Source: an uncultured Clostridia bacterium (GTDB lineage: Bacteria > Bacillota > Clostridia > UBA1381). From it: DNA of 39,484 bases. Positions 1 to 39,484 of the stretch are shown here, one piece after another. The stretch is from NCBI GenBank assembly GCA_947585795.1, contig CANPXG010000020.1, forward strand, positions 1 to 39,484. Direction: 5' to 3'. Under the pieces are notes generated by a model. It searched no databases. It was not told where the DNA came from and worked only from the letters and a program-made list of their open reading frames with translations. How positions within the stretch are numbered: position 1 is the first letter of the stretch; each line of letters begins with the position of its first letter. The position numbers and the translations under genes were made by a program.

Positions 1-150
1 TAAAAGGAAGCAAAAGAAAATAGCGCTTTAGCGCAAGCGTGATGAAGTGGTGCGGCTGACAAGCCGTTCAGTGCGCTCACAAGCGCATGCCAGTAATAGC
101 CCCTTATAGGGGCAGTGCAAGCCACCGGCTAAGCCGGTGGTCTTGACTAG
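1..150 (+). mobile_element. Probable right end of an IS200/IS605-type element (partial)
   Basis: This non-coding stretch contains compact hairpins: GCCCCT-TAT-AGGGGC at 99-113 and CCACCGGCT-A-AGCCGGTGG at 122-140, followed by TCTTGACTAG. Closely spaced hairpins of this kind, ending in a short TTGAC-like site, are typical of the right ends of IS200/IS605 elements, where the guide-RNA scaffold of TnpB overlaps the end. The window opens with TAA, which could be the stop codon of a tnpB gene lying to the left. No transposase is visible inside the window, so this remains a pattern-based guess. Confidence 0.35.
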
Positions 151-153
151 CTA

Positions 154-182
154 TTGAACCGCAGCGAAAGAAGTGGTAAAAT
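154..182 (+). promoter_or_regulatory. Promoter of the GNAT gene
   Basis: TTGAAC (154-159) and TAAAAT (177-182) are separated by 17 bp, with a TGG extension just before the -10. It lies directly after the putative element end, so the acetyltransferase is transcribed independently of it. Confidence 0.6.
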
Positions 183-217
183 AGTGTTACAGAGGAAATG
201 AAAGGGAGGCGGCTAAG

Positions 218-634
218 ATGGGAACGGTTGAAATCAGATACATGAATGATGATGACAAGGATTTTTGGTACAGCCTTGACCGCCACTTGCCGGAAACGGA
301 GTTTCATAGCAAAGTACGTGCCAAAACCGGCTATGTGATACTGTCGGACGGCACGCCGGTCGGACTTATGCGCTACAATCTCTTTTGGGACAACACGCCG
401 TTCTGCACGCTGCTTTTCGTGGACGAAAAACACCGCGGACGGGGCTTTGGGACACGGCTTATGGAACACTGGGAAAACGACATGAAATCACGCGGATATG
501 ATTTACTGCTCACGTCAACGCAGTCCGACGAAACGGCGCAGCATTTTTACCGCAAAATAGGCTACACCGATTGCGGCTGCCTCTTATTGAAGTCACAGGC
601 GGCGGAGATATTTTTAAGCAAAGAGATAAAATAA
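218..634 (+). CDS. GNAT family N-acetyltransferase
   Basis: The 138-residue protein has the size and fold pattern of a single-domain acetyl-CoA-dependent N-acetyltransferase. The acetyl-CoA loop is visible as RGRGFGTRLM (about residues 73-82), preceded by the beta4 strand TLLFVDEKHR. The C-terminal part, TSTQSDETAQHFYRKIGY, is the usual helix that closes the active site. The ATG at 218 follows a good ribosome site (GGGAGG). The substrate cannot be told from sequence; the family covers antibiotics, amines, amino acids and protein N-termini. It is followed after 20 bp by the YjbR-like gene and probably shares its transcript. Confidence 0.85.
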   Translation: MGTVEIRYMNDDDKDFWYSLDRHLPETEFHSKVRAKTGYVILSDGTPVGLMRYNLFWDNTPFCTLLFVDEKHRGRGFGTRLMEHWENDMKSRGYDLLLTSTQSDETAQHFYRKIGYTDCGCLLLKSQAAEIFLSKEIK

Positions 635-654
635 CATTTTGGCAGGGTATACAT

Positions 655-1050
655 ATGAACGAGATAAAGGAACAAATATTGGCATACGCGAAGAAAACGT
701 ATAAAACAACGCCGGACGCACCGTTTTCGACCGCGCCGACATATTACGTGCTGCGTCACAGCGACACGCGCAAATGGTACGCGCTTTTTATGGACGTGCC
801 ACGAAATCGGCTCGGCATGGAAGGCGGCGAACACGTCGATATTTTGAACATAAAATGCGATCCGATACTGTCGGGTTCGTTGCGGCTTCGGGAAGGATTT
901 TTGCCCGCGTACCACATGAACCGCGAAAACTGGCTCACGATACTTCTTGACGGAACCGTAGACGCGGAGGAAATCTACCCGCTGCTCGATATGAGCTACG
1001 AAATGACAAAGAAAAAGGTTAGGACTAAAAAAACGCTTAATAACTATTGA
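655..1050 (+). CDS. MmcQ/YjbR family protein
   Basis: This 131-residue protein resembles the MmcQ/YjbR family (DUF419), small proteins with a CyaY-like or double-wing DNA-binding fold and no settled biochemical role. Recognisable features are the early KWYALFMDVP strand, the central HVDILNIKCDP strand, the YHMNRENWLTI segment and the C-terminal LLDMSYEMT helix. The ATG at 655 was chosen over an in-frame ATG at 571 that would overlap the GNAT gene by 64 bp; the 655 start gives the usual family length. Its ribosome site is weak (GGCAGGGT). Its stop codon lies inside the -35 box of the next promoter. Confidence 0.75.
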   Translation: MNEIKEQILAYAKKTYKTTPDAPFSTAPTYYVLRHSDTRKWYALFMDVPRNRLGMEGGEHVDILNIKCDPILSGSLRLREGFLPAYHMNRENWLTILLDGTVDAEEIYPLLDMSYEMTKKKVRTKKTLNNY

Positions 1051-1075
1051 AAAATATGATTATTTGAGGTATAAT
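1047..1075 (+). promoter_or_regulatory. Promoter of ilvA
   Basis: TTGAAA (1047-1052) and a perfect TATAAT (1070-1075) are 17 bp apart. The -35 overlaps the TGA stop of the YjbR-like gene, so threonine dehydratase starts a new transcript. Confidence 0.8.
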
Positions 1076-1116
1076 TAACAGAATAAGGATAAGTATACGA
1101 AAGGATTTGGAACAAA

Positions 1117-2325
1117 ATGGATTTAGAACTCAAGGAAATTGAAAAAGCGGCGGCAAGGCTCGCGCCGACGATACACAGAACATCGATAGAGCAGTCACAG
1201 ACGTTTTCGCGCATGACGGGCGCGGACGTGTACTTAAAATACGAAAACCGGCAGAAAACAGGCTCGTTCAAGATAAGAGGAGCATCAAATAAAATAGCGG
1301 CGCTCGTTGAAAGGGGCGAGATAAAGTCGGCTGTCGCGTCGTCGGCGGGCAACCACGCGCAGGGTGTGGCTTACGCGTCGCACGTACACTCGATACCCGC
1401 GACGATCGTAATGCCGAAGTCAACGCCGATTGCCAAGGTCAGCGCGACCGAGGGCTACGGCGCGAAGGTGGTATTGCACGGCGACTGCTACGACGACGCT
1501 TACAACAAAGCCGTTGAAATCGCCGAAAAAGAGGGTGCGACGTTCCTACACCCGTTTGACGATTTGGAGGTAATGGCAGGTCAGGGCACGATCGGTATAG
1601 AGATACTTGAGGATTTGCCGACGGTCGACATGGTGCTTGTGCCCGCGGGCGGCGGCGGACTTTTAGCCGGTGTCGCGGCGTGCATCAAGCAGATAAATCC
1701 GCGCGTGCAGATAATAGGCGTGCAGGCGGAGGGCGCGCCCGCGATATGCAAATCGTTTAAGCAAAAGAAGAAAATCGTCACCGACACCGCCGCGACGATC
1801 GCCGACGGCATAGCTGTAAAAGCTCCGGGCGACAAGACTATGGAGATAATAAACAGATACGCCGACGACGTTGTGACGGTGAGCGACGCGGAAATTTCCG
1901 AGGCGATACTGCTGCTTTTGGAAAGAACGAAGCAAATGGTCGAACCCGCCGGCGCTACGACGCTCGCCGCCGTGCTGAACAACAAGATAGACGTTAAGGG
2001 TAAAAAGGTCGTGTGCGTGCTGTCGGGCGGCAACATAGACGTTAGCTTTGTGAACAGAATTATCGAGCTCGGTCTTATGTCGCGCGAGAGGAAGCTGAAA
2101 TTCGCGGCGACGCTGCTTGACATACCCGGCAGCCTTGGACACCTTTCCGACATTCTCGCGAAGGAAAACGCGAATATAGTTATGGTGCAGTACGACAGAT
2201 TGAGTCCCGACCTCGACCCGAACGAGGTTATAATACACATCGCGTGCGACGTCGGCGGACGCGAGCACGGAGAAAGAGTAGTAAAAACGCTTGAAAAGAA
2301 CGGCTACAAGGTAACGAGAGAGTAA
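1117..2325 (+). CDS. ilvA: Threonine ammonia-lyase (threonine dehydratase) with ACT domain
   Basis: This PLP enzyme deaminates L-threonine to 2-oxobutanoate plus ammonia, in isoleucine synthesis or threonine catabolism. The PLP lysine is in SFKIRGASNK (Lys52). SSAGNHAQGVAYA binds the substrate carboxylate, and the phosphate-binding glycine loop is PAGGGGLLAG. A C-terminal ACT domain (about residues 325-402, starting KLKFAATLLDIPGSLGHL) matches the 400-residue clostridial form; the long E. coli biosynthetic enzyme has two such modules. No other ilv genes are nearby, so biosynthetic versus catabolic use is open. The ATG at 1117 follows AAAGGA. The gene has its own consensus promoter. Confidence 0.93.
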   Translation: MDLELKEIEKAAARLAPTIHRTSIEQSQTFSRMTGADVYLKYENRQKTGSFKIRGASNKIAALVERGEIKSAVASSAGNHAQGVAYASHVHSIPATIVMPKSTPIAKVSATEGYGAKVVLHGDCYDDAYNKAVEIAEKEGATFLHPFDDLEVMAGQGTIGIEILEDLPTVDMVLVPAGGGGLLAGVAACIKQINPRVQIIGVQAEGAPAICKSFKQKKKIVTDTAATIADGIAVKAPGDKTMEIINRYADDVVTVSDAEISEAILLLLERTKQMVEPAGATTLAAVLNNKIDVKGKKVVCVLSGGNIDVSFVNRIIELGLMSRERKLKFAATLLDIPGSLGHLSDILAKENANIVMVQYDRLSPDLDPNEVIIHIACDVGGREHGERVVKTLEKNGYKVTRE

Positions 2326-2348
2326 CACATTTTTCAGAGGTGAAAGCC

Positions 2349-3539
2349 ATGATAAAAAAATCTCTTATAACGCTCATGTACGAAGCGGCGTCAATACAGC
2401 GGTGGAACGACCATATCCGCCCGTGGACGGGCTTTACCGAGCTTGACAAGCAGGCGCACAAGATGTTCTACGCCTACGTTCTCGCGAGATGCGAGGGTGA
2501 GGGCGTGGACATGATACGCCTTATCGAGGGCGGCATATTCGAGTTTTTTCACAGGATTGTAATGACCGACATAAAACCGCCGATATACCACAAGCTCGTT
2601 GAGGAAAAGGGTTATCAGATAGACCGCTGGGTGCTGTCGCAGCTTGAGGACGGTATGCGTGAGATAGGCGGCGGTTTTTTTGAGCGTATGGAGAGATATT
2701 ACTCCGACAGGGACTACTCCGCGCTCGAAAAGAAAATCCTGAAGGCGGCGCACTACCACGCGAGCAACTGGGAATTTAAGATAATCTACCCGATGAACGG
2801 CGAAACGTTTGGCATAGAGCAGGTCAAAAACGAAATGGCGCAGGGACTTGCCGCGTGTGACACGTTCGCGGGATTTCGGTATTTCGCCGGAAGCGAGTAT
2901 CTGCAGCAGTTTTTGTCGCTTATCGGCAAGCTGCGCTACCAGCAGCGGTGGGCGAAGGCGGAGAGAATGCCGCAGACGTTTGTAATGGGACATATGCTCG
3001 TTGTGGCGATACTGTCGTACTTTGTGACGCTGGAGCTTAATGATCCCTGCCCGAAACGGCTTCAAAATAACTTCTTCACGGGGCTTTTCCACGACCTCCC
3101 GGAGGTTCTGACGCGCGATATTGTATCGCCGGTCAAAAACAGCGTTAAAGGGCTGGACAGTCTAATAAGCGAAATCGAGGACGAGCAGATGCGCAAAATT
3201 ATATATCCGCTGCTGCCGCCCGAATGGCACAGGGATATAGAATACTACACAGAAAACGAGTTTGATTCCAAGGTGATAAACGACGGTGATTTGGAAATCA
3301 CGACTACGGATATTATAAACGAAAAATACAACGAGGATAAGTATAACCCGATGGACGGTCAGCTTGTGCGCTGCTGCGACCACCTGTCGGCGTACATCGA
3401 GGCGTATATGTCGCTAAGCTACGGCATACGCTCCGAGCAGATGGTGTCGGGTTACGACCATCTTCGTGAAAAATATAAGGATAAGGTTGTGGGCGGACTG
3501 GATATAGGACGGCTGTTCCGCTATTTTGAACTGAAATGA
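2349..3539 (+). CDS. Tandem HD-domain (YfbR-like) phosphohydrolase
   Basis: The 396-residue protein resembles the YfbR/HD_3 metal-dependent phosphohydrolases, which include 5'-deoxynucleotidases. The active C-terminal half shows His215 (FVMGHMLVV), the His248-Asp249 pair in GLFHDLPEVLTRDIVSPVK, and a late Asp344 (CCDHLSAYIEA). The N-terminal half looks like a decayed copy: QAHKMFYAYVLA gives the first histidine, but the HD pair reads FFHRIVMTDIKPPI, so the aspartate is arginine. The ATG at 2349, preceded by AGAGGTG, is preferred to an in-frame GTG at 2340 that lies inside that ribosome site. The gene ends in ATGA, sharing 4 bp with recX, so the two are translationally coupled. The substrate is unknown. 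Confidence 0.75.
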   Translation: MIKKSLITLMYEAASIQRWNDHIRPWTGFTELDKQAHKMFYAYVLARCEGEGVDMIRLIEGGIFEFFHRIVMTDIKPPIYHKLVEEKGYQIDRWVLSQLEDGMREIGGGFFERMERYYSDRDYSALEKKILKAAHYHASNWEFKIIYPMNGETFGIEQVKNEMAQGLAACDTFAGFRYFAGSEYLQQFLSLIGKLRYQQRWAKAERMPQTFVMGHMLVVAILSYFVTLELNDPCPKRLQNNFFTGLFHDLPEVLTRDIVSPVKNSVKGLDSLISEIEDEQMRKIIYPLLPPEWHRDIEYYTENEFDSKVINDGDLEITTTDIINEKYNEDKYNPMDGQLVRCCDHLSAYIEAYMSLSYGIRSEQMVSGYDHLREKYKDKVVGGLDIGRLFRYFELK

Positions 3540-4018
3540 GAAAAGGAAGATACGAGAAAAAGGAGCTTACCTACGAGGAAGCGAAGGATAAGGCGCTGAG
3601 GCTTTTGGAGTACCGCGCCCACAGCGAGAAGGAGCTTGCGGATAAGCTCAAAATCGCGGGAGCGCAGGAGTACGACATAGAGGAAATACTTAATTTTTGC
3701 CGCAATTACGGATTTGTGGACGACAAAAAATATGCCGTTGCAAAAGCACGTGATTTAAAGAACCTCAAAAAGTACGGAATAAGGCGCATTAAATCCGAGC
3801 TTTACAGTAAAGGTATCGACGCGGAGCACATTGAGGAAGCGATCGCGGAGCTCGATGATGACGAAGAGGACGTTCTTCTTCCGCTTGTGAGAAAAAAACT
3901 CGGCGGATTTGACAAAAAAAACGTTGACAAGTGCATACGCTACTTTTTATACCGAGGCTACGAATTCAGCGACATAAAAAACTGTATCGAAAATATTAAG
4001 ACGGAATACGGAGAGTAA
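3536..4018 (+). CDS. recX: Regulatory protein RecX
   Basis: RecX binds RecA filaments and limits strand exchange. The 160-residue helical protein shows three RecX repeats. The first is LTYEEAKDKALRLLEYR with HSEKELADKLK. The second is ILNFCRNYGFVDDKKYAVAKARD followed by KKYGIRRIKSELYSKGI. The third is a C-terminal arm ending FLYRGYEFSDIKNCIE. Length and order match the family. It overlaps the HD gene by 4 bp and lies 4 bp before rimO. recA itself is not in the window. Confidence 0.88.
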   Translation: MRKGRYEKKELTYEEAKDKALRLLEYRAHSEKELADKLKIAGAQEYDIEEILNFCRNYGFVDDKKYAVAKARDLKNLKKYGIRRIKSELYSKGIDAEHIEEAIAELDDDEEDVLLPLVRKKLGGFDKKNVDKCIRYFLYRGYEFSDIKNCIENIKTEYGE

Positions 4019-4022
4019 ACAT

Positions 4023-5351
4023 ATGTATAACATCGGTCTTGTTTCGCTCGGCTGCGCGAAAAATCAGACAGATGCCGAAACGATGCTCGGCATACTCGCG
4101 TCGGACGGCTTTAACATAACATACGACGCTTCAGACGCGGACGTGATAATAGTCAACACGTGCGGCTTTATCGAGCAAGCAAAACAGGAATCAATAGACG
4201 CTATACTGGAAATGGCTAAATATAAGGAGGACAGGTGCAAGCTCCTTATCGCGACCGGCTGCCTTGCGGAGAGGTACAGCAAGGAGATCCTTACGGAGCT
4301 GCCGGAGGTTGACGCGGTACTTGGCACAGGCGACTACGACAAAATAGCGCGTGTAATAAAGGACGCGTTCGCGGGTGAAAAGGTCGTCATATGCGGCAAC
4401 ATAAACAGAACGCCGCCCTCGCACCTGCCGCGCATGCTGTCAACGCCGCCGTACACGGCGTACCTTAAGATAGCGGACGGATGCGACAACAACTGCACAT
4501 ACTGCGCGATACCGCTTATACGCGGTCATTTTCGCAGCAGGAGCATAGAGGATATTACGGACGAGGCGCGGCGGCTTGCCGAAAGCGGAGTTAAGGAGCT
4601 TATAATGATAGCTCAGGACACGTCGCGTTACGGCTCCGACATATACGGCAAAAACTCGCTTGACATGCTTCTCGAGGAGCTTGTAAAGGTGGAGGGAATA
4701 GAGTGGATACGCGTGCACTACCTTTACCCCGAAGCCATAACCGACAGCCTTATAGACGTGATGGCGAAGCACGGTAAGATATGCAATTATATAGATATGC
4801 CGGTGCAGCACGCCGACAATTACATCCTTCGCCGCATGGCAAGACGCACCACGCGCGAGGAAATGCTTGACAAAATAGAGAAAATACGTAAAAAGCTGCC
4901 CGACTGCACAATACGAACGTCCATTATAGTGGGTTTCCCGGGTGAAACGGAGGAGCACTTTAAAGAGCTTTACGATTTCGTCAAAACGGTCAAATTTGAC
5001 CGTATGGGCGTGTTTACGTATTCGCAGGAGGAGGATACTCCCGCCGCGTCATTCCCGAATCAGGTCGACGAGGCGGTAAAGAACGAGCGCCTTGACGCGC
5101 TTATGACGCTCCAGCAGGGCATATCGCTCGACCTTAACCGCGCGAAGCTCGGCAAGACGATAGAGGTGATAGTCGAAGGCTATGACGAGGACAGCTTCCT
5201 TTTTTACGGAAGGAGCCGCGGCGACAGCATAGACGTGGACGGCAAGGTATATTTCGGCGCGGAGGACGAGATCAATGAGGGAGATATAATAAAGGTAAAG
5301 GTGCTCGACGCGAGTGAATACGATTTAAGCGGACAAGCGGTAACAAAATAA
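4023..5351 (+). CDS. rimO: Ribosomal protein S12 methylthiotransferase RimO
   Basis: RimO adds a methylthio group to the conserved aspartate of ribosomal protein S12, using two [4Fe-4S] clusters and SAM. The N-terminal UPF0004 domain carries three cluster cysteines (SLGCAKNQTDAE, VNTCGFIEQAK, ATGCLAERY). The radical-SAM motif CDNNCTYCAIPLIRG follows near residue 155. A TRAM domain occupies roughly the last 70 residues. RimO rather than MiaB is indicated by SLGCAKN, IEQAKQESID and the CAIPLIRG sequence. The ATG at 4023 is preceded by GGAGAG. It is followed by pgsA, the common Bacillota order. Confidence 0.93.
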   Translation: MYNIGLVSLGCAKNQTDAETMLGILASDGFNITYDASDADVIIVNTCGFIEQAKQESIDAILEMAKYKEDRCKLLIATGCLAERYSKEILTELPEVDAVLGTGDYDKIARVIKDAFAGEKVVICGNINRTPPSHLPRMLSTPPYTAYLKIADGCDNNCTYCAIPLIRGHFRSRSIEDITDEARRLAESGVKELIMIAQDTSRYGSDIYGKNSLDMLLEELVKVEGIEWIRVHYLYPEAITDSLIDVMAKHGKICNYIDMPVQHADNYILRRMARRTTREEMLDKIEKIRKKLPDCTIRTSIIVGFPGETEEHFKELYDFVKTVKFDRMGVFTYSQEEDTPAASFPNQVDEAVKNERLDALMTLQQGISLDLNRAKLGKTIEVIVEGYDEDSFLFYGRSRGDSIDVDGKVYFGAEDEINEGDIIKVKVLDASEYDLSGQAVTK

Positions 5352-5374
5352 CCGCGCCGCGGGAGGTAAAAAAA

Positions 5375-5926
5375 ATGAACACAGCCAACAAATTAACACT
5401 GCTGCGGGTCATACTTGTGCCCATATTCATGGTACTGTTTATGATCGACAGTGCGGCTTGCCATTACGCCGCTTTGGGCGTGTTTGTGCTTGCGTCCGTC
5501 ACGGACTGGCTCGACGGATATGTGGCAAGGAAGTACGACCAAATGACGACTTTCGGAAAGTTTGTGGATCCGCTTGCGGACAAGGTTTTGACTACGGCGG
5601 CGTTTCTGATACTCATGCACTACGGACGCATGTCGGTATGGGCGCTCATGATAGTGCTCGCGCGCGAGTTTATGGTCGCGGGAGTAAGGCTGGTCGCCGC
5701 CGGCGAAGGCAAGGTAGTGGCGGCGAGCATGTGGGGCAAGCTGAAAACGGTAACGCAGATGATTGCTATAATAGCGGCGATGCTGCTTCTGCCTGTGCGT
5801 TCAACTGTTTTTGGGGTACAGCCGCGCCTTATCTCCGATATACTTATATGGCTTTCGGTCTTGTTCACGGTAATATCGGGCGTGGATTATCTTGTAAAAA
5901 ATTGGCGGCTCATGGAGCTTAAATAA
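5375..5926 (+). CDS. pgsA: CDP-diacylglycerol-glycerol-3-phosphate 3-phosphatidyltransferase
   Basis: PgsA makes phosphatidylglycerophosphate, the first committed step to phosphatidylglycerol, in the membrane. The CDP-alcohol phosphotransferase signature D-x2-DG-x2-AR-x8-G-x3-D-x3-D is intact in DWLDGYVARKYD followed by FGKFVDPLADK (about residues 46-75). Several hydrophobic helices surround it, the last ending near VLFTVISGVDYLV. At 183 residues it has normal length. The ATG at 5375 follows GGGAGGT. It sits 23 bp after rimO and 15 bp before hisIE in one run of genes. Confidence 0.93.
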   Translation: MNTANKLTLLRVILVPIFMVLFMIDSAACHYAALGVFVLASVTDWLDGYVARKYDQMTTFGKFVDPLADKVLTTAAFLILMHYGRMSVWALMIVLAREFMVAGVRLVAAGEGKVVAASMWGKLKTVTQMIAIIAAMLLLPVRSTVFGVQPRLISDILIWLSVLFTVISGVDYLVKNWRLMELK

Positions 5927-5941
5927 TAGGAGGTTACGTAC

Positions 5942-6577
5942 ATGGAAGAAATTATAAACGTATTGAAATTCGATTCGCGCGGACTTATTCCCGCCGTTGT
6001 ACAGAATATCGAAACGAACGAGGTACTTATGGTCGCGTACATGAACGCGGACACGATAAGAAAAACGGCAAAGACGGGCAGAGCGACGTTTTGGTCGAGA
6101 AGCCGCGCCGAGGAATGGGTAAAGGGCGAAACGTCCGGCAACTATATGTACGTGCGTGAGATACGCGTGGATTGTGACTGTGACTGCCTCGTCCTGCTCG
6201 TAAATCCCGCAGGTCCCGCGTGCCACACGGGCAACAGGAGCTGCTTCTTCCGCAAGGTGGAGGACGGAAAGCTTGTCGAGGATAAAAAGGAAGCCGTTCG
6301 CTCCGACGCGTTCGCGCGCGAACAGGCGGTGGTAACGGACAGAAAGCAGAATCCCGAGGAGGGCAGCTACACGAACTACCTCTTTGACAAAGGCGAGGAT
6401 AAGATACTTAAAAAGGTGGGCGAGGAAGCTGCGGAGGTCGTTATCGCCGGCAAGAACCGCGACAAGGACGAAATAAGCTACGAGGTCGCCGACCTTATCT
6501 ACCACCTCACCGTCATGCTCGTCGATAACGGCATGACCTGGGAGGATATTTACAAGGAAATGGAAAAAAGACGCTAA
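5942..6577 (+). CDS. hisI: Bifunctional phosphoribosyl-AMP cyclohydrolase / phosphoribosyl-ATP pyrophosphatase
   Basis: The protein carries out steps two and three of histidine synthesis. The HisI cyclohydrolase half (about 1-115) has metal ligands in VDCDCDCLVLLV and GPACHTGNRSCFF. The HisE pyrophosphohydrolase half (about 125-205) has the MazG-like helix motif KVGEEAAEVVIA and the acidic EISYEVADLIYHL. No other his genes are in the window, which is unusual because hisIE normally closes a his operon. The start has a strong AGGAGGT site. A weak hairpin (ACGCT-N6-AGCGT at 6571-6586, then AAAATCTTTT) overlaps the stop and may end the operon. Confidence 0.92.
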   Translation: MEEIINVLKFDSRGLIPAVVQNIETNEVLMVAYMNADTIRKTAKTGRATFWSRSRAEEWVKGETSGNYMYVREIRVDCDCDCLVLLVNPAGPACHTGNRSCFFRKVEDGKLVEDKKEAVRSDAFAREQAVVTDRKQNPEEGSYTNYLFDKGEDKILKKVGEEAAEVVIAGKNRDKDEISYEVADLIYHLTVMLVDNGMTWEDIYKEMEKRR

Positions 6578-6606
6578 AAACAGCGTAAAATCTTTTAATA
6601 AAACAG

Positions 6607-6635
6607 TTGCATTTTTAATGTGATTGTGGTATAAT
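6607..6635 (+). promoter_or_regulatory. Promoter of a short RNA upstream of the PBECR4-like gene
   Basis: TTGCAT (6607-6612) and TATAAT (6630-6635) have a 17-bp spacer and a TGG extended -10. The expected start is near 6642. It sits about 170 bp before the next start codon, with a terminator in between. Confidence 0.75.
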
Positions 6636-6641
6636 AATAAT

Positions 6642-6788
6642 GACCTAAGAAGCAATTTACTTTGTCAGGCAGAGATTGCGGAGGTTCTTTAAGCAGTTAT
6701 TGCTTCGCTGCTCCTGAATAGGCTTTACCGCCGAGAAACAAAAGCATTATTTTGTAATTAGCGCCTCTTGAAATATAGAGGCGTTTTT
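6642..6788 (+). ncRNA. Candidate structured RNA or attenuated leader
   Basis: This is the roughly 147-nt transcript predicted between a strong promoter and an intrinsic terminator. Possible helices are AAGAAGCAAT pairing with ATTGC plus TTCTT (6649-6688 region), AGCAG with CTGCT (6692-6712), ACAAAA with TTTTGT (6738-6755), and the terminator stem. Three weak AAGCA-type starts occur at 6650, 6691 and 6742. It matches no riboswitch or T-box consensus that I can recall. It could be a free small RNA, an attenuator, or an RNA antitoxin for the downstream protein. Confidence 0.45.
6762..6788 (+). terminator. Intrinsic terminator before the PBECR4-like gene
   Basis: The stem CGCCTC (6762-6767) pairs with GAGGCG (6778-6783) around a 10-nt loop and is followed by five T residues. 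It lies 18 bp before the next start codon, so it would limit read-through into that gene. Confidence 0.75.
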
Positions 6789-6806
6789 ACGTAAGGTGGA
6801 AAAATT

Positions 6807-7361
6807 ATGAATTTACTGAAGAAATGCGCCGATGTCTATAAGAAATATGTAGGCTGTAATTATACTTTTATTTTAGACTGCGGCATTAGCATTGAGGTTG
6901 AGTTTCGTTCGGAATATTTTTACCATCTTGCCGGATTGCACTATTTAACGGATATTGTACAGGTAAACAGAAACAGATTAAATAATTCACCCGCAAACAT
7001 ATTTAAACGAATATTAAATGACAAAATTAATGACACATTAGTTGAAAAGAGTAAATTTTACGCAAAAATTCAAGACAGACTGATATATCTCTCAGATTTT
7101 GATGACCTTATGACTGCGAAAGTAATTGTGGATTTTGACAGCACAAAAGTAAAGACTTCCATACTGTCACGTTATTTATTATATAAGCAATATAATGACG
7201 TATATGCCATATTAGGATTAAAATATGACATAAACAAGGATGTTTATATACCTGAAACTTTTATTGCGGAACATTCGGACTATTATATAAAAGATCAAAT
7301 TTCTTATGATATAGTAGATGTAAAATGTACATATTACGGAAATAATCATAAACAACGTTGA
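6807..7361 (+). CDS. PBECR4-like putative nuclease/toxin, AT-rich
   Basis: The 184-residue protein resembles the PBECR4 family, a group in the barnase/EndoU/colicin/RelE-like nuclease fold found in mobile and phage contexts. Supporting segments are YFYHLAGLHYLTDIVQV (about 37-53), EKSKFYAKIQDRLIYLSDF (about 80-98) and VIVDFDSTKVKTSILSRYLLYK (about 107-128). No catalytic residue can be named with confidence. The gene is clearly more AT-rich than its neighbours (TTA, AAA, ATT codons), which suggests recent transfer. It has its own ribosome site (AAGGTGG) and lies just behind a promoter-RNA-terminator unit. An ordinary hypothetical protein is the alternative. Confidence 0.55.
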   Translation: MNLLKKCADVYKKYVGCNYTFILDCGISIEVEFRSEYFYHLAGLHYLTDIVQVNRNRLNNSPANIFKRILNDKINDTLVEKSKFYAKIQDRLIYLSDFDDLMTAKVIVDFDSTKVKTSILSRYLLYKQYNDVYAILGLKYDINKDVYIPETFIAEHSDYYIKDQISYDIVDVKCTYYGNNHKQR

Positions 7362-7417
7362 TCTTACTCTTGTTTACGGAGAATTCAGCAAAAATACAAA
7401 TATTTTGTAAAAATGGA

Positions 7418-7446
7418 TTGAAAAACAGCATGCTGTATGTTACAAT
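7418..7446 (+). promoter_or_regulatory. Permease promoter with embedded palindrome
   Basis: TTGAAA (7418-7423) and TACAAT (7441-7446) are 17 bp apart. The spacer contains the perfect 12-bp palindrome ACAGCATGCTGT (7425-7436), well placed for a repressor. No purine riboswitch is visible in the leader. Confidence 0.7.
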
Positions 7447-7482
7447 GAAACTGATTAAAAATTCATAAAGGAAGAAAAAGCT

Positions 7483-8838
7483 ATGGAAAAAATATTCAAA
7501 CTAAAGGAGAACGGCACGACGGTCAAAACAGAGCTTGTCGCCGGTCTTACCACATTTTTGGCGATGGTGTACATACTGGCGGTCAACCCGTCCATACTCA
7601 CCGCGGCAGGTATGGAATCGGGCGCGGTCTTTACCGCGACGGCGGTATCGGCGTTTATAGCCTGTGTGTTTATGGCGTTCTTTGCCAACTACCCGATAGC
7701 ACTTGCGTCGGGCATGGGCTTAAACGCGTACTTCGCGTACTCTGTATGCGTGCCGATGGCGGAAGCCGGAATACAGGATCCGTGGCAGATCGCGCTGACT
7801 GCGGTACTGGTTGAAGGTATAGTTTTTATCATACTTTCATTCTTTAAATTCCGTGAAACGCTGGTAAACAAGGTACCCGCGAACCTCAAGTACGGCATAT
7901 CGGTAGGTATCGGTCTGTTTATCGTGATCGTGGGCTTAAAGGGCGCGAACATTGTTATACCGGACGAATCAACGCTTCTCGCGCTGGGCGACATATCATC
8001 ACCGCAGGTCGTTCTCGCACTTGTCGGTTTCCTCATTGTCGCCGCCCTGCACCACTATAAGGTGCCGGGGGATATTCTTATCGGAATACTCGCGACATGG
8101 GTACTCGGTATGATCGCGCAAGTGACAGGCTGGTACCAAGTTGACGCGGCTGCGGGCGCGACTTCACTGTTTCCGGACTTCTCGAACAATATACTCCCCG
8201 CCGCACCGTACTTCTTCAAATTTGATTTCACTTACGTGACAAGCCACATTATGGAATTTGCCGTAATAGTATTCTCATTCCTGTTCGTTGACTTGTTCAA
8301 CACTGTCGGTACGATCATCGGTGTCGCGGACAAGGGCGATATGCTTGACGAGAACGGCGATCTTCCGAGAGTCGGCGCGGTATTGATGGCTGACGCTGTC
8401 GGCACCGTCGCGGGCGCGTGCCTCGGCACATCTACCGTAACGAGCTACGTTGAGAGCAGCGCCGGCGTTGCACAGGGCGGACGTACGGGTCTTACGGCGC
8501 TCACGACGGGCGTACTGTTCCTTGCTGCACTCGTACTGTCACCAATATTCCTCGCGATACCGGGCTTTGCCACAGCTCCGGCACTGATGTTTGTTGGACT
8601 TTTAATGATGTCATCGGTTAAAAAAATGACGTTTGACGGCGACATAGCCGACGTTGCAAGCGGATTTATCGCGATCATAATGATGCCGTTTACGTATTCG
8701 ATCGCCAACGGTATCATGTTCGGCATACTTTCATGGGTGATTTTAAAGCTCTGCACGGGCAAGGTAAAGGAAATACACCCCATAATGTGGGTTTCAAGCG
8801 CACTGTTTGTTTTGAGAATTATAACCTTGATTATATAA
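7483..8838 (+). CDS. NCS2 family guanine/hypoxanthine permease
   Basis: This 451-residue membrane protein matches the AzgA/PbuG branch of NCS2 purine transporters, which import hypoxanthine, guanine or adenine with protons. The N-terminus FKLKENGTTVKTELVAGLTTFLAMVYILAVNP and the loop ALASGMGLNAYFAYSV (about 66-81) are diagnostic. The second repeat has FLFVDLFNTVGTIIGVA and the substrate-site GTSTVTSYVESSAGVAQGGRTG. About 12-14 hydrophobic segments fit the family. A promoter with an operator-like palindrome lies 37 bp upstream. A strong terminator follows at once, so the gene is monocistronic. Confidence 0.9.
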   Translation: MEKIFKLKENGTTVKTELVAGLTTFLAMVYILAVNPSILTAAGMESGAVFTATAVSAFIACVFMAFFANYPIALASGMGLNAYFAYSVCVPMAEAGIQDPWQIALTAVLVEGIVFIILSFFKFRETLVNKVPANLKYGISVGIGLFIVIVGLKGANIVIPDESTLLALGDISSPQVVLALVGFLIVAALHHYKVPGDILIGILATWVLGMIAQVTGWYQVDAAAGATSLFPDFSNNILPAAPYFFKFDFTYVTSHIMEFAVIVFSFLFVDLFNTVGTIIGVADKGDMLDENGDLPRVGAVLMADAVGTVAGACLGTSTVTSYVESSAGVAQGGRTGLTALTTGVLFLAALVLSPIFLAIPGFATAPALMFVGLLMMSSVKKMTFDGDIADVASGFIAIIMMPFTYSIANGIMFGILSWVILKLCTGKVKEIHPIMWVSSALFVLRIITLII

Positions 8839-8847
8839 CTACACATC

Positions 8848-8880
8848 AAAAAAGGCTTTGGAAAATTCCAAAGCCTTTTT
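8848..8880. terminator. Bidirectional terminator between permease and galE
   Basis: A long perfect stem (AAAAAGGCTTTGGA pairing with TCCAAAGCCTTTTT) has A-rich and T-rich flanks, so it works for the permease on the plus strand and galE on the minus strand. Confidence 0.9.
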
Positions 8881-8891
8881 ATATTATATTT

Positions 8892-9917
8892 TTATCCCTC
8901 AAATCCGTTAGGATGCGTTGACTGCCATCTCCAGCTGTCCTCACACATATCCTCTATATCGTACTTAGCTTCCCACTCAAGCTCCTTACGCGCCTTTTCG
9001 GGATCGGCGTAGCACTCGGCGATATCGCCGGGTCTGCGCGGATCTATCTGATACGGCAGCTCCTTACCGCAAGCCTTTGAAAACGCCTCGATTATCTGCA
9101 ATACACTGTAACCGTTACCCGTACCGAGGTTGTATATATGCACGCCCTCCTTGTTCGAGCAGTGCTCGATCGCCTTTACGTGACCTACCGCGAGGTCAAC
9201 GACGTGAATATAATCTCTCACGCCCGTACCGTCGGGAGTGGGATAGTCGTTACCGAACACATGCACCTTTTCGAGTTTACCGACAGCCACTTGAGCCACA
9301 TACGGAAGCAAATTATTGGGAATACCCTTCGGATCTTCACCCATTTTACCGCTTTTATGCGCGCCTATCGGGTTAAAATAACGAAGAAGCGTCACGCTGA
9401 GCTTCGGGTTAGCCTTTTGCGCGTCCGTCATGATACGCTCTATAAACAGCTTCGTCGTACCGTAAGGATTGGTCGTAAGAATTTTATCACCCTTGTTGTC
9501 GCTTTCGACTATAGGCACTCTTTCGGGATCGCCGTACACCGTCGCGGACGACGAGAATACGATGTTGTTACAGCCGTGCTTCTCCATCGCCTGCATCAGA
9601 TGCAGCGTGCCGGTTATATTGTTATCGTAGTACTTAAGCGGTATTCTCGTACTTTCACCGACCGCCTTCAAGCCCGCGAAATGTATGACCGCGTCTATTT
9701 TGTTCTCCGCGAACACCTTTTCCGTAGCGTCATAGTCGAGCAAATCGACCTTGTAGAACGGAAAATCCTTACCCGTAAGCTCTTTCACCGCGGCAAGGCA
9801 TTTCTCGCTCGCGTTGTAGAGGTTGTCCAGCACAATGATTTCATAACCCGCGTTCAAAAGCTCCACGCAGGTATGACTGCCGATATATCCGGCTCCGCCC
9901 GTTACCAGTATTTTCAT
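8892..9917 (-). CDS. galE: UDP-glucose 4-epimerase
   Basis: GalE interconverts UDP-glucose and UDP-galactose with bound NAD, in the Leloir pathway and for envelope sugars. The Rossmann glycine motif TGGAGYIGSH is at residues 7-16. The catalytic serine/threonine region is FSSSATVYG, with Tyr152 and Lys156 in NPYGTTK. RYFNPIGAH and the C-terminal PRRPGDIAECYADP are GalE signatures. At 341 residues it is full length. The start is preceded by GGGAGGA. It converges on the permease gene across a shared terminator. No other gal genes are present. Confidence 0.94.
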   Translation of the reverse strand: MKILVTGGAGYIGSHTCVELLNAGYEIIVLDNLYNASEKCLAAVKELTGKDFPFYKVDLLDYDATEKVFAENKIDAVIHFAGLKAVGESTRIPLKYYDNNITGTLHLMQAMEKHGCNNIVFSSSATVYGDPERVPIVESDNKGDKILTTNPYGTTKLFIERIMTDAQKANPKLSVTLLRYFNPIGAHKSGKMGEDPKGIPNNLLPYVAQVAVGKLEKVHVFGNDYPTPDGTGVRDYIHVVDLAVGHVKAIEHCSNKEGVHIYNLGTGNGYSVLQIIEAFSKACGKELPYQIDPRRPGDIAECYADPEKARKELEWEAKYDIEDMCEDSWRWQSTHPNGFEG

Positions 9918-9990
9918 ATACGTTTCCTCCCGTAAATTTTATTCTGATACTATTATATACCAATCACGCGTATTTTTCAATACTCAAATA

Positions 9991-12399
9991 TCACGCTCCA
10001 AAAAATTCGTTCGCGTAATGCACGGACGAGAGCGCGTCGGGGCAGTACTTGTCCGCGCCTATCATATCGGCGTACTCCTGCGTCAAAACCGCGCCGCCTA
10101 CCCATATTTTCGCGTCAAGACCCGCTTCGCGTACGGCTTTTATCGTTTCCTCCATGCTCACGACCGTCGTCGTCATAAGCGCCGACAGCCCGCATAGGTG
10201 AATATCGTTATCCTTAAGCGCTTTTACGATCACCTCCGGCGGCACGTCCTTACCCAAATCATACACCTCGTAGCCGTAATTTTCCAAAAGCACCTTTACT
10301 ATATTTTTGCCGATGTCGTGAATGTCGCCCTTCACCGTCGCGACGGCGATCTTACCCTTACTTTTTTGCGCCTGTCCCGACGAGGCTATACGTTCCTTGA
10401 TCGCGTCGAACGCGTTCGATACCGTTTCCGCGCTCATCATAAGCTGCGGCAAAAACATCGTTCCCTTTTCAAACTCACGCCCGACGACGTTCAAAGCCTC
10501 CACGAGAACGTTGTTCACTATATCCATAGGCTCCGCTGTTTCAAGCTGCTTCACCGTTTCACCGTACGCCGCGTCCTTAAGTCCCTTTACGATTATGTCA
10601 AACAGCGGGTTTATGTTTTCCGCTTTTTCCTCCGTCTTATTTTCACGCGTCACCGTCGTTTCCGACTTCGTGCCCGCGTACGCCGCAACGTAATCCGCGC
10701 AGTCACGGTCATGGCACGAAAGCGCCATGTACGCGCGGTACGTGTTCATCATCGCGTCGGCGCAAGGGTTTATTATGCAAGCGTCAAGTCCCGAATGGAG
10801 CGCGAGCGCGAAGAATGTGCCGTTTACTATCTCGCGGCGCGGCAGCCCGAACGATATGTTCGACACGCCGAGCGTCGTGCAAAGTCCAAGCTCTTTTTTT
10901 ATTTTCGCAAGCGCCTTGATCGTTTCCGCAGACTCTTTCTGCTGCGCCGATATTGTGAGCGTCAGCGCGTCCATTACGAGGTTTTTGGGCTTTATGCCGT
11001 ACTCTTCGGCGCGCGACCGTATTTTTTTCGCTATTTCCACGCGCTTGTCCGCTGTCGGCGGTATGCCGTTTTCGTCAAGACACAGTCCGACGAGTACGCC
11101 GCCGTATTTTTTCACGATCGGCATAATAGCCCGTATGCTTTCCTCCTTGCCGTTCACGGAATTTACCATCGGCTTACCGTTGTATATCCTCATGGCGCGC
11201 TCGACCGTCGCGGGATCTGAGCTGTCTATCTGCAGCGGCAGATTTACAGCCGCGCTTATCGCCTTAACGGCGCGCTCCATCATCGCGCATTCGTCTATTT
11301 CGGGCAATCCGACGTTCACGTCGAGTATATGCGCGCCCGCGTCACGCTGTGCAAACGCCTCGCCGAGAATATAGTTAATATCACCGCCGCGCAGCGCTTC
11401 CTTAAACTTTTTCTTACCCGTCGGGTTTATTCTCTCACCGACGATTTTCGGCGAATCACCGAGCACGACGGTCTTTGAGTACGACGCGACGACGGTGATG
11501 TTCTTTTCCTCCACGATAGGCTTATACGAGCCACACCGTTCCACGAGGCGGCGTATATGCTTCGGCGTTGTGCCGCAGCAGCCGCCCAGTACCGACGCGC
11601 CGAGCCGCGCCATCGGCTCGCACTCGTCCGCGAAATCATCGGGAGTAACGCTGTACACTGTTTTGCCGTTCTCTATCTGAGGCAGTCCGGCGTTCGGCTG
11701 AGCCATTATGGGTATCGAAGAAACAGCCGCAAGCTCCTCCATCATCTCGCCTATCTGTTTCGGACCAAGACCGCAGTTTATACCGACACAGTCAACGCCC
11801 AAGCCCTCCATGATCGCCGACATGACCTTAACGTCGCCGCCCGTGAGCGTCTTATGGCTCTCGTCGAACGTCATTGTGCAGAACACGGGGAGCGAAGTGT
11901 TTTCCTTCACCGCCAGCACAGCCGCCTTCGCTTCGAGCGTGTCAGACATCGTTTCGATTATAACAAGATCCGCGCCGCATTGTTGCGCCGTGACCGCCGT
12001 TCTTTTGAAGGCGGTGTAGCAATCGTCAAAGGAAAGCGAGCCAAGCGGCTCCAAAAGTTGTCCGCAGGGACCTATATCGAACGCGACAAAGCGCGGCTTG
12101 TCCTCCGATTGGTACTTATTGACCGCCTTACGCGCCGCGCCCACAGCCGCCGCCGTCACCATTTCCATGCTTATATCCGAATTGAATTTAAGCGGATTTA
12201 ACCCGAACGTGTTCGTCGTTACGACGTCCGCGCCCGCGTCAAGGTATTCGCAGTGTATTTTTTCTATAAGCTCGGGCTTGCTTACGTTAAGCAACTCCGG
12301 TATTTCTCCCGCGCCCATACCGTATTGTTGGAGTATGGTTCCCATTCCGCCGTCGAAAAACAAAATTTTTTCGCCGAGCAGCTTGCGTATATCACTCAT
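9991..12399 (-). CDS. metH: B12-dependent methionine synthase lacking the reactivation domain
   Basis: MetH transfers a methyl group from methyltetrahydrofolate to homocysteine through cobalamin. The order is homocysteine domain (about 1-300; zinc ligands Cys209, Cys274 and Cys275 in GINCG and GGCCGTTP), pterin domain (about 315-580; GERINPTGKKKF and DVNVGLPEIDE), helical cap (about 595-670) and B12 Rossmann domain (about 680-802). The cobalt-ligating His694 is in GDIHDIGKN. The SAM-binding reactivation domain of E. coli MetH is absent, as is usual in short Bacillota forms. The start at 12399, with AAAGGA upstream, is preferred to an in-frame ATG 42 bp earlier. Its promoter carries an inverted repeat. 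Confidence 0.93.
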   Translation of the reverse strand: MSDIRKLLGEKILFFDGGMGTILQQYGMGAGEIPELLNVSKPELIEKIHCEYLDAGADVVTTNTFGLNPLKFNSDISMEMVTAAAVGAARKAVNKYQSEDKPRFVAFDIGPCGQLLEPLGSLSFDDCYTAFKRTAVTAQQCGADLVIIETMSDTLEAKAAVLAVKENTSLPVFCTMTFDESHKTLTGGDVKVMSAIMEGLGVDCVGINCGLGPKQIGEMMEELAAVSSIPIMAQPNAGLPQIENGKTVYSVTPDDFADECEPMARLGASVLGGCCGTTPKHIRRLVERCGSYKPIVEEKNITVVASYSKTVVLGDSPKIVGERINPTGKKKFKEALRGGDINYILGEAFAQRDAGAHILDVNVGLPEIDECAMMERAVKAISAAVNLPLQIDSSDPATVERAMRIYNGKPMVNSVNGKEESIRAIMPIVKKYGGVLVGLCLDENGIPPTADKRVEIAKKIRSRAEEYGIKPKNLVMDALTLTISAQQKESAETIKALAKIKKELGLCTTLGVSNISFGLPRREIVNGTFFALALHSGLDACIINPCADAMMNTYRAYMALSCHDRDCADYVAAYAGTKSETTVTRENKTEEKAENINPLFDIIVKGLKDAAYGETVKQLETAEPMDIVNNVLVEALNVVGREFEKGTMFLPQLMMSAETVSNAFDAIKERIASSGQAQKSKGKIAVATVKGDIHDIGKNIVKVLLENYGYEVYDLGKDVPPEVIVKALKDNDIHLCGLSALMTTTVVSMEETIKAVREAGLDAKIWVGGAVLTQEYADMIGADKYCPDALSSVHYANEFFGA

Positions 12400-12431
12400 T
12401 TGATTTATCCTTTCATTAAGCTGTTTTATTA

Positions 12432-12460
12432 AGTTTATCATAAGCTGATAAATTTTTCAA
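12432..12460 (-). promoter_or_regulatory. metH promoter with inverted-repeat spacer
   Basis: Read on the minus strand, TTGAAA (12455-12460) and TAAACT (12432-12437) are 17 bp apart. The inverted repeat TTATCA-N5-TGATAA (12435-12451) fills most of the spacer and may be an operator. No SAM riboswitch is visible. Confidence 0.6.
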
Positions 12461-12474
12461 TGTAATATGAGTTA

Positions 12475-12503
12475 TTGACTGTAAAATTTATTTATGTTAA
12501 AAT
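12475..12503 (+). promoter_or_regulatory. Promoter of the HPt gene
   Basis: TTGACT (12475-12480) and TAAAAT (12498-12503) are separated by 17 bp. It is divergent from, and does not overlap, the metH promoter. Confidence 0.7.
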
Positions 12504-12539
12504 TATGGGTGTACATTATTAAAAAAGGAGGACGCGTTT

Positions 12540-12890
12540 ATGAATTTAAAGGAATTTTATGAATACATTGAGGGAGATTATGCGGACGTTACCGCGCGGC
12601 TTATGGGCGAAAAGCTTACGGAACGCTTTGTGCTTAAGTTTCTTGACGATCCGAGCTACGACTTGCTCTGCTCATCTCTTGACGCGGGCAACAACGAGGA
12701 AGCGTTTCGCGCCGCGCACACAATTAAGGGCGTGTCGCAGAACTTAAGCTTTACCAAGCTTTACGAATCGAGCAGCGTCCTTTCGGACGAGCTTCGGGGC
12801 GGCGGCAGCGCCAACGCGGAAACGGTAGAGCGCGTGAAGTCCGACTACCTAAAGACGGTGGACGCGGTGAAAAAACTCAAAGCGGACTGA
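12540..12890 (+). CDS. Orphan HPt (histidine phosphotransfer) protein
   Basis: This 116-residue all-helical protein is a stand-alone HPt domain that relays phosphate between a hybrid histidine kinase and a response regulator. The phosphorylatable His60 lies in FRAAHTIKGVSQNLSF, the canonical HPt helix. The final helices (ETVERVKSDYLKTVDAVKKL) complete the four-helix bundle. No kinase or receiver gene is nearby, so the partner is unknown. It has a strong ribosome site (AAAAGGAGG), its own promoter and a strong terminator, so it is a single-gene unit. Confidence 0.85.
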   Translation: MNLKEFYEYIEGDYADVTARLMGEKLTERFVLKFLDDPSYDLLCSSLDAGNNEEAFRAAHTIKGVSQNLSFTKLYESSSVLSDELRGGGSANAETVERVKSDYLKTVDAVKKLKAD

Positions 12891-12908
12891 TTTTTATCAG
12901 ATAACTGC

Positions 12909-12951
12909 AAGGAAAGTGTCCGAGCCTTTAAAACTCGGACACTTTCCTTTT
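12909..12951. terminator. Bidirectional terminator between HPt gene and cysK
   Basis: The 16-bp stem AAGGAAAGTGTCCGAG pairs perfectly with CTCGGACACTTTCCTT around a 9-nt loop, with T/A tracts on both sides. It serves the two convergent genes. Confidence 0.9.
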
Positions 12952-12983
12952 GCGTATACAGTAACAATATTCATTATTGCGCC

Positions 12984-13916
12984 TTAGTCGCTGAACATCG
13001 GTGTTGACAAATATCTTTCGCCCGTATCGGGGAGCAAAGCGACTATTGTTTTACCCTTATTTTCGGGACGCTTCGCAAGCTCTGAAGCCGCCCATACCGC
13101 CGCGCCCGAGGAAATACCGACGAGCATACCCTCCGTGCGCGCGATTGCCTTTCCTGTCTTGAACGCGTCGTCGTTTTCGACCTTTATAATTTCATCGTAA
13201 ATTTCGGTGTTGAGAGTGTCGGGAACGAAGCCCGCGCCAATACCCTGGATCTTATGCGCGCCCGCTTTACCCTCGGACAGTACCGGTGACGAGGCGGGTT
13301 CGACCGCCACGATTTTAATATCGGGGTTCTTTGACTTTAAGTACTCACCCACGCCCGAAAGCGTGCCGCCCGTGCCGACGCCCGCGACGAATATGTCAAC
13401 ATTGCCGTCGGTATCCTCCCATATCTCCGGACCTGTTGTCGCCTTGTGATAAGCGGGGTTCGCGGGGTTGGTGAACTGACTCGGAATAAAGCTTCCCGGC
13501 GTTTCCTTTGAAAGCTCCTCCGCCTTTGCGATAGCACCCTTCATACCCTGTGAACCGTCGGTCAAAACAAGCTCCGCGCCGTAGGCTTTAAGCAGGTTTC
13601 TACGCTCGATACTCATCGTTTCGGGCATCGTGATTATGATTTTATAGCCTCTCGCGGCGGCTACCGAGGCAAGACCTATACCCGTGTTACCCGAGGTCGG
13701 CTCGATTATTACGCTGCCCTTCTTGAGCTTACCCGTTTTCTCCGCGTCGTCTATCATCGCCTTTGCGATCCTGTCCTTTACGCTGCCCGCAGGATTAAAA
13801 TACTCGAGCTTCGCAATGACTTTTGCCTCCAAACCGTAGGCTTTACCGTACTTTTCCAACTCAAGCAGCGGCGTTTTTCCTATCAAATCGGTTATTGTTT
13901 TATATATTTTTGACAC
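12984..13916 (-). CDS. cysK: Cysteine synthase A (O-acetylserine sulfhydrylase)
   Basis: CysK joins sulfide to O-acetylserine to give cysteine, using PLP. The PLP lysine is Lys47 in [11 protein letters not shown]. The substrate loop [12 protein letters not shown] and the phosphate loop [10 protein letters not shown] are intact, and the C-terminus shows [11 protein letters not shown]. At 310 residues it is full length. The start codon is GTG at 13914-13916, preceded by AGAAGGA. It lies 78 bp downstream of metY on the same strand, so sulfide-fixing steps for cysteine and homocysteine are probably co-transcribed. cysE is not present. Confidence 0.93.
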
Positions 13917-13994
13917 TTTTTATTCCTTCTTTCTCACTTTTTACACCTAAATCTTAATAACACACATAATTGTTACGACAACATTGTACCACAA

Positions 13995-15284
13995 TTATCC
14001 GACCGCGTCAAACGCGTCACCGAGCGCGGCGATCAAGTCGTCAACATTTTCCGTTCCGATCGAAAGTCTTATCGTGTTCGGCTTTATGCCCTGCTCCGCA
14101 AGCTCCTCATCATTGCACTGTGAATGTGTCGTCGTTGCCGGATGTATAACGAGCGATTTTGAGTCCGCAACGTTCGCGAGAAGTGAAAATATCTCAAGAT
14201 TGTCAATGAACTTATGCGCTTCCTCAATTCCGCCCTTTATCTCGAACGTAAATATGCTGCCGCCGCCGTTGGGGAGATACTTTTTGTAAAGCTCGTGGCT
14301 CGGCTCCGACGGAAGCGACGGATGGTGCACCGCCTCAACTTGCGGGTGACTGTTAAGATACTCAACGATTTTAAGCGCGTTTTCCACGTGACGCTCAACT
14401 CGCAGCGACAGCGTTTCAAGTCCCTGCAGGAACAAGAACGCGTGGAACGGAGAAAGCGTCGCGCCCGTGTCACGCAAAAGTATCGCGCGTATGTACGTCA
14501 CAAACGCGACCGGACCTACCGCCGCGGTAAAGCTTACACCGTGATACGACGGGTTCGGCTCAACAAACTGCGGGAACTTACCCGATGCCGCCCAGTCAAA
14601 CTTACCGCTGTCAACGATAACGCCGCCTATCGCCGTACCGTGACCGCCTATAAACTTCGTTGCGCTGTGCACGACTATATCCGCGCCGTACTCAATAGGT
14701 CTTACGAGATACGGAGTCGCGAACGTCGAATCGACAACAAGCGGAATATTATGCTTATGCGCCACTGCCGCGACAGCTTCAATATCGATAAGATTTGAGT
14801 GAGGGTTACCAAGCGTTTCTATAAATATCGCTCTCGTGTTATCCTGAATCGCCGCCTCGAACGAACCCTCGACCTCGGGATCAACAAACGTCGTCGTAAT
14901 TCCGTAAGCGGGGAGCGTATGCTCAAACAAATTGTACGTGCCGCCGTAAATCGTCTTTGACGCGACAACATGACCGCCGCCCAGCGCAAGCGCCTCTATC
15001 GTGTACGTGATAGCCGCCGCACCCGAAGCCGTCGCGAGCGCACCCGCGCCGCCCTCGAGAGCCGCTATTCTCTGCTCAAAAATATCCTGTGTCGGGTTTG
15101 TAAGTCTGCCGTAGATGTTACCCGCGTCACGCAGACCGAAACGGTCAGCCGCGTGCTGTGAGTTGTGGAAAACATACGAGGTCGTCGCGTAAATCGGGAC
15201 AGCTCTCGAGTCCGTGACCGCGTCCGCGTTTTCCTGTCCTATATGTAATTGCTTTGTTTCAAATTTCCATTCTCTGTTTGCCAT
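13995..15284 (-). CDS. metY: O-acetylhomoserine sulfhydrylase
   Basis: This PLP enzyme (Cys/Met metabolism family) makes homocysteine from O-acetylhomoserine and sulfide. The schiff-base lysine is Lys210 in VVHSATKFIGGHGT. The N-terminus (FETKQLHIGQENADAVTDSRAVPIY, shown here only as a family signature) and SYVFHNSQHAADRFGL are typical of OAH sulfhydrylases rather than cystathionine gamma-synthases, as is the length of 429. With metH and cysK it completes sulfide to methionine. Upstream is a near-consensus promoter and a leader of about 165 nt. The ribosome site is AGAGGT. Confidence 0.92.
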   Translation of the reverse strand: MANREWKFETKQLHIGQENADAVTDSRAVPIYATTSYVFHNSQHAADRFGLRDAGNIYGRLTNPTQDIFEQRIAALEGGAGALATASGAAAITYTIEALALGGGHVVASKTIYGGTYNLFEHTLPAYGITTTFVDPEVEGSFEAAIQDNTRAIFIETLGNPHSNLIDIEAVAAVAHKHNIPLVVDSTFATPYLVRPIEYGADIVVHSATKFIGGHGTAIGGVIVDSGKFDWAASGKFPQFVEPNPSYHGVSFTAAVGPVAFVTYIRAILLRDTGATLSPFHAFLFLQGLETLSLRVERHVENALKIVEYLNSHPQVEAVHHPSLPSEPSHELYKKYLPNGGGSIFTFEIKGGIEEAHKFIDNLEIFSLLANVADSKSLVIHPATTTHSQCNDEELAEQGIKPNTIRLSIGTENVDDLIAALGDAFDAVG

Positions 15285-15450
15285 TTTAATTTACCTCTTT
15301 TCGTTTTTATATAATTAATACGGTTTTATTCTTAATTTTGCCTTACCTTACATTCGACAGTATGACATTCGTCCACTGTATATGTTATTCAAAAAGTCAG
15401 CTTTCATGCCGTTCACACTCCATTCTTATATTTCCCATGGATTTACTATG
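15285..15450 (-). other. Untranslated leader of metY
   Basis: The metY transcript should start near 15450, leaving about 165 nt of leader. It contains the repeated word CGAATGT and an ACAGT/ACTGT inverted pair, but no terminator. I see no match to SAM-I, SAM-II or T-box consensus sequences. A possible uncoupled short reading frame (MECERHES) lacks a ribosome site. Function, if any, is unknown. Confidence 0.4.
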
Positions 15451-15456
15451 ATTTGT

Positions 15457-15484
15457 ATTATACCATATATTTACCGTTTGTCAA
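15457..15484 (-). promoter_or_regulatory. Promoter of metY
   Basis: On the minus strand, perfect TTGACA (15479-15484) and TATAAT (15457-15462) hexamers are separated by 16 bp, preceded by TGG at the -10. Confidence 0.8.
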
Positions 15485-15523
15485 TAGGTTTTACGGAAAT
15501 TTTTTTAAAATTTTTTTCGGAAC

Positions 15524-15549
15524 AAAAAAGAGCAACACACACGTTGCTC
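15524..15549 (-). terminator. Terminator after the antitoxin gene
   Basis: On the minus strand, GAGCAAC pairs with GTTGCTC around a 6-nt loop and is followed by six T residues. It ends the antitoxin transcript before the metY promoter. Confidence 0.8.
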
Positions 15550-15568
15550 CCAAAACCGCATTTACGCT

Positions 15569-15856
15569 TTACTTTTTCGCATTGATCGGAACGATCGAGA
15601 TAGTATAACCCAACGGATTTAACACCTTAAACAAGGTATCGATTTGCGGCGTTGTTTTCATACTTTCAAGCCTTGCGATTGCGGGTTGTTTTACTCCGCT
15701 TAACCGGGCAAGCTCCCGCTGCGACAATCCCTTTTGCTCACGAGCCTCGACCATTTTACCGATAAGCTCGATTTCAAAGTTTATTTTTTCTCTCTCGGCG
15801 GGTGATACCCTTTCTTCATCGTTCATATACTCGGAAAATGTTTTTACCTGTTTCAT
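15569..15856 (-). CDS. HigA-type XRE antitoxin, solitary
   Basis: The 95-residue protein has an XRE helix-turn-helix: GLSQRELARLSGVKQPAIARLE (about 43-64) with a C-terminal strand GYTISIVPI. This is the typical form of HigA antitoxins encoded after a HigB/Gp49-like toxin. The ATG overlaps the TGA of the toxin remnant (ATGA), which is the normal coupling in such operons. Because the toxin is gutted, the antitoxin now stands alone. It may still repress its own promoter through the nearby palindrome, or protect against related toxins. Confidence 0.8.
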   Translation of the reverse strand: MKQVKTFSEYMNDEERVSPAEREKINFEIELIGKMVEAREQKGLSQRELARLSGVKQPAIARLESMKTTPQIDTLFKVLNPLGYTISIVPINAKK

Positions 15857-15950
15857 ACATTATCATTCCTTTCCAAAAAATCCTTGAGATTATGTTTTGC
15901 CTTTCCGATTTCCCGTTCCTGTCATAATAAAACTCTACCTCATACAACAC
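15853..15950 (-). pseudogene. HigB/Gp49-like toxin remnant with internal deletion
   Basis: Only the two ends of a HigB-type toxin gene remain. The first frame reads LYEVEFYYDRNGKSE, the family N-terminus. A second frame reads REIGKAKHNLKDFLERND and then stops, which is the family C-terminus. They meet at CGGGAAATCGG, where both frames can be read, so roughly 250 bp of the middle appear to be missing and the frame is shifted. A ribosome site (AGAAGG) remains in front of a GTG/TTG start, and the stop still overlaps the antitoxin start. The family assignment rests on recalled consensus. Confidence 0.65.
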
Positions 15951-15965
15951 CCACACCTTCTTTCT

Positions 15966-15990
15966 ATTATATGATAACATATTTGTTATC
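15966..15990 (-). promoter_or_regulatory. Operator and -10 of the toxin-antitoxin remnant
   Basis: The inverted repeat GATAACA-N4-TGTTATC (15973-15990) lies one bp from a TATAAT -10 (15966-15971, minus strand). This fits autorepression by a HigA-type protein. The -35 is poor. Confidence 0.6.
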
Positions 15991-16032
15991 GTTAGTCAAT
16001 ATATTTAATAAATTTTCACGTAAAAATATCCC

Positions 16033-17406
16033 CTACCCACTAACCGCACGAAGCGTTTTACCAAGGTACTCTATATCGTCAAGGCTCACGCCGGCGTAAC
16101 CCGCGATAAGCGTGTCGTGCGTTTTTTCCTGACGCGTGAAATAATAATCGTCACAGTCGTACAGCTTTATACCGCGCCGCCTCAAAGCCTCGGATACGCT
16201 TTTCGCGCGCGAAAGCGAGCACAGAAGGTGAAGCCCCGCCTTTTCACCGCTGATTTTCACGTCCGCGCCGCAGGAAAGGAACGCCGCCATAAGAGCGTCA
16301 CGGCGCTTTCTGTAAATATTTTTTACGCGGTTCAAGTGACGCGACAAATAATTTTCCGCGATAAAACGGCTCAACGTATGCTGCTCAAACCTCGGCACAG
16401 TCGAGGAATAATTAGAAAAACGCTCCTCGTACAGCGCGAGCAATTTTTGCGGCAGAACCATGTATGCTATACGTATCGACGGCGCGAGCACTCTCGAAAA
16501 AGTGTTCAAATAGATTACCTTTTCACTGTTCATACCCTGCAGTGCCGTTATGGGACGCTTTGAAAAATTAAACTCACTGTTGTAATCATCCTCTATTATA
16601 TACCGCCCGTCCGATCTGTCCGCCCAGGACAAAAGCTCGGCGCGGCGGTCAAACGGCATTATTATACCCGTCGGGAACTGATGCGACGGAGTGATATACA
16701 CCGTGTCCGCCGAGGAACGCTCAAGCTCCTCCACCGACAGCCCGTGCTCGTCCAAATCAATATAACTCACGTCAAAGCCGTTATTTTTAAAAATACGCTC
16801 AATTTTCCCGTAACCGGGATTTTCAACAGCGTACCGCCTGCCGCTGCCAAGCAGCTCGATGAGCAGCATGAGAAGATACTCTATTCCCGCCCCGACTATC
16901 ACCTGACGCGGCGAGCAATTTACGCCGCGAAGCTCGTGCAGGTATTTCGCGATATTTTCACGAAGCTCGTAGTCGCCCTTCACTTCCCCCGCGTTTAAAA
17001 GGTCGGGATTTTCGTACATGACCTCCTTAGACAGCTTCACCCACGTCGAGTACGGGAAGGAATCCGTATCGACGGCGTTGGTGCGAAAGTCCGCCCTGTA
17101 GCTTTCCTTCTTCGGCTTTTCCTCCTCGATCAATATACTTTTGCCGCTTACGCCCCTTTCGACGTGCCTCACGTAAAATCCGCTTCGCGCGACGGAACGC
17201 AGAAATCCCTCCTGCACAAGTATCTCATACGCCGTTTCGACAGTGTTCACGCTTATCCCGAGATGCGCGGAAAGAGATTTTTTCGACGGCATACGCTCGT
17301 TTTCACTCAAACAGTTTTCGCGTATCTGCGCGGCGATATACTCGTAAAGCTGCTCGTAAAGCGGCTTTTTGCTTCTTGGCTCAAAATTTATAGTAAAATT
17401 ATACAT
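16033..17406 (-). CDS. pdxR: MocR/GntR-family PLP-dependent regulator PdxR
   Basis: This is a fusion of an N-terminal GntR winged helix (about 1-75; KPLYEQLYEYIAAQIREN and MPSKKSLSAHLGISVNTVETAYEILVQEGF) to a fold-type I aminotransferase-like domain (about 110-457). The PLP-binding region includes YIIEDDYNSEF, and the fold continues through VIYLNTFSRVLAPSIRIAY, where the usual PLP lysine position (S-x-x-K) reads TFSRVLAPS, so the lysine seems to be arginine. It is divergent from pdxST, the normal place for PdxR, which senses PLP and controls B6 synthesis. The start at 17406 gives MYNFTINFEP after a GAGG site; a 12-residue upstream extension is unlikely. Confidence 0.85.
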   Translation of the reverse strand: MYNFTINFEPRSKKPLYEQLYEYIAAQIRENCLSENERMPSKKSLSAHLGISVNTVETAYEILVQEGFLRSVARSGFYVRHVERGVSGKSILIEEEKPKKESYRADFRTNAVDTDSFPYSTWVKLSKEVMYENPDLLNAGEVKGDYELRENIAKYLHELRGVNCSPRQVIVGAGIEYLLMLLIELLGSGRRYAVENPGYGKIERIFKNNGFDVSYIDLDEHGLSVEELERSSADTVYITPSHQFPTGIIMPFDRRAELLSWADRSDGRYIIEDDYNSEFNFSKRPITALQGMNSEKVIYLNTFSRVLAPSIRIAYMVLPQKLLALYEERFSNYSSTVPRFEQHTLSRFIAENYLSRHLNRVKNIYRKRRDALMAAFLSCGADVKISGEKAGLHLLCSLSRAKSVSEALRRRGIKLYDCDDYYFTRQEKTHDTLIAGYAGVSLDDIEYLGKTLRAVSG

Positions 17407-17435
17407 TTGAACTGACCTCATAAAAAATATGTATT

Positions 17436-17457
17436 TTGACACTTTTCATAGTGTCAA
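17436..17457. promoter_or_regulatory. Operator between pdxR and pdxS
   Basis: A perfect inverted repeat, TTGACACT-N6-AGTGTCAA, lies between the divergent genes. Each arm contains a TTGACA hexamer, so the repeat doubles as the -35 on the minus strand. A TATAAT -10 for pdxS is at 17465-17470 but has no well-spaced -35, as expected for an activated promoter. Confidence 0.75.
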
Positions 17458-17510
17458 TGCGCGCTATAATTATATATAAACAATTTTTAAATGTCAAGGA
17501 GGAAAAAATA

Positions 17511-18383
17511 ATGAGCACACAATTTGAGCTTAACAAAAATCTTGCGCAGATGCTTAAGGGCGGAGTTATCATGGACGTGACAACGCCGGAGCAGGCGCAA
17601 ATAGCGGAGAAAGCGGGAGCCTGCGCGGTTATGGCGCTCGAAAGAATACCGGCGGATATACGCGCGGCGGGCGGAGTATCGAGAATGAGCGATCCGAAGA
17701 TGATAAAGGGCATTCAGGACGCGGTTTCGATACCGGTAATGGCGAAGTGCAGGATAGGTCATTTTGCTGAGGCAAGGATTTTACAGGCGATAAAGATAGA
17801 CTACATCGACGAGAGCGAGGTTCTTTCACCGGCGGACGACAAGTACCACATAAACAAAAGGGACTTTAAGGTTCCGTTCGTATGCGGAGCGAAGGACTTG
17901 GGCGAGGCGTTAAGACGCATTAACGAAGGCGCGGCGATGATAAGAACGAAGGGCGAGCCGGGCACGGGCGACGTTGTGCAGGCGGTACGCCACATGCGCA
18001 TGATGATGTCGGAGATAAGAAGGATAGAAAACATGGCAGAGGACGAGCTTTACGAGGCGGCAAAAAAACTTCAGGTGCCGTATGACCTTGTGGAGTACGT
18101 TCACGATAACGGTCGTCTGCCGGTCGTAAACTTCGCGGCCGGCGGCGTGGCGACTCCCGCGGACGCGGCGCTTATGATGCACCTCGGTGCTGAGGGCGTG
18201 TTCGTCGGTTCGGGAATATTTAAGTCGGGCAACCCCGAAAAACGCGCGGCGGCGATCGTGCAGGCTGTGACGAATTATAATGACGACGCTCTTTTAGCCG
18301 AGCTTTCGGAGGACTTGGGCGAAGCGATGGTCGGTATAAACGAGAACGAAATAGCGTTGCTTATGGCGGAGCGTGGTAAATAA
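17511..18383 (+). CDS. pdxS: Pyridoxal 5'-phosphate synthase lyase subunit
   Basis: PdxS builds PLP from ribose 5-phosphate, glyceraldehyde 3-phosphate and ammonia passed from PdxT. Lys79 ([15 protein letters not shown]) and Lys147 ([10 protein letters not shown]) correspond to the two catalytic lysines of B. subtilis Pdx[12 protein letters not shown] and the phosphate loop [16 protein letters not shown] are hallmark segments. It has the normal length of 290. The ATG at 17511 follows AAGGAGG. It shares one base with pdxT (TAATG), so the two are translationally coupled. Confidence 0.96.
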
Positions 18384-18970
18384 TGAGAGTAGGTATTTTA
18401 GCTTTACAGGGCGCATTCGCGGAGCATAAGAGATCACTTGAACGCCTTGGAGCAGGGATGTTTGAGATACGTCAAAAAAAAGACCTCGAACAGCCGTTCG
18501 ACGCGCTCGTTTTACCGGGCGGCGAGAGCACGGTGATAGGTCAGCTTATGCGCAAGCTCGATTTACTGGAACCGATCAAGACGCTGATAAAAAACGGCAT
18601 GCCCGTTTTGGGAACGTGCGCGGGACTTATACTGCTCGCGAAAAACGTCGAGGGCGGCGAGGAATGTATCGGCGCGATGGACATAAGCGTGAGGCGCAAC
18701 GCGTACGGCAGACAAATCGACAGCTTCAGCCAAAGCGCCGTAATTGAAAAAATTTCACCCGAACCGATCCCACTCGTGTTTATACGCGCGCCGTGGATCG
18801 AAAGCGTGGGCAAGGACGTGGAGGTACTTTTAAGGCTCGACGGTCACATTGTCGCGGCAAAGCAGGACAATATGCTCGTAACGTCGTTTCACCCTGAGCT
18901 CACGGAGGACCTTAGAGTACATAAATATTTTTTGGACGGTATTGACACCTCACGCTCATCGGGCTTATAA
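18383..18970 (+). CDS. pdxT: Pyridoxal 5'-phosphate synthase glutaminase subunit
   Basis: PdxT hydrolyses glutamine and channels ammonia to PdxS. The triad is visible: Cys79 in GTCAGLILLA, and His170 with Glu172 in SFHPELTED. The PGGESTVIG oxyanion segment (45-53) and the N-terminal GILALQGAFAEH complete the class I amidotransferase pattern. At 195 residues it is full length. Its last codons lie inside the hydE promoter, whose -10 overlaps the stop codon. Confidence 0.96.
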   Translation: MRVGILALQGAFAEHKRSLERLGAGMFEIRQKKDLEQPFDALVLPGGESTVIGQLMRKLDLLEPIKTLIKNGMPVLGTCAGLILLAKNVEGGEECIGAMDISVRRNAYGRQIDSFSQSAVIEKISPEPIPLVFIRAPWIESVGKDVEVLLRLDGHIVAAKQDNMLVTSFHPELTEDLRVHKYFLDGIDTSRSSGL

Positions 18971-18971
18971 T
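18942..18971 (+). promoter_or_regulatory. Promoter of hydE
   Basis: Perfect TTGACA (18942-18947) and TATAAT (18966-18971) hexamers are 18 bp apart. The whole promoter lies within the end of pdxT. Confidence 0.8.
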
Positions 18972-19003
18972 GTTTTGTGAAAATAAATCTACGGGAGTAA
19001 GTT

Positions 19004-20065
19004 ATGGAAAAATCGGTAGACGCTCTTTACGAAAAACAAAACATTGACGACGAGAGCCTAAAGCTACTCATAGACGCGGACGACGCGGAATACTTGCAGG
19101 AAAAAGCGCGCACCGTCCGCCGCAAATACTACGGCAGCGCGGTATACACGCGCGGTCTTATCGAGTTTACGAACTATTGCAAAAACAATTGTTTTTACTG
19201 CGGCTTACGCGCCGACAATAAAAATTTACAGCGCTACAGACTCACGAAGGAGGACATTCTGCTATGCTGCACCAAAGGGTACGAGCTTGGTTTTCGCACG
19301 TTCGTGCTGCAGGGCGGCGAAGATATGACCTACTCCGACGACGAAATATGCGATATTGTACACGAAATAAAGTCACGCTTTACGGATTGCGCGGTGACGC
19401 TGTCGGTGGGCGAGAGGAGCTTTGAAACGTACAAGGCGTACCGCGAGGCGGGCACCGACCGGTACCTATTGCGCCACGAAACGGCTGACGAGGCGCATTA
19501 CAAAAAGCTCCACCCCGAAAGTATGAGCCTTACGAACAGAAAACGCTGTCTTTTCGACTTAAAAAAGCTCGGCTACCAGGTCGGCTCGGGATTTATGGTG
19601 GGAAGCCCGTACCAAACGGCAGATGATCTCGTATCGGACCTACGCTTTTTACAAAAATTACAGCCCGACATGATAGGAATAGGACCGTTCCTGCCTCACT
19701 CCGACACGCCTTTTCGCGACGAAGAAAAGGGCAGCCTAAAGCGCTGCTTAAACCTTATCGCGATACTTCGCCTCATGTTCCCGTACGCGCTTATCCCCGC
19801 GACGACGGCGCTCGGCACGATCCACCCCATGGGACGCGAAATGGGCTTAAAAGCGGGCGCGAACGTGGTGATGCCCAACCTTTCACCGACCGGCGTGCGC
19901 GAGCTTTACTCACTCTACGACAACAAAATATGCACGGGCGAGGAAGCGGCGGAGTGCCGCGAATGTCTTGCGCGGCGCGTACGGTCGGCGGGCTTCGAGC
20001 TTGTCACGGACAAAGGCGACGTAAAAAGAAATTTAACGGATATTGACACGCGCGGCGGGAAATGA
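19004..20065 (+). CDS. hydE: [FeFe]-hydrogenase H-cluster radical SAM maturase HydE
   Basis: HydE is a radical SAM enzyme that helps build the di-iron site of [FeFe] hydrogenase. The cluster motif is Cys59-x3-Cys63-x2-Cys66 in NYCKNNCFYCGLR. RGLIEFTNYC, FVLQGGEDM, YLLRHETADEAHYKKLHP and IGIGPFLPHSDTPF are characteristic of HydE rather than biotin synthase. At 353 residues it is full length. hydF, hydG and the hydrogenase are absent here and would be expected elsewhere. It is followed by an Rrf2 regulator whose promoter overlaps its 3' end. Confidence 0.92.
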   Translation: MEKSVDALYEKQNIDDESLKLLIDADDAEYLQEKARTVRRKYYGSAVYTRGLIEFTNYCKNNCFYCGLRADNKNLQRYRLTKEDILLCCTKGYELGFRTFVLQGGEDMTYSDDEICDIVHEIKSRFTDCAVTLSVGERSFETYKAYREAGTDRYLLRHETADEAHYKKLHPESMSLTNRKRCLFDLKKLGYQVGSGFMVGSPYQTADDLVSDLRFLQKLQPDMIGIGPFLPHSDTPFRDEEKGSLKRCLNLIAILRLMFPYALIPATTALGTIHPMGREMGLKAGANVVMPNLSPTGVRELYSLYDNKICTGEEAAECRECLARRVRSAGFELVTDKGDVKRNLTDIDTRGGK

Positions 20066-20071
20066 TATAAT
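20043..20071 (+). promoter_or_regulatory. Promoter of the Rrf2 regulator gene
   Basis: TTGACA (20043-20048) and TATAAT (20066-20071) have an ideal 17-bp spacer. The promoter lies across the hydE stop codon. Confidence 0.8.
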
Positions 20072-20122
20072 AAATTCATATAGGATAGGTATGAAATATT
20101 ATTGACCGAGGAGAGGGTGTTT

Positions 20123-20563
20123 ATGAAAATATCCACAAAAGGCAGGTACGCCATACGTTTAATGCTCGATATAGCGCAGCACTCAAACGGTGAAAACATA
20201 TCGTTAAAGGACGTGTCGAAGCGGCAGGACATCTCTCTTAAGTATCTCGAGCAAATCGTGAACACACTGTGCAAGGCGGGACTTTTGAGAAGCCGCCGCG
20301 GCGCGCAGGGCGGCTACAAGATGCTCCGCAAGCCCGAGGAGTACACCGTGGGCGACATTTTAAGAGTTACCGAGGGTGAAATGGCTCCGGTATCGTGTCT
20401 TGAGGACGAGGTGAACAAATGCCCGCGCGCGGCGGTATGTCCGACGATAAAATTTTGGGAAGGACTTTACAAAACGGTAAACGACTACCTAAACAGCACC
20501 ACCATCGCGGACCTCATGAAAGCCGCGCCGAACGAAAGCGAGGACTTTTGCTATTATATTTAA
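20123..20563 (+). CDS. Rrf2 family (IscR-like) regulator
   Basis: The 146-residue protein has the Rrf2 winged helix: MKISTKGRYAIRLMLDIA, then ISLKDVSKRQDISLKYLEQIVNTL and LRSRRGAQGGYKM. Three cysteines follow in C-x7-C-x5-C (SCLEDEVNKC, PRAAVC), the region that binds [2Fe-2S] in IscR; IscR itself has C-x5-C-x5-C. It is therefore likely an Fe-S or redox sensor, although a CymR-like role in cysteine control is possible given cysK and metY nearby. The start at 20123 after GAGGAGAGGG is preferred to an in-frame TTG at 20102. Confidence 0.85.
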   Translation: MKISTKGRYAIRLMLDIAQHSNGENISLKDVSKRQDISLKYLEQIVNTLCKAGLLRSRRGAQGGYKMLRKPEEYTVGDILRVTEGEMAPVSCLEDEVNKCPRAAVCPTIKFWEGLYKTVNDYLNSTTIADLMKAAPNESEDFCYYI

Positions 20564-20576
20564 TAAAATTACGCAC

Positions 20577-20611
20577 AAAAAGCCCCTATTTTTTACAAAT
20601 AGGGGCTTTTT
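20577..20611. terminator. Bidirectional terminator between Rrf2 and GH43 genes
   Basis: A 15-bp stem (AAAAAGCCCCTATTT pairing with AAATAGGGGCTTTTT, 5-nt loop) separates the convergent genes. Confidence 0.9.
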
Positions 20612-20624
20612 ACGTTTATTTTTT

Positions 20625-23600
20625 TTACTTTGTCGCCTCAAACAAATTCGTCACCTGCTCGTCTGTGAGCGTCGTTCCGTTATAAATATACAAATCATCT
20701 ATAAGTCCGTTAAACGGCGTATCCCAGAAGTTCACACCGAGATACGTGTCGGTGCTGTCGCTTACAGTGTTATTGACCTCGCCGTTTGCGACCTTAACTC
20801 CGTCGATGTAAAGCAATGCCGTAGTACCGTCCGCCGCGATCGTTATTTGATGCCAAGCGTTGTCCATACTTCCGCCTGTAACGTCTTTATAATCTGTACC
20901 GTTTTTAGACCATATCATGGTATTACCGTTTTGCTGCCAGCCAAACGGCGCGCTTACCCAGTTTTCCGACGAGCCTGTTCCGCTGTTAATGAACACACCC
21001 GACGTATGCTGCGTAAACGCATTCGCCTTCATACGGAACGCAATCGTGTATTTGCCGTTTGTTATAACCTTGCCTAAGTTTACACCGTCGCTTCCGTTGC
21101 CGGTCATCGAAAGCGCCTTTCCTTTATAACCGTCGGCGTATGAAGCCGTCGTCGATTTCGGCGTTGTAATTCTTGAACCCGCGTCAAGGGCATCGCTCCA
21201 GCCTACCGTCACCGCGTCGGTACTTGTAACGCTGTCGGTCAAATTATCCTCAAACTCATAATGCGACGTATATCCCGACGGAATCTGATACGGATTTTCA
21301 TTTGCCGTCACCGTTACAGGTTCCGCTGCAGGCTCCATATCCTTCCACGCGTATATCTTAAGCGTCGAATTTGCCTCCTTACGCGCATAGTCGATTTTCA
21401 CCGACTGCCTCATCGACGTAACGGGCACATTATTCAGCAAGCCTACGCCTATAAGCGCGTCGTCCTTGTACTCAGCGGCGTATACCGACACCGTGCCGTA
21501 GAGCATGGCGTTGTTGAGGTAGAAGTTTACGCCGTCGTCCGCGTTCGCCCAAGCGTCGGTTATCGTCGCGAGCATACCCGCTATCGGCTTTTCCTCCGCC
21601 TTGTACACTTCAAATGTTGCCGCGTCCGCGTCAGCTCCCGTAGTGAGCGTCAGCGCGCCGCCGGAGTTTGTGAGATAATAGCCCGGCATTGCGACGCTCT
21701 CAAAGCTCACGCCGTCCTCCGACTCATTCAAAGCCGACATTGTCCTAAACGTCATATTTTTCTTCATATCCGTATCATTCTGCTTTGAATCCTGCGTAAG
21801 AACCACGCTGTTGTCCGCCTGAGCCGCAAGATACAATCCCGGCTTATTCACAGACTGGATCGAAACATAGCTGTCGTTCGACGCGTCAGCCTTACCCTGA
21901 ACGATTTCCCACTGCGCGTCAAGCTTATCGGCAATAACCGTGCCGACCGATACGGATTTAGAAATCGGATAATCACCGTCCGCGCTCGAATTTACAAAGT
22001 TTTCGTGAACGATATAGTCGTCGCCCTGCGTGATTACCGAAGCCGTACCGGTAAGACCTGTCGACGTTTCCTGAATCGGATCTATCGTACCGTCGTCGTT
22101 AAACGTAAATTCCTCAACACATACGCTTCTTCTGAAACCGCTGCCCCAAGGGAGCGCGCCGTTATGGTAGATAAAGTACGTGTGACCGTTAAAGTCTATA
22201 ACGGCGGGATGGTTCGTGTTCGCCGTAGCGGACGGAGGCATAAGAAGTCCGCCGTACTGCCATTTGCCACTCATAAGGTCGTCGGTCGTGGCGTACGCCA
22301 TCTGCTCACGCCAGCCCATCGCGTAGAACAGGTAATACTTACCTGTCGGATTGCCGTTTTCGTCCTTCTGTCTGTAGAGCCACGGAGCCTCCGTATACGA
22401 CGCGGGAGCGCCCGATATGGACGCGTGAATTATATCCGTACCCATTTCAATACTGCCGTTTCCGTCAATATCCTTGATCGAGGTCATGTTCTCGTTAAGC
22501 TCGCATATGAACAAATTTGTGTTGCCCCAGCATAAATACCTGTGCTCAACGCCGTCGACTGTTTCTATATAAACGGTCGGGTCTATGTCGTCGTGCGAAG
22601 CCGCCTCAGGAGTTGTATCAGAGCCTTTTACAAGCGGAGCGCCCAGCGGATCGGTATACGGACCTGTCGGAGAATCCGCTACCGCAACGCCTATCGACTG
22701 TTTGCCGCTGTCCGTTTTTGTCCATGTGCAGTAATAGAGATAATATTTATCCTTGTACTTCACAGCTTGGCTCGCCCAAGCGGAGGTGTCATTGCTTCTC
22801 CACGAAATATCGGTCGCCTTCATCGGCACGCCCTCATATTTCCATGTTTTCATATCCTTTGACGAATACGCGACCCATTCGGGCATTACATATGTTTCGT
22901 TTGTCGCGGTATCATGACCTGCGATTATATAAACCGTGTCGCCGTCAACGAACGCCGCGGGATCTCCGGCGTAAAGCGTAGCGCCGTCAGGACCGAAGCC
23001 TAAGATCGGATTGCCGCCCGCGCTCTTTTCTATCACTATCGGCGAAGCGTATACAACGGGTTTTGTGTGGTACACGTTTGACAGGCTCTTCTTCGCGAGC
23101 TGCGTAACGTGGTTTTGATCAACGCCGGTCAGTCCCACAACAAATTCATCCTCGTCCTTGTCGTAGCCGAACAGCGCGTACATTGTCATAACGTCGCCCG
23201 ACTTATAAAATTCGTCCTTGTTGTTAGACGTGTCGCCTGTCGCGGTAAATGTAAGCGTAACGGTGTGGTCACCGTTAAATTCCCACGTACCTATTTCCGC
23301 GCCGTCCGCGTTTGTCATAGTATCATCGGCGTTAAGCGTCACCTTTGACGAAAGCACCGGTAGGTCATAGTTGCGGTTTACAAGACTGCCGGACGAATTT
23401 ATCGAGCTTCCGACCATCTTTGTCCGGCCTACGGACGCCAAATCATATGTTCCGACGATCATGTCTTTCGGCAGCTCCTGCTCTACCTCGCCCGCGTAGG
23501 TGACGGGGGAGACAACGGGCCAGCCGTCAGCCGTCCAAAGCATTTTCCTTACCTGCAGCGTCGCCGCGATTTCAACGGCGTTCTTTCTCGCGTGCGATAC

Positions 23601-25805
23601 GTAGAAGCTCTCGTCGCCGACGTTAATCACGCTGTTGTGGCCGGGGCCGTAGTAAACAATCGCGTCACCCGCGCCGCTCTGTACGGCGTAGTTGTTGTTT
23701 GTAAGCGCAATCGTTCTCGAGCCGTCGCCGAGACGGTACGAGCCTATCATCTTATATCCTGTCGTCGTTGACGTGCTGCCCGCCGACTGCTGATTATACA
23801 TCGTAACGCCGTTCGCGTCGGTTAAATTCCAGCCGTTTGACGTGCTGAATGAAGTCGAAAGCGGACTCTTGGCAACACGCGTGTTGTAGTTTGAGCCGAG
23901 CCAGCCGTATGATGTGAACGCGTAGCGGTAATCGCCGTGCTCGATCATCCACGCGCCCTCGGGACCGGCAACACCGTTTTTCTGCGTGAATATCGACGTG
24001 CCGAAGTTTTGACAGCTCGAAAGTGTTGCGTTGCCGTCTTGATACGTCACGCCTTCAACAAGTCCCTCGTCCGTCAACGGAGCCGCCTGTATGCCGCCCC
24101 AGAACGAACCCCAGATAAAATACGGGGTATCATCAGTTGCTTCGGCTGTTCCGTGAGTATCCACGTAAATATTCGCGTCGATTGCGTTTGTCTTGTAACT
24201 GTTGTTTTCTTTGGTCGCGAATACAACGCCCGCGTCGACTATATTTGCCTCGGGATCAGCCCAGAACAGCGGTTTGTCGGATTTAATAAGCGCAATAACC
24301 GAGTTTCTGCCGCCGACTTCACAGGATACGGAAATATACATCCAGTAGGGGTGCGCGGTATCATCGGGACGGTATATTACATCGGGTGCCCAGTATGTTG
24401 GGTTTACGTTATTGTAACCGTTAGCCGTCATGTATGTTAATGACTTATCAAGCATCTTTTTTTCATTAGCATTGAGCTTTTCGCCTTTGTGCTCACCACT
24501 TATTTCGACATAATCAGGATTTGTGGTATGAGTGCCGCTGAAGTCGTATTTCGTCCAGTTAATCAAATCCTCCGATGTGAATATCAGATGATGCGACGAA
24601 TATACGTAATATGTATCGTCATTCGGGAATTTCACAATAGACGGATCATGCGCACCGTTGGTCGTTATATCGCTGTCCGCCGGAGCTTTTACGGGAGCCT
24701 TTACGCCGCCGTAGAGCGTCGCGACTGTGTCCGTCACGGTATCGTCCTTTGTGGGAGTGGTGAGCTTTACCGTAACCGTATCGGTTTTTGCGACAGGCGA
24801 AACGGTCACTGTAACCTCAGCCGTGCCGCCGGATACTATCAGCTCTGCTGTTTCTTCGGCGGCTGCTTCCTCGGCATCGTTTAAGTATACTGAAACGGTC
24901 GCTTCACCGTCTGCGGCAGTGTAGTTGTTTATTGTAGACTTGATTGTCAAATTACCATCTAAATCACTCGTCGTGTATATTTCCTCATCGCCGCTGTAGA
25001 ATTTAGTATCGGCGATATAGCAGTTATTGTCCGCGATAAGCTGAGCCGCGGCGTACTTCGCTCCCTCCGCCGAAAGCGCCGCTATCTCATCTTCCGAGAG
25101 CGCTTTTCCGTAAATGCGGAAATCGTCGATAGACCCCTGAAAACCTTCACCGCTGCCCCAGTTCGCGTGACCTATCCACGTTTTTGAATCGGTGGTAAAC
25201 AGCGCGGGAACATCAACAACCACGCTGTCGGAGGCAATAAGCTTACCGTTCGAGTACAGCTTCGTACCGCTTGACTCATACACCGCGACTACATACTGCC
25301 AATCGGCGGTCGACGGCGCGCTGACGGAGCTTAAACGGCTGCCCGCGTTGTTGTAACGCTCAACGGTAAAGCTTTCCGATGTCGCGAGCATACCTATATA
25401 TTTTTCGTTATTTAAGTTATGCAAGTCTTCGCAGGTGTTCATAAACGGCCAGTTTGGCACGCTCGGCGAATCTGCTTTGAGCCAAAACGCAAACGTCGCT
25501 GCCTGCTTGCCCCGTAAAAGCCCGTCCGCAAGCTCAAGATAGTTTCCGGCAGCCTTGGACGAGATATTGAGCGCCTTGCTCTTACCGTCCCAGCTGTCCA
25601 CATACGCCACCGCACCCTTTTCGGTGACCGTACCGCCCACTGTCGCCGCAAACGAGCCGCTGCCCGTACCGGCTTCATCGAACGTCGCGTTAAAGAGCAA
25701 ATCACCCGACGGCAACTCATCCGCCGACACAAACGCGGGAACCGCCGCGATAAGCATCGAAACCGAAATCAAGCCGCTTACGAGCTTTTTTGTCAGTCTG
25801 TTCAT
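20625..25805 (-). CDS. Secreted two-catalytic-domain GH43 arabinan-degrading enzyme
   Basis: This 1726-residue exoenzyme has a signal peptide (1-28, ending AFVSA). A LamG-like domain (36-245) and a beta-sandwich (about 255-370) follow. The first GH43 domain (380-775) has base Asp387 (GAHDPS), Asp543 (AIDAN) and acid Glu616 (GPEGAW), as in endo-1,5-arabinanases. A GH43 C-terminal-type sandwich covers about 780-905. The second GH43 (920-1260) has Asp948 (AGDPAA), Asp1075 (DIDPTV) and Glu1139 (YTEAPW). An AbfB/CBM42-like module (about 1285-1402), an unknown domain (1405-1500) and a second LamG (1515-1723) complete it. It should cut arabinan chains of pectin outside the cell. There is no sortase, SLH or dockerin signal. 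The ribosome site is AAGGAGAGAGG. Confidence 0.87.
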   Translation of the reverse strand: MNRLTKKLVSGLISVSMLIAAVPAFVSADELPSGDLLFNATFDEAGTGSGSFAATVGGTVTEKGAVAYVDSWDGKSKALNISSKAAGNYLELADGLLRGKQAATFAFWLKADSPSVPNWPFMNTCEDLHNLNNEKYIGMLATSESFTVERYNNAGSRLSSVSAPSTADWQYVVAVYESSGTKLYSNGKLIASDSVVVDVPALFTTDSKTWIGHANWGSGEGFQGSIDDFRIYGKALSEDEIAALSAEGAKYAAAQLIADNNCYIADTKFYSGDEEIYTTSDLDGNLTIKSTINNYTAADGEATVSVYLNDAEEAAAEETAELIVSGGTAEVTVTVSPVAKTDTVTVKLTTPTKDDTVTDTVATLYGGVKAPVKAPADSDITTNGAHDPSIVKFPNDDTYYVYSSHHLIFTSEDLINWTKYDFSGTHTTNPDYVEISGEHKGEKLNANEKKMLDKSLTYMTANGYNNVNPTYWAPDVIYRPDDTAHPYWMYISVSCEVGGRNSVIALIKSDKPLFWADPEANIVDAGVVFATKENNSYKTNAIDANIYVDTHGTAEATDDTPYFIWGSFWGGIQAAPLTDEGLVEGVTYQDGNATLSSCQNFGTSIFTQKNGVAGPEGAWMIEHGDYRYAFTSYGWLGSNYNTRVAKSPLSTSFSTSNGWNLTDANGVTMYNQQSAGSTSTTTGYKMIGSYRLGDGSRTIALTNNNYAVQSGAGDAIVYYGPGHNSVINVGDESFYVSHARKNAVEIAATLQVRKMLWTADGWPVVSPVTYAGEVEQELPKDMIVGTYDLASVGRTKMVGSSINSSGSLVNRNYDLPVLSSKVTLNADDTMTNADGAEIGTWEFNGDHTVTLTFTATGDTSNNKDEFYKSGDVMTMYALFGYDKDEDEFVVGLTGVDQNHVTQLAKKSLSNVYHTKPVVYASPIVIEKSAGGNPILGFGPDGATLYAGDPAAFVDGDTVYIIAGHDTATNETYVMPEWVAYSSKDMKTWKYEGVPMKATDISWRSNDTSAWASQAVKYKDKYYLYYCTWTKTDSGKQSIGVAVADSPTGPYTDPLGAPLVKGSDTTPEAASHDDIDPTVYIETVDGVEHRYLCWGNTNLFICELNENMTSIKDIDGNGSIEMGTDIIHASISGAPASYTEAPWLYRQKDENGNPTGKYYLFYAMGWREQMAYATTDDLMSGKWQYGGLLMPPSATANTNHPAVIDFNGHTYFIYHNGALPWGSGFRRSVCVEEFTFNDDGTIDPIQETSTGLTGTASVITQGDDYIVHENFVNSSADGDYPISKSVSVGTVIADKLDAQWEIVQGKADASNDSYVSIQSVNKPGLYLAAQADNSVVLTQDSKQNDTDMKKNMTFRTMSALNESEDGVSFESVAMPGYYLTNSGGALTLTTGADADAATFEVYKAEEKPIAGMLATITDAWANADDGVNFYLNNAMLYGTVSVYAAEYKDDALIGVGLLNNVPVTSMRQSVKIDYARKEANSTLKIYAWKDMEPAAEPVTVTANENPYQIPSGYTSHYEFEDNLTDSVTSTDAVTVGWSDALDAGSRITTPKSTTASYADGYKGKALSMTGNGSDGVNLGKVITNGKYTIAFRMKANAFTQHTSGVFINSGTGSSENWVSAPFGWQQNGNTMIWSKNGTDYKDVTGGSMDNAWHQITIAADGTTALLYIDGVKVANGEVNNTVSDSTDTYLGVNFWDTPFNGLIDDLYIYNGTTLTDEQVTNLFEATK

Positions 25806-25858
25806 ATTCCTCTCTCCTTTATTTAAGATTTATTTCCGTGATACATAAAGCTATATAT

Positions 25859-25887
25859 ATTTTACCACATTTCGCGCAAAATTTCAA
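25859..25887 (-). promoter_or_regulatory. Promoter of the GH43 gene
   Basis: On the minus strand, TTGAAA (25882-25887) and TAAAAT (25859-25864) are 17 bp apart with a TGG extended -10. The gene can therefore be expressed apart from the LysR gene upstream. Confidence 0.7.
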
Positions 25888-25915
25888 CCTGCAATACCGT
25901 AAACATTCAGTCTTT

Positions 25916-26794
25916 TTACGAAAATAAATCGGTCATTTTATTCAAAAACGACTGAGCCGCCTTTGAAAATACGCGCTGACGCTTCCACACAAAATCAAGG
26001 TGCGTCGTGACCTCGGGACACAGCGGCACGAAGCGCAGAGCGCTTTCACCGCCGGTATTTATTATCCCATCAAGCGCGAGCGCCGCACCAAGCCCCTCCT
26101 CGACCATGACGGACGCGTTATAAACGAGGTTATACGTCGCGCTTACATTAAGCTCACCCGACGGTATACCGAACAGCGACAAAAACTCCTCATTGTCGAG
26201 AGCCTGTTTAGACGTGATAAGAGGGATCTGCCGAAGCTCGTCCGTCCCGACGCCGTCCCTTGCCGCGAGCGCGTCATCCTTCCTCACGATAAGCCCCCAC
26301 CTGTCCTTAAAGGGCAGACGCAGCGAGTCATATTTTTGCAAAGGCACCGCCCCGACTATGATCGCAAAATCTATAAGTCCCTTGTCGAGCCTGTCCGTAA
26401 CGTCCGCCGCGTTACCGCTAAAAATATGGTAACGTATACTGCAGCCGTCACCTTGAAGCGCCTTTGCCGCGTCAGCCACGGCTTTTATCCCGCGCGTTTC
26501 GGCTGCACCGATATATACGTCGCCCGACATATTTTCATTCGCCGTACTCATTTCCGCGCGCGTTTTCTCGACAAGACTCATAATTTCCTCAGCCCTTTTG
26601 AAAAAAAGCGTACCCTCGTCCGTCAACGTAATATGCCGATTACCGCGCACCATGAGCGTCTGACCGATCTCCTCCTCAAGCTCCATAAGCTGACGCGACA
26701 GCGTCGGCTGAGAAACGTGCAGCGCCTTCGCCGCACCTGTTATACTCTTCTCACGCACCACCGCGAGGAAGTAATTCAAAACCCGAAGCTCCAC
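25916..26794 (-). CDS. LysR family transcriptional regulator
   Basis: The N-terminal winged helix is clear (LRVLNYFLAVVREKSITGAAKALHVS, then QPTLSRQLMELEEEIG), followed by a periplasmic-binding-protein-like effector domain (about 90-290). The GTG at 26794 is taken as start because AAAGGAGG lies at the right distance and it gives the usual VELRVLNYF beginning; an ATG 33 bp upstream would put the ribosome site inside the gene. It is divergent from the DUF362-cyclophilin gene, with a LysR-like palindrome between them, so that gene is the likeliest target. The GH43 gene, downstream on the same strand, has its own promoter. Confidence 0.9.
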   Translation of the reverse strand: MELRVLNYFLAVVREKSITGAAKALHVSQPTLSRQLMELEEEIGQTLMVRGNRHITLTDEGTLFFKRAEEIMSLVEKTRAEMSTANENMSGDVYIGAAETRGIKAVADAAKALQGDGCSIRYHIFSGNAADVTDRLDKGLIDFAIIVGAVPLQKYDSLRLPFKDRWGLIVRKDDALAARDGVGTDELRQIPLITSKQALDNEEFLSLFGIPSGELNVSATYNLVYNASVMVEEGLGAALALDGIINTGGESALRFVPLCPEVTTHLDFVWKRQRVFSKAAQSFLNKMTDLFS

Positions 26795-26856
26795 CTGCCT
26801 TACCTCCTTTACGTTATTCACCCTCATTTTACCACACGCTTCCCATTCATGTCAAG

Positions 26857-26870
26857 AATACCTAAGTATT
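26857..26870. promoter_or_regulatory. Putative LysR binding site
   Basis: AATAC-N4-GTATT is a short perfect inverted repeat with T and A at typical LysR positions. A second AAGTATT copy at 26877-26883 overlaps the -35 of the divergent gene. Confidence 0.55.
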
Positions 26871-26882
26871 CAATATAAGTAT

Positions 26883-26911
26883 TTGCTATTTTAAAAAAAT
26901 CATTATATAAT
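26883..26911 (+). promoter_or_regulatory. Promoter of the DUF362-cyclophilin gene
   Basis: TTGCTA (26883-26888) and TATAAT (26906-26911) are separated by 17 bp, directly after the LysR-like repeats. Confidence 0.7.
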
Positions 26912-26947
26912 CATACCGACAAACACGAAAAAAGGAGATGCGCTGAT

Positions 26948-28828
26948 ATGAAAAAAGCGGCTGCAATAATTATGAGTATGATTTTATTCGCGCTAAGCGC
27001 CGCGTCATGCGCCGCCGACGGCTACACCACACACGAGCCCTACGGCGAAGGCGTGGGCGTTTGCCCCGGACGCGTCGTGTGGGCACACGACAGCGACAGC
27101 GTCACATGGGACGGAAGCGGCTACTGGTGGGACACGAGCCACTTTGACGAGGACAAAATACAAAAAATGGTAGACGATTCGATCGCCGCACTTGCGGGCA
27201 AGGATAACGCCGCTGACGGCTACGACGCGCTGTTTCGCGGCATAAACGAGCGCCGCCAAAGGACTGGCGGCTACAAGTCGGGCGAAAAAATAGCGATAAA
27301 AGCCAACATAAACGGCTCCGCCGTCATGGACGACGACACAAGCGGCGAAACGCAAATGAGCTACACAAATCCTGTTTTACTTAAAACGCTGCTTCTTTCA
27401 CTCGTAAAGGACGCGGGAGCCGCGCCCGAGGACATCACGGTCTACGATGTGTCGCGCCTGTTTCCCGAGTACATGGAAAAAATGTGCACCGAGGGAATAC
27501 TCAGCGGCGTTAATTTTGTAAACCGCGAAAACGGCGTTGCGGACGAAAACGCGCCGATCGTGTGGTCGCACGAATTTAGCGGCGCGGTAAACTACCTCCC
27601 GACGTGCGTCACCGAAGCGGACTACGTGATAAACCTCGCGAACTTAAAGGGACACAGCTACGGAATAACGCTTTGCGGTAAAAACCACTTCGGCTCGTTC
27701 ATAAACGGAAACGCGATGCGTCCGCCGGAGGGAGCAAATCTGCACCAATGGCTCACGCGCAGCGAAATGGGAATTTACAGCCCGCTTGTTGACCTTATGG
27801 CAAACGCGGAGCTTGGCGGCAAGACTGTGCTTTACATGCTCGACGCGCTCATATGCGCGCCGTCGGAGGGCGCATCGATCACAAAGGAAAACTCGACTTG
27901 GCAGCAGGAACCGTTTAACGGCGGCTTCACCGCGAGCGTGTTCACGTCACAGGATCCGGTCGCGATCGACAGCGTCGGCGCGGACTTCCTCATAAACGAA
28001 CCGACGGTCACGAACGCAAATACTGCCGTGAGCGACGTTACGAACGAAAATTATCTCCACGAGGCGGGACTTGTAAAGAACGCGCCTTCGGGCACGGTTT
28101 ACACCGACGGCAAAGGAAACGCCGTCACAAACCTCGGCGTTCACGAGCATTGGAACAACCCGACCGATAAGCAATACAGCCGCAACCTCGGCAAAAACGA
28201 GGGCATAGAGCTTGTCATGGCGAAGCAGTCCGCTGGCGGAAACGTAACGGCGAAATACACCACCGACGGCGAAAACATTACGATTACGGGAGTTGACGGC
28301 GGCGCAAGACTGATTATTGCCGAGTACAGCGAGGGCGGAAGGCTTGTCGGCTGCAAAATGTATAAACCCGAAAACGGCGTTATAACAGCGCCCGACATGT
28401 CCGATACCGTGCGCGTAAAGACGTTTTTGTGGAACATGGACACGCTCGAACCTATTAACGTCACAAAAACCGACGCGGAGGAAAATTTGAAAATAAGCGT
28501 GAAAATCGCCGACGCGGAATTTACCGCCACCCTCGAGGACAACGAAACAGCCGCCGCGTTCAAGGCGATGCTCCCCATGACGCTTGACATGAGCGAGCTT
28601 AACGGCAACGAAAAATACAACTACCTCTCTGCCGACCTCCCGACGGCGGCGGAGAGCGTCGGCACGATCAACGCGGGCGACATAATGCTTTACGGCTCAA
28701 ACTGCGCGGTACTCTTTTACGAAACCTTTGACACGCCGTACAGCTACACGCGCATAGGACATATAGACGACGTGTCGGGACTTAAAGAGGCGGTCGGAGG
28801 CGGAAACGTCACGGTCACGTTTGAATAA
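26948..28828 (+). CDS. Secreted DUF362 protein fused to a cyclophilin-like domain
   Basis: The 626-residue protein has a signal peptide with a lipobox-like ending (SAASC, Cys21), so it is probably a membrane-anchored lipoprotein. Residues about 40-415 match DUF362: EKIAIKANING (113-123), TEADYVINLANLKGHSYGI (222-240), GKNHFGSFING and TSQDPVAIDSVGADFL (333-348). Residues 430-505 form a small beta domain. Residues 514-626 look like the bacterial cyclophilin-like fold (YNYLSADLPTAAESVGTINAGDI, split here at YLSADLP; ALLFYETFDTPYSYTRIG region at 588-604). LysR and sugar-acetyltransferase genes often accompany cyclophilin-like and flavodoxin genes in Clostridia. Chemistry is unknown. The ribosome site is AAGGAGA. 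Confidence 0.75.
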   Translation: MKKAAAIIMSMILFALSAASCAADGYTTHEPYGEGVGVCPGRVVWAHDSDSVTWDGSGYWWDTSHFDEDKIQKMVDDSIAALAGKDNAADGYDALFRGINERRQRTGGYKSGEKIAIKANINGSAVMDDDTSGETQMSYTNPVLLKTLLLSLVKDAGAAPEDITVYDVSRLFPEYMEKMCTEGILSGVNFVNRENGVADENAPIVWSHEFSGAVNYLPTCVTEADYVINLANLKGHSYGITLCGKNHFGSFINGNAMRPPEGANLHQWLTRSEMGIYSPLVDLMANAELGGKTVLYMLDALICAPSEGASITKENSTWQQEPFNGGFTASVFTSQDPVAIDSVGADFLINEPTVTNANTAVSDVTNENYLHEAGLVKNAPSGTVYTDGKGNAVTNLGVHEHWNNPTDKQYSRNLGKNEGIELVMAKQSAGGNVTAKYTTDGENITITGVDGGARLIIAEYSEGGRLVGCKMYKPENGVITAPDMSDTVRVKTFLWNMDTLEPINVTKTDAEENLKISVKIADAEFTATLEDNETAAAFKAMLPMTLDMSELNGNEKYNYLSADLPTAAESVGTINAGDIMLYGSNCAVLFYETFDTPYSYTRIGHIDDVSGLKEAVGGGNVTVTFE

Positions 28829-28848
28829 AATTTACGGAGGTCACGGAT

Positions 28849-29424
28849 ATGACGACAGAGGAAGCGCTAAAACATATGAGAAACGGCGGCTACGTGGAGG
28901 GCGGCTCCGAAATACACTTAAAAATGCACGAGATAAGCCAACGCGCGCTTAGGCTCACGAGCGAGCTTAATAATTCTTACCACGAGCCAAAGGAGCTTCG
29001 GGAGATATTTTCGGGGCTCATCGGAAAAAGCGTGGACGGCACGTTCGGCTTGTTCCCGCCGTTTTACACGGACTGCGGACTTAATATAACGCTCGGTAAA
29101 AACGTTTTTATAAACGCTGGGTGCTGCTTTCAGGACTGGGGCGGCATAACGGTAGGCGACGGCACGCTTATCGGACATAACGCGGTGTTTGCCACGATCA
29201 ACCACGACCTTGAGGAAGAAAAACGCGGCAGCATGTACCCGTCACCGATAAATATAGGCAAAAACGTGTGGATAGGCTCGAACGCGACAATTCTGCCGGG
29301 CGTTACGATAGGCGATAACGCGGTCATAGCGGCGGGCGCGGTCGTCACGAAGAACGTCGCCGCGAACACCGTTGTCGGCGGCGTTCCCGCAAGGGAAATA
29401 CGGAAAATCACAAACAGCGCGTAA
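28849..29424 (+). CDS. Sugar O-acetyltransferase (maltose/galactoside acetyltransferase type)
   Basis: This left-handed beta-helix enzyme transfers acetyl from acetyl-CoA to sugars. The N-terminal acetyltransferase cap (MTTEEALKHMRNGGYV region) precedes hexapeptide repeats from about residue 70. The catalytic histidine is in NAVFATINHDLEEE. The terminal coil IGDNAVIAAGAVVTKNVAANTVVGG is classic. At 191 residues it is full length. It follows the DUF362 fusion by 20 bp with a strong CGGAGGT site, so both lie in one LysR-linked operon. A role in acetylating pectin-derived sugars would be speculation. Confidence 0.9.
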   Translation: MTTEEALKHMRNGGYVEGGSEIHLKMHEISQRALRLTSELNNSYHEPKELREIFSGLIGKSVDGTFGLFPPFYTDCGLNITLGKNVFINAGCCFQDWGGITVGDGTLIGHNAVFATINHDLEEEKRGSMYPSPINIGKNVWIGSNATILPGVTIGDNAVIAAGAVVTKNVAANTVVGGVPAREIRKITNSA

Positions 29425-29542
29425 GCGTCATATAATAAAACAGATACGCAAAAATACGTATCTCGAAGCGCCGCGCGGACGGTTTACCCCCATTTTACGC
29501 TCCGATCTACGGTTAACAGCAACCAAACCCCTTACGCGCGGC

Positions 29543-29572
29543 AAAAAAGCCGTCTGTAACAAGACAGACGGC
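29543..29572 (-). terminator. Terminator of the GTPase-NYN gene
   Basis: On the minus strand, GCCGTCTGT pairs with ACAGACGGC around a 6-nt loop and is followed by six T residues. A second hairpin (AGATACG-N8-CGTATCT, 29442-29463) followed by GTTTTATT could act as back-up. Confidence 0.8.
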
Positions 29573-29617
29573 GTACATATGCTTTTACGCTCGTGACGCG
29601 GTGCGCCGCGGGTATTT

Positions 29618-32182
29618 TTATTTTTGAGATATTATTTGCATTATAGCCTTTTCGGCGTTTTTGACCTCACTCAATAATTCGTTCGCGCTTACGCGAACAG
29701 CGCCCGAGCCGAGTATTATGATTTGTTCAAGGCTGTCGGACGTAGCCACGCGCACGCGATGGTTCGGCGCGAGAGTATGCGCCGTCTTTTCGATATACAT
29801 ATCGGCTGTTTCGGCTTCCTTTGTGTACACAACGTTTATGTTGTGTATTTTTTCAACGCTTCCCGTATTTCCCTTGACCTTGTACGCGTCGAACACGAGT
29901 ATGAGCTCGCACCGCGTGAAGCCTTGGTAGTTGCAGAGAATGTCCGTAAGCTTGTCGCGCGCGGAGTTGAGGTCTTTTTTTGCGATTTCCTTAAGCTCAT
30001 CCCAGGCGAATATTATGTTATAGCCGTCCACGAGAAGGTACTCGGGACCCGCCTTCGCCATCTTTGCTTTCGGACGCGCGCTTTTCGGCGCGGCTGTCTT
30101 TTTCACGGTGTACGAGGACGTTTTTCGCGTGACGGGACCGTATGTGCGCTCGAATATGCGCATAAGCTCGTTATCGTCCGCGACCGCGCTGATATATTCC
30201 TCCGCGCGGCGGCGGTTTTCCTCGTCCGCGCTCTCCTCATCACCGTCATCGAGCTTCATCGCCTCTATATGCATATAATTCGGCACCTCGTCCCACTTTA
30301 CGGTAAACCCCGCGCCGTGTGAGCAAAATACGGAGTCCGCGGTGTTTTCAAGGTCACCGTCCGCGTCGTAACCGATTTTTTCAATAACGGTGTCACTGTC
30401 CGCGCAAGGCTCGTAGCCGGCGGGGATACATTCGAGCCTGCCCTTGCCGCTTGTATAAGACGTTACCTCCTTACCGTACCCGCGCATCGCGGCGACGGGC
30501 GCGCTGCCCGTGATAACGGTCATATCGCCGCGCGTTTCGTCCTGTGAGAACGCGCCGCCCATTTGGGATATGTCGGTCATGGCGCGGCCCACACATTCTG
30601 AGGGAAGCTCAAGGCGAAAGTCGTAGTAGGGCTCAAGGAGAATACTTTGAGCCGTCCTAAGCCCTTGGCGCACGGCGCGGTACGTCGCCTGACGGAAATC
30701 GCCGCCCTCCGTGTGCTTTTGGTGGGCGCGCCCCGCTATGAGAGTTATTTTCATATCTGTTATCGGCGAGCCTGTGAGCACGCCGACATGCTGTTTTTCC
30801 TTTAAATGCGTAAGTATGAGCCGCTGCCAGTTACGGTCAAGCGTGTCCTCGCCGCAATCGGCGGCGAAGCTCAGACCGCTGCCTCTTTTTGTCGGCTCAA
30901 GCAGAAGATGCACCTCCGCGTAGTGACGCAGCGGCTCGTAATGCCCCACGCCCTCCACGCGCGACGCGATCGTTTCCTTGTACGCGATAGCGCCGTCCGT
31001 GAACGTCACGGCGAAGCCGAACCTGTCCGCGATCACGCGCGTAAGCACCTCAAGCTGTACCTCACCCATGACGCGGACATGGATCTCCTTAAGCTGCTCG
31101 TTCCATATGACGTGAAGCTGCGGATCCTCCTCTTCAAGGCGGCGAAGCGCCGTAAGCGCCGCGCTCACATTAACGCCCTCCTCGATCTCCGCCTTATACG
31201 TCATAACGCTTTCAAGAAGCGCGTTTTTCGCGTCCTCCGCAAAACCTATACCCTCACCGGGATACGTTTTCGTAAGCCCCGTGACGGCGCAGACCGTACC
31301 GGGAAACGCTTCGTCTGCGGCGCGGTACTTCGCGCCGGAATACACGCGTATCTGATTTACCTTTTCGCTCCACTCATTGCGCTTGTTACCGGTAAGCAAG
31401 TCCTTCACCTTAAGCGAACCGCCCAGTATTTTCATATGCGTAAGACGGTTACCCTGCTCATCCTCCGAAATTTTAAAAACGCGCGCCCCGAAATTACCGT
31501 CATATATGACGCGGCGCGTATAAAGCGCAAGACCGTCCAAAAACTCACGCACGCCCGACATTTTGAGCGCGCTGCCCGCGAAGCACGGAAACACCTTGCG
31601 CTGCATTATCGCGTTACGCACATCCTCCGTTTTCACATTTCCGCTTTCGAGGTAACGGTTCATAATGGTTTCATCACACATTGAAACCTCATCCTTAAAC
31701 TCCTCGCTCCCGACGCGCGTAAAATCCACGCACCCGTCACCGAAACGGTACTTTAACTCACTCATCACGCTGTCAAGATCCGCGTGCAGATCCATTTTAT
31801 TTATAAACAAAAACACCGGCACGCCGTACCTTTCAAGGAGCCGCCACAGCGTTTCCGTATGATTTTGCACTCCGTCCGCACCGCTTATAACGAGTATCGC
31901 GTAATCGAGCACACTTAACGTACGCTCCGTTTCGGTTGAAAAATCTATATGTCCGGGCGTGTCAAGGAGCGTAAACTCCGTATCACCGCGCCGCATAACG
32001 GCTTGCTTTGAAAAAATCGTAATACCGCGGTCACGCTCTATCACATTATTGTCGAGAAACGCGTCGCCGTGATCCACTCTCCCAAGCGACCGCACCGCGC
32101 CGCACTCATACAGCATCGCCTCCGACAGCGTCGTCTTACCCGAGTCAACGTGCGCGAGTATCCCTATAACAAGTCTGTTCAT
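29618..32182 (-). CDS. TetM/EF-G-like ribosomal GTPase fused to a Rae1/YacP-type NYN ribonuclease
   Basis: Residues 1-615 form a TetM/EF-G-type translational GTPase: P-loop AHVDSGKTT (10-18), switch I IERDRGITI (48-56), DTPGH (74-78), NKMD (128-131), then domains II-V. The TetM tip loop (YSPVSTPADFR) reads AHQKHTEGGDFR, so tetracycline rescue is doubtful. After a basic Ala/Pro/Lys linker (about 685-712), residues 714-850 closely resemble B. subtilis Rae1 (YacP), which cleaves mRNA in the ribosomal A site. The acidic residues are kept: Asp719 (LLVDGYN), Asp765 (VFDA), Asp794 (ETAD), Asp816 (ATSD). I infer a ribosome-targeted RNase delivered by a GTPase. The ATG at 32182 has a weak site (GGGGCGG). 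Confidence 0.85.
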   Translation of the reverse strand: MNRLVIGILAHVDSGKTTLSEAMLYECGAVRSLGRVDHGDAFLDNNVIERDRGITIFSKQAVMRRGDTEFTLLDTPGHIDFSTETERTLSVLDYAILVISGADGVQNHTETLWRLLERYGVPVFLFINKMDLHADLDSVMSELKYRFGDGCVDFTRVGSEEFKDEVSMCDETIMNRYLESGNVKTEDVRNAIMQRKVFPCFAGSALKMSGVREFLDGLALYTRRVIYDGNFGARVFKISEDEQGNRLTHMKILGGSLKVKDLLTGNKRNEWSEKVNQIRVYSGAKYRAADEAFPGTVCAVTGLTKTYPGEGIGFAEDAKNALLESVMTYKAEIEEGVNVSAALTALRRLEEEDPQLHVIWNEQLKEIHVRVMGEVQLEVLTRVIADRFGFAVTFTDGAIAYKETIASRVEGVGHYEPLRHYAEVHLLLEPTKRGSGLSFAADCGEDTLDRNWQRLILTHLKEKQHVGVLTGSPITDMKITLIAGRAHQKHTEGGDFRQATYRAVRQGLRTAQSILLEPYYDFRLELPSECVGRAMTDISQMGGAFSQDETRGDMTVITGSAPVAAMRGYGKEVTSYTSGKGRLECIPAGYEPCADSDTVIEKIGYDADGDLENTADSVFCSHGAGFTVKWDEVPNYMHIEAMKLDDGDEESADEENRRRAEEYISAVADDNELMRIFERTYGPVTRKTSSYTVKKTAAPKSARPKAKMAKAGPEYLLVDGYNIIFAWDELKEIAKKDLNSARDKLTDILCNYQGFTRCELILVFDAYKVKGNTGSVEKIHNINVVYTKEAETADMYIEKTAHTLAPNHRVRVATSDSLEQIIILGSGAVRVSANELLSEVKNAEKAIMQIISQK

Positions 32183-32217
32183 AATCTACCGCCCCAACTA
32201 AGTATGATCATGACTAT

Positions 32218-32247
32218 ATCATACCACAACGCGCATATTTTGTCCAA
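32218..32247 (-). promoter_or_regulatory. Promoter of the GTPase-NYN gene
   Basis: On the minus strand, TTGGAC (32242-32247) and TATGAT (32218-32223) are 18 bp apart with a TGG extended -10. It is divergent from the promoter of RNA A, 18 bp away. Confidence 0.6.
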
Positions 32248-32264
32248 TAAAAAAATAATAGCTA

Positions 32265-32293
32265 TTTACAAAATCAAAACTGTATGATATAAT
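32265..32293 (+). promoter_or_regulatory. Promoter of structured RNA A
   Basis: TTTACA (32265-32270) and TATAAT (32288-32293) are 17 bp apart, with GTATGA before the -10. The promoter of RNA B on the other strand has the same -35, the same spacer length and the same GTATGATATA run. Confidence 0.8.
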
Positions 32294-32298
32294 CTTAT

Positions 32299-32447
32299 TG
32301 CAACACATTTTGCATATTTTACGCCGATCCGGTTTACGTTAGTACAAAACGTAAGCTTTATTCCATTATACCGGATTGTGTGTAAATGTGTTGCAGCATA
32401 TAAAGCGGCGTTTTGGGTGCGCGGCTGCTGTTGCGCACTTTTTGTTT
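32299..32447 (+). ncRNA. Structured RNA A upstream of an XRE regulator
   Basis: This is a roughly 149-nt transcript from promoter to terminator. P1 pairs GCAACACATTT (32300-32310) with AAATGTGTTGC (32384-32394). P2 pairs ATCCGGT (32327-32333) with ACCGGAT (32370-32376). P3 pairs TTACGTT (32334-32340) with AACGTAA (32348-32354). A 15-nt bulge starting GCTTT lies 3' of P3. A second copy with the same plan (RNA B) lies 0.7 kb away on the other strand. A candidate class called the HTH-XRE RNA motif has been reported in Clostridiales before XRE genes; this may be a member, but I could not check. Confidence 0.7.
32417..32447 (+). terminator. Terminator at the end of RNA A
   Basis: GTGCGC (32417-32422) pairs with GCGCAC (32433-32438) around a 10-nt loop, followed by TTTTTGTTT. 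It lies 90 bp before the XRE start codon. Confidence 0.8.
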
Positions 32448-32536
32448 ACACAGTTCGACGTTATGATTGTTTTTACATGAATGCCGCAAAGAGGAACACA
32501 CGCCACAGGGGGAAGAGAAAGGCAAAAGGTAACTTT

Positions 32537-32863
32537 ATGTTGGAGAACATCAAAAAAATGCGACAGCAATACGGTCTAAGTCAGGAAAAGCTTGCCGCTA
32601 TTGCGGGCGTGAGTCAGCAGTCACTCAGCAAGTACGAAAGACTTGAAACCGAGCCTGATTTTAAAACCATGATAGCGTTTGCGGACTATTTCGGCACGAC
32701 CGTGGACTTCCTCATAGGACACGAGGTAGAGCCGAGCGCGCAAAGGAACGCGGAGGACAAGATCAGCCAACGCGAACGCGACTTGATTGAAAAATTTCGC
32801 GAATTGTCGCGCGGTGACAAGAAACGGATCGAGGCTGCAATGGAAGCCTATTTGGCAAAATAA
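32537..32863 (+). CDS. XRE (Cro/CI) family regulator
   Basis: The 108-residue protein has a canonical XRE domain at its N-terminus: IKKMRQQYGLSQEKLAAIAG (4-23) and VSQQSLSKYERLETEPDF, then LADYFGTTVDFLIGH-like FADYFGTTVDFLIGH. A helical C-terminus (ISQRERDLIEKFRELSRGDKKRIEAAMEAYL) is common in Clostridia regulators of this size. The ATG at 32537 was chosen because AAAGGT precedes it and MLENIKKMR is the usual beginning; upstream in-frame starts lack ribosome sites. It lies behind RNA A and its terminator with no good promoter of its own, so read-through may control it. Confidence 0.85.
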   Translation: MLENIKKMRQQYGLSQEKLAAIAGVSQQSLSKYERLETEPDFKTMIAFADYFGTTVDFLIGHEVEPSAQRNAEDKISQRERDLIEKFRELSRGDKKRIEAAMEAYLAK

Positions 32864-32876
32864 GGCACACACAGAC

Positions 32877-32908
32877 AAAGCGGACGGAAAAATACCGCCC
32901 GCTTTTTT
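32877..32908. terminator. Terminator between XRE gene and 38-residue ORF
   Basis: AAAGCGG plus CGG pair with CCG plus CCGCTTT across one A-C mismatch, followed by six T residues. The A tract on the other side makes it plausible in both directions, serving the two convergent small genes. Confidence 0.8.
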
Positions 32909-32923
32909 GGTGACACGAAAACG

Positions 32924-33040
32924 TCAATCCTTTTTCTCCTCTATGTACATTTCCTCCGTGACGCGCTGCACTTCCTGCAACTTTTCGATTACCTCGGAAA
33001 CAGCGTTAAACAGCTCGAAATACATTTTTTCGTAATCCAC
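32924..33040 (-). CDS. Conserved-looking 38-residue protein of unknown function
   Basis: A GTG start at 33040 follows an excellent ribosome site (AAGGAGGTG, 6-nt spacing) and gives a 38-residue helical, acidic protein: VDYEKMYFELFNAVSEVI, then a coiled segment EKLQEVQRVTEEMYIEEKKD. Small proteins starting DYEKMYFxLFNAxxxAI and ending in EELYI are, from memory, frequent in Clostridia and their phages, but no function is known to me. The longer reading frame upstream overlaps RNA B and is not supported. It lies downstream of RNA B and its terminator, mirroring the XRE gene behind RNA A. Confidence 0.65.
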   Translation of the reverse strand: MDYEKMYFELFNAVSEVIEKLQEVQRVTEEMYIEEKKD

Positions 33041-33090
33041 CCTGACCACCTCCTTATAAATGGAATATATAATACCGGTGTTATACAAAT

Positions 33091-33126
33091 AAAAAAATGC
33101 GCGGCTTTTGTTTCCAAAACCGCGCA
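33091..33126 (-). terminator. Terminator at the end of RNA B
   Basis: On the minus strand, TGCGCGG-TTTTG pairs with CAAAA-CCGCGCA (one bulged G, 4-nt loop) and is followed by seven T residues. It is 50 bp before the GTG start of the 38-residue ORF. Confidence 0.88.
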
Positions 33127-33245
33127 CAAAAACGCGGCTTCGCGAATTTGCTACAATTCTAAAATCATCCCAAAAGACAATCATCAAAGCCTGCGTTTTC
33201 TGCCAAACGTAGTCTTTTGGGTATATTTAATTTTAGAACTGTAGC
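33091..33245 (-). ncRNA. Structured RNA B, paralogue of RNA A
   Basis: This is a roughly 155-nt minus-strand transcript. P1 has 16 pairs (GCTACAGTTCTAAAAT at 33230-33245 with 33150-33165, one G-U). P2 has 10 pairs (CCCAAAAGAC with GTCTTTTGGG at 33212-33221 and 33169-33178). P3 is CGTTT/AAACG. The core TACGTT, AAAACG and GCTTT words and the tail GTAGCA and GTGCGCGG occur in the same order in RNA A, while P1 and P2 differ in sequence but keep pairing. That is covariation-like evidence for one RNA family. Confidence 0.7.
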
Positions 33246-33251
33246 ATATAT

Positions 33252-33280
33252 ACTATATCATACAAAATTCGATTTGTAAA
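33252..33280 (-). promoter_or_regulatory. Promoter of structured RNA B
   Basis: On the minus strand, TTTACA (33275-33280) and TATAGT (33252-33257) are 17 bp apart, with GTATGA before the -10, closely matching the RNA A promoter. Confidence 0.78.
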
Positions 33281-33324
33281 TAAAAATCGTTCGACATAAA
33301 CCGACACGATTTTTCCATAACATA

Positions 33325-33353
33325 TAGACTTTACGTAAAAAAAGTGATAAAAT
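33325..33353 (+). promoter_or_regulatory. Probable promoter of the flavoprotein gene
   Basis: TAGACT (33325-33330) and TAAAAT (33348-33353) are 17 bp apart with a TGA extended -10. The -35 match is only moderate. Confidence 0.5.
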
Positions 33354-33396
33354 CATCATAAGCATATTATATTTAACAATGAAGGGAGATCATATC

Positions 33397-34017
33397 ATGA
33401 AAGTAATTCTTGTAAACGGCAGCCCGCGAGGAAACGGCTGCACATACACGGCTCTTGCGGAGGCGGCGCGCACACTTAACGAAAACGGCATCGACACGGA
33501 AATTTTTAACGTCGGCGCGAAACCGATAATCGGCTGCACCGGCTGCGGCGCGTGCGCGGGCAAGGGAAAGTGCGCTTTTGGCGGCACGGTAAACGACTTT
33601 ATAGAAAAAGCGGCGGACGCGGACGGATTTATTTTCGGCTCACCCGTTCATTACGCCGCCGCGTCGGGCGCGCTCACGTCGTTTTTGGACAGAGCGTTCT
33701 ACGCGGGAGGAAATGTGCTTCGCGGAAAACCCGCCGCGTCTGTCGTAAGCTGCCGCAGAGGCGGAGCGAGCGCCGCGTTTGACCAAATAAACAAGTACAT
33801 GACGATAAGCAGCATGCCGATAGTTTCGTCACAGTACTGGAACCAGGTGCACGGCAACACACCCGAGGAGGTCATGAAGGACGAGGAGGGCATGCAGACG
33901 GTACGCACGCTGGCGCGCAACATGGCATGGCTTTTAAAGTGTATCGACGCGGGCAAAAAGGCGGGTATCGAGCGCCCCGAGCCCGAAAAACCGCTGAAAA
34001 CGAACTTTATACGATAA
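33397..34017 (+). CDS. Iron-sulfur flavoprotein (NADPH-dependent FMN reductase family)
   Basis: The 206-residue protein has a flavodoxin-like fold: VILVNGSPRGNGCTYTAL (residues 3-20) binds the FMN phosphate, and GFIFGSPVHYAAASG lines the flavin. A cysteine group, C-x2-C-x2-C-x5-C in GCTGCGACAGKGKCAF (about 49-64), matches iron-sulfur flavoproteins of anaerobes, which pass electrons to oxygen or other acceptors. The start at 33397 after GAAGGGAG is preferred to an ATG 18 bp upstream. It converges with an ArsR gene across a shared terminator. Confidence 0.85.
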   Translation: MKVILVNGSPRGNGCTYTALAEAARTLNENGIDTEIFNVGAKPIIGCTGCGACAGKGKCAFGGTVNDFIEKAADADGFIFGSPVHYAAASGALTSFLDRAFYAGGNVLRGKPAASVVSCRRGGASAAFDQINKYMTISSMPIVSSQYWNQVHGNTPEEVMKDEEGMQTVRTLARNMAWLLKCIDAGKKAGIERPEPEKPLKTNFIR

Positions 34018-34042
34018 AAAAAACGCCTTCGGGCGTTTTTTT
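34018..34042. terminator. Bidirectional terminator between flavoprotein and arsR genes
   Basis: AAAACGCC-TTCG-GGCGTTTT has a stable UUCG loop, with A and T tracts on both sides. Confidence 0.85.
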
Positions 34043-34388
34043 ACTGTTCCTCGATGTGTATGAGCATCTGTTCGATTATTTTCTTAACATGATCGTCGTC
34101 AATGGAGTAGAACGCGTTTTTACCGTCGCGGCGCGACTTGATAAGGCGCGCCTGCTTGAGCGTTTTGAGCTGGTGGCTTATCGCCGACTGGCTCATATTG
34201 AGCGCGCCCGCGATGTCGTACACGCAAAGCTCCTTGTCGAACAGCGTCCACAATATCCTTATTCTCGTATTGTCCCCGAACACCTTAAACATCTCCGCAA
34301 GGTCAAGCGTCGTTTCGTCGTCGGGGAGTTGGTTTTTCAGTCTGTCAACTATCTTCGGATTATACTGACATGACTCGCAAATATCCAT
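34041..34388 (-). CDS. ArsR/SmtB family metal-sensing repressor
   Basis: The 115-residue winged-helix protein has the recognition helix in LNMSQSAISHQLKTLKQARL (about 63-82). The alpha5 zinc site of SmtB/CzrA-type sensors appears to be kept: Asp/His in DDDHVKKII and His/Glu in MLIHIEE near the C-terminus. The alpha3 site reads ELCVYDIA instead of ELCVCDLL, so cadmium/lead sensing of the CadC type is less likely. Zinc is the best guess. No metal transporter is adjacent. The promoter holds three TCATAT (ATATGA) repeats at 8-bp intervals. Confidence 0.85.
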   Translation of the reverse strand: MDICESCQYNPKIVDRLKNQLPDDETTLDLAEMFKVFGDNTRIRILWTLFDKELCVYDIAGALNMSQSAISHQLKTLKQARLIKSRRDGKNAFYSIDDDHVKKIIEQMLIHIEEQ

Positions 34389-34407
34389 AAGCTTTCACTC
34401 CTGACTT

Positions 34408-34456
34408 TCATATGCTCATATATTCATATTATACCCCTTTTTCGCGCGTTTGTCAA
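34408..34456 (-). promoter_or_regulatory. arsR promoter and repeat operator
   Basis: On the minus strand, consensus TTGACA (34451-34456) and TATAAT (34428-34433) are 17 bp apart. ATATGA occurs three times at exact 8-bp steps (34408, 34416, 34424), overlapping the start site, consistent with autorepression. Confidence 0.75.
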
Positions 34457-34578
34457 ATCAACTTCAAAAATCAGATAAAAATTTATAAAAATCAGAAGTC
34501 ATATAAAAAACAAACCCACTTTTTGTAACAGATATGATACAATGCTGTAAAGATTTATTCATGAAAGGAAGTAATGCT

Positions 34579-37512
34579 ATGAAAAGAAATAGACTTACAG
34601 CCGCGTTGATTGCGGCGGTAATGCTGGCAGCTTCGGCGTCGGGCGTATTTGCCGCCGAGGTGGGCGAGAGCCTTAAGGTCGGCGACTACAAGGAAAGCGC
34701 CGCCGCGACTCAGGCTATGGTCGACGCTCGTCCCGATATTCAGCGTCCTATGGAGAAGCTGGGAAGAGGCGCGGTTGCCGTGAAGCTGGACGGCTACGTT
34801 TATATTTCGTGGCGCTGGCTCGGCACGGAGAGCGCGGACACGAAGTACAATGTGTACGCGTCATCGGGAAGCGACTGGACGAAGCTCAATCCCGAGCCGC
34901 TTAACGCGACGAATTACACCTCTCTCTCAAACCAATACGATGAATTTAAGGTCGTGCCTGTCGTAAACGGCGCTGAGGACGAGTCCTCCGCCGAAACGGT
35001 GAAGGCGTGGGACAAGAACTATATCGACATCCCCATTCAGCGTCCCGACGGCAATAAGGTTCAGGACGAGGAGTACACCTATTCGCCTTCGGATGCGTCG
35101 ATAGGCGACCTTGACGGCGACGGCGACTACGAGATAGTATTAAAGTGGGATCCGTCAAACGGCAAGGACGCGGCTCAGTTCGGTTACACGGGCGAGTGCA
35201 TCATTGACGCGTACGAAATGGACGGCACGCGTATGTGGCGCATAAATATGGGACCGAATATCCGCGCCGGTCAGCACGACACGCAGTTCATGGTCTATGA
35301 CTACGACGGCGACGGCAAGGCGGAAATGGCTTGCCGCACGGCTGACGGAACGATAGCGGGCGACGGCGCCGTTATCGGCGATAAGGATAAGAACTGGGCT
35401 ATATTGAACGGCGGAAAGAACCTTCAGGGACCTCTCTACCTCACCGTATTCAAGGGCGAGGACGGAAGCGTTATAGACACCGTTGACTATGATCCGCAGA
35501 CTCAGGGAACGACAGACAGCGGCTACAAGTGGGACGTTGTGACGTGGGGCGACGCGGGCGGTAACCGTTCCGAGAGATACCTTGCGGCTGTGGCGTACCT
35601 TGACGGCGTAAGACCGAGCATGGTATTCGCGAGAGGCTATTACACGGGACCTGAGGGCGACGCGGGCGGCAGGACCGTTATCGCGGCGTTTGACCTGAAG
35701 GACGGCAAAATAGAGAAGAAATGGCGTTTTGACACGCTCGATTACGAAAATAAGTACATCGGTCAGGGCAACCACTCGATGAGCGCGGCTGACGTTGACT
35801 TTGACGGCTGTGACGAACTTATCTACGGAAGCCTCGGAATAGATAACGACGGAACTCCGATGTATTCGACGGGACTTGGTCACGGCGACGCTCAGCACGT
35901 GGGCGACCTTGATCCGTCAAGACCGGGACTTGAGGTTTACTCATGCCATGAGGACAGCGGCTCCGCTTACGGCTATGAAATGCGCGACGCGCGCACGGGC
36001 GAAATCCTTTACGGAGAAAGAACGAGCAACGATAACGGACGCGGCACGTCGGACGATATAGATCCCGCGTATCCGGGCGCCGAGGGCTGGTCTGCGGCGG
36101 GCGTGCTGACCGCGGCTGACGGCACTGTTATTTCAACGTCGTACACGATGAGCGCGAACTTCCTTGCGTACTGGGACGGCGATCTCGGACGCGAGGTTCA
36201 GGACGGTATCTATATAAGCAAGTGGAACGGCGGCGTGCAGAAGGCGGAAACGATATTCACCGCGTCGGGATGCGTCGCGGTAAACGGCACGAAGGCTAAC
36301 CCCGCGCTTACGGCTGATATGTTCGGCGACTGGCGCGAGGAGGTAATGTACCCGTTAAAGGACGGCAGCGCCCTTCGTATTTACACGACGACAACGCCGA
36401 CCTCGTACAGAATACCGACGCTTATGCAGGATATCCAGTACAGAATGCACGTGGCTTATCAGAACGACTGCTATAACCAGCCGACGCATACGAGCTACTA
36501 TTTGGGCTTTGACACAAAGACGGTGCCCGTACCGCAGATATACACCGTGGGCGACAACGCGAAGAACCCCGACCTTTCAAAGAAGTCGTGGAACATAAGC
36601 GATCTGTACACGGGCGAAAAGGTAGAGCTTGTTGTGGGCACTCCGACGGCGGTAGTCGACGGTCAGCCGATAAGAATAGATAACGACAGCACGGACGTTG
36701 TTCCGATAGTTGACGAGAACGACCGCACTCTCGTGCCGCTTCGCTTTATCGCGGAGGCGTTCGGCGCGGACGTTGAGTGGGTAGGCGCAACGCAGGAGAT
36801 AAAGATAAACGGCGGCGACATCGTCATGAAGATAGGCAGCGCGGACTACACCGTTTCCGGAAGCGCCAAGACGATGGACACAGCTCCCGTGATTCGTGAC
36901 GACAGAACTCTCGTGCCCCTAAGAGCCATTACGGAAAGCTTGGGCAAGACGGTTTACTGGAACAACGGTCTTATCGTGATTTCCGATATAGACACGTCCA
37001 TGTCGGACGAAGCGGCGGCAGCCAGAAAAGCGTCTATCGCGAGCGCGCCCGTACCCGCGAAGGTCGAGAAGGTCGCGATAAACGGAGTGGGCGAGAAGTA
37101 CTACCCCGAACAGCTTGACGTTTACGGCGTGACGGCGAGCGATAACGACGGCAACGTTGAAACGGGAGCCGTTGACCTCGACATAACGACGCGCTGGTCA
37201 GGCTACGGTCCGAACACTCTGACGATAGATTTGGGAAGCGAGCAGGAGGTTGCCGGCGTGGCGATAGCCATGTGGAAGGGCAGCGAGAGAATTTATCCGT
37301 TCATCATCGAGTACAGCTCCGACGGCGAGAACTGGAAAACTGCTCTGCCCAAGACGCAGAACACGGGCGAAAGCGAGGAATTTGAGAAGTACATGTTCCC
37401 CGAAACGGTAAAGGCGCAGTACATCCGTTACAACGGTGACGGCGCGACGGATCCGACGAAAAATTATTGTCATATAAGCGAGATCGCCGTATTGGGAACG
37501 ACGGCTCAGTAA
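34579..37512 (+). CDS. Secreted PL11 rhamnogalacturonan lyase with CuAO-N-like and discoidin modules
   Basis: PL11 lyases (YesW/YesX type) cut the rhamnogalacturonan-I backbone by beta-elimination. After a signal peptide (1-26, ending GVFAA), residues about 50-655 match PL11: RPMEKLGRGAVAV, YISWRWLG, Ca-binding DLDGDGDYEIV (177-187) and DYDGDGKAEM (241-250), QGNHSMSAADVDFDG, and SYTMSANFLAYWDGD. Residues 690-803 are two copper-amine-oxidase N-terminal-like stalk repeats (DENDRTLVPLRFIAEAFGA; RDDRTLVPLRAITESLG). Residues about 835-975 are an F5/8 type C (CBM32-like) module. The start at 34579 follows AAAGGAAG. An extended -10 (TGA-TACAAT, 34534-34542 region) lies upstream. It complements the GH43 enzyme. 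Confidence 0.92.
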   Translation: MKRNRLTAALIAAVMLAASASGVFAAEVGESLKVGDYKESAAATQAMVDARPDIQRPMEKLGRGAVAVKLDGYVYISWRWLGTESADTKYNVYASSGSDWTKLNPEPLNATNYTSLSNQYDEFKVVPVVNGAEDESSAETVKAWDKNYIDIPIQRPDGNKVQDEEYTYSPSDASIGDLDGDGDYEIVLKWDPSNGKDAAQFGYTGECIIDAYEMDGTRMWRINMGPNIRAGQHDTQFMVYDYDGDGKAEMACRTADGTIAGDGAVIGDKDKNWAILNGGKNLQGPLYLTVFKGEDGSVIDTVDYDPQTQGTTDSGYKWDVVTWGDAGGNRSERYLAAVAYLDGVRPSMVFARGYYTGPEGDAGGRTVIAAFDLKDGKIEKKWRFDTLDYENKYIGQGNHSMSAADVDFDGCDELIYGSLGIDNDGTPMYSTGLGHGDAQHVGDLDPSRPGLEVYSCHEDSGSAYGYEMRDARTGEILYGERTSNDNGRGTSDDIDPAYPGAEGWSAAGVLTAADGTVISTSYTMSANFLAYWDGDLGREVQDGIYISKWNGGVQKAETIFTASGCVAVNGTKANPALTADMFGDWREEVMYPLKDGSALRIYTTTTPTSYRIPTLMQDIQYRMHVAYQNDCYNQPTHTSYYLGFDTKTVPVPQIYTVGDNAKNPDLSKKSWNISDLYTGEKVELVVGTPTAVVDGQPIRIDNDSTDVVPIVDENDRTLVPLRFIAEAFGADVEWVGATQEIKINGGDIVMKIGSADYTVSGSAKTMDTAPVIRDDRTLVPLRAITESLGKTVYWNNGLIVISDIDTSMSDEAAAARKASIASAPVPAKVEKVAINGVGEKYYPEQLDVYGVTASDNDGNVETGAVDLDITTRWSGYGPNTLTIDLGSEQEVAGVAIAMWKGSERIYPFIIEYSSDGENWKTALPKTQNTGESEEFEKYMFPETVKAQYIRYNGDGATDPTKNYCHISEIAVLGTTAQ

Positions 37513-37521
37513 AAATATTCA

Positions 37522-37557
37522 AAAGAGCGTTCATTATGAACGCTCTTTCGTGTTTTT
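37522..37557 (+). terminator. Terminator of the PL11 gene
   Basis: A perfect 12-bp stem, AAAGAGCGTTCA-TTA-TGAACGCTCTTT, is followed by CGTGTTTTT. Confidence 0.9.
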
Positions 37558-37563
37558 AATGAC

Positions 37564-37696
37564 AAAACACGGTAAAAAAGCGTCAATATACAGTGAAAAA
37601 AGCGTCAAAACACGGTAAAAAAGTGTGCAAAAAGAGGTAAAAAAGAGTTCAAGTAGGGTAAAAAAACGTAAAAATAGTGTAAAAAATGACACAAAA
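37564..37696. repeat. Phased A-tract array (curved DNA) upstream of purF
   Basis: Eleven runs of four to seven A residues lie on the same strand with centres near 37565.5, 37576.5, 37598.5, 37608.5, 37619.5, 37631, 37641.5, 37663, 37672, 37683.5 and 37694.5. Steps are 9-11.5 bp or about twice that, averaging 10.75 bp over twelve turns. Such phasing causes strong intrinsic DNA bending. The array ends four bp before the purF -35. Confidence 0.8.
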
Positions 37697-37699
37697 GTA

Positions 37700-37728
37700 T
37701 TGCAATTAAGATGAAAAGAGTGTATAAT
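37700..37728 (+). promoter_or_regulatory. Promoter of purF
   Basis: TTGCAA (37700-37705) and TATAAT (37723-37728) are separated by 17 bp. About 62 nt of leader follow, with no purine riboswitch visible. Confidence 0.8.
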
Positions 37729-37797
37729 ATAAGCGAACCGACGGTAAAAAACGGGCAAAGCAACGGCGTTTTGTCATCTTTGGAAAGGTGAAAAACT

Positions 37798-39177
37798 ATG
37801 CTTAATGACGGAAAAATCGGAGAAGAATGCGGTGTCTTTGCTGTATACGATCCCAACGGGGATTGTGCGAGAACCGTTTATTACGGGCTTTACGCACTGC
37901 AGCACCGCGGTCAGGAAAGCTGCGGCATCGCGGTCAACAACAACCGCGACATCACTCACCACAAGGACATGGGACTCGTCAGCGATGTTTTTAACGACGA
38001 AGTTCTTGAAAAACTTGGCGGCACAATGGCAGTAGGTCACGTGCGCTACTCCACGACAGGCGAGAGCATGCGCGAGAACGCGCAGCCGCTTGTGCTCAGG
38101 TACGTGAAGGGAAACATAGCGCTGGCGCATAACGGCAACCTTGTGAATAAGGATGTTTTGGCGCGCGAGCTGAGCGTCACGGGCGCGATTTTCCAAACGA
38201 CTACCGACACGGAAATGATTGCGTACACGATAGCGAAGGAGCGCCTTAAATCAAAAACGGTCGAGGAGGCTGTCGAAAAGACGGTAAACCACCTCGTCGG
38301 CGCGTTCTCTTTGATAGTGATGAGCCCGCAAAAGCTTATCGCCCTGCGCGATCCGTGGGGATTTCGTCCGCTTTGCATGGGCAGGAAAGGCGACGCGGTC
38401 ATATTCGCGTCGGAAACATGCGCGCTTGACAGCGTGGGCGCGGAATTTGTCCGCGACATAGAGCCCGGCGAGATCGTCGTCGTAAAGAACGGCGAGATAA
38501 AGAGCATAAAAACGCACGTCGGAAAAAATCCGCATACCATGTGCATATTTGAATACTTGTACTTTGCTCGTCCCGACAGCGTTATAGAGGGACAGTCGGC
38601 GCACGATTCGAGGATGCTTGCGGGAAAGTATCTCGCGAAGGAACATCCGGTTGACGCGGACGTGGTAATAGGCGTGCCGGACAGCGGAGTAAGCGCGGCT
38701 ATGGGCTTTGCGCAGGAGTCGGGCATTCCGTACGGTATCGGATTTGTGAAGAACAAATACATAGGCAGAACGTTTATCCAGCCGTCGCAGGCGATGCGCG
38801 AAAACGCGGTGAGGATAAAGCTCAACGTCCTCAAAAGCACCGTTGAAGGCAAGCGCGTTGTCATGGTGGACGACTCGATAGTGCGAGGCACGACCTCGAA
38901 GCGTATAGTGAGCCTTTTGAGAAGGTACGGCGCGAAGGAGGTACATGTGCGCTCGTCGGCTCCGCCGTTTATGTGGCCCTGCTACTTCGGCACGGATATT
39001 CCGTCACAAGAGAACCTTGTCGCGTGCAAGTATGACACGGAGGGTATAAGAAAGCTTATCGGCGCGGACAGCTTGGGATTTTTGAGCGTAGAGTCGCTGC
39101 AAAAAATAATCCCGAACGCGCGGTGCGGCTACTGCGACGGGTGCTTCAGCGGAAAGTACCCCGTGGATATAAAATAA
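37798..39177 (+). CDS. purF: Amidophosphoribosyltransferase
   Basis: PurF converts PRPP and glutamine to phosphoribosylamine, the first step of purine synthesis. The N-terminal propeptide (MLNDGKIGEE) would be removed to expose Cys11 (CGVFAVYD), the glutaminase nucleophile. The PRPP loop is VVMVDDSIVRGTTSKRIV (about 359-376). Cysteines in MCIFEYLYFARPD, MWPCYFGTDIP and GYCDGCFSGKYP match the [4Fe-4S] ligands of the B. subtilis type. Length 459 is normal. The ribosome site is GGAAAGGTG. No other pur genes are present, so purF is unlinked from a pur operon here. Confidence 0.95.
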   Translation: MLNDGKIGEECGVFAVYDPNGDCARTVYYGLYALQHRGQESCGIAVNNNRDITHHKDMGLVSDVFNDEVLEKLGGTMAVGHVRYSTTGESMRENAQPLVLRYVKGNIALAHNGNLVNKDVLARELSVTGAIFQTTTDTEMIAYTIAKERLKSKTVEEAVEKTVNHLVGAFSLIVMSPQKLIALRDPWGFRPLCMGRKGDAVIFASETCALDSVGAEFVRDIEPGEIVVVKNGEIKSIKTHVGKNPHTMCIFEYLYFARPDSVIEGQSAHDSRMLAGKYLAKEHPVDADVVIGVPDSGVSAAMGFAQESGIPYGIGFVKNKYIGRTFIQPSQAMRENAVRIKLNVLKSTVEGKRVVMVDDSIVRGTTSKRIVSLLRRYGAKEVHVRSSAPPFMWPCYFGTDIPSQENLVACKYDTEGIRKLIGADSLGFLSVESLQKIIPNARCGYCDGCFSGKYPVDIK

Positions 39178-39259
39178 ACCTTGCCGCCTATTGCCGACGG
39201 CATATACATAACATAGGAATATTGTCAACACACTTGACATTATCATACCTCTTATTGAG

Positions 39260-39288
39260 AAAGACCTCGCTTAGCGAGGTCTTTTTCC
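39260..39288 (+). terminator. Terminator after purF
   Basis: An 11-bp stem (AAAGACCTCGC-TTA-GCGAGGTCTTT) is followed by TTCCTTTT. It lies about 80 bp after the purF stop; nothing else is seen in that gap. Confidence 0.85.
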
Positions 39289-39331
39289 TTTTCTAAAACG
39301 TTATACGGCAGTTTTTTTCTCTTTTTCGCGT

Positions 39332-39356
39332 GGGGTGGGGGTGTGGGTATTGAGGG
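39332..39356 (+). other. Potential G-quadruplex motif
   Basis: GGGG-T-GGGGG-TGT-GGG-TATTGA-GGG fits the four-run G-quadruplex rule (runs of at least three G, loops of 1-6 nt). It ends five bp before the -35 of the following promoter. Confidence 0.6.
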
Positions 39357-39361
39357 TGATA

Positions 39362-39390
39362 TTGATTTTTGGCGGGGAGTGTGGTATGAT
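39362..39390 (+). promoter_or_regulatory. Promoter of the final GNAT gene
   Basis: TTGATT (39362-39367) and TATGAT (39385-39390) are 17 bp apart with a TGG extended -10. Confidence 0.65.
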
Positions 39391-39441
39391 TATTCCGTAA
39401 TAAAACAAAAAGATAAATAAAGATTTATGGAGAAGAACACT

Positions 39442-39484
39442 ATGATACGAGAAATTACAGAAAATGATTTTGACGGACTTTTGC
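39442..39484 (+). CDS. N-terminal fragment of a probable GNAT acetyltransferase (cut by window end)
   Basis: Only the first 14 codons are present (MIREITENDFDGLL), after a good ribosome site (TGGAGAAG). The pattern IRxITENDFxxLL is the usual first strand and helix of GNAT acetyltransferases. The rest lies beyond the window, so the family call is tentative. Confidence 0.5.
   Translation, partial: MIREITENDFDGLL

Follow-up and report, generated by a model that had tools for sequence, protein, structure and literature searches.

The gene at positions 29618..32182 (minus strand) of the window, by which we mean the whole 39,484-base contig that was analysed, probably encodes Rae1 in a fused form, mounted on an EF-G-like GTPase of its own, that has replaced the free Rae1 (YacP) nuclease in many Clostridia. 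A preliminary description of the same DNA had proposed this gene with its strand left unstated, and it is indeed a real open reading frame (ORF) of 854 amino acids, running from an ATG to its own stop codon in the interior of the contig. The architecture is already published. Atkinson 2015 (PMC4342817) reports clostridial proteins of this kind, carrying a YacP-like NYN domain, from ten species and classes them as Tet proteins with a possible resistance mechanism. The present protein, an EF-G/Tet-like GTPase with a C-terminal YacP-like NYN domain, has the same architecture and is a member of that group. In contrast to that account, the GTPase is placed here in a separate clade, the spread is far wider, and there is evidence that Rae1 has been replaced. 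No other description of the fusion was found in the literature searched, the coverage of which did not extend to the main Rae1 papers, and YacP is not mentioned in the main text of PMC8547433.

The N-terminal part is a complete translational GTPase, as the preliminary description had it, with all five EF-G domains matched in the Pfam domain search and the arrangement and intact GTPase residues expected of the EF-G/EF-2 type. The GTP-binding domain (GTP_EFTU, residues 4–221, 2.9e-49; 31520..32173, this and all following features of the gene being on the minus strand) is followed by domain II (EF-G_D2, residues 231–305; 31268..31492), domain III (EFG_III, residues 343–394; 31001..31156), domain IV (EFG_IV, residues 398–512; 30647..30991) and domain V (EFG_C, residues 515–595; 30398..30640). 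The GTP-binding residues D13, K16, T55, D74, H78, N128 and D131 are conserved in all 47 aligned fusions. Residues 596–645 (30248..30397) form a conserved C-terminal module; TetM (3j9y) aligns with the model of the fusion as far as residue 635. A variable linker of 67 residues (646–712; 30047..30247) then leads to the nuclease, and model confidence within it falls below a pLDDT of 50 at residues 646–653 and 685–709.

The C-terminal domain (residues 716–851; 29630..30037) has the Rae1 fold. It scores 171.8 bits against NYN_YacP (PF05991; 1.6e-50, gathering cut-off 24.6), and a phmmer search aligned residues 715–849 with the structures of B. subtilis YacP (PDB 5MQ8 and 5MQ9; ∼9e-27). The match across residues 714–850, on which the preliminary description had staked its assignment of a Rae1-type domain with intact acidic residues, is thus strong. 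D719, D765, D794 and D816, which we take to be the catalytic residues of the NYN_YacP domain, correspond to residues 7, 53, 81 and 104 of the B. subtilis Rae1 chain when counted off the alignment by hand, and equivalents are present in 47 of 47 aligned fusions. The domain in the window covers positions 1–138 of the 166 in the profile and is shorter at its C-terminus than B. subtilis Rae1; since coverage in other fusions reaches position 165, the truncation is a trait of the window's lineage. Rae1 of B. subtilis is a free protein of ∼170 amino acids, whereas here the domain is C-terminal to a GTPase. PMC12320835 and PMC10100781 place the action of B. subtilis Rae1 in the ribosomal A site and describe its mRNA cleavage as translation-dependent.

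Fused and free forms almost completely exclude one another. In a sample of 391 genomes of the class, NYN_YacP was found above the cut-off in 248 and in none of the remaining 143, so that the activity must be dispensable in many Clostridia. ORF length allowed 236 genomes to be classed, 130 as fused and 107 as free with one counted in both, and 12 genomes of intermediate ORF length were excluded from these counts. Sequences were read for 31 free rows, from 30 genomes, and an alignment was made of 47 fusions, ORF length alone serving to class the rest; one genome first taken as free (G224) was counted as fused, its contig ending at the gene and its GTPase lying on another contig. Only one of the 236 genomes (G330) has both forms. 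Fisher's test gives p 9e-23 for the exclusion (calculated before G224 was reclassified), a value that overstates it because the genomes are related; within families that hold both forms, ∼7 to 8 co-occurrences would be expected and one was observed. By genus, 70 are fused only, 73 free only and 3 mixed, and by family the numbers are 19, 28 and 6. A sample of the phylum added 15 fused genomes, none with a second NYN_YacP copy over the cut-off. The search for a separate yacP that the preliminary description had called for returned none in the window's genome (a draft assembly, 86.5% complete), in keeping with this class-wide pattern. The recurrence in Clostridia that it had anticipated is likewise borne out, and a scan of named genomes gave at least 80 fused loci, among those listed being the cultured Intestinimonas butyriciproducens An565, Ruminococcus flavefaciens FD-1, Anaerovorax odorimutans DSM 5092 and Fusibacter sp. 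3D3.

Some individual records are of separate interest. One genome (G133; L080, L081; assembly 61% complete) has two different fused genes of 883 and 889 amino acids. In another (G221; L079) the NYN-bearing frame, on a 1.79 Mb contig, has only 618 amino acids and a separate P-loop ORF of 285 amino acids lies nearby, perhaps a broken or split fusion. Two plasmid records match at least 80% of the query, from Monoglobus (518 kb, with secA present) and Agathobacter (252 kb). The NYN domain also matched 12 Clostridioides plasmid records, and the C. difficile record that was examined (L248) reads cysS-thyX-rlmB-NYN-sigH-tuf-nusG-rplK and is most likely a chromosomal fragment, not a plasmid. A phage collection yielded 12 records in the NYN search, unannotated.

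Free yacP in Clostridia usually adjoins rlmB and sigH, whereas the fusion lies elsewhere in the genome. The old yacP slot was searched in 28 of the 391 class genomes and rlmB was found in 27, the exception being G334; SigH was identified with NCBIfam for one locus and with tblastn for all 18 loci concerned. The yacP gene lies between rlmB and sigH in six genomes with free Rae1 (G259, G364, G109, G210, G059 and G330, which has both forms); of two others, one has a contig edge at the slot (G110) and one has the gene elsewhere (G243). In 12 of 18 fused-only genomes sigH comes after rlmB and an intact yacP is missing; the remaining six slots, the window's own included, are uninformative because other genes follow rlmB. 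The same difference is seen within genera: in g35 yacP is kept in one genome (G059) and intact yacP is absent from six fused congeners, and in g30 two free genomes have yacP in the slot and two fused genomes do not. In one fused genome (G025; L228) the gap between rlmB and sigH contains a decayed yacP, interrupted by several in-frame stops and with its pieces spread over two frames. In another (G348) a weak match (E 0.02), including an exact YTKENETAD ∼20 bases past rlmB, is perhaps a yacP relic, and no traces of yacP were found in the other 10 of the 12 emptied slots. As far as gene order and residual sequence can be read, the emptied or decayed slots show that yacP has been lost from fusion-bearing genomes. 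Two further genomes in the slot set (G029, G334) have an unfused GTPase and no NYN_YacP.

Such unfused relatives bear on whether the two halves work together. They were found in 22 genomes of the class sample and 7 of the phylum sample, and since 7 of the 22 and 3 of the 7 (10 of 29 in total) lack any NYN_YacP, the GTPase must also serve some purpose independent of the nuclease, which may be to sense paused ribosomes or to clear them. These counts include one weak profile match placed by tree (G168; 2e-159) and three genomes without an ORF length (G034, G078 and G207), accepted because they have no NYN_YacP; they leave out G273 and G117 (∼1e-141), G147 and G049, which the trees show as Tet-like, and G131, which lies at a contig edge. 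Clade members in genomes with no NYN_YacP include those of G183, G029, G062 and G334 (L122–L125). In the second of two GTPase trees, the HxKHTxGGDFR motif of the domain IV tip was seen in 13 of the 14 unfused rows from genomes with Rae1 and in all 4 from genomes lacking NYN, and the unfused relatives in this tree terminate with the conserved C-terminal module. As a control, of the 22 class genomes with an unfused GTPase 15 also have free Rae1, compared with 1 of the 130 that carry the fusion (the genomes being related); absence of free Rae1 therefore goes with the nuclease half and not with the GTPase. Among the 107 genomes with free Rae1, 15 have the unfused GTPase, and among the 142 without NYN_YacP, 7 do (p 0.022); a partnership with free Rae1 on this basis was set aside, many of the 15 belonging to one family (f42).

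The GTPase and the Rae1 domain might therefore be two jobs in one chain, uncoupled in their work and fused only for co-expression or stability, a reading that we consider unlikely. It is favoured by the occurrence of unfused GTPases both with and without free Rae1, by the long and variable linker, and by G243 (L073, L108), in which a free NYN domain that groups with the fused type and an unfused GTPase are separate genes on different contigs; this may be a pre-fusion state or a fission. Against it, the fused GTPases form one group, set off from the remaining rows by a branch with 98% support in both trees, and the nuclease acids persist in every aligned fusion. Coupling would also be natural, because Rae1 is described as acting in the A site and EF-G-type GTPases reach there too. 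The two GTPase trees (77 and 81 rows) were made with a quick method for which the program warns of long branches. Their grouping of the fused rows fits a single fusion event; in the NYN-domain tree the fused domains are not one clade and two changes are required, a single change appearing in 4% of 200 bootstrap trees. There, 29 of 31 free rows group together (99/87); the two that fall outside represent a single G243 gene, retrieved in duplicate.

On the ribosome, GTPases of the EF-G type occupy the factor site and extend into the A site. We think it likely that the fusion does Rae1's job, and are evenly divided on a true mechanistic coupling of its two halves. The full proposal, to which we give about even weight, is that a GTPase subfamily of its own delivers the A-site endonuclease, recognising paused ribosomes, cutting the mRNA and leaving on hydrolysis, and that in many gut Clostridia this is the usual Rae1, after more than one displacement of the free enzyme. 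Docking, cutting and release on stalled ribosomes, as first suggested in the preliminary description, is plausible. In such a cycle the GTPase would bind the factor site of ribosomes that are paused or have an empty A site, and the nuclease on its flexible linker, the low-confidence 67-residue stretch of which could give it reach to the mRNA, would cut the message in the A site. The cut would probably come before domain IV enters or after it withdraws, because nuclease and domain IV can hardly share the A site simultaneously. GTP hydrolysis would set the time of release, and the truncated complex would then be cleared by tmRNA or another rescue pathway. Replacement of free Rae1 by the fusion suggests that Rae1's job does not conflict with docking at the factor site, and the fusion offers a way to trap a Rae1–ribosome complex.

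On the suggestion of Atkinson 2015, the fusion would be a ribosomal protection protein of the tetracycline type to which an RNase was added as part of a resistance mechanism. We regard this as improbable, and the "TetM-type" label of the preliminary description does not hold. The protein scores 397.8 bits against the NCBIfam tet_protect model, below its cut-off of 775, and is also well below the cut-offs of the EF-G models (290.3 bits versus 659.4 for TIGR00484 and 339.5 versus 583 for NF009381). Fused and related unfused GTPases form one clade apart from both the Tet and the EF-G rows with 100% SH-aLRT support; Tet-type relatives were sought in 80 genomes, of which 74 have free Rae1 and 6 lack NYN_YacP. 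The tip loop of domain IV (residues 484–499, GRAHQKHTEGGDFRQA; 30686..30733) carries the clade signature HxKHTxGGDFR, in which H487 is conserved in 46 of 47 fusions, K489 in 45, and H490, T491, G493, G494, D495, F496 and R497 in all 47. The two Tet rows over the cut-off have SPxSTPADF instead, a tip absent from the fusions, and three Tet-like rows below the cut-off have other tip loops, two of them with a few residues in common with the fusion clade. According to PMC4342817, the tip loops of Tet proteins displace the drug. Tet(M) and Tet(O) share with the fusion a five-domain EF-G-like layout and a short C-terminal extension but differ in tip, tree position and profile score and have no nuclease. 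EF-G (fusA) has in common the five domains, the GTPase residues and the tip histidine, H487 corresponding to H573 of T. thermophilus EF-G when counted off the alignment; the rest of its tip loop has its own sequence. Identity as a Tet protection protein was thus rejected on score, tree position and tip, and further arguments against it are that the gene is widespread on chromosomes and takes the place of a housekeeping nuclease.

The preliminary description had suspected a resistance label hiding the nuclease half, and the Agathobacter rectalis fusion is indeed annotated as TetM/TetW/TetO/TetS family tetracycline resistance; that of Monoglobus is annotated 'translation factor GTPase family protein'. 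On our reading, a GTPase that carries a tetracycline-resistance label in some gut genomes would be a translation-quality factor, a point that bears on counts of resistance genes in microbiomes. A megaplasmid gene of Ligilactobacillus salivarius UCC118 (pMP118, LSL_RS10690; L247 3986-5920) also bears the TetM/TetW/TetO/TetS family label. Its product has the HTxGGDFR tip, with V rather than K before HT, and the C-terminal module, and stops about where the fusion linker starts, with no nuclease; by these features its resistance label appears doubtful.

It is very improbable that the nuclease targets rRNA or tRNA, in maturation or ribosome turnover, with the GTPase selecting ribosomes. An earlier proposal that the YacP-like domain matures rRNA and tRNA, cited in PMC4342817, points that way, as do the neighbours of C. 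difficile yacP, which include rlmB and a ribonuclease III domain gene; against this stands the translation-dependent cutting of mRNA by the close relative in B. subtilis. The assembly error considered in the preliminary description, two genes wrongly joined, can be dismissed almost with certainty: although the draft of the window's genome comprises 130 contigs, the fusion recurs in 130 of the 391 genomes of the class, several of which are assembled as a single contig, and 80 of 80 listed loci match the whole query or nearly so.

Among 504 ORFs from within ∼7 kb of 45 fused loci, some of them truncated at a contig end, clustering revealed no family represented at more than five loci and thus no operon partner, and no RNA element in the whole window matched Rfam at gathering scores. 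A promoter-like site by consensus (TGGACA-17-TATGAT with TG before the second hexamer; 32218..32246, minus strand) ends ∼35 bases upstream of the ATG, such sites numbering 4 in the region versus 3.2 expected in shuffles. A terminator-like hairpin with a T-run, also a consensus match (29549..29572, minus strand), lies ∼46 bases downstream of the stop codon, with 12 such sites in the region versus 5.0 expected. Elsewhere in the window are genes for a GH43 protein with laminin-G and AbfB domains (20625-25805, minus strand; 1726 amino acids) and a rhamnogalacturonan lyase family 11 protein with an F5/8 type C domain (34534-37512, plus strand; 992 amino acids), which suggest that the host is a pectin degrader. 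A further gene (26948-28828, plus strand) encodes a 626-residue protein in which DUF362 is joined to a C-terminal Cyclophil_like2 domain.
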